From contig QWPT01000001.1 in NCBI GenBank assembly GCA_003671075.1, positions 1 to 64,000 on the forward strand: a DNA stretch of 64,000 nucleotides, written 5' to 3'. The DNA comes from Planctomycetota bacterium. GTDB lineage: Bacteria > Planctomycetota > Phycisphaerae > Phycisphaerales > SM1A02. A program made the translations under genes and the position numbers. The notes under the pieces are model-generated. The model was not told the DNA's origin. It did no database searches and was given only the letters and a program-made list of their open reading frames with translations. The first letter of the stretch is position 1; each line of letters opens with the position of its first letter. This document shows, piece by piece, positions 1-64,000 of this stretch.

Positions 1-209
1 AGACTCGCCAGCCCAAACTCCGCCGGCGTCAACAGTCTCGCCAACACCAACATCGCAAACACGGTGACGAACTTGTTCGCAACCGTCTGCAGCGTCGTCC
101 ATGCCGACCCTGAAGCCGCCGCCGACGCAAAACCCGCCTTCCCAGGCACGGGCTCGTCGGCTGGTGCGCTGGCGTCAGGCGCGGACAAGCCGCGCCCCCA
201 TGTCCACAT
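1..209 (-). CDS. Oligosaccharide flippase / polysaccharide biosynthesis membrane protein, N-terminal fragment (runs off left edge)
   Basis: Minus-strand frame from ATG at 209 reads ...GSAWTTLQTVANKFVTVFAMLVLARLLTPAEFGLAS, typical of the N-terminus of Wzx-type flippases; overlaps the 3' end of the upstream dehydrogenase gene. Confidence 0.5.
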   Translation of the reverse strand, partial: MWTWGRGLSAPDASAPADEPVPGKAGFASAAASGSAWTTLQTVANKFVTVFAMLVLARLLTPAEFGLAS

Positions 210-1521
210 CAAACGCACGCATCGCATCGCGAGTATCGATCACCAGCTTCGCGTGCTTGGCAAGCAGCGCATAGTCGACGGTCGAATGCGCAGTGCTGAT
301 GAGCACGCAGTCGTAAGTCGCAATCGTCGCCGCGCTCAGCGCAACCGATGTCATCTGAAGATCATGCTTGCGTCCCGCCCAAGTCGCGGGCACCAGTGGA
401 TCGAAGTAGTCAACATGCGCGCCCTTCTGAAGGCACAGCTCGATGAGTTCGAACGACGGGCTCTCGCGCACATCATCGATGTCGGCCTTGTAAGCAAGTC
501 CAACCACCAAAATCCGCGAGCCCTTCATCGGCTTGGCTTGATCATTCAGCGCACGCACCATGCGGTCCACAACATAGTGCGGCATCGATGTGTTGATCTC
601 GCCAGCAAGCTCGATGAATCGCGTGGACAGCCCGTATTCGCGCGCTTTCCAAGTGAGGTAAAAGGGATCGATCGGAATGCAGTGGCCGCCAAGACCTGGC
701 CCTGGGAAAAACGGCATGAAGCCGAATGGCTTGGTGCTCGCCGCGCGCACAACTTCCCAAACATCGATGCCCATCGCGTCAAGCACGATCTTCATCTCAT
801 TGACCAGCGCGATGTTCACGGAGCGAAAGATGTTCTCGAGCAGCTTTGCGCTTTCGGCGACTTCCGCGCTCGAAACGGGAACGACCGTGGTCACGCCCTT
901 GCGATACACGGCGGCGGCGAGATCAGTCGAAACCGCGTCGAGGCCGCCGACCAACTTCGGGATCGTGCTCGTCGAATGAGACTTGCGTCCCGGATCCTCG
1001 CGCTCGGGACTAAAAGCGCCGAACACATCGCGTCCGAGCACGAGCGACTTCCCGCGCTCGCTGGCTGCCGCGAATATCGCCGGCATCATGTCGTCGCGCG
1101 TCGTGCGCGGATAGGTCGTTGACTCGAGGATCACGAGTTGCCCCGCCCGCAGCGTTGTCCCGATCGCCTTCGCGGTCTGCAGGATGTACGAGATGTCCGG
1201 CTCCCAATGCTTCCCGAGCGGAGTCGGCACGCAGATGATGATGACATCCGCCTCGCCCAACCTGCTGAAATCAGTGGTGCCCTCGAAGCGCTTGCTGTCG
1301 CGCAGCGTCGTCACCAATTCGTTGCCGAGGTGTACGAGATAGTTTCGTCCCGCACCGATCGCGTCGATCTTGGACTGGTCGATGTCGAAGCCGATGATCG
1401 GCAGGCCACCTTGATGCAGTGCGTGTGCGAGCGGAAGGCCAACATAGCCGAGCCCGATGATGCCGACCTTTGCGCGGCAATCCTCGATGCGGGAAAGCAA
1501 GTCGGCGGCGACGCTATTCAT
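175..1521 (-). CDS. Nucleotide sugar dehydrogenase (UDP-GlcNAc/ManNAc dehydrogenase, WecC/TviB/WbpA-like)
   Basis: VGIIGLGYVGLPLA NAD-binding motif, GPGLGGHCIPIDPFYL active-site motif, C-terminal VVGLAYKADIDDVRESPS. Start taken at internal Met (MNSVAADLLSR). Confidence 0.92.
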   Translation of the reverse strand: MNSVAADLLSRIEDCRAKVGIIGLGYVGLPLAHALHQGGLPIIGFDIDQSKIDAIGAGRNYLVHLGNELVTTLRDSKRFEGTTDFSRLGEADVIIICVPTPLGKHWEPDISYILQTAKAIGTTLRAGQLVILESTTYPRTTRDDMMPAIFAAASERGKSLVLGRDVFGAFSPEREDPGRKSHSTSTIPKLVGGLDAVSTDLAAAVYRKGVTTVVPVSSAEVAESAKLLENIFRSVNIALVNEMKIVLDAMGIDVWEVVRAASTKPFGFMPFFPGPGLGGHCIPIDPFYLTWKAREYGLSTRFIELAGEINTSMPHYVVDRMVRALNDQAKPMKGSRILVVGLAYKADIDDVRESPSFELIELCLQKGAHVDYFDPLVPATWAGRKHDLQMTSVALSAATIATYDCVLISTAHSTVDYALLAKHAKLVIDTRDAMRAFDVDMGARLVRA

Positions 1522-1656
1522 GATCTCGGCCAACGGAGCTCCTCGGCAACTGTCACAACCGCTCGCCCGGATCACGAACCCATCGTCGAAAATCCACAGG
1601 CCATCGGACGCCCGCAATCTACTCTGATTCGCGGCGCGCGTTGTTGCTCGTTGCCG

Positions 1657-2136
1657 TCAGCCCTGAATCGACATCGTTCCGCGCGGTTGGTCGCCCCCGC
1701 CGGTCGGACCGACGCGGGGCAGCACGCGCATACCGGCCGCGCTGATGTTCTCGCGCGCCAGTTCATCGAGGCAGAGCTGCCAAGTCTCCCGTTCGAAGCG
1801 CAGTAGTTTCAGCACCTCGTCGACAAGCTCAGGGTCCCTGCTCATATTCGCCTCAACGAGGCTCTTGTAGATAAAGGTGTAGAGGGCCGACAGTCTCACG
1901 CAAAGCTCGGGCGCCTGTTCGGGCCGCAGCGCGTTCATGAGCTCCATGATGATGGCCTGCGCCTTGGTGGTCCCTTCGAAGGCAAGTTCGAAATTGCGTT
2001 CGGCATAGCCGCGGCGAACCTGCTCGCCAAAGCGAATGGCGCCATCAAGAAGCATCAGACGCAACTCCGCAGGAGTCGCCGTGAGCACCTTGGTCTTGAG
2101 ATACGCCTGGGATCCGTGGGTTTGTTGCGAGGACAT
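1657..2136 (-). CDS. fliS: Flagellar export chaperone FliS
   Basis: Small helical protein, AYLKTKVLTATPAELRLMLLDGAIRF, immediately downstream of fliD. Confidence 0.88.
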   Translation of the reverse strand: MSSQQTHGSQAYLKTKVLTATPAELRLMLLDGAIRFGEQVRRGYAERNFELAFEGTTKAQAIIMELMNALRPEQAPELCVRLSALYTFIYKSLVEANMSRDPELVDEVLKLLRFERETWQLCLDELARENISAAGMRVLPRVGPTGGGDQPRGTMSIQG

Positions 2137-2180
2137 CGTGATGTGTATCGGATGAACGGAGTTCCGACTTCTGCTCCCGG

Positions 2181-5100
2181 CTAACGGAAGTTGGCGGAGA
2201 GCGAACCAAGCGACGATTGTTGCGACTGAAGTTTGGCGAGTGCGGTTTCCATCGCCGAAAACTGCGCCTCGTAACGCACGCGCCGCGACTCGAGACGAGT
2301 GTCGAAGCGGGAGATGCGGTCCTGCAGTCCGTCGAGCTGCTCCTGGAAATTGCGATTGGCAATCGTGGTCACGCCGTCGACAGAGTTGGTGAGTTTCTTC
2401 AGAACCTGGTCGAAGAGGTCGCCAAATCCGAGCTTCGAATAAGTCGTGACTGGGCTCGAGTTCACAATCGTCACGCCGCCGACAGTCGAGCTCGACGAGG
2501 TCGCCGCAACCTCGAAGCCTGTGAACAATTCCTCGACTGCCGCAGGATCTGTGTCGTAGGCGGTCTTGAACTTCTCTTCGTCGAACACCAGTTGGCCGTC
2601 TTTGCCGAAGCGGATGCCAACTTGCGAGAGATAGCGGTAGCGCCCCTCGACACCCTTCGCCGGACCCTGCGCGGTCTGGACCAGTTGCTGGCGCAACCGT
2701 GCCACCGTCGAGTTTCCCAGCAGCGGTCCGCGCTTCTCCGACTCTGGATCGTACTTATCGTATTCGCTGATCCGCGCCAACGCATCGTTCACTGTGGTGA
2801 CAAGCTTCGTCACATCGGTCTTGATGCGCTCGAAGTCACGCGAAACTTCCACCACCGTCGTACCGCCCGACTTCTTCGCCTCGACCTCGAGTCCAGACAC
2901 GATGTCCTTGAATGAATTCGTCGAGCTGGTGAACAGAAAGCTGGTCGCCGGATTTCCCGTACCGAGAAACAGCGAAGCATCACGGCCCTCGACGGCGCGA
3001 ACAAGACCAAGGTCGACATCGCCGGTATCAACCAGAAGCTGGCCAAGCGTTCCACCGACGCTCGATGCAAGACTCAATCGAAACGGCGTCGTGCCCGCGC
3101 CCGCATTCACGATAGACGCGTTCACGCTGAACTTCGCGTTGTTGATCTTCGCCACGACATCATTGAGCGTATCGGTGACGTTGAGATCAATCGTCTTCTC
3201 GAGCGAACCCTCGATATCGTCGCCAGCACGCGCCGCAGTGCCGAGAATTCCAATGCCTCGCGCAACCGATCCAGAAACATCGATCACCGACATCGGGTTG
3301 ATCGCCGAGCCCGTGTTGGTATCGATCAAATCGATGCCATCGCCAGTGTCATTGAGTCGCGCCTCAACGAAGAGTCCGCGCGAGTTGATCTCGCTGATCA
3401 CATCGTAAACGGTCACTGCGTCGCTGCCCACATCAACAACCGCACTGTCTCCAGTCGAGTCGGTGATGCGGAATGTTCCCGTGCCCACGCCCTTGCCAAA
3501 TCCAAGCGATGCGAGTGTGGTGCCGAGTGCGAGATGGCGTCGATCGAGATCGTCGCCGCGAATCGCAGTGCCACTCACCGTGCCTTCAAGCCCAAGCGCG
3601 GTTGCGCCGTTGCCGGTGATGGTGAGCGCTCCAGTTCCACCGCTGCTGTCGCGTGCCACGAGTGAACGCCCGCTATCGCCGACCGAAATCTCGATATCAA
3701 CGCCAGCAGCAACGGCGCCGGCGTTCACCGCGCGCACGAGTGAATCAAGTGTGTCGTGACTTGTGAAGTCGGTGAAGGAGAAGGTCGCACCCGATCGGTC
3801 GGTCAGCGAGATCGCGGTCGGCGATGCGAGTCCGGATCCACCGTGCAGATTGTCGTTCCGCACCGTCTCGATGCCCGCAGCCACACGCCATCCTTCGGCA
3901 GAGCCCGTTCCCACCGCGCGATAGAGACCGAGGTCGCGCGCGGTGCGCTGCCCGACAGCCGCGCCGAAGCTTGAACCATCGGTTGTACCTGCCACCACAT
4001 CGATCGACGATGTCGCCGCAACAGACAGCGCGATCCCCGTACCCGACGCGTTGACCGATGCCGTCACCAGACCATTGGTCTGTTCGTGGATGCGATCAAA
4101 GAGATTCTGCACCGTCGCGGCGCGCGGCGTCGCAACCTTGTTTCGAATCGTCGAACCCGTGATGATGTTGGATGTCGCGCCAGTAGGCCCAGTGAAAATG
4201 CCGAGGTCCTTCGCCGCGCGTTCGCTGTTTGGTCCAGCGGCGAGCACCTTGGGAACTCCCGCGCCACCGAGGGAATCGGTCAAAACGAAGTTGGTCCCGC
4301 TTGCGCCAAGACTCAGCACAACTTGTCCCGCGGCGACCGATCCATCGAGTTCAGAATTGACGCGAGCAATCAACTCGCCGACCGTCGTGACCGCGGGATC
4401 CTGCACTTGGCCATCAACAATGACGGCGCCGAGGTTCACGCCAACACTCACGCCCGACGATGTCACGATGGTGAAGTCGTCGGCATCAGTGGAATTGATG
4501 CGGATGCCAGTACCGTTGTTGAGATCGCTCAACTTGGTCGCGGCCGTAATCGGTTCGTCCTTGCGTCCGAGCGAAATGTCGTAGTTCGTTCCATCCACAA
4601 CCAGGCGGAAGTCCGCGACATTGTCGCGAATGAGCACACCAGCCCCGTCATTGAGCGATGCCAGGCCAGTGTTCACGCCGATCTGATTGAGTTGCACGCC
4701 CGTCACCGAGCCGCCCGCGTAGGTTCCGTCGATTCCAAAGTCAGTCGCGATCGAACCAGCGCCGACATCTTCGATCTTGAGCGCCGCCGCTCCCCCGCTG
4801 TCATCACGAATAGACAAGCGCTCGTTCACGACCGACGCGGTGATTCCAACGCCTTCGGCCGCGTTGATGCGTTCCACCACCTCGGAAAGCGTGACCGCCG
4901 TCGAAAGATCGACCGTTGCCGTGCGCGCCAGTCCGTCGGTGAACTTGATCGATCCGCGCGAGATACCCGCGCCACCACGAAGCTCCGCAAGCGACGCGTC
5001 GCGATTCAACGAGGCATCGCCCCACTCAACGGTCATTGAGTCCAAGCCAAGCGGAGTCGCGTTCTTGGTGGCAAAACCTCGCGACAAAAGCTGGCTCGTC

Positions 5101-5417
5101 GACACCATGCGGCCAACGGTAAAGCTGTAGCTTCCCGGCGGCGTGGCCGACGACGCCTTCGCCGTCAGGACCGTCTCATCCGCCGAAACTGCGTTCATCG
5201 TCTGAAACGTCTTGCCGACCCGCAGCCCGGCCGCGGAGTTCTTGAGGTTCAGAAGGCGTGCGTTCACATCGAGCAGAGCCGTCTTGGACCCTTGGATCGC
5301 GGCCAACCGACGCTGAATCGGAATCTTGCCACGGGCCTCAAGACCGAGCAGCTGCTCGATGATCTGGGCTGAATTGATGCCACTGACGAGTCCTACGCCA
5401 GATGTGATGCCAGACAT
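2181..5417 (-). CDS. fliD: Flagellar hook-associated protein 2 / filament cap FliD (large variant)
   Basis: N-term GITSGVGLVSGINSAQIIEQLLGLE and C-term IANRNFQEQLDGLQDRISRFDTRLESRRVRYEAQFSAMETALAKLQSQQSSL; long repetitive middle. Start taken at MSGITSG. Confidence 0.9.
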   Translation of the reverse strand: MSGITSGVGLVSGINSAQIIEQLLGLEARGKIPIQRRLAAIQGSKTALLDVNARLLNLKNSAAGLRVGKTFQTMNAVSADETVLTAKASSATPPGSYSFTVGRMVSTSQLLSRGFATKNATPLGLDSMTVEWGDASLNRDASLAELRGGAGISRGSIKFTDGLARTATVDLSTAVTLSEVVERINAAEGVGITASVVNERLSIRDDSGGAAALKIEDVGAGSIATDFGIDGTYAGGSVTGVQLNQIGVNTGLASLNDGAGVLIRDNVADFRLVVDGTNYDISLGRKDEPITAATKLSDLNNGTGIRINSTDADDFTIVTSSGVSVGVNLGAVIVDGQVQDPAVTTVGELIARVNSELDGSVAAGQVVLSLGASGTNFVLTDSLGGAGVPKVLAAGPNSERAAKDLGIFTGPTGATSNIITGSTIRNKVATPRAATVQNLFDRIHEQTNGLVTASVNASGTGIALSVAATSSIDVVAGTTDGSSFGAAVGQRTARDLGLYRAVGTGSAEGWRVAAGIETVRNDNLHGGSGLASPTAISLTDRSGATFSFTDFTSHDTLDSLVRAVNAGAVAAGVDIEISVGDSGRSLVARDSSGGTGALTITGNGATALGLEGTVSGTAIRGDDLDRRHLALGTTLASLGFGKGVGTGTFRITDSTGDSAVVDVGSDAVTVYDVISEINSRGLFVEARLNDTGDGIDLIDTNTGSAINPMSVIDVSGSVARGIGILGTAARAGDDIEGSLEKTIDLNVTDTLNDVVAKINNAKFSVNASIVNAGAGTTPFRLSLASSVGGTLGQLLVDTGDVDLGLVRAVEGRDASLFLGTGNPATSFLFTSSTNSFKDIVSGLEVEAKKSGGTTVVEVSRDFERIKTDVTKLVTTVNDALARISEYDKYDPESEKRGPLLGNSTVARLRQQLVQTAQGPAKGVEGRYRYLSQVGIRFGKDGQLVFDEEKFKTAYDTDPAAVEELFTGFEVAATSSSSTVGGVTIVNSSPVTTYSKLGFGDLFDQVLKKLTNSVDGVTTIANRNFQEQLDGLQDRISRFDTRLESRRVRYEAQFSAMETALAKLQSQQSSLGSLSANFR

Positions 5418-5471
5418 GCGCGTTCTCCGAGGAGGTCGGCGGTGCACGCAACCAGCGTGCCAACCCCTGCT

Positions 5472-5681
5472 TCAGGCCACATCCCTCATCGGCTCGTTGC
5501 CCTGGTCTGCTTGGCAGTCGGACGATGACGGGGTTGATGCCCACCTCGGAACGAGCAAATCGCGTCGACGCAGTTCCAACACGTCCCCGGCCCAACACAC
5601 CAACACCCTCTGAAACATGTGTTGCGCGTTCGCAACGTGTCTTGCCATCACTGCCTGCTCGAAGTCGATTGGTGAACTCAT
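5472..5681 (-). CDS. Small hypothetical protein between parB and fliD
   Basis: Short ORF (MSSPIDFEQAVMARHVANAQHMF...) upstream of fliD on the same strand; no recognisable domain. Confidence 0.25.
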   Translation of the reverse strand: MSSPIDFEQAVMARHVANAQHMFQRVLVCWAGDVLELRRRDLLVPRWASTPSSSDCQADQGNEPMRDVA

Positions 5682-5878
5682 CGATGCGCTCCGTTTCGGC
5701 GCCACGCGGGTTTGCGAGGCGGCGTGCGAAGCGATCGTCAAAATGGTGGGGTTACTCAAGCAGGGCTGAGAAAAACGCCGAAGAAAGACCAAGCGCCGAT
5801 AAACGTGGCGGCGCAGACCTCTCCTGCCCTATGGGCGGTACTAGGTCGACAAAACATCTTGGTGATAGGCGGTATATT

Positions 5879-5897
5879 ATGGGTCAAATTGACCCAT
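5879..5897. promoter_or_regulatory. 19-bp perfect inverted repeat ATGGGTCAA-A-TTGACCCAT, putative operator
   Basis: Read directly; intergenic, between the parB stop (5907) and the 5472..5681 ORF/fliD unit. Confidence 0.45.
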
Positions 5898-5906
5898 TTA
5901 TGCCAT

Positions 5907-6935
5907 TCAACGGCTTCCGAATCCCATCTTGAGCATGAGCCCGTCGAACTGGTCAAGGTTGTAGAACTCTATAGTGAGTCTTCCCGACCCCTTCTTGCGC
6001 CCAAGTTGCAGTGATACGCGGGTTCCGAGATGTTCCGCGAGCTGCCGCTCCAGGTCTGTGACATTGGCGTCACGCGCCGAGGGATCAGTAGAAGACGTTT
6101 TTGGGCTGGCTTCGCTGATCGGGCGACCACCCTTCAGCGCGACCTGAACCCGCCTCTCGAGTTCACGAACCGACCACTCCTCCGCTATCGCCTTCGCCGC
6201 AAACATGGCGCGAGCGCCAATGTCCGTGACGCCCAACAAGGCTTTCGCATGACCTTGGCTGAGCCTTCCCGAGCGAACTAGGTCAGCTGTGCCGCCATCA
6301 AGGTCGCTGAGCCGCAACAAGTTGGTGATCGAAGCACGATCCAATCCAACCTTGTCCGCGACTTCCTGGTGAGTAAGCGAGAACTCCTGAGCAAGCCGGC
6401 GAAGCGCATGTGCGCGATCCATCGGGTTGAGGTCCTCGCGCTGGATGTTTTCGACGAGCGCCAACTCCGCGGCCAGCTGATCATCGACCACCTTGACCAA
6501 CGCTGGAATCGTCTTCAGGCCTATCAGTTTGGCAGCCCGCCAACGGCGCTCACCCGCCACCAGCTCATATCCATTGAGGCGGGGCCGCACCATGATTGGC
6601 TGCATGAGTCCAGCGCTCTGAATGGACGCCGCCAAAGTCGAAAGCGAGGCCTCATCGAAATCCGTGCGCGGCTGACGACGATTGGGAACGATCTGGTCAA
6701 CGGCAATATCGCGCAGCGCCATGGTTGAGCCATCAGCAGCCTGCTCGTGATCGGCGGGCTCAAAAGCGGGAGGCTCCATAGAAACCGGCGCCATCGGCGC
6801 GCGCAACTGCGGGACAAACGACCGAGCGGCAGGGGCCCCGGGAACCTGAATTTGTACAGGCGACCCAAGAAGGGCATTCAAACCACGCCCAAGCTTGCGA
6901 ACTGGGCCTTTTTGCGATGGATCCTGATTCACCAT
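5907..6935 (-). CDS. parB: Chromosome partitioning protein ParB
   Basis: KLGRGLNALLG N-term; IVPNRRQPRTDFDEASLSTLAASI, GYELVAGERRWRAAKLIG, ALVENIQREDLNPMDRA ParB/Spo0J motifs plus HTH. Confidence 0.95.
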   Translation of the reverse strand: MVNQDPSQKGPVRKLGRGLNALLGSPVQIQVPGAPAARSFVPQLRAPMAPVSMEPPAFEPADHEQAADGSTMALRDIAVDQIVPNRRQPRTDFDEASLSTLAASIQSAGLMQPIMVRPRLNGYELVAGERRWRAAKLIGLKTIPALVKVVDDQLAAELALVENIQREDLNPMDRAHALRRLAQEFSLTHQEVADKVGLDRASITNLLRLSDLDGGTADLVRSGRLSQGHAKALLGVTDIGARAMFAAKAIAEEWSVRELERRVQVALKGGRPISEASPKTSSTDPSARDANVTDLERQLAEHLGTRVSLQLGRKKGSGRLTIEFYNLDQFDGLMLKMGFGSR

Positions 6936-6954
6936 TGATCACTCCAGTTGTAGA

Positions 6955-6970
6955 TGTTCCCCGTGGAACA
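6955..6970. promoter_or_regulatory. parS-like site TGTTCCCCGTGGAACA (copy 1)
   Basis: Near-palindromic 16-mer similar to the canonical parS TGTTTCACGTGAAACA; 20 bp upstream of the parB start. Confidence 0.7.
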
Positions 6971-7049
6971 GTCCATGTTTATCCCTTGCCACACAGTTAA
7001 TGTCAACAACGCGCCCTAGAAAATCTGCCCGATCAAGCCCACACACCAA

Positions 7050-7065
7050 TGTTCCCCGTGGAACA
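7050..7065. promoter_or_regulatory. parS-like site TGTTCCCCGTGGAACA (copy 2, identical)
   Basis: Identical 16-mer 95 bp (start to start) from copy 1 in the same intergenic region. Confidence 0.7.
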
Positions 7066-7101
7066 TGGTTATAAGACTATTATGTCTGTTACCATCGTTC
7101 G

Positions 7102-9156
7102 GTGGTCAAACACAGACTTCTCATCGCGCTCCTGCTCGTTGCCCTCACCTTCACAGCGCATGTGCTTGCGCTCTCTGCTGGGTGGATTTGGGATGACAAC
7201 GACTACATCACCGCCAACCAACTTATTCAATCGTCTGATGGAATATCAACCATCTGGATGCCTGGGGCGACGCCTCAATACTACCCGTTGGTCTTCACTG
7301 GATTTTGGATCGAACACGCGCTCGTAGGACTCGAGCCGACGCTCTATCACCTCGACAACATTCTGCTGCACGCCGCATCTGTGCTGCTGCTTTGGCGCGT
7401 GCTTGTGCAGCTTGGCGTTGTTCATGCCTTCTGGATCGCTGCGCTTTTCGCGGTTCATCCGATGAGTGTCGAAACTGTTGCCTGGGCTACCGAACGCAAG
7501 AACACGCAGTCGCTCTTCTTCGCGCTGGCCTCGATTCTCTGCTTTGTCCATGCGATGCGCGCCACCCGTCCGCGCGCGCGAGGACTTCATATCGCCGCGT
7601 TCATGCTCTTCGTGTGCGCATTGCTCTCGAAGACGACTGCGGTATTCGTGGCGCCGGTGCTGGTGTGTATTGCGTTGCAGCAACGGCGAAGCATCACGCC
7701 GCGCTTTGCGATGATCGTGCTTCCTTACTTCGTGATCGGTGGCGCGCTTGGACTCTTCACCGCGTTCATCGAGAAGGCGCATGTCGGAGCAACGGGCGCA
7801 GAGTTCGACCTCACGCTTATCGAGCGCGTGCTGCTCGCGTCGCGCAACATCGTTTTCTACATCACGCACTTCGTGTTTCCAAGCGAACAGATATTCGTGT
7901 ATCCGCGCTTTGCGATCAACGCGTCATCGATGACTGAGTGGATTGCCTTTGCGCTGATGTTCGTGCTCGCGGCTACGGCGGTGCGTGATTGGCGCCGATC
8001 ACGCGCGCCCGCACTCATCTTGCTTTGGCTGTGCGCAGCGCTCTTTCCCGCGCTCGGCTTCTTTGATGTGTGGCCTTTCCGATTCTCCTATGTCGCTGAT
8101 CACTTCGCCTACGCGGCGATGCCTGCGCTTGCGACTGGTTCGGTGCTCCTACTCTGGTCGATCGTGCGGAGCTTCAATGGAAACCCCCGCATCGTGCCAT
8201 GCCTACTCGGTATCGCCGTTGCGGCGTGTGTGCCGTTGTCGTGGATCGCAAGCGACAAATACGCAGGCGTCGAGGAGTTGTGGCGTGACACCATCGCGCG
8301 CAACCCCAGCGCTTGGCTCGCGCACAACAATCTCGCGTCCGAACTTCTCGAACAGACGAGTGATGCGGGAGCGGCAGGGGATGTGAAGCGGGTTGAGGCG
8401 CTGGCGACAGAGGCGCTTGAACACGCGACCATCGCCTACATGCTCAAGCCTGATGAACTCACGCATGCGTCGAATCAAAGCGAGGCGCTACGCCTCTTGG
8501 GAAAGTTCGACGACGCACTCACTGCGATCGATACGGCCATCGCTACCGCTCCCAACTTCGTCGAGTTTCAGTGGATGCGCGGCCGGCTTCTTGAGCAGAT
8601 GGGTCGATTGGACGAGGCGCGCGCGGGCTATATGGCCGCGACCAATGATGAACACGCCCTCAGCATTGAGCGCGATGCACGGCGATCGTTGGTCGGACTA
8701 GCGGTTCAGCGCAAGGACTTTGCTGATGCGCTGCTGCATCAGCAGCGCGTAGTTGTCTTGAGCCCCAGGGACGCAGACGCGATCGCAAATCTGGGCGCGC
8801 TGCTCAATGCCAATGGCGATGAGCAGGGCGCCCGTCGGGAGTTTTTGCGCGCGTTGAGCAACGGCGGAGAATTTTCGAGTGAAACCGCGTTCGTCACGAC
8901 TGCGGTGCGCTATCTGCGGCTCGCGATCAGCAGTCCGCTGAGTCCTGATGAAATGCAGTCTGCACAAGCGCTTGCAACACGAATGGCTGCGGGCGCGCCG
9001 GGCGATCCATCGCTGCGATTCATTGGGCTTGCACTTGAACTTCGCGCAGGAAATGTCGCAGCGCGGCTTCCGCTTCAAACGATCGAACACGACGCACGCG
9101 CCGCAGATGCCACGGCGTTCGCCGACGAGATTGCCGCATTTCTGCGCGCCAACTAA
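7102..9156 (+). CDS. Polytopic membrane protein with C-terminal TPR repeats (TMTC / GT-C-like architecture)
   Basis: GTG start; WIWDDNDYI... and HPMSVETVAWATERKNTQSLFF as in bacterial TMTC-like proteins; TPR-like tail (LLGKFDDALTAIDTAIATAPNFVEFQWMRGRLLEQMGRLDEARAGY). Confidence 0.65.
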   Translation: MVKHRLLIALLLVALTFTAHVLALSAGWIWDDNDYITANQLIQSSDGISTIWMPGATPQYYPLVFTGFWIEHALVGLEPTLYHLDNILLHAASVLLLWRVLVQLGVVHAFWIAALFAVHPMSVETVAWATERKNTQSLFFALASILCFVHAMRATRPRARGLHIAAFMLFVCALLSKTTAVFVAPVLVCIALQQRRSITPRFAMIVLPYFVIGGALGLFTAFIEKAHVGATGAEFDLTLIERVLLASRNIVFYITHFVFPSEQIFVYPRFAINASSMTEWIAFALMFVLAATAVRDWRRSRAPALILLWLCAALFPALGFFDVWPFRFSYVADHFAYAAMPALATGSVLLLWSIVRSFNGNPRIVPCLLGIAVAACVPLSWIASDKYAGVEELWRDTIARNPSAWLAHNNLASELLEQTSDAGAAGDVKRVEALATEALEHATIAYMLKPDELTHASNQSEALRLLGKFDDALTAIDTAIATAPNFVEFQWMRGRLLEQMGRLDEARAGYMAATNDEHALSIERDARRSLVGLAVQRKDFADALLHQQRVVVLSPRDADAIANLGALLNANGDEQGARREFLRALSNGGEFSSETAFVTTAVRYLRLAISSPLSPDEMQSAQALATRMAAGAPGDPSLRFIGLALELRAGNVAARLPLQTIEHDARAADATAFADEIAAFLRAN

Positions 9157-9183
9157 TTGCTACATTCCGCGCGTCTAGATGTT

Positions 9184-9320
9184 CTGGACATGCGCGCGGT
9201 TCCGAAGGCGGTGTGAATCCGTCACGAAGGCGTCACCGTGAACCACCTCGGGTTAATCCGTGGTGGGACAGTCGGGTCGAGTTCCGCGCGCAATGACTTC
9301 CTGCCTCCGCTCCTGGGGCT
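9184..9320 (+). ncRNA. Cobalamin-riboswitch-like leader RNA (aptamer core)
   Basis: GGCGGTGTGAATCCGTC (GGUGnnAAUCC core with flanking stem), GGCGTCACCGTGA (cf. CCGCaACUGUGA), GACAGTCGGGTCGAG (cf. CACUG..CGGGAAGG), ATGACTTCCTGCC (cf. AUGAC..CCUGCC). A perfect 9-bp long-range stem TGCGCGCGG (9191-9199)/CCGCGCGCA (9284-9292) closes the core. Confidence 0.6.
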
Positions 9321-9406
9321 TTGGTGAAGTGCCGCTGTGCGCGTGTTTCTACCGCGCATCACGCACAACCATCGCACAGAAGGCTCCCGGGGCAGTCCGT
9401 TTGTTT

Positions 9407-9427
9407 TGCCGCGCAGGAGACGCGGCA
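9407..9427 (+). promoter_or_regulatory. Hairpin TGCCGCG-CAGGAGA-CGCGGCA upstream of the 9465 start, possible expression-platform element
   Basis: Perfect 7-bp stem with AGGAG in the loop; followed by a second hairpin TGCGGC(9430-9435)/GCCGCA(9443-9448) and the likely SD AAGGAG (9451-9456). Confidence 0.45.
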
Positions 9428-9464
9428 GTTGCGGCCGCTTATGCCGCATGAAGGAGTCGTGCAC

Positions 9465-9986
9465 ATGAAGTGCATCATTGGTTTCATTGTTCTTGCAGGA
9501 TGTTCCGCAACCGCATCAGCCGAACTGGTTGGTTCGTACACCGTTGGCAGTGGGGCGAGCTCCAGCCAACTGCTGTTTCAGTTCACCAACACCCACTCGT
9601 ATCTCTATGAGATCCGCTACGACGGCGCGCTCTTCGGCGATGACTTGCTGGCGATTGCTGCGGCGGCGCAGCCTGGGTTCTTCTCCTACCAAGTGACGTC
9701 GTTCAGCTTCGGCGATGCGCTGCTCAGCGTTTCAATCGGGGCGGATGTCGACACTGGGTTCGGCAACCCGCCCGACTACCTCGACTACTGGCACTACTGG
9801 ACCAAGGAGCTGGGCGATACAGCGTGGACCGAATCGTTCGTGGGCTTCGGCGACCGTGCGATCTCCAACGGATCGTGGGATGGCTGGGTGTTCAACAGTG
9901 CTGCGGCTCCGATGGCGGTGCCGACTCCAGGAGTATTGGCGGTCATGGCTGTTGCCGGATCACTGCGCCGAAGATCGCGCGCGTAA
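9465..9986 (+). CDS. Exported protein with PEP-CTERM-like (PTPG) C-terminal sorting signal
   Basis: Signal peptide MKCIIGFIVLAGCSATASA; C-term VPTPGVLAVMAVAGSLRRRSRA (PTPG motif + TM + basic tail). AAGGAG SD upstream. Confidence 0.75.
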   Translation: MKCIIGFIVLAGCSATASAELVGSYTVGSGASSSQLLFQFTNTHSYLYEIRYDGALFGDDLLAIAAAAQPGFFSYQVTSFSFGDALLSVSIGADVDTGFGNPPDYLDYWHYWTKELGDTAWTESFVGFGDRAISNGSWDGWVFNSAAAPMAVPTPGVLAVMAVAGSLRRRSRA

Positions 9987-9994
9987 ACACCAGC

Positions 9995-12900
9995 TCACTT
10001 CAGCGTCGACAAATAGGCGACCACATCGCGGATCTCCGCGTCAGTGAGGATTGTCTGCATCGACGGCATTGCGCTCGTGCCCGCGTTGGCGAAACCTACA
10101 GCGATCTTCTCATTTGGATTGATGAGTGAGTGAAGTAGGTAGCGCGTGTCGCCACGAGTCGCGACGCCGTCGAGCGCCGGCGCAGCATTTCCGCCTGTGC
10201 CAGTGACGGCATGACATTTCACGCAGACGGCGCTCTGGTGATAGAGAACGATGTCGCGCCCGCGCGTTGGGTCGCCACCGGCGACTGCGAGTGCGTCGTA
10301 GCGCGCGAGTGCATCGCTGGCCAGTGGCGCTCGCCAATTGTCGATCGAAGTTCGAACTGAACCAGCTCGACGATCCTTGCCCGCGTCAAAGACATCGAGG
10401 CTGAGTGCGGGATCGAGCGTGCCGCGCTCGAGTTCGGCTGCAAGCAGAGCGAGCGCGGCCTCGGCTTCATCGCCCATCGTGGCGAGATCATGCACTGCGC
10501 GCTGTCGTTCGAAGATATCGCCGTGCATGGACGCATCGGCCAGTGAGGGCAGGGCGCGGGCGTCATTGCGGCGAACAAGCATCGTGCGCGCTTCGGCGCG
10601 GAGTTCAGGCGAGTTGGATTCGAGTGCGGCGCGAAGTGCCTGCTCAATGCGATCGCCCTTATCGCTCGCGAGCGCGCGCAGGCTCGAAACCCGCTCGGCG
10701 GCGGGCAATTTGGCGTCATTCACCGCGCGCAGCGAGGCGGCGGGATCGAGCGAGATTCCGATCTTGGCCGCGGCCTCGCTTACCGCATTGCGAACGACCG
10801 GATCGGCACTCTCCGCCAATGGCGCGAGCTTGCGCGAAAGAACGCTCTTGAAGGAATCGGCGTCGCGCGTACTTACGTCAATGACGCGATATGCACCGTT
10901 GACCCGATTGCGCACGGTTGGCTTGGTCCAGGCCGCGAGTGCATCGAGTGCCTCAAGGCGCATGGGCGTCGGATTCGCGGGAGAGAGCGTGAAATCACAG
11001 AGAAGAGTCGCGGTGGCGGTGTTGCCCTCGGCTAGACAAGCCTCAATCGCGCGGCGCATGTGGGGAAACTCGCTTCGATCAACCGGCTTCATGCCAATAG
11101 GCTGCTCACTGACGCCGCTCGGAAGTTTCCACGCGATGCCGAGGTGATCACCACCGCCGCCCTCCGCATGCAGCGCGAGGATCGCGTACTTCTGGCCCTT
11201 CTCAAGATGAATGGGCTTCGATGTTTGGCCTGGCTGCGAATCAAATATGCCGGGTTCGGAGTAGCCTTCGACCTTGGCGACCTCGATCAGTGTCGCGGGA
11301 TCTTCTGATGTTCCAACGCTGAGCACGGAGTCGTCATCGCTGCCGATCGAGAACAGATAGTCGCCCGTCTCTGGCGCCTCGACCACGCCGCGCATGCGCG
11401 AGATGTAGCTGTTGCCGATGTTGCGCTTGCCTTCGCCGATGGTGAGCTCGAAGGTTTCGCTCGGAGGCTTCGCCATAATCGCGGCGTCGTTGAAGTCCGC
11501 AAGTGTTCCAGTGCGACCGAGGTTCCAAACTTCGCGCGTGAACTTGTGACCCAGCGGCGCGGCGTCCGGTGCGACGACGGTTTCGCCTGACGAAACAAAG
11601 CGGGCGAGTGATGCGGCGAGCTGCGGTCGCAACGCGTTCATAGGAATGTCGTTGATGGCGCGCGCGGCTTCGAGGCGAATCTTGCGCTCGGGATCATTGA
11701 GGAATGTTGCGATGCGCGGATCGCGAAGTTTGCGCATCGTCAGCACCGCGGCCATGCGCAACGACGCGACTGGCTCGCCACCAAGCTCGCCGATCTTCGC
11801 GCGGTCACCGATCCAAGCGAGCGCCTGCACGCCAGCGTGGCGGAGAAACGGATCGCTATCGGCGTTGACTGCGAGCATCGAAATGATCGAGGGCTGCTGC
11901 TCGCGCGCGCCAAGCTTGCCGAGGGCGAGAGCGGCGAAAGCGCGGACGCGCGCAGATTCATCGGCGCAGAGCTCGCCCAATTTTTCTGCAGCAAGACCGC
12001 AGCGTGCCTCGCCGAGCATGCGCGCGGCCTGTGCGCGCATCTCGTCGTCGCGATCGTCGAGAATCGGCAGCGCGAACCACGCGGGATCAAAGTCGCCCTC
12101 AATCCGCTGGCGATCGGATGGATTCGAATCGCGCAACTTCGCGCTCGCCTGCTGCCCGAGCGCCCAAATGGCGTGAATGCGCGCGGTGCGCTCAGTTGCG
12201 GATTGCGCGATGTCGCCGAGAAGTTCGGTGGTGGCAGATCCCCGCGCCGCAAGGGCGAACTGCGCGCGCATGCGCACACGGCGATCGGCGTGCGAAAGCA
12301 GCGCCGCAAGCTCGTCAGAATCGCGCTGGGCAAAGCCCTCTTTGAAAAGACGCGTGACCTCGCCGATGCGCGGATCTTTGATGCGCGCCGCGTCCCACAC
12401 CGCGTAGAGCTCGCCCTTCATGCCCGACTCCCAGCCGCCGCCCCAGTCGCTGATGTACATCTTGCCGTCGTAGCCGAAGTCGACATCGGTCGGCAAAACA
12501 TTGTCGACGAATGGGTGCTCGTCGACGACCTTGAAGCCAGCGCCCACTGGTTCGAGTCCGAGCGCAAGCACGCGCGAATAGCTGTCGCCGCCCAGAAAGT
12601 CGCAGAGAAAGAAGTGATCCTTGTAGCGATCAGGAAGTCCGAGGCCGGGATAGAAGACGAGGCCGGATGGCCCACTCGCAACATGGTCGAGCGGAGGAAG
12701 CGTCCAAGCGGGCTGCAGCGGCGAGAACTCGGTGGCCTTGTGCGGCGCGAGGTCCGGACGCAAATGCCAAATGCCTTCCTGATTCCACGGCCCGCGCTGA
12801 TTTGCGCCCTCAAGCGTTTGGTAGTCCATCGACCAACCAGTCTCGCCGCCCTCCATGCAATAAACGAAGCGTGCTTTGTCGCCACCGTCTGAGTTGTTGT

Positions 12901-13774
12901 CGCCGGTAAAGAGATTTCCGTAGTTGTCGAACGCGAGTTCCTGCGGATTGCGAAGGCCGGTGTAGAAGAGCTCGAGTTCGCTTCCATCGGGATTCATGCG
13001 AAAGACGGCGCCTGAGCGCGGGTCGTGCAGAAGTGCGCCGTCGGAAGTGGTGACGTGGTAGCCACGGTCGCCGATCGACCAGTAGATCTTGCCGTCGTAG
13101 CCGACGACAAGGCCGTGCATGTCGTGACCGCGCAGCGCAACGCGTACGCCGTAACCAGTCGAGTCCTTCATCTTGAACTCGGCGATACCGTCGCCATCCT
13201 TATCGTGCAGACGCCAGAGGTTCGGGATGTTGGTGTAGAAGATCTCGCCGTCGAGCGCGAGTATGCCCGCGCCCGATCCATCGAGCGGCTCGTTGAAGGG
13301 ACCGGCGTAGAGCGTGCGCGATTCGGGATTTCCGTCGCCATCCTTGTCGGCCAAGCGTGCAATGCGATCGTCGTACTTTGAGTAGTACGCCATGCCGCCC
13401 TCGCGCTTCGAGGCCCACTTCTCGTACATCTTCAGCCTGTCCTCGACCGACTCGCTCGCGATGTCGTCGAGCAGCCAAAACGCACTCGATCGATTGTCCT
13501 CGATGCCACGCTCCTGACGATCACTTTCGGCAAAGTAAAAGACGCCTTGCTCGTCGATGCAGAAGGCGACCGGATCGTCGATCAACGGATATGCGGCGAC
13601 GGTCGACTTCTCCAGACCGTCGACAGGCTTGATCTTGCAACCGGCGTCCACGGCAATGGGAGCAGGCGGCTTGGGCGCGACGCCTGATCCGTGTTCGGTC
13701 GGGGGCACCGCCAACGCGCTCGGCGCAAAGTAGGTGGCTGCGACAAGAGCGAACGGCGCGAACGGAGCGTGCAT
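9995..13774 (-). CDS. PVC-type heme-binding protein: beta-propeller dehydrogenase + HEAT repeats + PA14-like domain + C-terminal c-type cytochrome
   Basis: Propeller motifs (AFDNYGNLFTGDNNSDGGDKAR, GPSGLVFYPGLGLPDRYKDHFFLCDFLGG), repeated HEAT units, EAPETGDYLFSIGSDDDSVLSV, C-term CVKCHAVTGTGGNAAPAL. Confidence 0.88.
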   Translation of the reverse strand: MHAPFAPFALVAATYFAPSALAVPPTEHGSGVAPKPPAPIAVDAGCKIKPVDGLEKSTVAAYPLIDDPVAFCIDEQGVFYFAESDRQERGIEDNRSSAFWLLDDIASESVEDRLKMYEKWASKREGGMAYYSKYDDRIARLADKDGDGNPESRTLYAGPFNEPLDGSGAGILALDGEIFYTNIPNLWRLHDKDGDGIAEFKMKDSTGYGVRVALRGHDMHGLVVGYDGKIYWSIGDRGYHVTTSDGALLHDPRSGAVFRMNPDGSELELFYTGLRNPQELAFDNYGNLFTGDNNSDGGDKARFVYCMEGGETGWSMDYQTLEGANQRGPWNQEGIWHLRPDLAPHKATEFSPLQPAWTLPPLDHVASGPSGLVFYPGLGLPDRYKDHFFLCDFLGGDSYSRVLALGLEPVGAGFKVVDEHPFVDNVLPTDVDFGYDGKMYISDWGGGWESGMKGELYAVWDAARIKDPRIGEVTRLFKEGFAQRDSDELAALLSHADRRVRMRAQFALAARGSATTELLGDIAQSATERTARIHAIWALGQQASAKLRDSNPSDRQRIEGDFDPAWFALPILDDRDDEMRAQAARMLGEARCGLAAEKLGELCADESARVRAFAALALGKLGAREQQPSIISMLAVNADSDPFLRHAGVQALAWIGDRAKIGELGGEPVASLRMAAVLTMRKLRDPRIATFLNDPERKIRLEAARAINDIPMNALRPQLAASLARFVSSGETVVAPDAAPLGHKFTREVWNLGRTGTLADFNDAAIMAKPPSETFELTIGEGKRNIGNSYISRMRGVVEAPETGDYLFSIGSDDDSVLSVGTSEDPATLIEVAKVEGYSEPGIFDSQPGQTSKPIHLEKGQKYAILALHAEGGGGDHLGIAWKLPSGVSEQPIGMKPVDRSEFPHMRRAIEACLAEGNTATATLLCDFTLSPANPTPMRLEALDALAAWTKPTVRNRVNGAYRVIDVSTRDADSFKSVLSRKLAPLAESADPVVRNAVSEAAAKIGISLDPAASLRAVNDAKLPAAERVSSLRALASDKGDRIEQALRAALESNSPELRAEARTMLVRRNDARALPSLADASMHGDIFERQRAVHDLATMGDEAEAALALLAAELERGTLDPALSLDVFDAGKDRRAGSVRTSIDNWRAPLASDALARYDALAVAGGDPTRGRDIVLYHQSAVCVKCHAVTGTGGNAAPALDGVATRGDTRYLLHSLINPNEKIAVGFANAGTSAMPSMQTILTDAEIRDVVAYLSTLK

Positions 13775-13783
13775 TCACCCATG

Positions 13784-14983
13784 CTACCGCTCGGGCGGTG
13801 GCGCGATCGAACCACGGTTGCGACGAATCAGCTCGCCGAAGTACGGAGACGTTCCCATGTGCGCAAGCAACATCGACTCAAACGCCGTGCGTGAGCGGGG
13901 CAGATCGCCAGCCCGACCACTCTTGTGGAGGCGCTCGAGACCGAGGTCGTAGCACTCTCGGAAGAAGAGCCAGCCGTCGGTCGCGCGACCGGCGTAGACC
14001 AGATCAAGGAAACCACGGAGCGTCGGGGCCAAAATGAGGTCTCGCGAAAATCCATCCTCCACCGCGGTGTTGGCGATGCTGGACTTCAGTGCGGAAAGTT
14101 GCTCCGTCGAAGGAGCGTCAGCGGCGGTGGGATCAAGAAAGCGAAGGCCGGTTTGGCAAGCATGCGCGCGAAGCACCGGAACTGGACTAGCGACCCCCGC
14201 AGTCAGCCAGTAGCGATAGGTGACATCGGGTTGGACCCAAACGCCCGCTTGGAAGCTGCCATTCTCAAGAACCGCGATTGGGAGGAAGGCGCCGTCGGCA
14301 TCCGGGTTGAAGAGATAGGTCGTCGAGTAGCCACCAGAACCGCCAGTGTCGGAGCGGATCCAGAGTGAAGCGGTGGGAGGCGTTAGAAAAAACTCCCCAG
14401 CACTCGGGTGCAGCATGCGCGACCGATAGACGGTTCGTCCCCCAATCGACACCTCAACCAGGCCCTCAAAATCGTCGTCTGACCATCGTGGCGAGAAGAT
14501 CGTCACCGTTGAACTTGCGAATACATAGGTAGATTCAACCTTATACCGAGGCAGCACTAGCTTGATTATTGAGTTCCCATAGGCACTTCCAATGCAGAGC
14601 GATGCTCCAAGAAAGCATATTAAGAGTCCGATTGACTGTTTTAGAGGTGAATTGGCACTGGTTCGAACATCCCGGCGAGAGCGCAATTGCAGGCCACACT
14701 CGGGGCAAGTTTCCCCGACGGGGTCGTGTTGATTGTCGTGGTCGGGGACCAGTTGATGGGCGCAACGGCGACAGCGGGGAGGATGACGCCGTTGCCTCCA
14801 GAGCGTGGCAAGAAACACCGCCCCAAAGATGAGGAGCATCCAACCGCAACCCGTTAGGAAGGTCGACCCTACTATCACCAATCCTCTATCGGCAGTCCAA
14901 CTGCTGAGGGGCGAAATCGCGATGCGTGTCGCGATCCTGTTCACTGACTCGATGGCAACCATGATTGCCGATCCCTCAATCAC
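13784..14983 (-). CDS. Hypothetical membrane protein with zinc-ribbon-like CxxC...CPECG motif
   Basis: CRRCAHQLVPDHDNQHDPVGETCPECGLQL between hydrophobic segments. Confidence 0.6.
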   Translation of the reverse strand: MIEGSAIMVAIESVNRIATRIAISPLSSWTADRGLVIVGSTFLTGCGWMLLIFGAVFLATLWRQRRHPPRCRRCAHQLVPDHDNQHDPVGETCPECGLQLRSRRDVRTSANSPLKQSIGLLICFLGASLCIGSAYGNSIIKLVLPRYKVESTYVFASSTVTIFSPRWSDDDFEGLVEVSIGGRTVYRSRMLHPSAGEFFLTPPTASLWIRSDTGGSGGYSTTYLFNPDADGAFLPIAVLENGSFQAGVWVQPDVTYRYWLTAGVASPVPVLRAHACQTGLRFLDPTAADAPSTEQLSALKSSIANTAVEDGFSRDLILAPTLRGFLDLVYAGRATDGWLFFRECYDLGLERLHKSGRAGDLPRSRTAFESMLLAHMGTSPYFGELIRRNRGSIAPPPER

Positions 14984-14997
14984 GAAGGCATGAATTT

Positions 14998-15633
14998 ATG
15001 CTCGGTAAGGTCCTCACTGTCGGCGCCATTCTCTCGCTCGCAACGCTCGGTATTGCTGCGAACCAGCAGACCAAGCCCGCCAACCAGCCAACGGCGGCGC
15101 CGGTTGGTTCAGCAACTGCGGTCAATACCTTCCAGATCGACGACACCCATTCCTGCGCTTTGTTCCGCGTTCAGCACGCGAAGGCTGGTCAGTTCTGGGG
15201 ACGCATCAATGACGTGTCGGGCACCTTCACCATCGCTGATGATGTGACGAAAATGGCGTTCGCGGTCGACATCTCTGTTGAGAGCATCGATACCAGCGAG
15301 CCGAAGCTTGATGGCCATCTGAAGAGTGCGGACTTTTTTAACTCCATCGAGTTCCCAAAGCTGACCTTCAAATCAACCTCCGCCAAGAAGGGTTTGGATG
15401 GTTTGGTCGAGGTGGCGGGCGATCTCACCATGCACGGCGTTACCAAGCCGATCACCGCCATGATTGAGGTCACCGGCATGGCTGATATGGGAATGGGCGA
15501 ACGCGGCGGCGTCGAGGCCATCTTCACCGTCAAGCGCAGTGACTTCGGCATGAACTATGGCGTCGAAAAGGGAATGATCGGCGATAATGTCAAGGTGATG
15601 GTGAACCTTGAGGGCGTGAAGGCAAAGGGCTAA
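14998..15633 (+). CDS. YceI family protein (exported, lipocalin-like polyisoprenoid-binding fold)
   Basis: FQIDDTHSCALFRVQHAKAGQFWGRINDVSGTF... LKSADFFNSIEFPKLTFKST... GDLTMHGVTKPITAMIEVTG. Confidence 0.92.
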   Translation: MLGKVLTVGAILSLATLGIAANQQTKPANQPTAAPVGSATAVNTFQIDDTHSCALFRVQHAKAGQFWGRINDVSGTFTIADDVTKMAFAVDISVESIDTSEPKLDGHLKSADFFNSIEFPKLTFKSTSAKKGLDGLVEVAGDLTMHGVTKPITAMIEVTGMADMGMGERGGVEAIFTVKRSDFGMNYGVEKGMIGDNVKVMVNLEGVKAKG

Positions 15634-15742
15634 GCCAACAAGCGCGCCCCTGCCGGATATCTGCAAAAAGTCAGCGACGGCTTTGCAACCGATCGCCCGC
15701 CGACGGCGAAGCGCATTTGTCTTTCAAGGCATTTGTATCGCG

Positions 15743-15796
15743 CCGCTCGTCTGAAGCCACACGGCCCCGTGGTTCCAGACGAGCGGTGTCTTTTTT
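15743..15796 (+). terminator. Intrinsic terminator downstream of yceI
   Basis: Perfect 11-bp stem CCGCTCGTCTG/CAGACGAGCGG extended by AA(G)CCAC/GTGGTT, followed by TGTCTTTTTT. Confidence 0.85.
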
Positions 15797-15816
15797 GGTG
15801 CCTTGTTTCCGGCGTC

Positions 15817-15852
15817 TGTCTTCCCGTGTGTCTTCCCGTCTGTCTTCTCATG
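15817..15852. repeat. 12-bp tandem repeat, 3 units (TGTCTTCCCGTG / TGTCTTCCCGTC / TGTCTTCTCATG), non-coding
   Basis: Read directly. Confidence 0.8.
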
Positions 15853-16080
15853 GCGAACCGCCATCGGGGACAAGTTGTCGACCATGCGGGATTTGAGCGG
15901 TCTCCCTTGCATTCAAGAATACGGTGCCTAGACTCTGCGCCGCTGCGAATGGAATCGCGGCGTTTTGGTCACGGACAGGTATAGCGCGCAACATCAGATC
16001 ATGTCGGGACGGAAATGCTCATGGTTCGGCCAATCAGTGGTCGCGCCGCGGTGCTTCGTGCGAACAGTGCATGAGGTACA

Positions 16081-16128
16081 TGTGAGAGTGCGTGTGAGAG
16101 AGCATGTGAGAGAGCATGTGAGAGCTAC
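16081..16128. repeat. 12-bp tandem repeat, about 4 units (TGTGAGAGTGCG / TGTGAGAGAGCA x2 / TGTGAGAGCTACA), non-coding
   Basis: Read directly; lies upstream of the RuvB-like gene. Confidence 0.85.
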
Positions 16129-16239
16129 ATGTGAAGCGTTGAATGTTGCGTCTGTGCCTGATCTGGAGCGGAGTGGTCAGTGCTTGAGCAATGCACAACA
16201 AACGAACACGGCGAGTCGGGCCGTAGAGGAGATGGAGCC

Positions 16240-17418
16240 ATGCCAGACGATCCAACGAACGAAGATGCGCGAACGGAAAAGTCGGAGCGGGACGATGCCG
16301 TCAAGGCACCAGAAGTCACCACCAACAAGCCAGAAGATGGGAAGAAGGACCGGGAGTCGACGAAGGTCCCTCGCAAGATGAAAAAGCGAGAGGCCGCGAA
16401 GCTTGCTGACTCCACCAACATTGATTTCGCGGTTCCGACGCTGCGGCATTTCACTACCTACACCCGCATCACCCAAACCCTCGAGGGCTATCTGCTGGCG
16501 GCCATGCGCGAGAACCGCCGACTCGACCACATGTTGATCCACGGACGCCATGGGTCGGGAACCTCGACGCTCGCCCGCGCGCTGATTCGAGACTACGCGC
16601 CATCGCGTGTCGAAGAGTTCGATGCGCAAGGAGGCGTCTGCGCAACAAAGCTCAAGCGTGCGCTTGTAAGGGCAAACCGTCGAGGCGTGGTGTTCATCCG
16701 CCACATTGAACTGCTTGACGGGCAGTGCGCTCAGCTGGTTGCGAACTACATGGCGGGTAAGGCCATCGAACGCGAAGAACGCGCGGGGACTCAGCAGTCG
16801 ATGCGAGCGCCTTGGGAAAGCGCGATCGACAAAGAGATCGCCGAATCAGCTCGCATCCACGATGACGCAAAAACTCCATCAACAAATGCCGCCACCAGCA
16901 TCATGCCGGGTGGAACCATCATCGCAACCGCGCTGATGCCGAACCGACTTTCGTACTTGGTACGGACCAACATCCAGCAGTTGATCCACCTGCGCAACGA
17001 TCCGAAGGCGCTTCGCTGTGCAATGGTCCGCGTGTTGCGCCAACACGCACTCATGCTTGACACGAGTTGCTTCCAGCGCGTCGAGCGTGTGCTTTCGACG
17101 CTCATCGATGGCACGGAACAACTCGCGCGCGCTGTATTGGCGCGAGCGGGAATCGAATGTGTTTCAAAGATCGACGACGACCTGATGAAGTCGATCATTG
17201 AAGAAGACCTGCCAAATCGGATTCCTGACGGGCAATACGCTGCATCGCTGCGTGAGCATCTTGGAGGCCGAAAGATTCTGTCGGCAACGGTAGAAGAGGT
17301 CGAACGCATCGCGAACGAAACGCTTTGGGGGACGGTGGCCGCACAGGCGTCCATCTCAACCATGATTCGTGAGAACCGTGCTCGAAAGCGTACGGAGCAC
17401 CCGTCGGTTCCGTTTTGA
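16240..17418 (+). CDS. RuvB-like AAA+ protein with degenerate nucleotide-binding motifs (predicted inactive paralogue)
   Basis: LDHMLIHGRHGSGTSTLARAL aligns with RuvB LDHxLLxGPPGLGKTTLAxxx; VVFIRHIELLD aligns with VLFIDEIHRL; IDGTEQLARAVLARA aligns with SRGTPRIAxRLxxR. Start taken at MPDDPTNED with AGGAGA upstream. Confidence 0.7.
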   Translation: MPDDPTNEDARTEKSERDDAVKAPEVTTNKPEDGKKDRESTKVPRKMKKREAAKLADSTNIDFAVPTLRHFTTYTRITQTLEGYLLAAMRENRRLDHMLIHGRHGSGTSTLARALIRDYAPSRVEEFDAQGGVCATKLKRALVRANRRGVVFIRHIELLDGQCAQLVANYMAGKAIEREERAGTQQSMRAPWESAIDKEIAESARIHDDAKTPSTNAATSIMPGGTIIATALMPNRLSYLVRTNIQQLIHLRNDPKALRCAMVRVLRQHALMLDTSCFQRVERVLSTLIDGTEQLARAVLARAGIECVSKIDDDLMKSIIEEDLPNRIPDGQYAASLREHLGGRKILSATVEEVERIANETLWGTVAAQASISTMIRENRARKRTEHPSVPF

Positions 17419-17423
17419 ACGCT

Positions 17424-18041
17424 TCAATCAGATGATGCGTAGCCGATCGCTGGTTGATCCTCAGGATTGGTGTAGGTGGAAGCGCTTGCGCCTGTCGTAG
17501 AGCAGGTGGAATCGGTGGCGGAATAGATGGCGGAGTTCATGGCAGAGTTCGTGGCAGAGTTCGTGGCAGAGTTCATGGCGGAATCTTCGGTCGAAGTTCG
17601 GGTGGTAGCCGGGCAGTAAGACTCTGGAAATGGCACGGTGCATGCACGCATTTGCTCGCTACGACTTTCGTTGGTCTCGACATCGCACTCCACAATCCAA
17701 AGCGCTTCGTGTTCCATGAGTGCTGACCAATCGCCGACGAGCTCATCGAGCTCGTCGGCTTTCATTTGCTGCGCTGGCCACGCGCCGAAGCGCTTGACCA
17801 CACGATCGCGCAGTTCGGGGTCGCGCGCACATTCCCGAGTTGCAACAGCTGCCAACCGCAGTTCGGCGAGGTCGCGGGTTGCGTGTGCAGTAAAGTCGAT
17901 TCCGAAACGGTGTTGGTACGCGGCCACGAACACCGTCGCAATCGTTGCCTCTCGACGCGCGACCGCTGCGGCCACGGCGTCGGCCATGTCCTGATAGAGC
18001 GTGTTCGCACACTCCTTATCCCTCTTGGTAAAGACGATCAT
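17424..18041 (-). CDS. Hypothetical protein with C-terminal 4-aa repeats (SAMNSATNSATNSAMNSAIYSATDS)
   Basis: ORF with polypurine SD-like sequence (AAAAAAAGGGGG on the coding strand) upstream of MIVFTKRDKE; no domain recognised. Confidence 0.6.
   Translation of the reverse strand: MIVFTKRDKECANTLYQDMADAVAAAVARREATIATVFVAAYQHRFGIDFTAHATRDLAELRLAAVATRECARDPELRDRVVKRFGAWPAQQMKADELDELVGDWSALMEHEALWIVECDVETNESRSEQMRACTVPFPESYCPATTRTSTEDSAMNSATNSATNSAMNSAIYSATDSTCSTTGASASTYTNPEDQPAIGYASSD
17509..17580. repeat. 12-bp tandem repeat, 6 imperfect units (GAGTTCGTGGCA type) inside the 17424..18041 CDS
   Basis: Read directly. Confidence 0.85.
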
Positions 18042-18159
18042 TCTTGTTCCCCCTTTTTTTAACACCAATGTTTTGACGCCCACTTGTCCTGCGGCGTCAC
18101 GCGAGGCTAACCGCGTCTCGATCAGCTTCCTGATTTCACAACATTCTTACGCGCGAATT

Positions 18160-18783
18160 TTAGAGAGGAAGCCCGAGCATCTCGCGCGCCTCGCGCCAGC
18201 GACTCCAGCGATCGTCCTTCGAACCTCGGAGGTAGAGGACAGGCGTGGTGCCGACAACTCCGCCGAGCGAGGAGCGACGACGGATCAACTGCAATTGTGA
18301 GACCGCGCCAATCAGCGAATCGGCGCAGGCGATGCGTGAGATCTCTTCGCGTGCAATGAATACACGCGAGGTGCGCTCGCGGATCTCTATGCCGCTCGGA
18401 TGAATTATCCACACGACCGACTTCGGTCCATGCTCAGCGCTGCGCTTGTGGTTGGCTCGCCCAAAAATTCGGTATCCGATGATCAGTGATGAAATCAATA
18501 TCGAGACAAAGAGGAAGACATGAAACGCATCAACCTGCGTTGCAACAACGCCGCCGCCCATCGCACGACGGGGAAATAGGAACTGCGCACCGAGGAAAAG
18601 TAGTGCGAACACCGCGAAGGCGAAGATTGGAAGGAGCGCTGATTCTGAGGTGCGCCGGACGCCGATCAGGACCACGCAACCCGCGAGTCCATCCGCTCCA
18701 CACTCAGGGCAGAGCGCTTCGGACGCGATACCCATACGGCTGTAGCCGCAAGCTGGACAGGTGACCTCCTGAGCGATTGTCAT
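18160..18783 (-). CDS. Hypothetical membrane protein with N-terminal zinc ribbon
   Basis: CPACGYSRMGIASEALCPECG followed by two TM segments and a PH-like basic C-terminal region. Confidence 0.6.
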   Translation of the reverse strand: MTIAQEVTCPACGYSRMGIASEALCPECGADGLAGCVVLIGVRRTSESALLPIFAFAVFALLFLGAQFLFPRRAMGGGVVATQVDAFHVFLFVSILISSLIIGYRIFGRANHKRSAEHGPKSVVWIIHPSGIEIRERTSRVFIAREEISRIACADSLIGAVSQLQLIRRRSSLGGVVGTTPVLYLRGSKDDRWSRWREAREMLGLPL

Positions 18784-18840
18784 AACCGCACTTTAGCTCC
18801 TGATCCTATTGAGGAAAGGCGGAGCGGTCCGGCGCGCACA

Positions 18841-19863
18841 TCATCGAGGCTTCCAAACCAAACCGCCGATCGGCTGCGCTTTGCGCGACAACGCGAAGAA
18901 CGCTGCGCCCACGGCGACCATCGATATCGACAACACCATCGGCAGCGTCAAACCGCCGAGCATCGCCACACCTTCATCAGGCTCGCGGAATTGCTCGGTT
19001 GCGTAGCGAAGCACGCCGTAACTTGCGAAGAAGATCGCGCACATCGTTCCCGCGCGGCGCGGCGCCAACCATGCGAGCGACATCACAAGAAGCGGGCACG
19101 GGCCTTCGGCGATGGCCTGAAAAAATTGGCTTGGATAGTACGCAGTGAGCACGGGCGCGATGGTTTGGGTCACCAGGTCGTGCGCGGCGCTGGCATGATC
19201 GTAATTGGTGGCGATCATCCACTCGATGAACCGCCCGTCGGGCATGCGCTCGGTCGCGGGCGCGATGGCGCGCAGCGGCTCGAGTTGCGCGGGGATCGCG
19301 ACGAAACTCTCGAGCTGGTGCGGATACTTCACGCTCCACCACGGCGCGTTGGCCTGCATGTCGGCGGGAAGCGCGCGGCCCCAAAGTTCGCCATTCACCC
19401 AGTTGGCGAGTCGGCCGAACATGAGTCCCCACGGAACGACAAAGACCACCGCATCTCCGACGGCGAGGATCGACAGTTTTTCGCGGCGCGCAAACACGAT
19501 CACTGCAATCGCCACACCAACGACTCCGCCATGGCTCGACATCCCGCCCTTGTGAATCTCCAGCACGCCCCAGTAAGGGAAGTTGCTAGTGAAATGGGAG
19601 ATGAGATGTGGCTCGTATAAAATGCAGTGACCGAGGCGACCGCCGACGATGACGCCGACGACGGCGCTGGTGAGCAAATCGCCGACCTGACGCGGGTTCA
19701 TCGGAATGCGACCAGAGATCGCGAGCCAACGCATGATGACCCAGCCGAGCAGGAAGCCTGATAGATAGGCCGTGCCATACCAGCGCGGACCTAGGCCAGG
19801 AGAGAACTCGAACACAAACGGATCGAGGGAGTGGAGCATCGACTCGGCGAGCAGCGCGACCAT
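18841..19863 (-). CDS. lgt: Prolipoprotein diacylglyceryl transferase
   Basis: WYGTAYLSGFLLGW, GGRLGHCILYEP, GGMSSHGGVVGVAIAV, FGRLANWVNGELWGR, YPSQFFQAIAEG motifs. Confidence 0.93.
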   Translation of the reverse strand: MVALLAESMLHSLDPFVFEFSPGLGPRWYGTAYLSGFLLGWVIMRWLAISGRIPMNPRQVGDLLTSAVVGVIVGGRLGHCILYEPHLISHFTSNFPYWGVLEIHKGGMSSHGGVVGVAIAVIVFARREKLSILAVGDAVVFVVPWGLMFGRLANWVNGELWGRALPADMQANAPWWSVKYPHQLESFVAIPAQLEPLRAIAPATERMPDGRFIEWMIATNYDHASAAHDLVTQTIAPVLTAYYPSQFFQAIAEGPCPLLVMSLAWLAPRRAGTMCAIFFASYGVLRYATEQFREPDEGVAMLGGLTLPMVLSISMVAVGAAFFALSRKAQPIGGLVWKPR

Positions 19864-19911
19864 GCGCGAATGCTACGGGATCGCGTGCCGCTGGTGCGCT
19901 ACTCTGCGGAT

Positions 19912-20973
<1,062 letters not shown>

Positions 20974-21136
20974 GGACTGCGGATCGACGCGCACGTTGGT
21001 GGACAGAATAATTTGGGGAGAGTGTCGTACCTTCGCGGTGCTTCGTTTTTCGCGAGTAGGTTGTGCGCTGTGTAAATGGATGAAGTGAGAGATTGAGGCG
21101 GGTCCCAAGTTTGATACGGGGGCGGCAGGACTACAC

Positions 21137-23985
21137 ATGAACGACCAACGGGAAAATGAATCCAGTGCGGACGGCGATGCCATGCCCGGTCCGAGTCTGC
21201 GTGAACGCGCGCGTGCGTGCGATCCGCAGCCGATGGTGCCACTCGCGACATGCGTTTTCGCGGGAGGTTTGTGGATCGGATGCGCGTTGGCGCAGACAAG
21301 CGGATTCGCAAGAGTCGCGCTCGCTGAAGCGGCGCGTCCATTAGCGTTGGCGTTGCTCATTGTGGCGATGGCGGCAGGAATGGTGCTGGTTGGATTAGGT
21401 GTATGGATGGCATTCGGACGCGTGAAGAAGGATGAACTTGGAAACAAGAAGGCGGCGGAAAAGAAAGTGTGGAGTGGAAAGGTTGGGAGTGTGAGCGTCG
21501 ACGACGCAGCAGAGGTCCATTGGTCGAAGTTCGCGCTGCTACTGCTGTTGATCGCGCTCTGTGCCGGCACACTTGGTGCGGGGATGCGGTTTGATCAGGT
21601 CATCGAACAGGCGATGGTGCCGATTGTGATGACGGATGGAGGAGTTGGTGGAGGGGTTGGTGGAGGGATTGGCGGCGCGGTTGGCGGCGCGGCGTACACA
21701 GCGACTGCGATGACCGAAGGCCAGCTCGTGACCGTTGAGGCGACTGTTGCGAGTGGGTTTACTTCGATCGGATTCGGCTCCGACATCCTCGCAAAGTACT
21801 TCCGTAAGCCACCGAAGCATCAGTGTCTGATGCGCGACATCGAGTTCATTGGCGATGATGGCGCGCGCATCAACATGCCAACAGGGGCGTTCCTCTCGAT
21901 CAGCGTTCTTGAGCAACCTCCTCCTTGGAAAGTCGGAGATCGGCTGTCCATCGTGGGAAAGTTCATGCCGATCGCGCGCAGTGTTGTGCCGTCGACAATC
22001 GACTTCACGGAAGTCGCGGCCCGACGCGGGCTCATAGGTTCTTTGGTGGTTGAGTCTGAAAATCTGGCGACCATGGTTGCGCAATGGCGGTCGAGAACAC
22101 CGATTGGCGATTGGTTCGCACGTGCACGGGAATCGTTGCGCGGAAGAATGCGAGAGGCGTTGTTGGCCGGGGTTCCCGGTGCTGGAGGAGAGAGTGGAAT
22201 CCGCTCGATGCTGGTCGCGCTTGTCTTAGGCGATGTCGAGGACGGATATCGATCGATCGAGAATAGCTTTCGCGCTGTCGGGCTATCTCACATCTTGGCG
22301 ATATCAGGATTCAACCTCGCGGTGCTTGGATGGGTGGTCGCATGGATGGCGGGGTTGTTCATCCGCGACGAACGTTGGCGCGCGGCACCGGTTGCGATGG
22401 CCGCACTGATCGCGCTTTGGGTGATGGCGCCGGCGGCGAGCGCGATGCGTTCGGCGTTGATGGCGGTCCTCGGCGCGAGCGGATGCGTATTGAAACGCGA
22501 TTGGAACGGCGACGCAATCCTTGCCTTCGCGGCGATCGCCATGCTGCTTCATGATCCATCCGCCGCGCTCGGTCCAGGGTTTCAATTGAGCTTTCTCTGC
22601 GTGATCGCGTTGAGAAAGCTCGCGCCCGCCATCCGCACGCGATGGCTTGCTTGGATGCCTGCCGACGACAGGCGTCAAGATCATCCTGCGTGGATCGCGC
22701 TCAGCGGAGAGTACGCATCACGCGCGATCGCTGCGGGACTCGCGGCATTCTTCGCGAGCGTTCCGGTTGTTCTTGTGCAGTTTGGTTCGCTGCAACCATT
22801 CGGAACTCTGCTCACATTTCTCTGCACGCCACTCTCGACGGTCACGCTCGCGATCGCATATCCAAAGGCAATCATCGGTGCGATCTGGCCTCCGCTCACG
22901 ATTCCGGTCGGACCAATTCTCTGGATCTCCGCCTGGCTGCAAGTTGAGTTGGTCGAGCGATCGATCACGGCAGGCGGAGGCACGGTGCAAGTTGGATCGA
23001 TCGCTTCGTGGACCGGCGTGGCGATGATGGTGTTGCTCTTCGCAGCATTCCTCAGCAACGCACGTGTCTGGCGCGTTGCAGCGTGGGGTGCGATCGGGGT
23101 CATCACTGTCAGCCTGCTGAGCGGGCAACACCATGCGCAAAGGCCACGGTTTGAAATCACGATGCTCGCCGTCGGCGATGGTTCGGCGTATGTGGTGCGA
23201 AGTGGTGGATCAACGGTGCTCTTCGATGGCGGATCGAGCTCAACGGGGAGCGTCGCCGCGCGTGCGTTGCTTCCAATGATCGGCCGTGAGAGCTCCAACA
23301 GGATCGACGCGATAATCGTCTCGCATCCAAATCTTGACCACTTCAGCGCGCTACTTGATGTGGCACGGTACGCGCGGGTAGGTGAGTTGATTGTGCACCC
23401 ATCGTTTGTTGACGCGGCTCGCCGCATGCCAGCGGTCGATGCGTTCATAGACGGTGTGAAAGGAATGGGTGTGCGGGTGCGCGAGGTATCCGCAGGAGAC
23501 TCAGTGCGCATTGGAAAGATGACATGGACCTTCGTCTGGCCCGATGCGAACTTTAGGTCTTCCCATGACAACGACCTGTCGTTGGTGGTGCGCGCTACCC
23601 ATGACTCGGGCGCGCGCGCACTCTTTTGTGGCGACATCGAAACGGAACCTGCTGCACGGATCTCGGCGAGCGCCCGCAACAACCGGCTCAACATCTCGTG
23701 TGATGTGCTCGAGCTTCCACACCACGGCAGTTGGCGGGAGGCTGTCGTGGACTACATCGAAACTGCGGCGCCATCGATCATCTTGCAATCGACGGCCCGA
23801 CGGCGCTTCGATGCCGATCGTTTCGCGCCCCACCTTTCACCAACAACCTTCAGGTTCGTCACTTGCCGCGATGGAACGGTTCGGATCACACTTGGCGAAG
23901 ATGGAAGGCTTCATACGACTGCTTGGGACAGCGAGGCAATGGGTGGTTGGCGGCCGATGGGCGTTTCGTCACTGCGCGACAATGA
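21137..23985 (+). CDS. comEC: ComEC/Rec2-family competence protein (3' end uncertain; in-frame ORF actually open to 26593)
   Basis: ComEC transmembrane core (GLSHILAISGFNLAVLGWVVAW) and metallo-beta-lactamase domain (SHPNLDHFSALLDV, LPHHGSWREAVVDYI). The listed end is only where recognisable ComEC sequence fades. Confidence 0.85.
21642..21689. repeat. 12-bp tandem repeat, 4 imperfect units, within comEC (Gly-rich GVGGGVGGGIGGAVGG)
   Basis: Read directly. Confidence 0.7.
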
Positions 23986-25336
23986 TGAAACAGGCGCGAT
24001 CAAGCTCAATCCTGTCACCGGCGATGCCATTTCCGCCATCGGTGATCCGCATCTCGAGTGTCGTGGCGTTCGCAGCCGACTCCCTGATCGAAATCGGGAT
24101 ACGACGATGATTAGCGTCAAGAACGAATCGCTCACTGTGGGTCGAACCAAACGTGAAGTCGACCTCTACGCGCGCGTCCATCGGCGCAGGCTCGGACAAG
24201 GCGATCTCGCAAGAGAACACGATCGCGCTACCACTCTTGGCTACAGAAGGAGGAAGTTCGTAACGAGCGGTCAACGGTCCCGCGAATTCGATCAAGGCGA
24301 GCCCGAGCAACGCGCGCGCGCTCGAACCGATATGGCTGGCGTTGGCGATGGCGTAATGAAAACTACCGGTCGGCACCTTGATCGATGGCTTTCCGAGAAC
24401 CGCCAGCGGAAGCAATCGCGATGGATAAAGGAGACCTGCGACTGGATTGGCGGCGCTGTTGTCGGTCGTCATCGTTGGACGAACGCCAAGAAGCAGCGGA
24501 TCGGACAGACGGAATCCCCATCCTTTGACGATGTCAAACTGGAGTTCGTCACCATCGACGACCGACCCGTCAACCGCCCAGATCCGTGCGCCCGACTTTC
24601 GTTCGCTGGTCTGCTTTGCTTGCGCGTCGGATCCGTCGGGAGTCCGGGCAAACGCGATGGCTGCAATTCGATCATTGGAAAGCTTGCGCCGTTCGGAACC
24701 AGCTTGCCCCGCTGGCGATTCGTTCGACGCAATTGGCTCGAAAGCGATGTCGGAGCCGAGCGACTCGACAAAGCCTGTGGTGGTATCGCCGTTGAGAAAG
24801 AGAACCGTGTCGCCATCCTCACGTCGAGTTGGCGTCAGCGACCCACGGAACCGAATCGACGCGACCTGTTCCATGGACAGCGGAATCGCGCCGATCCAAC
24901 GGTGATCCCAATAGTTCCTGTCGAGCGCTGCACGAAAATTCCCAGGCAGGCGCTGGCCATCATTAGTTTCGAGAAGTCCGAAAGAGATCGGAGCTGGGGC
25001 GGTGAGGTTGCTGTCGGCGTCCACTCCACCAACCGCGATGGTGCGCTGTGTGATGAAGGCAATGACATCGCTGCAAGGAAGAACGCGCTCGGTTGCACTG
25101 TTGGCTTCGATGACCGACCAACGGTCCGCGTCAATGGAGTGAAGCTTGCCGGCAATCCATCGGCCATCGGTGGAAAGAACCCGAACCAACGCGTCACTCT
25201 CAGCATGAGCGGACTGCGACCAAGCCACGGGAACCAACAGCAGCAGCGAAGCGAGAACCGCCTCGGCGCAACAACGCGAGGGATTTCGTCGGAGCCTGTT
25301 TTTGCGCATCAAGCGTTGCGTTGTTTGATTCGACAT
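23969..25336 (-). CDS. Exported hypothetical protein, last gene of the moxR-type operon
   Basis: Signal peptide (EAVLASLLLLVPVAWSQSAHAES); 12 bp after the preceding gene; C-terminal beta-rich region. Confidence 0.7.
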   Translation of the reverse strand: MSNQTTQRLMRKNRLRRNPSRCCAEAVLASLLLLVPVAWSQSAHAESDALVRVLSTDGRWIAGKLHSIDADRWSVIEANSATERVLPCSDVIAFITQRTIAVGGVDADSNLTAPAPISFGLLETNDGQRLPGNFRAALDRNYWDHRWIGAIPLSMEQVASIRFRGSLTPTRREDGDTVLFLNGDTTTGFVESLGSDIAFEPIASNESPAGQAGSERRKLSNDRIAAIAFARTPDGSDAQAKQTSERKSGARIWAVDGSVVDGDELQFDIVKGWGFRLSDPLLLGVRPTMTTDNSAANPVAGLLYPSRLLPLAVLGKPSIKVPTGSFHYAIANASHIGSSARALLGLALIEFAGPLTARYELPPSVAKSGSAIVFSCEIALSEPAPMDARVEVDFTFGSTHSERFVLDANHRRIPISIRESAANATTLEMRITDGGNGIAGDRIELDRACFIIVAQ

Positions 25337-25348
25337 GTTCGGGAAACA

Positions 25349-26563
25349 CTAGCGCTGGAAGATTGGGAGGTATCGCTTAGGCATTTGCAGAACGATCATC
25401 GCCATTGCGGTCGCGTATGCGTTTCCGTTCTGCCCATCAGCCCACGACCCATCCGTGTTCTGGCGAGCAAGGAGCTCTTCGCGAATCGCCGGCCACCACG
25501 CGCGCCAATGCTCGCCACCAGCGAGATACATGGCCTGAACGGCGTAGTAGTGACCGTAGAAATAGTGGGGTTGCATGAAGTTCGCTCCCGCAGGTGCGCC
25601 GTTTCCCGCGCGCGGAAACGCGTTCTTCTTCAGGTAATCAAGACCGCGGGCGATGGACTCATCTTCATAAACACCCGCGTAATAAAGACTCGCGATGCCC
25701 GCCGCTGTGCGCGGCCACTGCGAGCCTCCCTGGTCGCGCATGTAGCGAAACCCACCGTCGGGATTCTGGCACTCGCGCACATAACGCACCGCCTCGTCGA
25801 TGGTGGATTTGGGCACCTTCACGCCCGCGTTGCGAGCACTGCGAAGTCCCATGATCTGACAGATGGTCATCGAGACATCCGCATCAGCGGGAACAGGGTT
25901 GTAGCGCCAGCCGCCTTCATCGTTCTGGCTAGCGACGATCAACTGAACAGCACGAACGAGCGCGTCGCGAACGCGGTCATCGTCGTTGTTCATGCCGTAA
26001 ATCTCGCCGAGGAAGAGCGTGGCGAAACCGTGACCGTACATCGGACCGTGAGTCTCGTCGGAAACGAGCAAGCCCGTTTCACTCGCGTGGGCGAGAACGA
26101 AGTCGAGGGTCTTCTGGACGCAGTCGCCGAAATCGCCGCGTCCAGGGACATTCCCGTCGGCCATGAAAGATATCGCGCAGAGGCTCGACACTCCGATGTG
26201 TTCGCCGTACCGACCTTCGCCGAACGAGCCATCTGGCTTCTGTTGCCGGCGCAGATACTCAAAGCCTCGGCGAACCGCATCTTCGAGTCTTGGCGTGATC
26301 TCAGAATCCACTGGTGCGTTCTCCGCACCTGCATCTGCCTTCTTACGCTCGGTGGTCGATGGGTCGACAGGGTTGGTCTGGGCCTTCGGCGCGCTGGTGT
26401 CGGCTGCTTTGGATTCAACTTTGGGTGGAGCTGTGGGCGCAGCGACTTCCTGTGGGGAAGCGGTCGCGGCCTGTGGACTCGCATCCGCGGTCCACCGACC
26501 TTCAAACAGCGACGACTGCATTGCGAGCGATGCCAACATAAACGCGGTCATCGCAGAACTCAT
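25349..26563 (-). CDS. Prenyltransferase/squalene-oxidase (terpene cyclase alpha-barrel) repeat protein
   Basis: Repeated QQKPDGSFG, SQNDEGGWRYNP, CQNPDGGFRYM, RQNTDGSWADG motifs. Confidence 0.85.
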   Translation of the reverse strand: MSSAMTAFMLASLAMQSSLFEGRWTADASPQAATASPQEVAAPTAPPKVESKAADTSAPKAQTNPVDPSTTERKKADAGAENAPVDSEITPRLEDAVRRGFEYLRRQQKPDGSFGEGRYGEHIGVSSLCAISFMADGNVPGRGDFGDCVQKTLDFVLAHASETGLLVSDETHGPMYGHGFATLFLGEIYGMNNDDDRVRDALVRAVQLIVASQNDEGGWRYNPVPADADVSMTICQIMGLRSARNAGVKVPKSTIDEAVRYVRECQNPDGGFRYMRDQGGSQWPRTAAGIASLYYAGVYEDESIARGLDYLKKNAFPRAGNGAPAGANFMQPHYFYGHYYAVQAMYLAGGEHWRAWWPAIREELLARQNTDGSWADGQNGNAYATAMAMIVLQMPKRYLPIFQR

Positions 26564-27387
26564 CGTGATGCTTCCTCAGCGAGCCTGCGGTAGTACTCGC
26601 GGGTGAGTCGCTCATAGATCGTGGAGACACGGTCGCGGCGGCCTTGCAGCACGAGTTCACGCACGCGCTCGGGGAGCTGTCCCCACTCAATGCGAGATTC
26701 CGTGAGCTCCTGTCCATCGACGACGACATCGTCGCGAGACTGGTTCTTATCGCCATCCGATGGCTGGCTCGACCCTGCCTTGGCGCTCCCTGGCTTCGGC
26801 TGGCCTTGCTTCTGTTCTTGACCGTTCTTCTCACCTGGATCTTTCTTCTGATCCTTCTTTGATGACTGCTGCTTCTTCGAACTCGATGACTTCTTCTTCT
26901 GCTGCTTCTGCGCCTCATCAAGAAGGCGGTCAAGCGTCCGCACGACATCCTCTTGAATGCGTTGGGTACCGAGCCCCGGATCCTTCGCGTCAGTCAACCG
27001 ATCGGAGGCGTTCTTCATTCCCTCGATGGCGCGCTGGACAAGGTCCTGCATCGTTGCCTCATCGAGTGATTGTGCGAGTCGCTTCTCCTGCGCGCGACGA
27101 GCGGAATCCTCTGCGCTCGTGCTTCCGGCAGTTGCTTCAGGAACGCCGAGCAGATCATCGAGTGACCTTGGTTCAGATCCCGGCGATTGCTTAGCAGGGG
27201 GAGTCGCACCGGTCGGTGGCTCTATCGGCGGCGGGGTAGATGGCGCGGTCACTGGCGCAGTCGCCGGCGGATCACCCAAAGCCACCGACCAGGCGGCATT
27301 GTTGGAGCCGAGCAATCCGATCGAAACAATGATGGTGGTCAGTGGAAACATTTGGTGCACCATGCAACGAGAGTATCGGTGTGTCAT
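26560..27387 (-). CDS. Hypothetical exported/anchored protein with Lys/Gln/Ser-rich linker
   Basis: Overlaps both neighbours by 4 bp (ATGA); low-complexity KKKSSSSKKQQSSKKDQKKD. Confidence 0.65.
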   Translation of the reverse strand: MTHRYSRCMVHQMFPLTTIIVSIGLLGSNNAAWSVALGDPPATAPVTAPSTPPPIEPPTGATPPAKQSPGSEPRSLDDLLGVPEATAGSTSAEDSARRAQEKRLAQSLDEATMQDLVQRAIEGMKNASDRLTDAKDPGLGTQRIQEDVVRTLDRLLDEAQKQQKKKSSSSKKQQSSKKDQKKDPGEKNGQEQKQGQPKPGSAKAGSSQPSDGDKNQSRDDVVVDGQELTESRIEWGQLPERVRELVLQGRRDRVSTIYERLTREYYRRLAEEASR

Positions 27388-30300
27388 TGAACACCTCGGC
27401 GCGAATCCAATGAATTTCCCACAGACAAGCTTGGGCGTGGTGCGCTTGGAGGAACGGATGGGGGAACGGACGGGGGAACAGGCGGGGTAATCGTCGGTCC
27501 TGACTCCTTCGGCGAGATCTTCTCGGCGATCTTCGAGCCGAGTTCCACGATCCGCTGTTGGCGCACGGCGATTTCGGCAAGGCGCTGCGAGCGCGTAGTG
27601 ACATCCAATTCCGACGCACGCTCCGCGAACAACCGTGTCCGTTTGGCCAATGAATCCTGCATCGCTCTCAGCAACTTGATCTCGGCGGCCGGCGGCACTG
27701 CGCCACCCGACTGACCTCCGCTTCCACCGCTATCGCCACCCTGATCCGCCTCCTGCTCGCCGAATTTATCCTCGTCCTTCTTCGGTGCATCGTTCTCATC
27801 GAGTGCAACGACGATCGCGCTCAGCGACGCCACGGCGTCGTCTTCACTGGGCATCGCCTCGGCGGGCCGCCCTCCGCTCAGGCTCGCTTTCGCTTCGGTC
27901 AACGCGGCGTCGATGGCATCGTGCATCTCCACGAGTGCGTCGGATCCCTGCACATCCTCTTCCTTGGCTCGGAGTTCAGCGATTGCCAAGCGCAGTTCTT
28001 CCTGCGCGGTTCCCAGTCGCCGACTCTCAATCAACTCGCGACGTCCGAGCACCGCCGCATCTGCCGGCACGATCTTCTCGACAGATCCGCGCAATGCCGC
28101 CTGACGCTCCAGAAAATCGCGGTACTTCACCAGCAACTCTTCGCGCTTCTCCTCTTCCGCACGCTCCTCGGCGCGATCGGCAGCCTGCTCGGCATCGACC
28201 AGCGCGTCGTTGAGTGATTTCAGAGCCGAATCGACCGCGAGGGTTGTGTCATTTCGATCGAACGGATCGCCGCGAAGATTCCCCGCGACCTTGGCGAGAC
28301 TTCCTGCCGCACCATCGAGCGTGCGCGCCACTCGGGCGGCCTCTCGACCAGTCGCCCGCGCGTCGCTGGCAACACCACGCGTGTTCTGCGACAACTTGCC
28401 CGCGCCAAGAGCGGCACGCTCGCGTTGCGCGTCTGCATCAGCGTCGTTTCCGTCTCCGGCCGCCGCCACTTCGTCGCGCACATTCTCAGCGTCTTTGATG
28501 AGCCGTCGAATCGAATCCGCAAGCGACTCCAATTGCCGCGCGAGTTCCTCGGCCTGAACCTTTCGATCCTCGTTGAGTGCCTCAGCTGCTTTTTGCAGCG
28601 CCGACGCCGCGCGATCTTGCGCCTGCTTTGATTGGGCAAGGCGATTCTGACTCGAGTCCTTGGCGGCCTGCTCCAACTCCTCGCGGACCTTGCCGTCCTC
28701 AGCCGCCTTGGCCGCTTCCTCGAGCGCGCGCGACTGTTGTGGATCTGCATCCTTCAACGCCTGCGAACGCTCCTTGAGTTCCTGCACGACCTGCTCAGCC
28801 TCGGTGGCTTCCTGCTGCTGCTTGTCGGCGAGTGCATCGATCTCCGCGCGTGCGTCGGGCGAAAGTTCCTCGCGCCCTTCACCATTGGAACGCCGCGCAG
28901 CCTGATCGGTTTCGCGCGCGGATTGGCGAACCTTGTTGGCGAGTGCATCTAGACGGCGCTTGGCAAGCCAAGAATCCTCATCGCGATCAAGCAACGCGAC
29001 GAGATCCTCAAGCTCCGCGCGCACAGCGTCCTGAAGTTCCGCTGCTGATTTGGCAGCGGCTGTGGCTGCATCCTTGGCAGTAGCCTGATCCTGGCCAGTC
29101 TTGCTTTCAGCAGCAACCTTCTGCTCGCGCGCACGCTCCACCGCCCCGCTTGCTTCGGCGCTGCGAGATTCCGCGGCCGCCGTCAGCTCACGGGCCTGCT
29201 CGGCGAGCTCCGACAACACGCCGTTCGCGCGATCATTCTTCTCGAGTCGAGCGATCGCCTGCTCGGTTGCTTCGCGCATACGCGCCGCACCTTCGGTCAC
29301 CGCAGCCTGCAATTCAGCGAGTCCGCGCTCGGACGGATCACGCTCGACGGCGTCGCGCGCCTTTGCCTGGCGCTCATCCACGCGCATCGCGTCGCGACGC
29401 ACGCCGGCAAACACACCGCGGATCTGCCGCTCGAACTCATCATCGCCAACAATGCGCAAGATCCGCGGCGCGCTGCGCACACGCTCGTGAGCCGGCTGAA
29501 CGCTGCCGCCATCAAACGCGTCTTGTGCATAAGCGCGAAGGACGATGGAGTCGCCCGCGGACAATTTGAGTTTCGCAATATCGAGCATGCGCTCCACGCT
29601 CGCCTCGGCGGCCGCACCTTCCTCGCCGTTCACGCCAGCCATCACCTGCGCCGGCTCCTCAAACACCATGCTCTCCACCGAATCCTTGCCAATACGCGTC
29701 GCGATCTCGATACCTGCCTTCGCAAGCCCGATGTCGTCACGCGCATCGGCGCGCATCGCGATCTGCGCGTCAACAACGACCGACTCATCCTGAACTGGCT
29801 CGACGATGGTCGCCGAGGGCGGGCGATCAGCAATGGTGTCGAACGCGAGAATGATCTCATTCTCTCCGGCAATGCCGTCGGAATCGATAAGCGTCAGCGC
29901 AAGCCGCGTCGCCTCGACCGCCGTACATGAAACCGTCCAGTGAGCACCGTCCGCTTCATCGACCACAATCGTCACCGGCATCGTCGTCGCGCCGGGTTCG
30001 GCACCACTCGATGACACTTGCTTCAACGGCGAATGAGCGGGATCAAACGCGAGTGCGCGTGTCATCCTGAGATCAAAGACAATCTGACTGCCGGCGAGAA
30101 TCGGATCACGAAGAATGCCGCGCGAGCCACTGCAATCGCCCAAGTCTTCAACGCGCAACTGAACTGCGCGCGCCGCGTAGGCCGGCGGTTCGATCCGCGC
30201 CTGCGCCGATGCAATCGCTGGCGGCGCGACCAATCGCACCGTAGCAATCTCCGTGGTCGCATCGCTGGTCATAAAGCGCACCTCGATGCGCTCGCCATCC

Positions 30301-31154
30301 GCATCAACGAAACGCTCGAATTCGCCCGACGGTTGACGAGCAAGGCCAACCTCAATCCAATCGCCAACAACGCCATCGCGAGTCACGCGATACTCCGCGC
30401 GCACGCGTTCACGCTCGGCCTCGCCTTCGGTCATGCGCGCACGCAGCGCAAGCGGACGGCCGCGCGCAGCAACCGATCCGTCGACGATCATTCCCGCCAA
30501 CGCCGTGCGCGCCGGCCACACCGCATCACTCCAAGGCATCAGCACGCGACGCGCCGCAATCGAAGCAGTGTCCGGCTCAACAATCGCAAATCCAATCGCT
30601 GATCCAACGCAGAGCAACGCCGCCGCGAAGCGCGTTCCCATCGGCTTCCAACGAATCACCTTGCCAAGCGACGCGCCGCTCGAGCGGTCCTCGGCATCGC
30701 GAATCGCCCGAGCCGCGAGCGCACTTCCGCGAGCTGCGCCCGACAATTCAAACTCGACAGCGGATGCAAGCTTGCCTTGCAACTCAGGACGCATGCGCTC
30801 GATGCGCAGTGCAATATCCACTGGTTGCGGCCTGAATCGAAACGCGGGCAACACGACCTTGCGCACGTCGACAAACATGAAACCGGCGATCACCGCCAGC
30901 ATAATTCCCCGCAAAACGCCTGGAAATCGCACGACCGCATCAACGGCCGCCACGCCCATCACACTCGCAAAAAACAACACCACCAGCGCCGCCACCGCGC
31001 CCGTAATGCGCAGCACCCGCGCGCGTCCAGCAAGTCGAACTACGGTGCGCACCATCTCTGATCGAACTAGCTCTGATCGAACCAGCTCCGAACCCGCCGC
31101 ATTTCTCATGCCGCCTGGTTGAGCACCATTGTTGTCGTCGAATTCGTTCGTCAT
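27384..31154 (-). CDS. Large membrane protein with long coiled-coil (DUF4175-like)
   Basis: N-terminal TM segments then Ala/Glu/Arg-rich coiled coil; position in moxR/DUF58/BatA operon. Confidence 0.65.
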   Translation of the reverse strand: MTNEFDDNNGAQPGGMRNAAGSELVRSELVRSEMVRTVVRLAGRARVLRITGAVAALVVLFFASVMGVAAVDAVVRFPGVLRGIMLAVIAGFMFVDVRKVVLPAFRFRPQPVDIALRIERMRPELQGKLASAVEFELSGAARGSALAARAIRDAEDRSSGASLGKVIRWKPMGTRFAAALLCVGSAIGFAIVEPDTASIAARRVLMPWSDAVWPARTALAGMIVDGSVAARGRPLALRARMTEGEAERERVRAEYRVTRDGVVGDWIEVGLARQPSGEFERFVDADGERIEVRFMTSDATTEIATVRLVAPPAIASAQARIEPPAYAARAVQLRVEDLGDCSGSRGILRDPILAGSQIVFDLRMTRALAFDPAHSPLKQVSSSGAEPGATTMPVTIVVDEADGAHWTVSCTAVEATRLALTLIDSDGIAGENEIILAFDTIADRPPSATIVEPVQDESVVVDAQIAMRADARDDIGLAKAGIEIATRIGKDSVESMVFEEPAQVMAGVNGEEGAAAEASVERMLDIAKLKLSAGDSIVLRAYAQDAFDGGSVQPAHERVRSAPRILRIVGDDEFERQIRGVFAGVRRDAMRVDERQAKARDAVERDPSERGLAELQAAVTEGAARMREATEQAIARLEKNDRANGVLSELAEQARELTAAAESRSAEASGAVERAREQKVAAESKTGQDQATAKDAATAAAKSAAELQDAVRAELEDLVALLDRDEDSWLAKRRLDALANKVRQSARETDQAARRSNGEGREELSPDARAEIDALADKQQQEATEAEQVVQELKERSQALKDADPQQSRALEEAAKAAEDGKVREELEQAAKDSSQNRLAQSKQAQDRAASALQKAAEALNEDRKVQAEELARQLESLADSIRRLIKDAENVRDEVAAAGDGNDADADAQRERAALGAGKLSQNTRGVASDARATGREAARVARTLDGAAGSLAKVAGNLRGDPFDRNDTTLAVDSALKSLNDALVDAEQAADRAEERAEEEKREELLVKYRDFLERQAALRGSVEKIVPADAAVLGRRELIESRRLGTAQEELRLAIAELRAKEEDVQGSDALVEMHDAIDAALTEAKASLSGGRPAEAMPSEDDAVASLSAIVVALDENDAPKKDEDKFGEQEADQGGDSGGSGGQSGGAVPPAAEIKLLRAMQDSLAKRTRLFAERASELDVTTRSQRLAEIAVRQQRIVELGSKIAEKISPKESGPTITPPVPPSVPPSVPPSAPRPSLSVGNSLDSRRGVQ
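27451..27486. repeat. 12-bp tandem repeat, 3 units (GGAACGGATGGG type), encodes PPSVPPSVPPSA
   Basis: Read directly. Confidence 0.75.
31056..31085. repeat. 15-bp tandem duplication CTCTGATCGAACTAG/CTCTGATCGAACCAG, encodes SELVRSELVR
   Basis: Read directly. Confidence 0.75.
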
Positions 31155-31173
31155 GCTTCATTACCGCGGCTAC

Positions 31174-33486
31174 TTAGACAAGCCGCAGCAACCTCCTTCC
31201 GATCCACTCAAGACCAAGAAGTAGGATGATCGCCGCGAGCGCTGCCGGAGTATCCCACAGTGCTTTGAGCACACTCTCATCGGTTTCCCGCGCACGGCGG
31301 GGAAGAAGGTCCGGCAGCGTCGAGATCGTCTGAGCGTCGAGAGTCTGTCCGCCAGTGCGCTTCGAAAGTTCGGCGAGCGCTTCGTGATCGGCATCGCCGC
31401 GGCGCAACTCGTCATCGCGACGCACCACTTCAAACGCGCTTTCCACGCGGCCAAAGGACGGATCGATCGCCACGGCGCGAAATGCGCCGATCTTCTCGAC
31501 AGGCACCGTCGCGGTTGCGCTGGCACCATCGCGGGCAAGATCCACACGCGCGATCGCCACACCGTCGACACCGATGATCTCCACCGGCATCGACGCGCCG
31601 CCGTCCTGGGCCGAAACCTCGTCGACAAACCGCAGCGTCACCACCACTGATTCGCCGGGAGCGACACGCGCTGGCTCGACCGTCATCGTCGCACGCTCGT
31701 CGCCATGGGCGAGCGACTCGCGCGCGAGCAGTCGCACCAACGGAATCCAGAACCGTTCGGGATAGCGTTCGCCTTGGCCGTAACGCCAGCGCCAGATTTC
31801 ATCGGTCGCCACAAAGATCACTTCACCCGCGCCGAAACGCATGCGCATGACAGCCGCAGAAGGTTCGGCGGCGGAAGTTCCAATTCCCTCCGCAGTCGCC
31901 AGCACTTCCGCGGTCGGCTTCAATCTGCTTCGCGGCACATGCTGCACATAGCGCAAGCGTGGCCACTGCAGATCCAAGTTGGTGAGGACATCAGGCCACC
32001 CATCATCGTCTTCCGACAAACGCAGCACGCCCAAACGCTCGGCCACCGTTGTCGGCCGAAGAATGCTCGCGCCTACGCGCGGCTCCAGCGCCAGTGGTGG
32101 ACGGAAGGGAAAGAGATCCGCGAGCGGCGTCGACTCCCACGATGCAGGTGTCGAGCGTTCGCCCGCGATCCACAACAAACCCGCGCCGCGCTCACTCACT
32201 TCGCTGCGCACAATCGCAAGCTGGTCTGGTGAGAAAAACCCGCTCGGTACATCGCCGAACACGAAGAGGTCGTACTTGGCGAACTCCTCCTTGGTCCGCG
32301 GCAGGCGCGAGATCGGCATGTTGCCCTCCTGCGCGAAATCGCGGTCGGCGGAAAGCAGCATGATCGAACTCTCTACATCTTTTTCCCGCGTCAGCAGGTT
32401 TTTGAAGTAGCGATATTCCCAGCGCGACGAGCCTTCAACATAAAGCACGCGCAACGGGCGATCGATGAACTCGACCGCAAGATCGCGGGTGTTGTTCTCC
32501 TGCACCAAATCGACATGCGGACTGTTGTCGCTTCCCGACACCAGTTCAACACGCCACTTGCGCGCGCCCGCTGCGTCGGCAGTCGCGTCAAGAACAACAA
32601 TTTGTTCGCCAACGCCGTCGCCAATTTCCTTGCGCGCCAGTTCCGCGCCGCTCACCGTGTCGACCAAGCGCACTGCAATCGCGCCAACGATCCCTCCGCG
32701 ATCCACCCGCACTTCCACCGGCAATCGATCGCGCACAAACGCGCGCGCAGGCGCAGCAGTCGCCACAATCGCGCCATCGCCAATGCGTGCGCTCGATCCA
32801 AGCGCAACCGTGAAGATCCGCACCGAATCGCGCTCGAGCAATCGCAGCGTCTCCGGCGAAACCGCAACCGCTGATCGTCCATCGCTCAACACCAGCACGC
32901 CACTCAGCGGCTTGCCCGCACTGCGCGTCAACGCCTGTCGCAGCGCCGCATCGATATCGGTGCGCTCGCCCTCGGCGGCGCCAAGCGCGTCAGCGACCTT
33001 CGTCCCCACCACCGCGAGCGAGAACGCGCCGCCGCTAAAACCAACGAAATCGATCTCCTTGCTGAGCGCGATCTGACCGAGCATTCCTTCCGACGATCGA
33101 AGGAGTTCGGTCAACTGTTTTTCGCGCGTGACCTTTCCGGGCGCATCGGAAATCGAAAGCGAACGGCTGCGGTCGACCAACACAACTAAGCGGTCTGGCT
33201 CAACGCGGGTGCGCTCGAAGCGCGCGCTCGGCCCAGATATCAGCAATGCCAGTAACAACAGCACACTCGCGCGCAATACAACGAGAGCAACTCGCAGCGC
33301 GCGCCGCCATGACTTTGTTGCGCCTTGGAGCCTGCGATAGCTCCACATCGCAATCGCCACCGCAGCCATCGCAGCCAACAGCCACGCCCACGCGGGCATT
33401 GGACGGGAAAACACGACACTGACCGAACCTGAATCGACCGGCACCTCGCCCGACACGATCCACTCGATGAATCCGCGGCCGTTCAT
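31174..33486 (-). CDS. VWA-domain / glutamine-amidotransferase-like membrane protein
   Basis: VVLVDRSRSLSISDAPG MIDAS-like VWA, LSDGRS, TM segments at both ends. Confidence 0.78.
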   Translation of the reverse strand: MNGRGFIEWIVSGEVPVDSGSVSVVFSRPMPAWAWLLAAMAAVAIAMWSYRRLQGATKSWRRALRVALVVLRASVLLLLALLISGPSARFERTRVEPDRLVVLVDRSRSLSISDAPGKVTREKQLTELLRSSEGMLGQIALSKEIDFVGFSGGAFSLAVVGTKVADALGAAEGERTDIDAALRQALTRSAGKPLSGVLVLSDGRSAVAVSPETLRLLERDSVRIFTVALGSSARIGDGAIVATAAPARAFVRDRLPVEVRVDRGGIVGAIAVRLVDTVSGAELARKEIGDGVGEQIVVLDATADAAGARKWRVELVSGSDNSPHVDLVQENNTRDLAVEFIDRPLRVLYVEGSSRWEYRYFKNLLTREKDVESSIMLLSADRDFAQEGNMPISRLPRTKEEFAKYDLFVFGDVPSGFFSPDQLAIVRSEVSERGAGLLWIAGERSTPASWESTPLADLFPFRPPLALEPRVGASILRPTTVAERLGVLRLSEDDDGWPDVLTNLDLQWPRLRYVQHVPRSRLKPTAEVLATAEGIGTSAAEPSAAVMRMRFGAGEVIFVATDEIWRWRYGQGERYPERFWIPLVRLLARESLAHGDERATMTVEPARVAPGESVVVTLRFVDEVSAQDGGASMPVEIIGVDGVAIARVDLARDGASATATVPVEKIGAFRAVAIDPSFGRVESAFEVVRRDDELRRGDADHEALAELSKRTGGQTLDAQTISTLPDLLPRRARETDESVLKALWDTPAALAAIILLLGLEWIGRRLLRLV

Positions 33487-35801
33487 GTGCGGCCTCCTGA
33501 TGACGAGATGGACGACGACGAAGACATGGCCGGTTCGCTTCGCGCCCGCACTCGCACGCGTCCCACGATTGAAACTGTCTCGTCAGTCGATGACGCGCTT
33601 GGCAAAGAAGCGTGGGAAAAAAGCCTACTCAGAACTCCCTCGATCAACAGCAGCGCGAGCGCGATCACCAACAGCATGAACGACCAGTCCGCTTCCGATG
33701 GAACCTGCGCGGTAGTTTCATTCGATTCACTCGAGCGAAACCGCACATCGCCAAGAGGCGCCAAGGCCGCGCGCACCGAATCGGGCGCATTGGGCGCAAG
33801 CGCGATGCTCGCTGGCCGCACATTCGACGCCACCATCGCGCCCGCATCGGAACGCCAGATTCCTGCGCGCTCCACCAGGTTCGTGCTCACGCCGTCCTGT
33901 CCAATCGCCAGCGTGGTTGTCGTGTTGCCTTCGGTCGCGCGCGGCTGAATCGTGGCTTCGTGACGCATGATCGCCAGCGCTTCGCCCGACATCCGCTCGC
34001 CCACCGCGACTTCGTTTCGACCCGCCGCCATCTGAATACCAGCGCGCACAATCTCTTGCAGCAGCGGCACCATCAACGGCTTCACTGGAAGATTCGTCCA
34101 GATGAGTTCTGGTGCGGTGGAAAAACCAATGACCATTCCACGCTCAACTCGACCATCGTCGCGACGCGGCGCCTGCGCAACAACCAACGGCGAACCGTCT
34201 GCGTTCACCAGCACCACTTCGCCCTTGGAGAAACCACTGAGTGCGACCGTGCGCTTGGTTTCGATGGGCGCGACCAATGCCGAAAGTTCCGGCGCGATCG
34301 ACGACAACAGACTTGACGGTGGCTGCTCCTCGGCAAGTCGCAGCGGTGGATCGTGATCGACAGCTTCCGCAGCAACGCGCAGAGGAACCGACAACTTCGA
34401 GAAGACGACTTGACCCCAGGTTTGCGCGATCGATTCGCCCGCAGGAATCACGACCACAACACCGCCGCTCAAGGCAAACTTACCAATCGCATCGCACGCC
34501 GACGGAGAGAGCAGATCGGGCCGCGCAAGCACAACGGCATCCAGCCCGAGCAACGCGCGCCCATCACATGCCGATGGATCGATGTCACGCACACGCATGC
34601 CCGATCCGACCGAAGGCGAAAGCGCGCGTGAAATCCACAACGACGACGGCACTCGCTCGAGTTCCGATGCATCAAGCGATGTCCGCCGTCCAACCACGCC
34701 GATCTCGAGTTCGCTGCGCACATCAACGGCAGCAAAGCCCTCATTTCCCGTGGAAAGGTTGTCATCCTCGATGTGAACCTCGACACCGATCTTTCGCGTG
34801 CCCGCCACCTGCGCCGCTGGCAGCAGTTGGAAATCAATGGTCGCCTCCGACTGACCCTTTTCCCACAGCACCGCGCGCTCGGGCGCCGCAGACATGCCGG
34901 TTCCTGTTGCACGCACGAAAGTCTGACCTGCCTCAAGCGACGCGCCTTCGCGTGCGATCAATGCGCGCACCAGCACCGCCGCGCCGGATGGAGCAGGCCG
35001 AGCATCGATATGCACAACCCGCGCATCACTCGGCGAATCTTGGGCGGGAAGCAGCGCGATGATCTCGATACGCGGCGTGCTCGACGCGGCGTCGGTGCCA
35101 GCGCTTGCGTCACTCTTGGCCTGAAAAGCGCCAACGGTATTTGCTGTATTCGCGACGGAAATGCTGCTGACATCGGTCAAGCTCGCACGGCGAAACGCAC
35201 TTGCCAACACAACGCGCGCGACCTCTCCCGACGCACTTCCGTCGAGGCGCGCAGCGTTGATCGTGGCCAGCGCCAACATGAAGGCATCCTTCAACTCGCT
35301 CGGCGTTTGCGCAGGCTCGATGCGCGAGAGCGCTTGCTCGATCGCGGCGGTATCAACCGTTGGCGCCAACACCAGCGTCGGACTCTGCGACGCCAACACG
35401 ATGCCCACGCGATCACGAATCTCGCTCTGCGCCAACATCGTCCGCACTTCGTCGATCACGCGAACGAGTTCGCTCTCGCTCCCGCCGCGCAATGCGCTCG
35501 AAGCGCCGTTGTCGATCACCACCATCACCAGCCGCCGCGCCTGTCCGCCGCCAACGCTCGTACCGAAGATCGGCACCGCAATGGCAAGCCCCGCCGCGAG
35601 CAACATCAAGCAACGCAAAGTCAGCACGATCCAGTGCTCGAATTGAAGCCGACGATTGGTGCGACGCACCGCTTCGCGCAGCAGTTCCATTGCCGCCCAC
35701 TCGATCGACACGCGCCTGCGCCGAAACAGCAGATGGATGATGATCGGCAGCGCCACCGCAGCAACGCCCGCCCACGCGATCGCCGGATGAAGGAAACTCA
35801 T
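33483..35801 (-). CDS. BatA-domain (N-terminal double-TM) VWA-type membrane protein
   Basis: MSFLHPAIAWAGVAAVALPIIIHLLFRRRRVSIEWAAMELL is the classic BatA N-terminus. Confidence 0.85.
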   Translation of the reverse strand: MSFLHPAIAWAGVAAVALPIIIHLLFRRRRVSIEWAAMELLREAVRRTNRRLQFEHWIVLTLRCLMLLAAGLAIAVPIFGTSVGGGQARRLVMVVIDNGASSALRGGSESELVRVIDEVRTMLAQSEIRDRVGIVLASQSPTLVLAPTVDTAAIEQALSRIEPAQTPSELKDAFMLALATINAARLDGSASGEVARVVLASAFRRASLTDVSSISVANTANTVGAFQAKSDASAGTDAASSTPRIEIIALLPAQDSPSDARVVHIDARPAPSGAAVLVRALIAREGASLEAGQTFVRATGTGMSAAPERAVLWEKGQSEATIDFQLLPAAQVAGTRKIGVEVHIEDDNLSTGNEGFAAVDVRSELEIGVVGRRTSLDASELERVPSSLWISRALSPSVGSGMRVRDIDPSACDGRALLGLDAVVLARPDLLSPSACDAIGKFALSGGVVVVIPAGESIAQTWGQVVFSKLSVPLRVAAEAVDHDPPLRLAEEQPPSSLLSSIAPELSALVAPIETKRTVALSGFSKGEVVLVNADGSPLVVAQAPRRDDGRVERGMVIGFSTAPELIWTNLPVKPLMVPLLQEIVRAGIQMAAGRNEVAVGERMSGEALAIMRHEATIQPRATEGNTTTTLAIGQDGVSTNLVERAGIWRSDAGAMVASNVRPASIALAPNAPDSVRAALAPLGDVRFRSSESNETTAQVPSEADWSFMLLVIALALLLIEGVLSRLFSHASLPSASSTDETVSIVGRVRVRARSEPAMSSSSSISSSGGRT

Positions 35802-36784
35802 CCGCCGCGCCTCCCGGTGAAACTCATGCGCCGATCGAGAACCTCTGCGAGCACAGGGCCGACCGACTCATGCGTGTCGCACACCAGTGCATCGGCACCG
35901 AACGAACGCGCCAATCGATCAACTGCATCGACATGCTCACGCAGCAACGCGAGATACGCCGCACGCACCGCGCGTGGATCGGTCTCAATTGCATCGCCAC
36001 CTTCAAGTCCCTCGAAACGCGCTGGAGAATCGAAATCAAAGCGCAGCTCAGCGCGATCAAGCGTTTGCACCAGCATCGCGTCATGGCCGCGATGGGCAAG
36101 CCGCGCGATCGCTGGCCGCAACTCGTCGATGGGCATCAAGAAGTCCGACACGATGACGAAGAGCGCGCGGTTGGTCACTCGAGCCATCATCTGGTCGATG
36201 GAACGGCCGATCTGCGCGCGTCCGTTCACGGGACCAGTGCTGAGCGCGCCGACGATCGCGCGCCACTGATCGCGCTGACTGGAACGCTTGACCTGTACGC
36301 GCACCTCTTCATCAAACAGCGCAAGCCCAACGCGGTCGCCCTGATGCAGACACATGTAGCCGACGGCCGCGGCAGTTGCGGTCGCGTGATCGAACTTCGT
36401 CCACTTGCCGGTGCCGCGGCTGGCATCGGTGCCACCCCAACCCTTCTTCACATCAAGCGTGCCGTAGCGCATCGAACTCGATCGATCGACCATCACCAGC
36501 ACATCGAGATTGGTCTCCTGCACATAGCGCTTGACATAGAGCTTGTCGGTGCGCGCAAAGACTTTCCAATCGATCTGACGAATGCTGTCGCCGGGCGCGT
36601 ATTGCCTGTGTTCAGCGAACTCAACCGCGAGTCCCTGGTACGGCGAGCGGTGCATTCCGCTCATCACGCCCTCAACGATCATGCGCGCGCGCAGCTCGAA
36701 AGGCAGCAGTTGGCCGAGCGTCTCGGGAGCAAGGTATTGCTCCGCACGCATCGAACGATCGGCTGGCTGCCGCGAATTCGCCAA
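35798..36784 (-). CDS. DUF58 domain-containing protein
   Basis: YQGLAVEFAEHRQYAPGDSIRQIDWKVFARTDKLYVKRYVQETNLDVLVMVDRSSSM. Confidence 0.93.
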   Translation of the reverse strand: MANSRQPADRSMRAEQYLAPETLGQLLPFELRARMIVEGVMSGMHRSPYQGLAVEFAEHRQYAPGDSIRQIDWKVFARTDKLYVKRYVQETNLDVLVMVDRSSSMRYGTLDVKKGWGGTDASRGTGKWTKFDHATATAAAVGYMCLHQGDRVGLALFDEEVRVQVKRSSQRDQWRAIVGALSTGPVNGRAQIGRSIDQMMARVTNRALFVIVSDFLMPIDELRPAIARLAHRGHDAMLVQTLDRAELRFDFDSPARFEGLEGGDAIETDPRAVRAAYLALLREHVDAVDRLARSFGADALVCDTHESVGPVLAEVLDRRMSFTGRRGG

Positions 36785-36814
36785 GGAAAAGGCTCCAATA
36801 TTGCAGTCGGCGAC

Positions 36815-37948
36815 TTAGCGCGCGACCGCGTCGAGAGAACGAGCGGAGCCTTCGTTGCGCACCGCGTCGAGAATGAGCCGCACGACATCGTCACCCTTCA
36901 CGCCATCGGCCTCGGCGTTGAAGTTCGTCACGATGCGGTGGCGCATGACGGGCAGCGCGATCGCGTGCACATGATCAACCGTCGCGTGCGTGGCGCCTTC
37001 GAGCAAGGCCTTCGCCTTCGCCGCAAGCACGAGGAACTGACTCGCGCGTGGACCAGCACCCCAGGCGAGGTAGTCGCGACAAACCTTGAGCGCCTGCCCA
37101 TCCTCGCGGACACGCGTGGCACGGACGATGTGAATCGCATGACGCACAACATGCTCGGCCACCGGAATCTCGCGCACGAGCGCCTGCATGCGAATGATGT
37201 CTTCCGCAGTCAAAACCGGCGCAGGCTCGGACAAACCCGACGAAGTCGTGCGGGTCACAATCTCGATCTCCTCAGCCTCGGTCGGATAGCTCACGCGAAT
37301 GTTCATCATGAAGCGATCGAGCTGCGCCTCAGGCAGCGGGTAAGTGCCCTCTTGCTCGATTGGATTCTGCGTGGCAAGCACGAAGAATGGATTGGGCAAC
37401 TTGTACTGCACGCCATTGGCCGTGACCTGTCGCTCCTGCATCGCCTCGAGCAGCGCGGCCTGCGTCTTGGGCGGCGTGCGGTTGATTTCATCGGCAAGCA
37501 CGATGTTGGCGAAGATCGGACCTTTGACAAAGCGCAAACCGCGCGAGCCTGTGGCCTTGTCTTCCTGGATGACCTCAGTGCCGGTCATGTCGCTGGGCAT
37601 GAGGTCGGGGGTGAATTGAACACGCGAAAAATGCAGGCTCAGCGTCTTGGCCAGACTTGAAACCAGCAGCGTCTTGGCCAAACCAGGCACGCCTTCGACC
37701 ACTGCGTGTCCACCGCAAAGAATCGCCAACATCGCCTGTTCAACGACCTCGTCCTGCCCAACGATGGCGCGATGGATCTCGGTGCGCACATGATCAATCG
37801 CACGGCGGACCTCGCCCACCGCGGCAACTTGATCGGTCCAAGTGGGGGAAAGGGCGGCGACACTTGGCGCTCGTCTAGAACCCTGCGAAGGAGTGGGGTG
37901 AGCGCCAGAATTGGCAGCGTGAGCGTGCGTGTCGTTTGATTCGGGCAT
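36815..37948 (-). CDS. MoxR-family AAA+ ATPase
   Basis: GGHAVVEGVPGLAKTLLVSSLA, VLADEINRTPPKTQAALLEAMQERQV, ATQNPIEQEGTYPLPEAQLDRFMM. Confidence 0.95.
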   Translation of the reverse strand: MPESNDTHAHAANSGAHPTPSQGSRRAPSVAALSPTWTDQVAAVGEVRRAIDHVRTEIHRAIVGQDEVVEQAMLAILCGGHAVVEGVPGLAKTLLVSSLAKTLSLHFSRVQFTPDLMPSDMTGTEVIQEDKATGSRGLRFVKGPIFANIVLADEINRTPPKTQAALLEAMQERQVTANGVQYKLPNPFFVLATQNPIEQEGTYPLPEAQLDRFMMNIRVSYPTEAEEIEIVTRTTSSGLSEPAPVLTAEDIIRMQALVREIPVAEHVVRHAIHIVRATRVREDGQALKVCRDYLAWGAGPRASQFLVLAAKAKALLEGATHATVDHVHAIALPVMRHRIVTNFNAEADGVKGDDVVRLILDAVRNEGSARSLDAVAR

Positions 37949-38038
37949 GGAGACTCTCAGTACCGATCCGCAACGCCAACGATGCGCGCCGCCGAACCTG
38001 CGAGTATAGAGATCAACGCCCTTCATCCGCCGTGATCT

Positions 38039-38959
38039 ATGCCCGAACTGCCCGAAGTCGAACATCTCCGCCGCTCACTCGAGCCCGCGATCATCGGCGC
38101 CCGTTGCGTGTCCGTTTCGATTCGCCGCAAGAGCGTCATCACGCTCGCCGATGGTTCGGCGCGCAACGATGCCGCGTACCAACACGCTTTGCTCGTTGGT
38201 TCAACCATCCACGCCACCCATCGACGAGGCAAGCAGATGGCGATCGAGTCGAGTCGGGCAACTGGTGGCCGCGTCCTTGTCGTGCAGCTGGGTATGACCG
38301 GCGGCGTGACCGTTGAACAATCTGCCGAGCAGTCCGCCGCCGTGCGTGGAATGAGCGCGCGCCATCGACATGTCGTTTGGGAAATCGAACCTCCGAACGC
38401 TCCCCGCGGAACCCGTTGGAAGCTCGCCTTCCGTGACCCGCGTCGCTTCGGTGGCTTGACCGCCTACCCGTCACTTGAGGCGCTGCTCGCCGCTTGGGCG
38501 GAACTCGGCCCAGACGCCCTCGATATTCAGCCAAACCGACTCATTCAAGCCCTCGCCAAGAGCCGTAGACCCATCAAGGCGGCGCTGCTGGACCAATCGG
38601 TCATTGCCGGGGTTGGAAACATCTACGCCGACGAGAGCCTGTTTGCCGCCGGCATCCACCCGCTGCGCGAGGGGGCCGGCCTCAGCAGCCCTGAAGTCAC
38701 CCTTCTCGCCACCGAACTGCGCCGCATCCTGAGCCACGCGGTCGCCGCCGGCGGTTCCACCCTCCGTGACTACAAAGACGCCTTTGGCAAGGCCGGCACG
38801 GCGGTTCAGGTGCACGCTGTCTACGGTCGCGAGGGCCAACCCTGCACGCGCTGCTCGGCGCCGCTCCTCGGCATCCGACTCCAAGGCCGAGCGACGGTGT
38901 TTTGCCAGAGTTGCCAAGACTTATCCACACGGCCGACCGCACTTTCTCGCCCGCGATAG
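38039..38959 (+). CDS. mutM: Formamidopyrimidine-DNA glycosylase
   Basis: MPELPEVEHLRRSLEP; DQSVIAGVGNIYADESLFAAGIHP; C-term zinc finger CTRC...CQSC. Confidence 0.95.
   Translation: MPELPEVEHLRRSLEPAIIGARCVSVSIRRKSVITLADGSARNDAAYQHALLVGSTIHATHRRGKQMAIESSRATGGRVLVVQLGMTGGVTVEQSAEQSAAVRGMSARHRHVVWEIEPPNAPRGTRWKLAFRDPRRFGGLTAYPSLEALLAAWAELGPDALDIQPNRLIQALAKSRRPIKAALLDQSVIAGVGNIYADESLFAAGIHPLREGAGLSSPEVTLLATELRRILSHAVAAGGSTLRDYKDAFGKAGTAVQVHAVYGREGQPCTRCSAPLLGIRLQGRATVFCQSCQDLSTRPTALSRPR
38921..38929. promoter_or_regulatory. Consensus DnaA box TTATCCACA
   Basis: Exact match to the E. coli consensus, at the 3' end of mutM; a second 8/9 box (TGTGGATGA) lies at 39119-39127. Confidence 0.5.
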
Positions 38960-39363
38960 GTGACCGTGCCTCCCATTGGTTCTCGACCAGCGCAATGTGT
39001 GAGCGTCGTGACTCTCGGACGAACAATCGTGTGGTGTTCGTTCAGATCTGGAGTGGATAGACCATGAACAGACCATGAAGAAGTATCTCTTCTTACCTAG
39101 TAAGGAGTCCTGTCCATCTGTGGATGAAGCACGAGCGTCGATTGGAAGGCTTTATTGCGCAAGTGTTTGCGCCAGCATCTCCCCCGTGGACACCTGACAT
39201 CTAACTGTCGATTGCCGCCTACCGTCGACTTCCATTGGGCCCAGCGCTCGGCAGATTGACTTCAGAGTCACCCGCGCTCGCCAACGCCTGTCTCCTGCGG
39301 GCGAGCGCGAGACAGTCATCAACAAGATCTCCACATGAAAAGTGGCACTGGCTGCGAGCGGGT

Positions 39364-40752
39364 TTAGCGCTCGGATCGCTGCAGCAGATCTTGTTCGATT
39401 CGCCCAACTTCGGCCTGGAGTTTGCCGTCGGCGCGCGACTTCTCTTCGATCGTCCGCACCGCGTGCATGACGGTGGTGTGGTCACGACCACCGAAGTACC
39501 CGCCGATTTCCTCTAGGGAAAATCGGGTGTGCTTGCGAGCGAGGAACATGCAGACCTGGCGAGGCATCGCGATCGATTTATGCCGGCGTTTTGAAAGTAG
39601 ATCCGTGAGCTTCACATCGTAGAAGCGGGTCACGCTGTCGATGATCGATTGCAGACCAGGGGCATTTCCACTGCGCGAGGAGTTCTCGCTGTCGAGCGCC
39701 TGCTTGGCGAGTTCGAGTGAAATCGGAAGCTTGGCCGCCATGGCAAACCCGCGAACCGTGGTGAGCGCGCCTTCGAGCTCGCGGATGTTGGTGTCGACTT
39801 TGGCGGCGATGTACGACGGCACATCTTCCGGAAGCACGATTCCGTGCAGCGTCGCCTTGGACTTGATGATCGCAACCCGCGTTTCAAAGCACGGTCGCTC
39901 AATGCGCGCGACGAGCCCAGCGGCGAACCGGCTCGTCAGCCGCTCTTCGAGATCAGGAATCTCGGTCGGCGCCGCGTCGGAACTCAGAATGATCTGCTTC
40001 CCAAGCTGGTAGAGCGCGTTGAAGGTGTGGAAGAACTCTTCCTGCGTCTGCTCGCGCTTGGACAGAAAGTGGATGTCGTCGATCACCAGCACATCGGCGG
40101 TGCGAAAACGGTTGCGGAAATCGTTCATTCTGCCCGCACGCACCGCCTCATGGAACAGGTCCATGAACGAGTTGCAGGAGATGTAGCAAAGGCGCAAACT
40201 TGGCTGTGCGCGCAGCAATTCCTGGCAAACGGCGTGGAGCAGGTGGGTCTTGCCCAGTCCAACTCCGCCATGAATGAAGTACGGGTTGTAGGCGCGGCCC
40301 GGTTGCGCGGCGACGGCCTGCGCGGCCGCATGAGCGAGGCGGTTGCCTGGACCGACGACGAACGAGTCGAAGTTGTAGTCGGGGCTGAGGAGCATCTGCT
40401 CGTCGAGCCAAGCTGGACGGTCTGGCGAATCATCGCCTCGATGAGCAGCGGAAACACCTGAACCGTTCGCGGGAAATGGCACGCGCGGGTCGAACTTCGC
40501 GTCGTCGTCCGGGCTGACGAAGCGGACCACCAGCAGCCGCCCACTCACATTTTGCGCGGCCTCGGTGAAGTGGGTTCCGCAGCAGCGTTGCAGATATCGC
40601 AGTTGCACCGGCTCGCGCACCACAAGCCGTAGCACACCGTCGCGAATCTCCGACGGCTCGATGTCGTCGAACCAGTGCCGACAAATGTCGGAATGATTCT
40701 TCCGCAGATAGTCGACGAGCGACTCGCGAAAGGCTGGTTCGATCTTCTGCAT
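39364..40752 (-). CDS. dnaA: Chromosomal replication initiator protein DnaA
   Basis: NPYFIHGGVGLGKTHLLHAV, VLVIDDIHFLSKREQTQEEFFHTFNAL, GRDHTTVMHAVRTIEE. Confidence 0.97.
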   Translation of the reverse strand: MQKIEPAFRESLVDYLRKNHSDICRHWFDDIEPSEIRDGVLRLVVREPVQLRYLQRCCGTHFTEAAQNVSGRLLVVRFVSPDDDAKFDPRVPFPANGSGVSAAHRGDDSPDRPAWLDEQMLLSPDYNFDSFVVGPGNRLAHAAAQAVAAQPGRAYNPYFIHGGVGLGKTHLLHAVCQELLRAQPSLRLCYISCNSFMDLFHEAVRAGRMNDFRNRFRTADVLVIDDIHFLSKREQTQEEFFHTFNALYQLGKQIILSSDAAPTEIPDLEERLTSRFAAGLVARIERPCFETRVAIIKSKATLHGIVLPEDVPSYIAAKVDTNIRELEGALTTVRGFAMAAKLPISLELAKQALDSENSSRSGNAPGLQSIIDSVTRFYDVKLTDLLSKRRHKSIAMPRQVCMFLARKHTRFSLEEIGGYFGGRDHTTVMHAVRTIEEKSRADGKLQAEVGRIEQDLLQRSER

Positions 40753-41018
40753 AACGACTCCGATTTTGCCACGCGAAGAGTGTCGAGACTTTCAGCACAT
40801 CAACTCGTCGCGGCCATGAGCCAGATCAACAAGTACAACGCGAAGAACACATCGACACACGAATATTTTTCACCACGAACCGTTGCGTCCCACCGCAGCG
40901 ACTCGTCCCGACCAAACATCCTGACGGGGCGCGGACGATAGGGGGTCATGCTCAGTGCGTCAACGGACCAAAGCAGAACCCTCTCCCCGCGTTGTAATCG
41001 AAGATTTCAGCGTCGCGC

Positions 41019-42044
41019 CTACTCGACAGCGTTCGGAATATCCTCTTGACTTTCGCGCGGCAATTCCTCTGCGGGTGGCGCAGGTGGTTTGTTCGCGTCC
41101 TCCGCTGCCGCAACTTGCGCGTCATAGCGTGCGCGGTTTGAGCGATGGTCCATCAACAAGTGGATGCGACCAGCATCGGCGCCAGCAAGTTGCTCGATGC
41201 GCTCGCGCGCATAGTGAATAGTCGTGCGCCGCGAAACATGCACCAGCACGATCGCTTCAGCTTTCCACACCGGCAGCATTCGAATGATGTCATCGATATG
41301 CAGATGCATGCCCGTTCGCGCGCGATCATTGTGATCAGGCTCGAAGAATGTGCATTCGGCGATGACGATCTTGGCGTCGGCGAATTCATCACGCACGAGG
41401 TACTCGCCAGGCGCGGTGTCGCCGGTATAGGCGATCAGCGGAATGTCCATTTGTCGCGTGATTTCAGTGCCACGCGTGCGCAGCTCACGCAACTTCTCTT
41501 GCGGAAGATCGCGGAACTCCTCCTTGAGTTTGCTGCGCCGTTCAAGCACAGAGAAACCAAGGCTCGGGACGGTGTGCCGCGTTTCAATTGCGCGCAGACG
41601 AATATTATTCTTGAGCTCGAGATCCTTCTCTGGCTCAAGTGCGACGATCTCAAACGGCGTCTTCTGTCGCTCGAGCGGCTCCCACGCACGCATCATGCCC
41701 CGCAGCGATTGCTCGAGCTCCGGATGACATACGCATCGACCCACTGGAACACGCGGCTTGCCGTCGGGCTTGTCGGGCAGATGAGTCTCGCCGCCGATCT
41801 TCTGGAAAGATCGTTGGCTGAACCAGTAGGGAAGTCCGCCGAGATGGTCCATGTGCGCGTGCGAAAGCGCGATGGTCGGAACGCTGAGCACTGCTCGCGT
41901 GCATTGTCCGATGTCGAACGCAACATCAAGCTCAGGGATTTGAATGACGGTTTGTTCGCCGGCAACGCTGATTCCCTGCACGCGATAGGGCGGGAGATAG
42001 AGAAAGCCAAGCTGGCCCTCTCGGGCGGGGGGGCTGGGAAGCAC
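41019..42044 (-). CDS. MBL-fold metallohydrolase, ribonuclease Z-like
   Basis: ALSHAHMDHLGGLPYW, YTGDTAPGEYLV, VLVHVSRR. Confidence 0.85.
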   Translation of the reverse strand: MLPSPPAREGQLGFLYLPPYRVQGISVAGEQTVIQIPELDVAFDIGQCTRAVLSVPTIALSHAHMDHLGGLPYWFSQRSFQKIGGETHLPDKPDGKPRVPVGRCVCHPELEQSLRGMMRAWEPLERQKTPFEIVALEPEKDLELKNNIRLRAIETRHTVPSLGFSVLERRSKLKEEFRDLPQEKLRELRTRGTEITRQMDIPLIAYTGDTAPGEYLVRDEFADAKIVIAECTFFEPDHNDRARTGMHLHIDDIIRMLPVWKAEAIVLVHVSRRTTIHYARERIEQLAGADAGRIHLLMDHRSNRARYDAQVAAAEDANKPPAPPAEELPRESQEDIPNAVE

Positions 42045-42242
42045 GGGCGGAACTCCTTCGTCAGCGCTTTCGCGCGGACGGGGTGCGGATAAGAACGGAC
42101 AAGGTATTGCGATGATGTCCCGCGGTCAACGGGTGTTGTGGATGTTCCGTCTGTGCGGATTGCGCGGACGCTTGGGGTATCGGAACCCGTCTGTCCCAAC
42201 AGCACTCGGAAGTGTCGTGGGCATGTGGACGATGCAACGCCC

Positions 42243-42638
42243 ATGGACGACGCAGGAAACAGGCCACTTGGTCCGCGCAACCTCGGCGAAATGGAGCCGG
42301 GAAACCGCATGTTGTTGCTGGTCGAGGATCTCGATCGCAAGTTGCGCTCGCTTTCCGGCGCGCTCGACGCGCGCGACGAACACGATCTTCGTCAACTGGC
42401 CTACAACCTCGCCGAGGCCGCGCGGGAGGATCTCGACTGCGATCTGATCGGACTCGACGACGATGACGACGGTTTGCTCGACGAAATGCAGCTTTCGAGC
42501 GTGACCGAACGCGCGGACGACCTCATCGCATTTTGCCGTGCGGCGTTGGAGAACTGCGAGCAGGAGTATTGCAACGAATCTTCGCTCGATCAGGAACTCG
42601 AAGACCCCGAATCTGAGCGCGGAGTCGACGAAGCATGA
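42243..42638 (+). CDS. Small acidic helical protein, coupled to the downstream response regulator
   Basis: MDDAGNRPLGPRNLGEMEPG...; ATGA overlap with the next gene at 42635. Confidence 0.6.
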   Translation: MDDAGNRPLGPRNLGEMEPGNRMLLLVEDLDRKLRSLSGALDARDEHDLRQLAYNLAEAAREDLDCDLIGLDDDDDGLLDEMQLSSVTERADDLIAFCRAALENCEQEYCNESSLDQELEDPESERGVDEA

Positions 42639-43573
42639 ATCCAGCGGCGCTCACTCCTGACGCCCGATCTCGTGTGCCGCGCATACTCGCCGTCGACGAC
42701 TCCGAGCTCATGCACCGCCTCCTGCGTACTCGCCTGCAACTTGAGCAGGTCGAGATCCATTGCGCACTTACTGGCGAACAGGGCCTACGCATGGCGGCTG
42801 AACTTCAGCCCGAAGTCATGCTGCTCGACATTGATCTCGAGGGCATCGATGGCTTTGAAGTTCTGCAGCGACTCAAAGAAGATCCGCGCACCCGCGACAT
42901 CGCTGTGATTTTCATCAGCGCCAGTTGCGAAACCATGGACCGAGTGCGTTGCCTTGATCTTGGTGCAGTGGACTTTATTCCCAAGCCATTTGAGATGGCG
43001 GAACTCAAGGCGCGCGTCCGTTCGGCAATCCGGGTGCAGCAACTGTTGCGCATGCTTTCACAGCGCGCGCAGCTCGATGGACTCACCGCACTCTGGAACC
43101 GCGCGTACTTCGACCAGCGTCTTGCCGCCGAATTCGGCGAATCGCGGCGGCACAATCGACCACTTTCGCTTGTGCTGTGCGACATCGATCACTTCAAGAA
43201 TGTGAACGACCGATTCGGTCATCCGTTCGGCGATGAAGTGCTCGCGCTCTTCTCTACGATTCTCACCGGCGGCCGCGCCAGCGACATTCCTTGCCGTTAT
43301 GGCGGCGAGGAATTCGGGGTGATCCTTCCCGCGACCATGATCGGCGAGGCCATCGAGGTTTCCGAGCGATTTCGTCGTGCGTTCGAAGAGCACCAGTGGC
43401 GCCGTCATCCCGAGCTCGTGCTGACGGCGAGCTTTGGCGTTGCCGACCTCACTTCGATGCCGATCAGCACTTCGCCCGCCGACCTTCTTGCCCTCGCCGA
43501 CGCAGCGCTCTACGCAGCCAAGCGTGGTGGACGCAACCGCGTTTCGGTCAACAGTCTTCCACTCGCCGCCTAA
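42635..43573 (+). CDS. Response regulator with GGDEF diguanylate cyclase domain
   Basis: Receiver domain (ILAVDDSELMHRLLR, VMLLDIDLEGIDGFEVLQ) and YGGEEFGVILPA. Confidence 0.93.
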   Translation: MNPAALTPDARSRVPRILAVDDSELMHRLLRTRLQLEQVEIHCALTGEQGLRMAAELQPEVMLLDIDLEGIDGFEVLQRLKEDPRTRDIAVIFISASCETMDRVRCLDLGAVDFIPKPFEMAELKARVRSAIRVQQLLRMLSQRAQLDGLTALWNRAYFDQRLAAEFGESRRHNRPLSLVLCDIDHFKNVNDRFGHPFGDEVLALFSTILTGGRASDIPCRYGGEEFGVILPATMIGEAIEVSERFRRAFEEHQWRRHPELVLTASFGVADLTSMPISTSPADLLALADAALYAAKRGGRNRVSVNSLPLAA

Positions 43574-43614
43574 GTGCGCAACACGGCGCGTGCGCGCTGT
43601 GAGACAATCGACCG

Positions 43615-44358
43615 GTGCCGACCGTCGTCGATCAAGCCATCTGTATCCGCCAATGGGACTGGTCCGAGACCAGCCAGACCGTGAGCATGTTCTGTCGAAA
43701 CTACGGAATGATGCGCGGGCTCGCCAAAGGTGCACGGCGTGAACGCGGAAGTTTTTCCGGCGGGATCGGCATGCTCGCGCGCGGTGAGGTTGTTGCCGTG
43801 GTCAAGCCCGAGCGTGAGTTGCAGACGCTGACCCACTGGACGCTTCTGCAGATGTTCCGTCGCCCGCACGACGACCTCGAGACGAATCTCTACGCGCTTT
43901 CGATGGCCGAACTCATCCAACGGTTTTTGCCGCCTGCAGCGCCGCACCAAGGGTTGTTTGACGCCATGCTTCTCGCGCTCGAGCGGCTCGAGGAAGGGGA
44001 GCGGCCTGCGCCGGAGTTCCTGCGCTTCTTCTTCACATTGCTGCGTGAAACTGGCCACGAGCCCCGCACCGAAGCAGAGGGAATTCCTGGTTCGTGCCTA
44101 GCCTTCGATGCCGAGGATGGCGGAATCGTTGATTTTCGCGCCTTTCCACGGGCTTGGCGCATGCGGCCTGAAACTGCGATGACCCTTGCTCATGTTGCGC
44201 GCGGCGAGCCCGCTGATCTTTGCGATCCCGACGCTGTCGATCGCGCAATTCGCCTACTTATCGCCTACGCCCGCACGATCGTCAACGACGAGTTGGTGAC
44301 GCCGACCCTCGCGGTCACACCGCGGCCGCGTCGGCGTGCGCTCGGCGAACAATCCTGA
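43615..44358 (+). CDS. recO: DNA repair protein RecO
   Basis: QWDWSETSQTVSMFCRNYGMMRGLAKGARR; RecO-like length and C-terminal helical region. Confidence 0.85.
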   Translation: MPTVVDQAICIRQWDWSETSQTVSMFCRNYGMMRGLAKGARRERGSFSGGIGMLARGEVVAVVKPERELQTLTHWTLLQMFRRPHDDLETNLYALSMAELIQRFLPPAAPHQGLFDAMLLALERLEEGERPAPEFLRFFFTLLRETGHEPRTEAEGIPGSCLAFDAEDGGIVDFRAFPRAWRMRPETAMTLAHVARGEPADLCDPDAVDRAIRLLIAYARTIVNDELVTPTLAVTPRPRRRALGEQS

Positions 44359-44436
44359 GCGAAGTCGACCAAGGTCCGAAACTCCGCTGAACAAAGGCCC
44401 GTGGGATTCCGATGCATTGGAAGTCCCGAGCCAACT

Positions 44437-45948
44437 ATGTCCCAAGTTCCAATTGAGCGCGTGCTTTGTTCACCAAACCTTCCGACGCTTCCCGTCGTGG
44501 CTATGCGCGTGCTCGAACTCACCGCGCGCGCAGATGTCTCGTTGCGGGAGATTGCCGCGGTCATCGAGAACGATCCCGCCATTGCCTCGAAGGTCATTCG
44601 CACGATCAACTCGAGTTTCTACGGCCTGACCCATCGCTGCGGCTCAATTCAGCAGGCGCTTGCATTCCTCGGTTTGCAAACGGTCAAGGCGCTCGTGCTC
44701 GGATTCAGCCTCGCGCACTCGATCGACGGCGGCGGCTCTGACGAGGTGAGCTTCGACTTCCTGAGTTACTGGCGACGCTCGATTTATTCCGCAGCGGCCG
44801 CCCGCGAGATTGCGTTGCTGCACAAGCGCTGCGATCCCGACGAGGCGTTCATGGCGTCGTTGATACAGGACATCGGCATGGTCGCGCTTTGGCGCGCGTA
44901 CGGCGACCGCTATCTGCAAGTCATTGACCTGATCAAGGGCGATCACCGCCGACTCTGCGCGGTCGAAGCGCGGTCGTTTGAAATCGATCATGCGATCGTC
45001 AGCAGTGAGATGGTTGCGCGCTGGCGATTTCCTGAGGAAGTGGTGAACGCCGTGCGCTGTCACCACCGTTCTTTCGAGGCTGATTCGCAGTGTGCCGCGC
45101 TTGCGCGCACGATCGAACTCGCGGGAACCGCAGCATCAGTGCTGACGCAACGCACCGGCGACTCCGAGGTCGCGCGATTTCGCCGCGACGGGCAAGAGTG
45201 GTTCGATCTGCGTCCAGGTCCACTCACACTGCTGCTGCAAAAAATTGCTGATCGCGCCGACGAACTTTCGCATGCGTTCGGATTGGAAACCGGGGCGATG
45301 CCCGATGTCGCGGCGATCTTGGTGCGGGCAGCGCAGATTAGGCGTGATCAACAATTGGTCGAACCGATCATCGAGGCCGACACCTGCGATGTTGTCGACC
45401 ACGGTTCGATTTCCTTGGCGACGATTCCCGACGCGCGCGCCTTCGGTGATGATCTTCAAGCTTCGTTTGTGGCGAATGGTCGCCGCGCAGGCATCGGCGT
45501 GCTGTTGATTGGCATCGATCGTGCTCGTGCGGTGCAGGAAGGCTTTGGCGCGCGGGCCGTTGAAGCAGCAATGACCCACGCCGCGCAGCGCGTGCGCGAA
45601 CTCGCGCCGGCAGCATCACGCATCTATCGCTTTGTTGGCGCCGAACTGGCGGTGCTCGTGCCTGAAGCTGAGATCGAGGATCTCTGCCGAATCGCTGAGT
45701 CGATCCGCCGCGCCATCTCCATGCTCGCCGTTCCGTTTGAGCACGCGACGGAGAAGTCATTTCCGTCGACTGTTTCCATCGGCGTCGCTATCTACGAACC
45801 CTCCGGTGAGATTCGCAGCGCAAGTGGCATCGAAACGCCAGATCAGCTCGTGAGCGGCGCGATGTTCGCGCTTGCGGCCGGCCGACGCATCCGCAACCGC
45901 GTCATCGTTTTCCGCCGCGATCTCAAAGTCGAAACCGACGGTCGCTAA
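44437..45948 (+). CDS. HDOD-domain protein with C-terminal degenerate GGDEF-like domain
   Basis: LPTLPVVAMRVLELTARADVSLREIAAVIENDPAIASKVIRTINSSFYG; C-term RFVGAELAVLVPEAE replaces the GGDEF signature. Confidence 0.85.
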   Translation: MSQVPIERVLCSPNLPTLPVVAMRVLELTARADVSLREIAAVIENDPAIASKVIRTINSSFYGLTHRCGSIQQALAFLGLQTVKALVLGFSLAHSIDGGGSDEVSFDFLSYWRRSIYSAAAAREIALLHKRCDPDEAFMASLIQDIGMVALWRAYGDRYLQVIDLIKGDHRRLCAVEARSFEIDHAIVSSEMVARWRFPEEVVNAVRCHHRSFEADSQCAALARTIELAGTAASVLTQRTGDSEVARFRRDGQEWFDLRPGPLTLLLQKIADRADELSHAFGLETGAMPDVAAILVRAAQIRRDQQLVEPIIEADTCDVVDHGSISLATIPDARAFGDDLQASFVANGRRAGIGVLLIGIDRARAVQEGFGARAVEAAMTHAAQRVRELAPAASRIYRFVGAELAVLVPEAEIEDLCRIAESIRRAISMLAVPFEHATEKSFPSTVSIGVAIYEPSGEIRSASGIETPDQLVSGAMFALAAGRRIRNRVIVFRRDLKVETDGR

Positions 45949-45957
45949 ACCTGCGAT

Positions 45958-47274
45958 TCACTCTGCGATCTCGAGACTTGCATTCGAGTCAACCAAAGTC
46001 TCGTCGTCGGCATCGTCCACACTCTTCGCCTCTGGCGCCGGCATCACAACGATCTTCACCGTCGGCACCAGTGGAAATTTCTCGACGCATCGGCGGATCT
46101 CCGCCAGACTGACGGTCGAAATGCGTTCAACTTCGTCCTCAAGCGGAATGTACTCCGCGCCGTAACCCCAGAGCGTTCCGAGGCGAAACATGCGTCCGCT
46201 TGGTCGTTCCGCCGCCGCGGCTGCGCCAGTGGAAATGCGACTGCAGGCGCGAAGCAGATCATCGTCGGTGAGCGAGGTCACGATCGCATCGAGCTCACGA
46301 CGAAGGATCTTCTCGATCTCGTCGATCTTGTCGGGATCGCAAACGGCGAAGAGCGTCGAGTCGCCAAGGCCATCGTGGCCGTCGTAGCACGAGCTTGCCT
46401 CTTCGGCGATGCCCGACTCAACAAGCGCCCAGTGCAGGCGCGAACCATCGCCGCCACCAAGCACATGCATGAGAATGCCTGCGGCGTAACGCAAATCATC
46501 CTGAATCGAAGGTCCGGGCATCGACAACAACACATACGCCCGTGCGGTGTTCTTCAACTCCAAGATCGCCTCAGCGCGGCCAGGAGTCCAAGGTGGGTAG
46601 ACACGCGTCGGAGTCGCAGGCTTCCAGTGTCCGCAGAGCCTCGATGCCTCACTCACTAGTTCGTCGAAATCGAGGTTTCCCGCGGCAACCAGTGCGGCGT
46701 TGTCGGGGGTGTAGCGTTGATCGAAATAGCCAGCCATCTGCTCAAGGCTCAGCGCGGCGACGGAATCTTTGGTTCCCAGTACGCGGTGCGCAAGAGGATG
46801 TCCCGCGTAAAGCTGCTCCATCATCACTTCGATGCCGACCCAGAAAGGCTGGTCGGCGTACATTGCGATTTCCTCGAGGATGACAGCCTTTTCCTCGTCG
46901 AAATCGGATTGGCGCAGCGCGGGGCGAAGGATGTCGGCAAGGATTTCAAGCGCACCATGGGCGCGGTCGGGCAACACATGCGCGTGGTAGGCGGTCAACT
47001 CGCTGGTGGTAAATGCATTTTGCGCGGCCCCGAGTTCGTCGAAGTCCCGGTTCACTTCTTCAGCGCGTCGCTTGGCGGTTCCCTTAAACATCATGTGCTC
47101 AAGAAAGTGCGAGACGCCCATAAGTTCGGTCGGCTCATCGCGTGCGCCCGTCTTCACAAAAAAACCAATGGCGGCGGTGTGCGCGGTGGGGTCGATCTCA
47201 GCCTGGATCTCGAGACCATTTGGAAGGCGCGCGGTCCGGTGGGAAATCATTGGCTGACTCGACTTCTGGTTCAT
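45958..47274 (-). CDS. M16-family zinc peptidase (insulinase/processing-peptidase-like)
   Basis: GVSHFLEHMMFKGTAKR (HxxEH), downstream Glu motif (FDEEKAVILEEI). Confidence 0.92.
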   Translation of the reverse strand: MNQKSSQPMISHRTARLPNGLEIQAEIDPTAHTAAIGFFVKTGARDEPTELMGVSHFLEHMMFKGTAKRRAEEVNRDFDELGAAQNAFTTSELTAYHAHVLPDRAHGALEILADILRPALRQSDFDEEKAVILEEIAMYADQPFWVGIEVMMEQLYAGHPLAHRVLGTKDSVAALSLEQMAGYFDQRYTPDNAALVAAGNLDFDELVSEASRLCGHWKPATPTRVYPPWTPGRAEAILELKNTARAYVLLSMPGPSIQDDLRYAAGILMHVLGGGDGSRLHWALVESGIAEEASSCYDGHDGLGDSTLFAVCDPDKIDEIEKILRRELDAIVTSLTDDDLLRACSRISTGAAAAAERPSGRMFRLGTLWGYGAEYIPLEDEVERISTVSLAEIRRCVEKFPLVPTVKIVVMPAPEAKSVDDADDETLVDSNASLEIAE

Positions 47275-47322
47275 AGACGGGAAAGTCTAACGAGCGGTCG
47301 GATCCCCTACACTGCGACTTCC

Positions 47323-48426
47323 ATGGTTTCCCCGAGTCCAGAACAGCCCGTAAATCCGCAGAATCCATCGGCCGACGCCGTTGCCCGCACTGTTGCGCGC
47401 CATCCGCGTCCGCTTGGTGGAGACACCCAACGATCCGCTGGCGCGTCGCGACTCGAGCTCACATCTCTCGTGATCAACAATCGCGAGGAGCCCATCAACC
47501 ACCTCCGCATTCAGCGCAAGCCCGACTGGCTGCGCGCGCGAGTGCCGGGTGGAGAGGGTTACGAGCGGCTGAAGTCGATCATTGATGAGCACAAGTTGCA
47601 CACCGTTTGCCAAGAGGCGTCGTGCCCCAACATGGGCGAGTGCTGGGGCCGCGGCACGGCAACGATCATGATTCTCGGCGACATCTGCACGCGCGCGTGT
47701 GGTTTCTGCAACATCAAAACCGGCAAGCCGGCCACGCTCGATCTCGACGAGCCGCGTCGCGTTGCTGCATCGCTGAAACTGATGAAGCTCAAGCATGTCG
47801 TCATCACCAGTGTGAACCGCGACGAACTTTCCGATGGCGGTGCGAACATCTGGGCTGAGACGGTTCGCCGCGTGCATGATGCCTGCCCCGAGATGTCGGT
47901 TGAGATTCTGGTCGGTGATTTCCAAGGCGACGAGAAGGCGATACAGACCGTCTGCGACGCGCGACCAGAGATCATCTCGCACAACATGGAGACGGTTCGC
48001 CGCATGCACGCCGCGGTACGACCACAGGCGAAATACGAGCGATCACTGGCGGTGCTCCAGCAATTCAAGGCGAGCGGCCTGGTCACGAAAACGGGAATCA
48101 TGCTCGGCATTGGCGAGCATGACAACGAGGTGCTCGAGTTGTTGAGCGATGTGCGAACCGCGAGCGACGCCGACATCATCACCATCGGTCAATACCTGCA
48201 GCCGACGCGCAATCACCTTCCGATCGATCGCTGGGTGCATCCTGATCAATTCGCGATGTTCCGCGTCGAGGCGCTGGCGCGTGGTTTTAAGGTTTGCGAA
48301 AGCGGGCCACTGGTTCGCTCGAGCTACCACGCCGAGGAGCAGGCAGCGATGCTGTCTGGTGCGGCGAAGGACACTCACGACAATATGAATGTGCTCATTG
48401 CCAAGGGACGCGCCACGCGTCAGTGA
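47323..48426 (+). CDS. lipA: Lipoyl synthase
   Basis: CQEASCPNMGECWGRGTATIMILGDICTRACGFCNIKTGKP (two Fe-S cysteine motifs). Confidence 0.97.
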   Translation: MVSPSPEQPVNPQNPSADAVARTVARHPRPLGGDTQRSAGASRLELTSLVINNREEPINHLRIQRKPDWLRARVPGGEGYERLKSIIDEHKLHTVCQEASCPNMGECWGRGTATIMILGDICTRACGFCNIKTGKPATLDLDEPRRVAASLKLMKLKHVVITSVNRDELSDGGANIWAETVRRVHDACPEMSVEILVGDFQGDEKAIQTVCDARPEIISHNMETVRRMHAAVRPQAKYERSLAVLQQFKASGLVTKTGIMLGIGEHDNEVLELLSDVRTASDADIITIGQYLQPTRNHLPIDRWVHPDQFAMFRVEALARGFKVCESGPLVRSSYHAEEQAAMLSGAAKDTHDNMNVLIAKGRATRQ

Positions 48427-49583
48427 GCTGCGGGAGCGTGCGCTGCTGGTGGCTTTTCTGCAGTCTTTTCGGCAGGAGCGTGCGCGCCCGCGCTTGCCGC
48501 AGCGGGCTGGGCGGCAGTGGGCGGTTGAATGGCGGCAAGAATTCTGATCGGTGCGACAACAGGAGTTTGCGCCGCACGATTGGCCATCCACCAAGCAGCG
48601 GGCGTCCACACAACCAAGGTGAGGGTGGCGATGCTGAGCATCATCCGAGCTGATGCTGGGATAGCGTGCATCGGTGCGGCCAACGCTCGCAGTGGAAGCG
48701 AAATCAGCGTAAAGAACAGGCGAATGCGCGGCTTTGCGTCGTTCGCGGCGACATCCGGGGCGACATCCGCGGCGACACGCGCGCGCGCCGCGCCATCACC
48801 GCCAGAGACAACAGGCGCGCTCACACTTGGAGCCATGGTTGAAACATCAACCGGCTGCGCATGGGTCCCGGCGATGTTCGCGTCCACGCTTTTCGCGCTC
48901 GCACTTGTTTGGTTCGTGATGAGCGTTTCGGCTTTGGTCGGCGTCGCCACCGCAGCGGAAACATCAGGAGCTTTCTCGGGACTCGCACCGAACGCCGCGT
49001 CGCTGTTTGCATCAGCTTTGGCATGAACTCCCGGCGCCGGCGCCACAACATTCGCCGCTTGAAGGTCGCGTTCCTCGCGTCGAACTTCGGACGGGAGCTC
49101 TCTCGCAGCGCCGTCGAAATTCGACAGCGGATTGGTAATCGCGGCGGATGCAAACGACGGGACCATCGCGCGGCTGGTACCGAAAGCCTCGATGAGCGCG
49201 CGATTGACCTCTTCCTCCTGCCCACTCAGCACACGCTCGTCAAACACCGAGCGCAGCGCGCTATCGATGTCACCGTTGGCGTCCTTCAACAGAGAGTCAG
49301 CGTCATCCGAAAGCGCGGCGTCGATCTCTTGCATCAAAGGGTCGACAGATGCTTGTTCGAGCGCCTGCTCTGCAATCTTGCGATCAACTGGTTGGATGGA
49401 ATCGGCTTCGACGCTCTCGCCAGAAAGCAGTGCTTGGATCTGCCTCTCCAAGTCGGAAAAGTCATCGCTCGCGGCGGCTGGCGTCGGTGCCTGGGTGTCG
49501 GCGATGAGCTTGTCGATATCGATACCGATGTCATTTTCGACAGGGGCGGCGGCTGGCGCGGAGCTCGGAATCGGCTGTTCCAT
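48420..49583 (-). CDS. Ala-rich hypothetical protein with one C-terminal TM segment
   Basis: Acidic N-term (DIGIDIDKLIADTQ), single TM near the C-term; convergent 7-bp overlap with lipA. Confidence 0.65.
   Translation of the reverse strand: MEQPIPSSAPAAAPVENDIGIDIDKLIADTQAPTPAAASDDFSDLERQIQALLSGESVEADSIQPVDRKIAEQALEQASVDPLMQEIDAALSDDADSLLKDANGDIDSALRSVFDERVLSGQEEEVNRALIEAFGTSRAMVPSFASAAITNPLSNFDGAARELPSEVRREERDLQAANVVAPAPGVHAKADANSDAAFGASPEKAPDVSAAVATPTKAETLITNQTSASAKSVDANIAGTHAQPVDVSTMAPSVSAPVVSGGDGAARARVAADVAPDVAANDAKPRIRLFFTLISLPLRALAAPMHAIPASARMMLSIATLTLVVWTPAAWWMANRAAQTPVVAPIRILAAIQPPTAAQPAAASAGAHAPAEKTAEKPPAAHAPAAH
48745..48780. repeat. 12-bp tandem repeat, 3 units (GCGGCGACATCC type), coding
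   Basis: Read directly. Confidence 0.7.
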
Positions 49584-49720
49584 TGCTTCGTTATCGACGG
49601 GAAAATGCAGGGACTCAACTCAAATCAGGCGCAGCGCTCCGAAGCGCATTTGCGGCGCACCTGGTGGTCATCCAGTTGGATGCGCAAAGCGCGATATCGG
49701 GCGGTACGTAAGGGACGCGC

Positions 49721-49760
49721 GACGTGTCCGATTGCGGCGCGACATATCCGATTGCGGCGC
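49721..49760. repeat. 20-bp tandem duplication GACGTGTCCGATTGCGGCGC / GACATATCCGATTGCGGCGC, upstream of the transglutaminase-like gene
   Basis: 18/20 identical units, read directly. Confidence 0.75.
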
Positions 49761-49786
49761 GGCTTGCCCTACGCCACAATCCGCCC

Positions 49787-51328
49787 ATGCTGCTCGCCAC
49801 GACCGTATTGCTCCTTGCCATCACATCCGCGCAAACCGCAGCCGATCCAAAGTCGGATGTGTACGCCGGTCCCATCGCTAAGGCGCTGGAGAAGGCCGGA
49901 CCCAACCGCGCCGAGATCGAGTCATTCCTCGCCCGCGCCGATGGAACAGGTGATGCGCAGAAGCGCGACGCGGCGCGCTGGCTCGTTGCCAACATGGATG
50001 GTCATGGCTTTGCGGTGATCGAACTCACCACCACCGACGGAACGCGGCTCGAGTTCGACGCGCTCAACTACAAGTCGCTCACCGAGGCAAAGGCTGCGTT
50101 CGACGCGATAGAGGCGAAGAATCCTGGCTGCGATTTCCGCAAGATTCGTTTCGACAGCGATCTCGAACACGCCAGCGCCGACTTTCTGTTCGCGCACCTC
50201 GACGAGGCCTTTGGAACTTGGCGCACCATGCCATGGGCAAAGCCGATTCGTTACGAGGTGTTCCGCGACTTCATCCTTCCCTATCGTGGAAGCAACGAGC
50301 CGCTCGGGCTGTGGCGTACACCGGCACGAACGCGGCTTGCCGAAATATGTCGTGAAAACGAGGGCGAAACCGATGTCCGCGCCTTTGGCGAGAAGGTTCG
50401 CGCCAATGTGCATCCGTGGACCGGCTTCACAGATCTCTTCTACATGCATCCCACCGATCAGAGTTACGCCGAGATGTGCGAACGCAAGCTCGGTCGTTGC
50501 GAGGACATCACCAACATGATTTCCTTTGGCATGCGGTCGGTGGGAGCGATCTGCGCGAGTGACTACACGCCGTGGTGGGCCGCCAGCGACAACAATCACG
50601 CATGGGAAGTTGTGCTCGACGCCAACGGTCAGGGTCATGCTGGGCTCGCGGGCCGCGCCGCCAAGGTGTATCGCAAGACCTTCGCGCATCAACCCGACAG
50701 CCTCGCGGCGATGAAGCGTGAGGAAGAAACGGTGCCGAAATGGCTTTCTTCCTCGCACTATGTCGATGTCACGGCGCAATACCAGACAACAAGCGCCCCG
50801 ACGATCACGCTCGCACGCGCGCCCGAAGGTCAGCGATTTGCCTACATCGCGGTGTTTAACGGCGGCTCGTGGAAACCAATCGACTGGGCCAACATCACAC
50901 AAGGCCAAGCAAAATTTCATGCGATTGGTCGCAACATTTGCTACTTGCCCATGATTCATGTTGGTGAGGCCGACGAGCCAGCAGGTGCGCCGTTCGTCAT
51001 CGATCTCGATGGAATCGTGCACACACTTGCCGCGACCGCGGGCGCATCCAACAGCACAAGCCTGATTGCGTCCACGACCAAACCCGACATCACCGATCCC
51101 GACACGGGCGCGCTGCGGGCACGAACGATCGTGAAGCCCGATGCGGCCTTCGAGCTGTTTCTCTGGAAAGACGGCGCATGGAAATCGATCGGCCGCATCG
51201 AGCGCGGCGAAACCGCGCACGCGTTTGAAAACCTGCCTAGCGACGGGCTGTATTGGCTGGTGGAGGATGGCTCGGAAAAGCTAGAGCGCATCTTCACCAT
51301 CGTTGAGGGCAAGCAGGTTTTTTGGTGA
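49787..51328 (+). CDS. Exported transglutaminase-like domain protein
   Basis: Signal peptide; GRCEDITNMISFGMRSVG and DNNHAWEVVLD (Cys/His/Asp layout). Confidence 0.75.
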   Translation: MLLATTVLLLAITSAQTAADPKSDVYAGPIAKALEKAGPNRAEIESFLARADGTGDAQKRDAARWLVANMDGHGFAVIELTTTDGTRLEFDALNYKSLTEAKAAFDAIEAKNPGCDFRKIRFDSDLEHASADFLFAHLDEAFGTWRTMPWAKPIRYEVFRDFILPYRGSNEPLGLWRTPARTRLAEICRENEGETDVRAFGEKVRANVHPWTGFTDLFYMHPTDQSYAEMCERKLGRCEDITNMISFGMRSVGAICASDYTPWWAASDNNHAWEVVLDANGQGHAGLAGRAAKVYRKTFAHQPDSLAAMKREEETVPKWLSSSHYVDVTAQYQTTSAPTITLARAPEGQRFAYIAVFNGGSWKPIDWANITQGQAKFHAIGRNICYLPMIHVGEADEPAGAPFVIDLDGIVHTLAATAGASNSTSLIASTTKPDITDPDTGALRARTIVKPDAAFELFLWKDGAWKSIGRIERGETAHAFENLPSDGLYWLVEDGSEKLERIFTIVEGKQVFW

Positions 51329-52167
51329 GCGCAGGCCCACGGTTGATCGTCAATGTCGACGACCTCGGCTTGCATCCGGCGGTGCGTCGTGCGGTGGAGG
51401 CGTGCGCGGCGCAGGGCACGGTGACGAGCGCAAGTGTGCTGGCGAATGGTCCCGATCAAGACGCGGTGCGACCGTATCCTGGCCTCACGCTGGGTGCGCA
51501 TCTCAACATTCTTCGTGGTGCACCGCTTTCGCCGCCGAGGGAAGTCACATCGCTTGTTGGTGAAAACGGCTTATTTTTAGGCAGTTTTTCCCAACTCGCC
51601 TTTCGCGCCCTGCGCGGTCAACTTCAGTTGGAGCAGGTTCGCCTGGAGTGGTCGCGTCAAGTCGCGTTCCTCGGCGAGCGCGGGCTCACACTCTCGCACA
51701 TCGACAGTGAGCAGCACACCCACTGTCTTCCTGGACTTTTTTCCATTGCCTGTGAAGTCGCGCATGAGCATCGCATCGGTTGGGTCCGACGCAGCGACGA
51801 GCGCTTTGGCAACACGCACTTCACCACCGCCGCGCTGCGCCGCGCACTGCTGCGCGTGCTCTGTACCCGTGCGCATGCGAGCCTGAATATCCGCACGACC
51901 GACGCGGTGTGGGGCATCACTGAGCAAGGATCTGCGTTTACCGCCCAGTCTTGCACACAGGCGCTCAAGGGCATTGGTCCGAGGACCATCGAGGTCATTT
52001 GCCACCCTGGCGATCAACGCGATGGCGATCCGGCCCTTCCTGCGTCGTTCGGTAGGATGCGCGTCCACCAGTGGTGGGAGCCCGAGTTGCGCAGTTTGCT
52101 CGATGGCTCGTGGACCGCCGCTGCGGTCGCCAACGGCTGGCGTCTCGCGGGGTTCGACAAGTCCTGA
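51325..52167 (+). CDS. ChbG/HpnK (YdjC)-family carbohydrate deacetylase
   Basis: LIVNVDDLGLHPAVRRAVEACAAQGTVTSASVLANGP, LTLSHIDSEQHTH. GTG start overlaps the previous stop (GTGA). Confidence 0.88.
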   Translation: MSAGPRLIVNVDDLGLHPAVRRAVEACAAQGTVTSASVLANGPDQDAVRPYPGLTLGAHLNILRGAPLSPPREVTSLVGENGLFLGSFSQLAFRALRGQLQLEQVRLEWSRQVAFLGERGLTLSHIDSEQHTHCLPGLFSIACEVAHEHRIGWVRRSDERFGNTHFTTAALRRALLRVLCTRAHASLNIRTTDAVWGITEQGSAFTAQSCTQALKGIGPRTIEVICHPGDQRDGDPALPASFGRMRVHQWWEPELRSLLDGSWTAAAVANGWRLAGFDKS

Positions 52168-52168
52168 C

Positions 52169-53155
52169 ATGATCGCGCAGATCCCGATGCCAACCGCCAC
52201 CACGCACCCGATCGAGATTTCCGTCGTTGCCCCCGTCTACAACGAGGAACTTTGCATCGAGGAGTTCATGCGCCGCACTGACGCTGCTCTTCGCGCGACC
52301 GGACTGAGTCACGAAATCGTCATCGTCTCCGACGGATCAACCGACGCCACCGATCGCCTCCTGCGTGAGGGCGCCGCGCGATATCCAGCCTTGCGCGCGA
52401 TTCTGCTCGCGCGCAACATCGGGCAGTGCGGCGCGCTCTACGCGGGAATCCAGCATGCGCGTGGTCGCGTGATCGTCGTCACCGACGGCGATTTGCAGCA
52501 CAAGCCCGAGGACATCATCGTTCTCTACACCAAGCTACAGGAAGGCTTCACACTGGTTTCGGGCAATCGCGCTGGGCGCAAGGAATCGCTTCTTACCAAG
52601 CGTATTCCTAGCCGCATCGCCAACTGGCTTCTGCGGCAAGTCACTGGTTGTGAGATTCGGGACATGGGCGGATTCAAGGCGCTTGACGGCGATATGGCGC
52701 GATCGCTGCGCTTGCGCCCAGGACATCATCGATTGCTTCCCGCGCTGGTTCACATGCGCGGTGGTTCCACGGCGGAACTGTGGATCGAGTGCCAGGAGCG
52801 ATTCGCCGGCAAGAGTCACTACGGTCTCTCGCGCTCGTTCGATGTCATCTTTGATGTGCTCATGCTCGGCTTCCAAGCGAGCTTCAAAGCTAGGCCGCTC
52901 TATCTATTCGGCCGCATCGGCGTGATGCTTCTTCTCGTCGACTGCATCGTGATGCCGTGGCTGCTCTGGGAGAAGTTCGCTCATGGCGTTGACATGGGCA
53001 CGCGTCCGCCGTTTCTGGTGGCGATCATGTTCTTTCTTTCCGCGCTGTTCGTTCTCGCAATCGGATTCGTGCTCGAATTGCTGACCGATGCGAACAACGC
53101 CATTGGTGCGAGCAAGCCATATGTGGTGCGCGAACGCATAGACGGTCAAGGCTGA
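52169..53155 (+). CDS. Family 2 glycosyltransferase (DPM1/GtrB-like) with two C-terminal TM segments
   Basis: ISVVAPVYNEELCIEEFMRR, VIVSDGSTDATDRLL, GRVIVVTDGDLQHKPEDI. Confidence 0.93.
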   Translation: MIAQIPMPTATTHPIEISVVAPVYNEELCIEEFMRRTDAALRATGLSHEIVIVSDGSTDATDRLLREGAARYPALRAILLARNIGQCGALYAGIQHARGRVIVVTDGDLQHKPEDIIVLYTKLQEGFTLVSGNRAGRKESLLTKRIPSRIANWLLRQVTGCEIRDMGGFKALDGDMARSLRLRPGHHRLLPALVHMRGGSTAELWIECQERFAGKSHYGLSRSFDVIFDVLMLGFQASFKARPLYLFGRIGVMLLLVDCIVMPWLLWEKFAHGVDMGTRPPFLVAIMFFLSALFVLAIGFVLELLTDANNAIGASKPYVVRERIDGQG

Positions 53156-55923
53156 GCGAGCATTTTCAGGTCGATGGTTCGCTCATGAAACACGCGTCCA
53201 TCGGATGCGACAAAGCGCGCGGTGACCGAGCTGGCGGTCATAGTCTCACGGGCATCGAGCAGCAGAAACGCGTTGGGAATGCCAGCGTCGAACACCACTT
53301 CAGGACCAGTGACCGCCGCATCATTATGCACACGCGCGTGCAGCGGGCTGGTGACGAACTCAACGAGGTCGTATCCAACAACATCCTTGGTTGGATGCAC
53401 AACGACGCGCGAGCGATGCACATCACCAGAAACCAGCACGACTCCGCTCGCCTTGGTCTCGCGGATTAAGCGCTGAAATCGCATGAATTCATGCGGATAC
53501 GCGCCCCAATAGTCGGGTTTGAGTGGACGCACTCGACTGTTCCAAACCATGCCGCTGGCAAAGACCTTGACGGGCGCAGTGCTCGCGCGCAATTTTTCCT
53601 CAACCCATTTCCACTGCATTTCGCCGAGCAGTGTTGGCTTGGTTGGATCATCGCGAGACGGCTCGGTCTTGGCGAACCAACGCGCGTCGAGCAGAAAAAC
53701 TTCGACGGGGCCAGAGCGAAACGATGTGAACAAGCCATCGACGCCTTGTCCCGCGTGTTCAAGCGGTCGGTACTCGAGAAAGGCACGGCGGCTCTGTTCG
53801 CGGCCGGGGAGCCGACCATCGGTGTCGTTGCGACCGAAATCGTGGTCGTCCCAGGTGGCGACTGTCGGAATCATCGCCGTCAGCGCCTCGAAAGAATCAA
53901 CGCTCGCGAAAGCGCGATGGCGCGCACGCTGCGCGGAAAGCTCGGTGCTGTCGATGTACGGAGTGTCGCCGAGCAGAACGAGCGCATCGGGCGATTGCCG
54001 CGCGATCTGACGCCAGACCAACGCCGTTGAATCGTCGATGTCAGCGCACGAACCAAAGGCGATGCGGGTGCGCGGGGTTTCGCTCGACCAGGTCGTGAAC
54101 GCGCCCCGCGCCAACACTGCGCCATCAGCCACCCGCGCGATGGTGTAGCGATAGCCAGTGCCAGCGCTCAGATGTTCGAACTTGAAACGCACGGTGCCGT
54201 CACGATCAGCTTCAGGCACCGCGAGAACAGTGTGTTCCGCGAGCGTCGCATCAGCCTCGCCGCCATCGCTCTCGAATATGCAGCGAAGTTGCGCACCATC
54301 AGTGGTGGTCGCACTGGAAATGCCCGCGCGCATCCAAACCGTCGCCTCGGTTTCTGACTGCAGAAAAACCGCCGGTCCGCAATCGAACACGGCAACCATC
54401 GGTCGCAGCACCAGAGAGATTTCGTCGGCGTATCCATCACACACACCTTCGGAACGCTCGAATCGCACGGTGATTTCGGCAACACGCGCACCGATCGGCA
54501 CCACGCCTCCTGCGCGACGCAGGAGAAATGCCGTCGGCGCCTCGATGGCGAACGCGGCGGCGCGATCTTCCATGGTTACGGCTTCGAGTTGATTGCGCGC
54601 AATTTCGCCGCCGCGCGCGTCAAGCCAGCGCAACTCAAGCCACGCGACATCGCGTTGCTTTGCGAATCCTCCGAGCCACGCCGAGAACTCGAACGGCACA
54701 CGCGCCGCGTCGATCTCCGCGGCGGCGGCGCCGAGATCGATGCGTTGAGAGATACGCGACTCACCGGCATCTCCGCCGAAGAAGAAGTTGCTCCCACGCT
54801 GCATTGGTCCAGGCGTTTCGCTGGTGGGAAAGTCTTTCTGCGCGCCGTACGCAAGCGTGGACACCGCGCCCCAGTCCTTCCATCCGGCAACACCTCGATT
54901 GCCTTCAATATTGGCTGCTGCCGAAGCGAATTCGGCATCACCATTCACCACGAGATTGTGTCCGAACAGTTTCTCCGCCCCGACATCTCGGGCGAGACCA
55001 ACCGCGTGCGAGTCGAGGTCCCACGCTCGATCAATGGTGATTCCAAGGTGTGCGAACGCTGTCGCCACTACATCGCATTGGTTCACTGTGGCGCGCAACG
55101 CGCCTTTCGCTGCGCTGTCGCCCGAGACGATGAAGGCGACCTCGCGATGCTCCTGAATATCGCGCCCATGATTGAGATCGATCGTTCCGCCGTGATCGCT
55201 GGTCAGGATCACCAGCCAGTCTTCGCGGTCGAAGTTTGCCCTCGACTCGATGGCCGTCATCACGCGGCCAACCAACACATCGGCTGCTTCGATCGCCGCG
55301 CGATATCCTGGAACTGCGCGATGAAATCCAAGGGCATGACCGACTTCGTCGACATTTCCTACATAAAAGAAGGTGAGATCGATTCCGTCGTCCTTACTCA
55401 GCGCCGCCACACAAGCTTCGGTTTGCGGCGCGTCGTTCTTCGGATCCTGAAGCGAAAGGCGTACATCGATCGGATCGTTCGCCAGGATGCGCTCGCCGAT
55501 CGGCCCCCAGTTACCGAAGTACGCGGTGCGGATCGTTGGTCGCGCGCGCTTGGCCAGTGTGAAGACGGACGGAAAGCGCTCGTAATCGGTGATGAGAAAT
55601 CGATTGTCGATCGAACGGTGCTTGTCTGGCCACACGCCGCAGAGAATCGTCGACCAACCTGGCCCTGAAACCGTGTGAGCTGAGGTCGAGGCCTCGAGTG
55701 TGACGCAACCGTTGGCAATGAGGGCATCAATCGCGGGAGTATCGGTGGCCATCAGCGCGTCGGGCCGGAGACCGTCAATGCCGATGATGAGCACCTTCGC
55801 TCGACGCGTTGGTTTTGTCTCATGGATATTCGTTGCATTGCCATCGCTGGGAGTCAGCGCGGCAGCGCAAAAAAGCAACGCGATCACAGCGGGAATCATG
55901 CGACGCAGCGTAGCGCGCAACAC
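53146..55923 (-). CDS. Fusion protein: N-terminal type-I phosphodiesterase/alkaline-phosphatase-like domain + C-terminal PhoD-like metallophosphatase
   Basis: N-half AKVLIIGIDGLRPDALMATDTPAIDALI...HTVSGPGWSTILCGVWPDKH...LTSDHGG; C-half TRIAFGSCADIDDS, LLGDTPYIDS, TVATWDDHDFGRNDTD, VLVSGDVHRSRV. Confidence 0.85.
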   Translation of the reverse strand: MLRATLRRMIPAVIALLFCAAALTPSDGNATNIHETKPTRRAKVLIIGIDGLRPDALMATDTPAIDALIANGCVTLEASTSAHTVSGPGWSTILCGVWPDKHRSIDNRFLITDYERFPSVFTLAKRARPTIRTAYFGNWGPIGERILANDPIDVRLSLQDPKNDAPQTEACVAALSKDDGIDLTFFYVGNVDEVGHALGFHRAVPGYRAAIEAADVLVGRVMTAIESRANFDREDWLVILTSDHGGTIDLNHGRDIQEHREVAFIVSGDSAAKGALRATVNQCDVVATAFAHLGITIDRAWDLDSHAVGLARDVGAEKLFGHNLVVNGDAEFASAAANIEGNRGVAGWKDWGAVSTLAYGAQKDFPTSETPGPMQRGSNFFFGGDAGESRISQRIDLGAAAAEIDAARVPFEFSAWLGGFAKQRDVAWLELRWLDARGGEIARNQLEAVTMEDRAAAFAIEAPTAFLLRRAGGVVPIGARVAEITVRFERSEGVCDGYADEISLVLRPMVAVFDCGPAVFLQSETEATVWMRAGISSATTTDGAQLRCIFESDGGEADATLAEHTVLAVPEADRDGTVRFKFEHLSAGTGYRYTIARVADGAVLARGAFTTWSSETPRTRIAFGSCADIDDSTALVWRQIARQSPDALVLLGDTPYIDSTELSAQRARHRAFASVDSFEALTAMIPTVATWDDHDFGRNDTDGRLPGREQSRRAFLEYRPLEHAGQGVDGLFTSFRSGPVEVFLLDARWFAKTEPSRDDPTKPTLLGEMQWKWVEEKLRASTAPVKVFASGMVWNSRVRPLKPDYWGAYPHEFMRFQRLIRETKASGVVLVSGDVHRSRVVVHPTKDVVGYDLVEFVTSPLHARVHNDAAVTGPEVVFDAGIPNAFLLLDARETMTASSVTARFVASDGRVFHERTIDLKMLAQP

Positions 55924-55955
55924 GGAATTCGCGCACTTCGCCGTACACTTCTCCC

Positions 55956-58541
55956 ATGCGTTTCCGTCCTTGCGGCCTCGTCATTTTCTCGTTCGCAACC
56001 GCCGTCGCCTGCGTGACGACCACGCTCGCGCAGAACGGCGATCGTGTTGGTGAGACGCAAGGCGAATTGCCCGCAGCGTGGCAAACGACTTCTGCGCCCA
56101 TCCGCAGCGCCATCGACGAACTCGCCACTTTCGACATCGTGGATGGATACGAAATCCAACTCGTCGCTAGCGAGCCATTGGTCGAAGCGCCTGTGGCCAT
56201 CAAGTTCGGCGCCGATGGTCGCATGTGGGTTGTGGAGATGCGCGGATACATGCGCGACGCCAACGGCGCGGGCGAAACTGAACGCCTCGGTCGCATCAAG
56301 GTTCTCACCGACACCGACGGCGATGGAACGATGGACAAGGCAGTGATCTTTCTCGACGGTCTCGTGATGCCCCGTGCCATTGCTGAGTGGCGCGATGGAT
56401 TGCTTGTGGTCGAGCCGCCGCATCTTCTGTTTTGCCGCGACACCGATGGCGACGGAAAGGCCGACGAATCGCGCATTCTCGCCAGCGGTTTCGCGGGGCA
56501 GGAAAACCCTGAGCACGCGGGTAACGGCTTGTGTTTCACACTCGACAACACATTCACCTGTTCGCAACATCCGTTTCGTTTTGTGCCCAACGGAGACACG
56601 CTGCTTGCTGAGCCGGTTTCGCCGCATGGACAGTGGGGAATCAGTGAGGATGCGGTTGGGCGACTCTATTACTCGCCGAACTCTGATCCGCTTCTGGTGG
56701 ATCTGTTGCCCAAGCAATACGCAACGCGCAACGAGAATCAGAAGAGTTTCGAAGGCGTGCCTACGCGTGCCGCGACCGACATGCGCGTGTATCCGTCGCA
56801 TTTCACGCCTGGTGTGAATCGCGCGTATCAGAAGGGTGTGCTCAAGGATGGAAAGCTGGCGACCTTCACTGGCGCATGCAGCCCGCTGATCTATGAAGGT
56901 GTTGCGATGGAGGAGATGCGCGGATGTGCTCTTGTCTGCGAAGTTGCGGGAAATCTCGTGCATCGCTACCGACTGAGCGAGATAAGTTTCGACAACGCCG
57001 ACAAGGTCGTCGCGACGCCCGCTGACGGCAATCGGTCTTTCTGGACATCGACCGATGAACGCTTTCGCCCAGTCTTCTGCACCGCCGGCGCCGATGGCGC
57101 TGTGTATGTCGCGGACATGTATCGAGGCATCATCCAACATCGAAACTTCATGACGACATTTCTTCGCAAGCAGGTCGATGCGCGCGGGCTTGCCCAACCT
57201 GTCGATGCCGGTCGCATTTGGCGAGTCGTTCGCAAGGGATCCGGCGCACCGAAACCTGTCGGCGACCTTTCGAAGATGACCGGCGTGCAACTGGCTGGCG
57301 CACTTCTCAGCGGCGAGAAGCCGATGCGCGAAACGGCGCGACGATTGATCGTGGAGTCGCGCGACGCGGCGGCGATCGAAGCGGTGCGCGCCCAACTCGC
57401 CGATGCAGTTCCATCGCACATCAAACTCGAACTCCTTTGGACACTCGCCGGTTGCAATGCGATCAATCGTGCGACCATCGAAGGCCTTGTCAGTGACTTC
57501 AGCGCGACGAGCGATCCGATCATCCGCGTCCATGCGATTCGAATCGCGGAGCGCACGCTCACACAAGTGGAAATCGCTGGAATTCTCGCCCGTGCTATCG
57601 AAGACGCCGACCGCCCAGTTCGAGTGCAGGCCGTTCTGACCGCGGGAGCGCTCGATCCTGAACTGCGGATGCCGATCCTCGAGGCCGGACTGCGCGGCGA
57701 TCTCTCTTCGCGCGAGATGCGCAGTGCCGCGATATCGTCGCTTGTTGGCGCTGAACAAGCCCTGCTCGATTCCATCATCGCGGGCGCACTGCTTGACACC
57801 GACTCAGTTGCTGCGCGTGCATTCACCAACGAACTCACCGACATGCTTCTCGATGATGGCGGCGACTTGCGTGGTGGCCGTCCGTTGCCGGACATGCTGC
57901 GTGGAACTCTGTCGTCCATTGCGGCGGTCGCCCATCAGCGCCCTTGGCTGGCCAAGGCCATGCTCGAGCGCGTCGCTGCCAAACAACATCTCAACGCCAA
58001 GGAACCGTTGCAATTGGTGTCGAACTACCAGCCCGCCGGTTGGTTGACCATGCTCGATGCGAACAGCCCGGAGCTGCAACTCGCGGTTTCCATCGATCGA
58101 AACATCTTCTGGCCAGGACGCGAGGATGTCTCCTTTGTGGCGCCGAAGCTCGCGAAGACAGCGTCGATGTCATTCGAGGATTTTGGCAAGCGTCTCTTCT
58201 CCAACTGCATGAGTTGCCACCAAGCCAACGGCCGCGGCCTTCCGCCCGTTTATCCTCCGTTGCGCGCAAGTGAAATTGTGCTCGGCGATCCGTCGACGCT
58301 GGTGAAGATTCTGCTGTACGGGCTCGAGGGAAAGATCGAGGTTGATGGACAGTCGTACAACCAGGTCATGCCTGCCGCGCCGATGAAGTCCGACGAGGAG
58401 ATCGCTGCAGTGCTCAGCTATGTCCGCAGCGCGTGGGGGAACAATGCTGGTCCGGTGGATGCCGCGCTCGTCGCCAAGATTCGCGAAGAGAACAAGGGGC
58501 GTAACCGATCGTTCACCGCGAAAGAACTGGGCTTGAATTGA
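55956..58541 (+). CDS. PVC-type heme-binding dehydrogenase with C-terminal cytochrome c domain
   Basis: VDGYEIQLVASEPLVEAPVAIKFGADGRMWVVEMRGY; SNCMSCHQANGRGLPPVYPPL. Confidence 0.9.
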   Translation: MRFRPCGLVIFSFATAVACVTTTLAQNGDRVGETQGELPAAWQTTSAPIRSAIDELATFDIVDGYEIQLVASEPLVEAPVAIKFGADGRMWVVEMRGYMRDANGAGETERLGRIKVLTDTDGDGTMDKAVIFLDGLVMPRAIAEWRDGLLVVEPPHLLFCRDTDGDGKADESRILASGFAGQENPEHAGNGLCFTLDNTFTCSQHPFRFVPNGDTLLAEPVSPHGQWGISEDAVGRLYYSPNSDPLLVDLLPKQYATRNENQKSFEGVPTRAATDMRVYPSHFTPGVNRAYQKGVLKDGKLATFTGACSPLIYEGVAMEEMRGCALVCEVAGNLVHRYRLSEISFDNADKVVATPADGNRSFWTSTDERFRPVFCTAGADGAVYVADMYRGIIQHRNFMTTFLRKQVDARGLAQPVDAGRIWRVVRKGSGAPKPVGDLSKMTGVQLAGALLSGEKPMRETARRLIVESRDAAAIEAVRAQLADAVPSHIKLELLWTLAGCNAINRATIEGLVSDFSATSDPIIRVHAIRIAERTLTQVEIAGILARAIEDADRPVRVQAVLTAGALDPELRMPILEAGLRGDLSSREMRSAAISSLVGAEQALLDSIIAGALLDTDSVAARAFTNELTDMLLDDGGDLRGGRPLPDMLRGTLSSIAAVAHQRPWLAKAMLERVAAKQHLNAKEPLQLVSNYQPAGWLTMLDANSPELQLAVSIDRNIFWPGREDVSFVAPKLAKTASMSFEDFGKRLFSNCMSCHQANGRGLPPVYPPLRASEIVLGDPSTLVKILLYGLEGKIEVDGQSYNQVMPAAPMKSDEEIAAVLSYVRSAWGNNAGPVDAALVAKIREENKGRNRSFTAKELGLN

Positions 58542-58562
58542 TGAGTTGCGAAGGCCGCTGCC

Positions 58563-59021
58563 TTAGTCCCGCGTGATCTCGACATACTCAACGCCGGCCT
58601 CGGCGAGCAGATCGCGGCTCTTGCGGAGGTTCTCCATCCAGTGTTCGTCGCCCGCGCCGCTGGAATAGGTCACCACGCGCACAATGCCTGATTGGATGAT
58701 GGAAAGCGTGCAATGCACGCAGGGAGCGAAGCTCGCGTAGATCGTTGAGCCGAGCGGAGTCACGCCGTTTCGTGCGCATTGCACGATCGCGTTCATCTCC
58801 GCATGGCAGATCAGGTCGTACTTCACCGGACGCTCAAGGCGCTCGGGTCGGTCTTCGATTCCGCGCGGCAAGCCGTTGAATCCAGTGGCGACGATCTGTC
58901 GGGCCGGACTCACGATGACCGCACCAACTCCGCGCGACGGATCTTTCGACCAACGGGCGATCGTGTCGGAGAGCTCGAGAAAACGGCGGTCCCATCGGAC
59001 AGTGCGCGCAGGATCATGCAT
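58563..59021 (-). CDS. dCMP/cytidine deaminase-family protein
   Basis: CHAEMNAIVQCAR and ASFAPCVHCTLSIIQSGI zinc-binding motifs. Confidence 0.9.
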   Translation of the reverse strand: MHDPARTVRWDRRFLELSDTIARWSKDPSRGVGAVIVSPARQIVATGFNGLPRGIEDRPERLERPVKYDLICHAEMNAIVQCARNGVTPLGSTIYASFAPCVHCTLSIIQSGIVRVVTYSSGAGDEHWMENLRKSRDLLAEAGVEYVEITRD

Positions 59022-59053
59022 GCGGGGAATGTAGCCGCTCGCCTTCGCTCAAC

Positions 59054-60526
59054 TCACCAAGCGTCGAGCAGGATTGAGAGGTCGCGTGCATCAACCCGTC
59101 CGTCAGCGTTGAGATCGCTGCGAATGAAAGTCGGGGCTTGTCCCCATGCATTCAACAACACAGAGAGGTCAAGCGAGTTCACGAAACCATCGGTGTTCAA
59201 GTCGCCACGGCGCGCTGCCGGTGGATTCTCAAGGACGGCGCCGCTCGCGGAAATCCGTGCGATGCCAAGGAGCCCAGCGTGGTTCGGATTGCTCGGAACG
59301 ATGGGCATACCGGAGTCTGCCAGCACGCCGTAGACACGATTCAGGATCGTCGGAGGCAACGCGGTCGCGCTCGGCCAGTCAGGACGCTGAGAGCGAACGA
59401 GCGCCACGGTTCCTGAGATGAACGCGTTCGAAAAGGATGTTCCCTCCCAGACCGCGAAATTGCCGCCAGGCACGGGGCCGATGATGCACTCCGAGAGGAC
59501 TGGAACGCCGTTCACCATGTTGGAATCGCCAGGAGCGGCGAAGTCGAGGCGGATCTCGAGATTTGAGAATGGCGCCTTCTGGTCGTTCCAATCGCACGCC
59601 GACACGCCGAGTGCATTCGAGTCGCAAGCGGGGAACTCGCGCGGATCCTCGGTGTTGCGGTTGCCAGCGGCGCCACAGACGATGACTCCACGAGTCGACG
59701 CTTCGAGCACCACGTCCTCGAGTGCCTTCGAGTGATAGATCTCGCCAACGCTCATGTTCACCACATGCGCGCCGCGATCGATCGACCACGCCAACGCTTG
59801 CGCGATGCGGAAGGTGTTGCCACGACCATCACTGTCCAGCGCACGCGCCGAAATGATCATTGCTTCAGGTGCGACGAGATGTATGAGGCCGGCGACGAAG
59901 GTTCCGTGGCCATATTGTTCGTTGGGAACACCGTCGCCATCGCTGTCGGAGCCGTCGGCGATGTCACTCCAGGTGGTCGCGCCCGGCACAAAGCTCGCGC
60001 CAGTGGTGCTGACCATTCCGCCGAACACGGGATGCGATGTATCGATGCCAGTGTCGATGACCGACACGAGAATGCCCGCGCCGCGCGAACGCGCATGTGC
60101 AAGGTCGATGCCGAGCATCGGCGATGAATACTGGTCGAAAAAGGTGTTCGCGTTGACGCCGACACCAGAGAGCCAAAGGCTGTCAGTGTTGCCCTCGCCG
60201 GTCTGGCCGACATAGTTCAACTCTGTCCAGCTGAGAGTGCCTTGCGCAACGAGTCCGTTGAGCAGAAGGTCGACATCGTGGGGATTCTGGAATTCGTTCA
60301 GTTGGTAGGACAGCAGATAAATCGGCCGTCCATCAATCTGGTCGATGATCCCAACACCCTGAAACTGCTTCGAAAGCGCGGAGATTGTCTGCGCCAACGC
60401 CTTCGGATTGGCCGTTCGGACGATGGCCTCTCCCGGCACCAGCGGAAAAGTAGGCAACCCGCATGCTGCTGCGTGACTTGCCAAGAAGACGGCGACCGCC
60501 GTGGAGATAGATTGAATGTTGATCAT
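59054..60526 (-). CDS. Secreted S8 (subtilisin-like) serine peptidase with C-terminal dockerin-type repeat
   Basis: VSVIDTGIDTSHP (Asp), YGHGTFVAGLI (His), GTSFSNAFISG (Ser); RGDLNTDGFVNSLDLSVLLNAWG...SDLNADGRVDARDLSILLDAW. ATGA overlap with the upstream CHAT gene. Confidence 0.92.
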   Translation of the reverse strand: MINIQSISTAVAVFLASHAAACGLPTFPLVPGEAIVRTANPKALAQTISALSKQFQGVGIIDQIDGRPIYLLSYQLNEFQNPHDVDLLLNGLVAQGTLSWTELNYVGQTGEGNTDSLWLSGVGVNANTFFDQYSSPMLGIDLAHARSRGAGILVSVIDTGIDTSHPVFGGMVSTTGASFVPGATTWSDIADGSDSDGDGVPNEQYGHGTFVAGLIHLVAPEAMIISARALDSDGRGNTFRIAQALAWSIDRGAHVVNMSVGEIYHSKALEDVVLEASTRGVIVCGAAGNRNTEDPREFPACDSNALGVSACDWNDQKAPFSNLEIRLDFAAPGDSNMVNGVPVLSECIIGPVPGGNFAVWEGTSFSNAFISGTVALVRSQRPDWPSATALPPTILNRVYGVLADSGMPIVPSNPNHAGLLGIARISASGAVLENPPAARRGDLNTDGFVNSLDLSVLLNAWGQAPTFIRSDLNADGRVDARDLSILLDAW

Positions 60527-63330
60527 GAAAGTGACCCAGTTACGACGAAGGGTGCCCACCACGAAGGATGGCTCCATTTCCTGAGCGAAGCAAGTGTGGC
60601 AGAACGAAGTGCCGCGGATGGCCGTGTTCCTAGCGAGAATTGGAGATGAAAGGCAGTTGATATTTCAAGCGCCGCGTGATCTCGGACTGACCATAGGCCA
60701 GCCACAAGACAGCGAGCGCCTGCGGCGAGGAATGCGCGGCTGATACCAGCGAGTTCGTCACCCGCGTCGACCGAGTTGCGTCCAGTCTCGCAGCCTGCGA
60801 GAAATACGACTTGGGCATCGAGATCAAGGTCGACGATATCGCGTACCGGCATCCACCCGTCGGCGAGCTTGAGCCCAGACGCGTTGGGAAGGGCACCGAT
60901 AAAGCGCCCGTGGCAAGCGAAGTGAACCATCGATCGGCCGCGCACAGCTTCTCGGACACGCGCGATGGTCGCGGAAGATCCTTCGAGTACATCAGTGCTG
61001 CGCTGGGCGGCAAGCATCTTGGCCTCGGCATCGATCAGCGGAGCGAACTCGTCGGAAACCGCGATCACCAACGGCCGGTCGGTCGAGGCGCGGCGAAGCG
61101 AGCCATCAGCACAAGCAATCGAAGCACTCGGCGCGGTCTGAATCTCGAACCGCTCGATCAGATAACGCTCACCATCGAAGAGCGCCGAGAACGGCACCGC
61201 GTGGAGCGGACCGAAGGGCACGATCACAAGGCGCTTGGCCTCGTTGATGGAGGGATTCTGCTCGATAATCGGCAGCAACAGCATGTCGTGCAGCGTGCGC
61301 GAAAGCGCGTTCACTGCGCGAAGGCTGCGTGCGTCGGCACTGCGCACTCCGGCTCGGAGCTGGTAGAGGAGCTTGTCCACCAGTGGTCCAAGATCAGAGG
61401 CGTGTGCGATGCAACGCACCGACGAGAGAACGCCGTTCTGCGCAACGAAGGCCAGAAGCTCCTCGCCAGCGATGAAGTAGGCAACCATCGCGTCGTCCTT
61501 ATCGAGGCGCGCCAGCACTTGGCTGGTATTCATGGGTTTGGCAAACAGGTTTGCGACCCCATGCGCGTTCTGATTGCTGTCGAGCAGTCGTTCCAGTTCC
61601 TGCTCGGTGGAGCGAAGATCTTCGAGCAGCTCGGGCGAAACGCCGCGGCGCGTGCCGGGTTCGGAGGCGTCGCGCCCTACGCTCGCATGCAGCGTTGAAA
61701 GGCGCGCGCGCAGACGAATGACTTCGTCGTTGGCTTGCGTTGTTTCGCCGGCAACAGCGGTCGTACGGTCAATCGTGCGGAGCACGGCGTCAAGCAACAC
61801 GCGGCTGCGCGCACGCTCGACAGTCAGGAAGGCGTCGGCAATGCTCTTGGAATCGCCGCGGGCAAGGAGGTCGAGCGCCAGGTCCTCGTACACGCGCAGG
61901 CGCGACGAGGCGAAGGCGGAGCGCAGACGATCGGCGGCGAGAGATCCGCGGAGTTCCTCAGCGAGACCGATGGCGTGTGAAAGCGCGCTGATCGCGCGAT
62001 CAAGTCCACCAAGCGCGCGCTCGGAGTCCGCTTCAATGAGTGCGGCGTCGATTTCAACGGTGCGCACTCCAAGAGTCGATGCGCCGAGGCGGGCACTCTT
62101 GGCAGTATCAAGCGCTTTATTGTTGTTTCCCAGCGCGAGTTGGGCACGAGCTTCGCGCACCAAGGCGCGCGCGCTGTCGAGTGGGCTAGCGTCGCGCAAC
62201 GCGATGGCAGCGAGCGCGGCTGATTCAACAGGGTTTCCTTCGCGCAGCGCGAGCTCGCTTGCGACCAGCGCTGCGGCACGAATGCCACGCGCGTCGCCGA
62301 TTTCTTCAGCAATGGCGAGTGAACGCGCAGCGGCCGGCTTGGCCTCGCTTACACGCTCAGCGGCCGCTAACGCACGGGCGCGGACCAACAGTCCACGAGC
62401 CATTTCCGCCTTGAGTCCCTTGCTCGATGCTGTCGCCAACGCGGCATCAACCGACTCGAGCGCTTCGCCGTGGGCGCCAAGCACCGCAAGTGCCTCAGCC
62501 TCTTCAAGCAGCAGTCGTGCGTGATGACCAGGCGCAATGTCGGAGATCATCCGCGACGCGCGGGCGAACTCGCGCAGCGCATCGCCAAATCGACCTTCGC
62601 GGGCGAGGAGATCGGCGCGGTTTCCGATGACGACCGCGTGGGCAAGCGGAAGGTTGGAAAGAAGGCTTTCCGCGCGGTCGAATGCGCCGTGCGCTTGCGC
62701 CATGCGATCAAGCTGCAACAGCGTTTCGCCGAGCGTGTTTTCCACAGTGCCGCGTGCAGCGGACTCTGACTCGGGAATTCCCGACAAGGCCCGTTCAAGG
62801 CAAGCGATAGCGTCCTGTTGCTCGCCACGGATCTTGTGCACGTTTGCAATATTAAGTTCTGCCCGGGCCGCGAGATCAAGGCGGCCAGCGCCAACGAGCG
62901 CGTCGCGCGAGATGCGCCCGCGCTCAAGAGCGTCCGCTGTGCGTCCAAGCTTCGCCAGTGCGTGCATCGAAGCAACACCGGCGCGCGCCTTTTCAATTGG
63001 ATCGTTCGCCGCATCGGCTGCAGCCTGCGCCTCGTCAGCGCGGACCAGTGCCTCATCGAGGCGGCCGGAGTAGGCAAGCGCCGGAATCGTCGCACGCAGC
63101 GCACGCGCCACCGCAGACAGATTGTTGAGCGCGCGCGCAGTTGCCGCCAGCGCCTCACCGACGCTCAAGGCTCGGTCAGGTGCACCAGCCGCAATCCGCT
63201 CACATTCATCACCAAGGGCCAGCAGGGTTGCGGCCGCGCCACGCGCATCACGCGAAATTGCATCTGCGCGCATCGCTTGCGCGAGCGCCTCAAAGGCAGC
63301 AATATCGAGTGATTGCGGGTTGGAGTTCAT
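60523..63330 (-). CDS. TPR-CHAT domain protein (caspase-like peptidase fold)
   Basis: N-terminal TPR-type helices; CHAT domain with MVHFACHG (His) and VVFLAGCETG (Cys), PFGPLHAVPFSALFDG. Confidence 0.92.
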   Translation of the reverse strand: MNSNPQSLDIAAFEALAQAMRADAISRDARGAAATLLALGDECERIAAGAPDRALSVGEALAATARALNNLSAVARALRATIPALAYSGRLDEALVRADEAQAAADAANDPIEKARAGVASMHALAKLGRTADALERGRISRDALVGAGRLDLAARAELNIANVHKIRGEQQDAIACLERALSGIPESESAARGTVENTLGETLLQLDRMAQAHGAFDRAESLLSNLPLAHAVVIGNRADLLAREGRFGDALREFARASRMISDIAPGHHARLLLEEAEALAVLGAHGEALESVDAALATASSKGLKAEMARGLLVRARALAAAERVSEAKPAAARSLAIAEEIGDARGIRAAALVASELALREGNPVESAALAAIALRDASPLDSARALVREARAQLALGNNNKALDTAKSARLGASTLGVRTVEIDAALIEADSERALGGLDRAISALSHAIGLAEELRGSLAADRLRSAFASSRLRVYEDLALDLLARGDSKSIADAFLTVERARSRVLLDAVLRTIDRTTAVAGETTQANDEVIRLRARLSTLHASVGRDASEPGTRRGVSPELLEDLRSTEQELERLLDSNQNAHGVANLFAKPMNTSQVLARLDKDDAMVAYFIAGEELLAFVAQNGVLSSVRCIAHASDLGPLVDKLLYQLRAGVRSADARSLRAVNALSRTLHDMLLLPIIEQNPSINEAKRLVIVPFGPLHAVPFSALFDGERYLIERFEIQTAPSASIACADGSLRRASTDRPLVIAVSDEFAPLIDAEAKMLAAQRSTDVLEGSSATIARVREAVRGRSMVHFACHGRFIGALPNASGLKLADGWMPVRDIVDLDLDAQVVFLAGCETGRNSVDAGDELAGISRAFLAAGARCLVAGLWSVRDHAALEISTAFHLQFSLGTRPSAALRSATLASLRKWSHPSWWAPFVVTGSLS

Positions 63331-64000
63331 ACTGCTGCTCCTCCACGCATCGGCGCACTAGGGCCAAGCGGTAGGACGATGGTCGGATGCACGGTGCTGT
63401 CGACAGCGCGCGCGCTCACGACAACTTCGCATGATCCGATCGGCAGGTTGATCGCAAACATTCCAAGCGCATCGGTCGCATCGGTCGACAGGACGACGCC
63501 ATCAACATCGAGCACCGCGATGATCGCCTTCACAGGCATGTCGTCGCCACGCATCACTTCGCCGACCATCCGCACAATGCCGTCTTTGGCGATGGTGCGC
63601 TCTGCGCGAATCGTGATTTGCGCCGTGTCTACCACAGCTTCGAATACATCGGCTCCGTGGTCGTCACGCACGCCGGCCAGCGCAATTCCATTGTCGGGGT
63701 TGAGCCACTCGAGCACGACGGCGCCCGCGCGGTCGAAGACCTCGCCCAGCATCGTGATCGGCGAGCGCGATTCGGCGCGTCGCGTTGCAAGTCGAGCGCC
63801 AAGCGCCTTGGCTCGCATCACTGTTTCGGCCGACGGCTCGTGCAGCAGATCGCTCTTCATGGCAACTACGGCACTCGTGAAGCTGGAGAGCAACTTGGCA
63901 ACGCGTGGATCACGCGTCGCGGCCGATTGCACCTCGGCCATCAAGGCTGGTCCAGCGACGCCCGACGCGGCGTCCGCGATCTGTTCGATCGAGACTTTCC
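63327..64000 (-). CDS. Hypothetical protein upstream of CHAT (5' end outside the window), Ig/carboxypeptidase-regulatory-like C-terminus
   Basis: Frame remains open to the right window edge (...KVSIEQIADAASGVAGPALMAEVQ); 4-bp overlap with the CHAT gene start. Confidence 0.6.
   Translation of the reverse strand, partial: KVSIEQIADAASGVAGPALMAEVQSAATRDPRVAKLLSSFTSAVVAMKSDLLHEPSAETVMRAKALGARLATRRAESRSPITMLGEVFDRAGAVVLEWLNPDNGIALAGVRDDHGADVFEAVVDTAQITIRAERTIAKDGIVRMVGEVMRGDDMPVKAIIAVLDVDGVVLSTDATDALGMFAINLPIGSCEVVVSARAVDSTVHPTIVLPLGPSAPMRGGAAV

Follow-up and report, generated by a model that had tools for sequence, protein, structure and literature searches.

A RuvB-derived pseudo-AAA+ protein and its relatives in one planctomycete family

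Introduction

Bacteria usually carry one copy of the gene for RuvB, a recombination motor. Pseudo-AAA+ proteins are already known as a kind, and clamp loaders contain catalytically inactive AAA+ subunits in which the fold is kept and catalysis is lost; in these loaders degenerate subunits mix into the complex. An inactive site of the T4 clamp loader is discussed in PMC3331839. Trans-acting residues, the RuvA hairpin and the DNA wing are functional parts of RuvB (PMC9477746, PMC10272136): the presensor-1 β-hairpin binds RuvA (PMC9477746), and the C-terminal winged helix contacts DNA through its arginine wing (PMC10272136). Nothing relevant on a RuvB paralogue in planctomycetes or on a RuvB pseudoenzyme was found in the open-access papers searched.

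Here we describe a RuvB-derived protein encoded in the window, i.e. the whole analysed stretch of 64,000 nucleotides from a planctomycete genome (G000), together with its orthologues in the genus (group A) and more distant relatives in the same planctomycete family.

Results and Discussion

Gene structure and RuvB ancestry

The reading frame is open from its ATG start without any disruption, and the GGAG of the Shine-Dalgarno-like sequence lies 8 nt from the ATG (Table 1). The preliminary description of the locus, which had noted an intact frame with a clear ribosome binding site, was correct in this respect. The N-terminal tail varies in length from 52 to 222 aa among the orthologues.

Table 1. 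Features of the gene encoding the RuvB-derived protein and of its surroundings (window positions)
Feature	Position	Strand	Remark
Imperfect tandem repeat, intergenic	16081..16130		gtgagagagcat-like, just upstream of the gene
Shine-Dalgarno-like AGAGGAG	16225..16231	+	read directly
CDS, RuvB-derived pseudo-AAA+ protein, 392 aa	16240..17418	+	member of genus-wide orthologous group A
N-terminal tail, residues 1-61	16240..16422	+	predicted disordered, pLDDT < 50 (AlphaFold2)
Walker A remnant GRHGSGTST, residues 102-110	16543..16569	+	Lys position is T108
Walker B remnant VVFIRHIE, residues 150-157	16687..16710	+	R154, H155 and I156 invariant in 12/12 orthologues
Variable insert, residues 172-225	16753..16914	+	replaces RuvB trans-acting signature and presensor-1 β-hairpin
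Arginine-finger position (E. coli R174)	16969..16971	+	Asn244 here
Sensor-2 region DGTEQ, residues 290-294	17107..17121	+	D290 invariant, no Arg
C-terminal all-helical segment, residues 330-385	17227..17394	+	sits where RuvB has the winged helix (model and alignment)
Convergent gene, 219-aa protein	17424..18083	-	no Pfam match

RuvB_N (PF05496) is the sole Pfam family matched by all 12 members of group A (best E-value 7.7e-8). The window protein itself scores 21.6 bits against this model, which is below the cut-off of 27, and 18.6 bits against NCBIfam ruvB (TIGR00635 / PRK00080), below the cut-off of 299.05; RuvB is still the top-ranking family in both collections. A PDB profile search with the orthologue profile returned RuvB first (E-value 1.6e-9) with the P-loop and small domains aligned, and in hhalign comparisons the probability amounted to 97.8% for RuvB, against 67% for RarA and 5% for DnaX of the own genome.

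The AlphaFold2 model of the window protein has a mean pLDDT of 76.9, the core lying mostly at ~90 and the N-terminal 61 residues being disordered. In a Foldseek search with this model the first 39 matches were all RuvB (best E-value 2.4e-12). Their TM-scores of 0.45 by query and 0.55 by target and the rmsd of ~8 Å indicate that the domain fold predicted is common to both proteins, though not every detail. The preliminary description had called the protein RuvB-like and named a predicted fold other than that of RuvB or AAA+ proteins as evidence to the contrary; the predicted fold is AAA+ and RuvB-like, and RuvB is the nearest protein by profile, by PDB sequence and by predicted fold. The window protein shares with RuvB the order of the elements, the large and small AAA+ ATPase domains and the predicted fold.

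Loss of the ATP site and of other RuvB elements

In contrast to RuvB, the window protein lacks the Walker A lysine, the Walker B acids, sensor 2, the cis-arginine, the MED signature, the RuvA hairpin region and the DNA wing. At the Walker A lysine position all 12 orthologues in the alignment carry Thr or Ser. R154 and H155 occupy the positions of RuvB D113 and E114 (E. coli numbering), and Arg-His-Ile is invariant where RuvB has Asp-Glu-Ile (12/12 orthologues), at a mean column identity of 40%. The sensor-2 arginine is likewise missing from every orthologue, the column being occupied by Gly, Cys, Ala, Val and others.

The replacements of the Walker A lysine by threonine and of the Walker B Asp-Glu by Arg-His in VVFIRHIELL had already been proposed in the preliminary description and are borne out, and the orthologues in the genus share these ablations (12/12) instead of carrying intact motifs. 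Its third claim, the loss of the sensor-2 arginine, holds insofar as there is no arginine at this position, but the register in which GTPR had been matched to GTEQ is two residues off. A profile alignment to Thermus RuvB and MAFFT both align the GTPR arginine to G291 within I-D-G-T-E-Q and not to Q294, so that the resemblance between GTPR and GTEQ is a coincidence of register.

The N-terminal cis-arginine of RuvB is gone (IRPR is AVPT in the window protein), and according to the alignment the trans-acting MED signature is missing. The insert that replaces the presensor-1 β-hairpin comprises ~50 aa and is variable and partly helical, and no hairpin strands appear in the AlphaFold2 model. The arginine finger is still Arg in 8/12 orthologues; the window protein has Asn instead, and the orthologues closest to it have also lost the finger. 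At the C-terminus the AlphaFold2 model of the window protein predicts no wing strands of the winged helix, and no motif resembling RTPRGR of the DNA-contacting wing was detected there in the alignment. The C-terminal ETGWG segment, in turn, is deeply conserved among the orthologues.

Canonical RuvB and RuvA

A canonical ruvB, which the preliminary description had suggested looking for, is present elsewhere in the genome (contig C23); it encodes 345 aa with GPPGLGKTT, IDEIH and GTPR all intact. Pfam RuvA_N had no match in the window genome (97.6% complete), while the control search matched in 10 bacterial genomes. Either RuvA was missed in the assembly, or it has diverged strongly, or the organism really lacks it.

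Conservation and synteny within the genus

A search of 61 related genomes found orthologues only within the genus, and a single-protein search likewise made the gene look restricted to it. In the genus-wide profile search a syntenic orthologue was detected in 12 of the 16 genomes, among them eight of the nine that are at least 90% complete. The order of YceI upstream, the gene itself and a convergent gene of unknown function is found at all 12 orthologue loci, with Lgt and TrpD downstream of the convergent gene where the contigs reach far enough. Judging from these sequences, inheritance of the gene within the genus is vertical and syntenic. The YceI gene lies ~600 bp from the gene in the window, and no conserved operon partner on the same strand was found. 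The convergent 219-aa gene is kept at 10/12 orthologue loci and in the genomes G013, G008 and G010. In the window its product ends in NSAT/NSAM-like repeats, which stem from a short DNA tandem repeat.

For the closest orthologue pair dN was 0.010 and dS 0.080 (dN/dS ~0.13). Between the window genome and G012 the group A protein shares 60% identity and RuvB 89%; the corresponding values for G009 are 45% and 82%. The group A protein thus diverges much faster than RuvB.

In G013, which is 96% complete and keeps a canonical RuvB-type match, YceI and the convergent gene are ~210 bp apart with no remnant of the gene between them. Such a clean absence from a well-assembled genome indicates that the gene is dispensable. 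Contig ends interrupt the locus in G003, G008 and G010, and these assemblies therefore do not show the orthologue to be absent.

A family of RuvB-derived proteins

Profile searches extended the set to four further genera of this planctomycete family (g2, g18, g40 and g44), i.e. in five genera of one family when the window genus is counted; this wider set was reached only by profile search and not by single-protein search. Several paralogues per genome, located at unrelated loci, were found in genus g40. Groups B to E (from g40, g18, g44 and g2) are homologous to group A (hhalign probability 97-99) and, like it, RuvB-derived and devoid of the Walker B acids, which were kept in none of the relatives read.

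The groups differ in the remaining residues of the ATP site. In group A the Walker A lysine, the Walker B acids and the sensor-2 arginine are all gone, and group D (g2, g44) has Arg in place of the P-loop lysine. Unlike the window protein, group C (14 sequences, alignment A3) keeps the P-loop lysine within DS[SG]K[RQ] and has Arg in the place of sensor 2, both without exception (K130 and R296), but again no Walker B acids, and part of it bears a C-terminal membrane segment. The C-terminal hydrophobic segment, which resembles a membrane anchor, was seen in five members from g40 and g18 (L164, L167, L171, L172 and L173) and suggests that at least some of these proteins act at the membrane.

The comparison of group A with A3 by hhalign gave a probability of 99.2 (E-value 1.1e-19, 258 columns), and that of RuvB with A3 a probability of 97.5. 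The structure model of A3 is predicted to be RuvB-like, its first 35 Foldseek matches being RuvB. In a maximum-likelihood tree all 33 pseudo proteins fall on one side of a branch with 100/99 support, apart from RuvB, RarA and DnaX, although long-branch attraction may affect their joining.

The loci of the paralogues differ from that in the window, the neighbours being prfC, a WYL regulator, a helicase and a membrane protein. Three short RuvB-like proteins of 234 aa from g40 (L043, L044 and L045) have the P-loop GPDDCGK or GPEDSGK and a replaced Walker B motif, e.g. VRRVEE; they belong to a conserved three-gene set following the genes of a WYL-domain regulator and of a single-pass membrane protein. 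Two group C genes from two g40 genomes (L091 and L092) are convergent with a gene resembling that of peptide chain release factor 3 (prfC).

Among 393 genomes sampled across the phylum no relative was recognised outside the family, no match there having an E-value better than 7e-22, a range in which the profile also takes in canonical RuvB (own ruvB 8e-18). Since only five candidates per genome were scored in this sample and the matches outside the family were not read singly, rare members may be missed. No relatives were detected in viral contigs with the A1 and A3 profiles. Named records of the same group are mostly freshwater planctomycete MAGs; one of them, ZH-13MAY13-plancto44, is mentioned by Andrei et al. 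2019, who describe a freshwater Phycisphaerae clade (CL500-3; PMC6461901). This set of RuvB look-alikes is previously undescribed and, as far as sampled, confined to one planctomycete family; it is RuvB-derived, and neither Pfam nor NCBIfam holds a model dedicated to it.

Possible function and alternative explanations

The motifs and the model together point to an AAA+ fold with conserved loss of the catalytic residues, maintained under purifying selection, and the residues present suggest that ATPase activity has been lost. We consider it about evenly probable (roughly 0.5) that the window protein is a RuvB-derived pseudo-AAA+ protein under selection which can go through no ATP cycle and, outside the RuvAB motor, acts as an ATP-independent scaffold or adaptor. 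The AAA+ fold would now serve independently of nucleotides. Conserved surfaces, for instance the C-terminal helices that carry ETGWG, may be where a partner binds, the disordered N-terminal tail possibly acting as a tether. Its role would be accessory and lineage-specific, outside RuvAB branch migration. The loss of the RuvA hairpin region, the DNA wing and the trans-acting residues argues against membership in the RuvB motor and for such a repurposed scaffold. It counts against this explanation that the arginine-finger Arg is kept in 8/12 orthologues, although a pure scaffold would not need it, and that the gene stands alone at its locus with no operon partner on the same strand.

The persistence of this Arg, together with RuvB ancestry and a canonical ruvB in the same genome, would fit an ATPase-dead subunit which mixes into or regulates RuvB hexamers and lends its finger to an active neighbour. 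This seems quite unlikely since the window protein has Asn at the finger position and its closest relatives have lost the finger too, since the MED signature, the RuvA-binding hairpin and the DNA wing are gone, and since group A evolves far faster than RuvB and is absent from G013, a genome with a canonical RuvB-type match. Partnership with RuvB hexamers, as considered in the preliminary description, consequently finds little favour. Its view of a retained ATPase-dead RuvB paralogue is supported by the ablations in all 12 orthologues and the separate intact ruvB, and the lineage-specific repurposing that it also considered fits better and would extend to the family-wide set of paralogues. The strict conservation of R154, H155 and I156, taken together with the P-loop lysine and sensor-2-position Arg of the sister group C, could also indicate that the proteins bind nucleotide in an unusual way, R154 and H155 standing in for Walker B, and serve as a switch that senses nucleotide but does not hydrolyse it. 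Since group A lacks the lysine, the Mg-coordinating acids, the cis-Arg and the sensor-2 Arg all together, we regard this as unlikely.

An origin from a clamp-loader-type subunit (δ- or δ′-like) or another AAA+ family could be read into the clamp-loader chains that rank below RuvB in the Foldseek list and into some matches of paralogues to phage families of clamp-loader type. RuvB, however, is ahead of all others in every search, and clamp-loader and RarA candidates were weaker in both Foldseek and hhalign, so that this origin is highly improbable and was rejected. Inactive clamp-loader subunits illustrate a common principle only, as the window protein is not homologous to them at the subfamily level and, in contrast to the heteromeric clamp loaders, shows no sign of a heteromeric partner. 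A part in a defence or mobile-element system spread by paralogy, for which the several paralogues at unrelated loci of g40 genomes and the rapid divergence might speak, is equally hard to accept in view of the vertical synteny in the window genus and the lack of relatives in viral contigs. The window protein had no PADLOC match, only one paralogue weakly matching IetA over the P-loop region (E-value 8e-4), and a phage origin was likewise rejected, the window protein having no PHROG match. The fast divergence and the clean absence from G013 would be expected of a decayed ruvB copy on its way out. With the frame open in 12 species-level genomes, a dN/dS of ~0.13 in the closest pair, an invariant new motif and the deeply conserved ETGWG segment, such a pseudogene is largely refuted and has next to no probability left, in accordance with the preliminary description, which had not regarded the gene as a decaying pseudogene.

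Conclusions

Beyond the window protein, it is possible, and we propose this only tentatively, that one planctomycete family turned RuvB, by stepwise loss of the ATP site, into a diversified set of proteins that have no catalytic activity and in part are anchored in the membrane, and that these act outside recombination, e.g. as membrane- or nucleoid-associated scaffolds. Automated annotation would call such proteins RuvB or AAA+ ATPases, which would be misleading. The clade keeps a working RuvB alongside paralogues at different stages of ATP-site loss, and this set of paralogues may serve as a natural series for studying the conversion of a motor fold to non-motor use.
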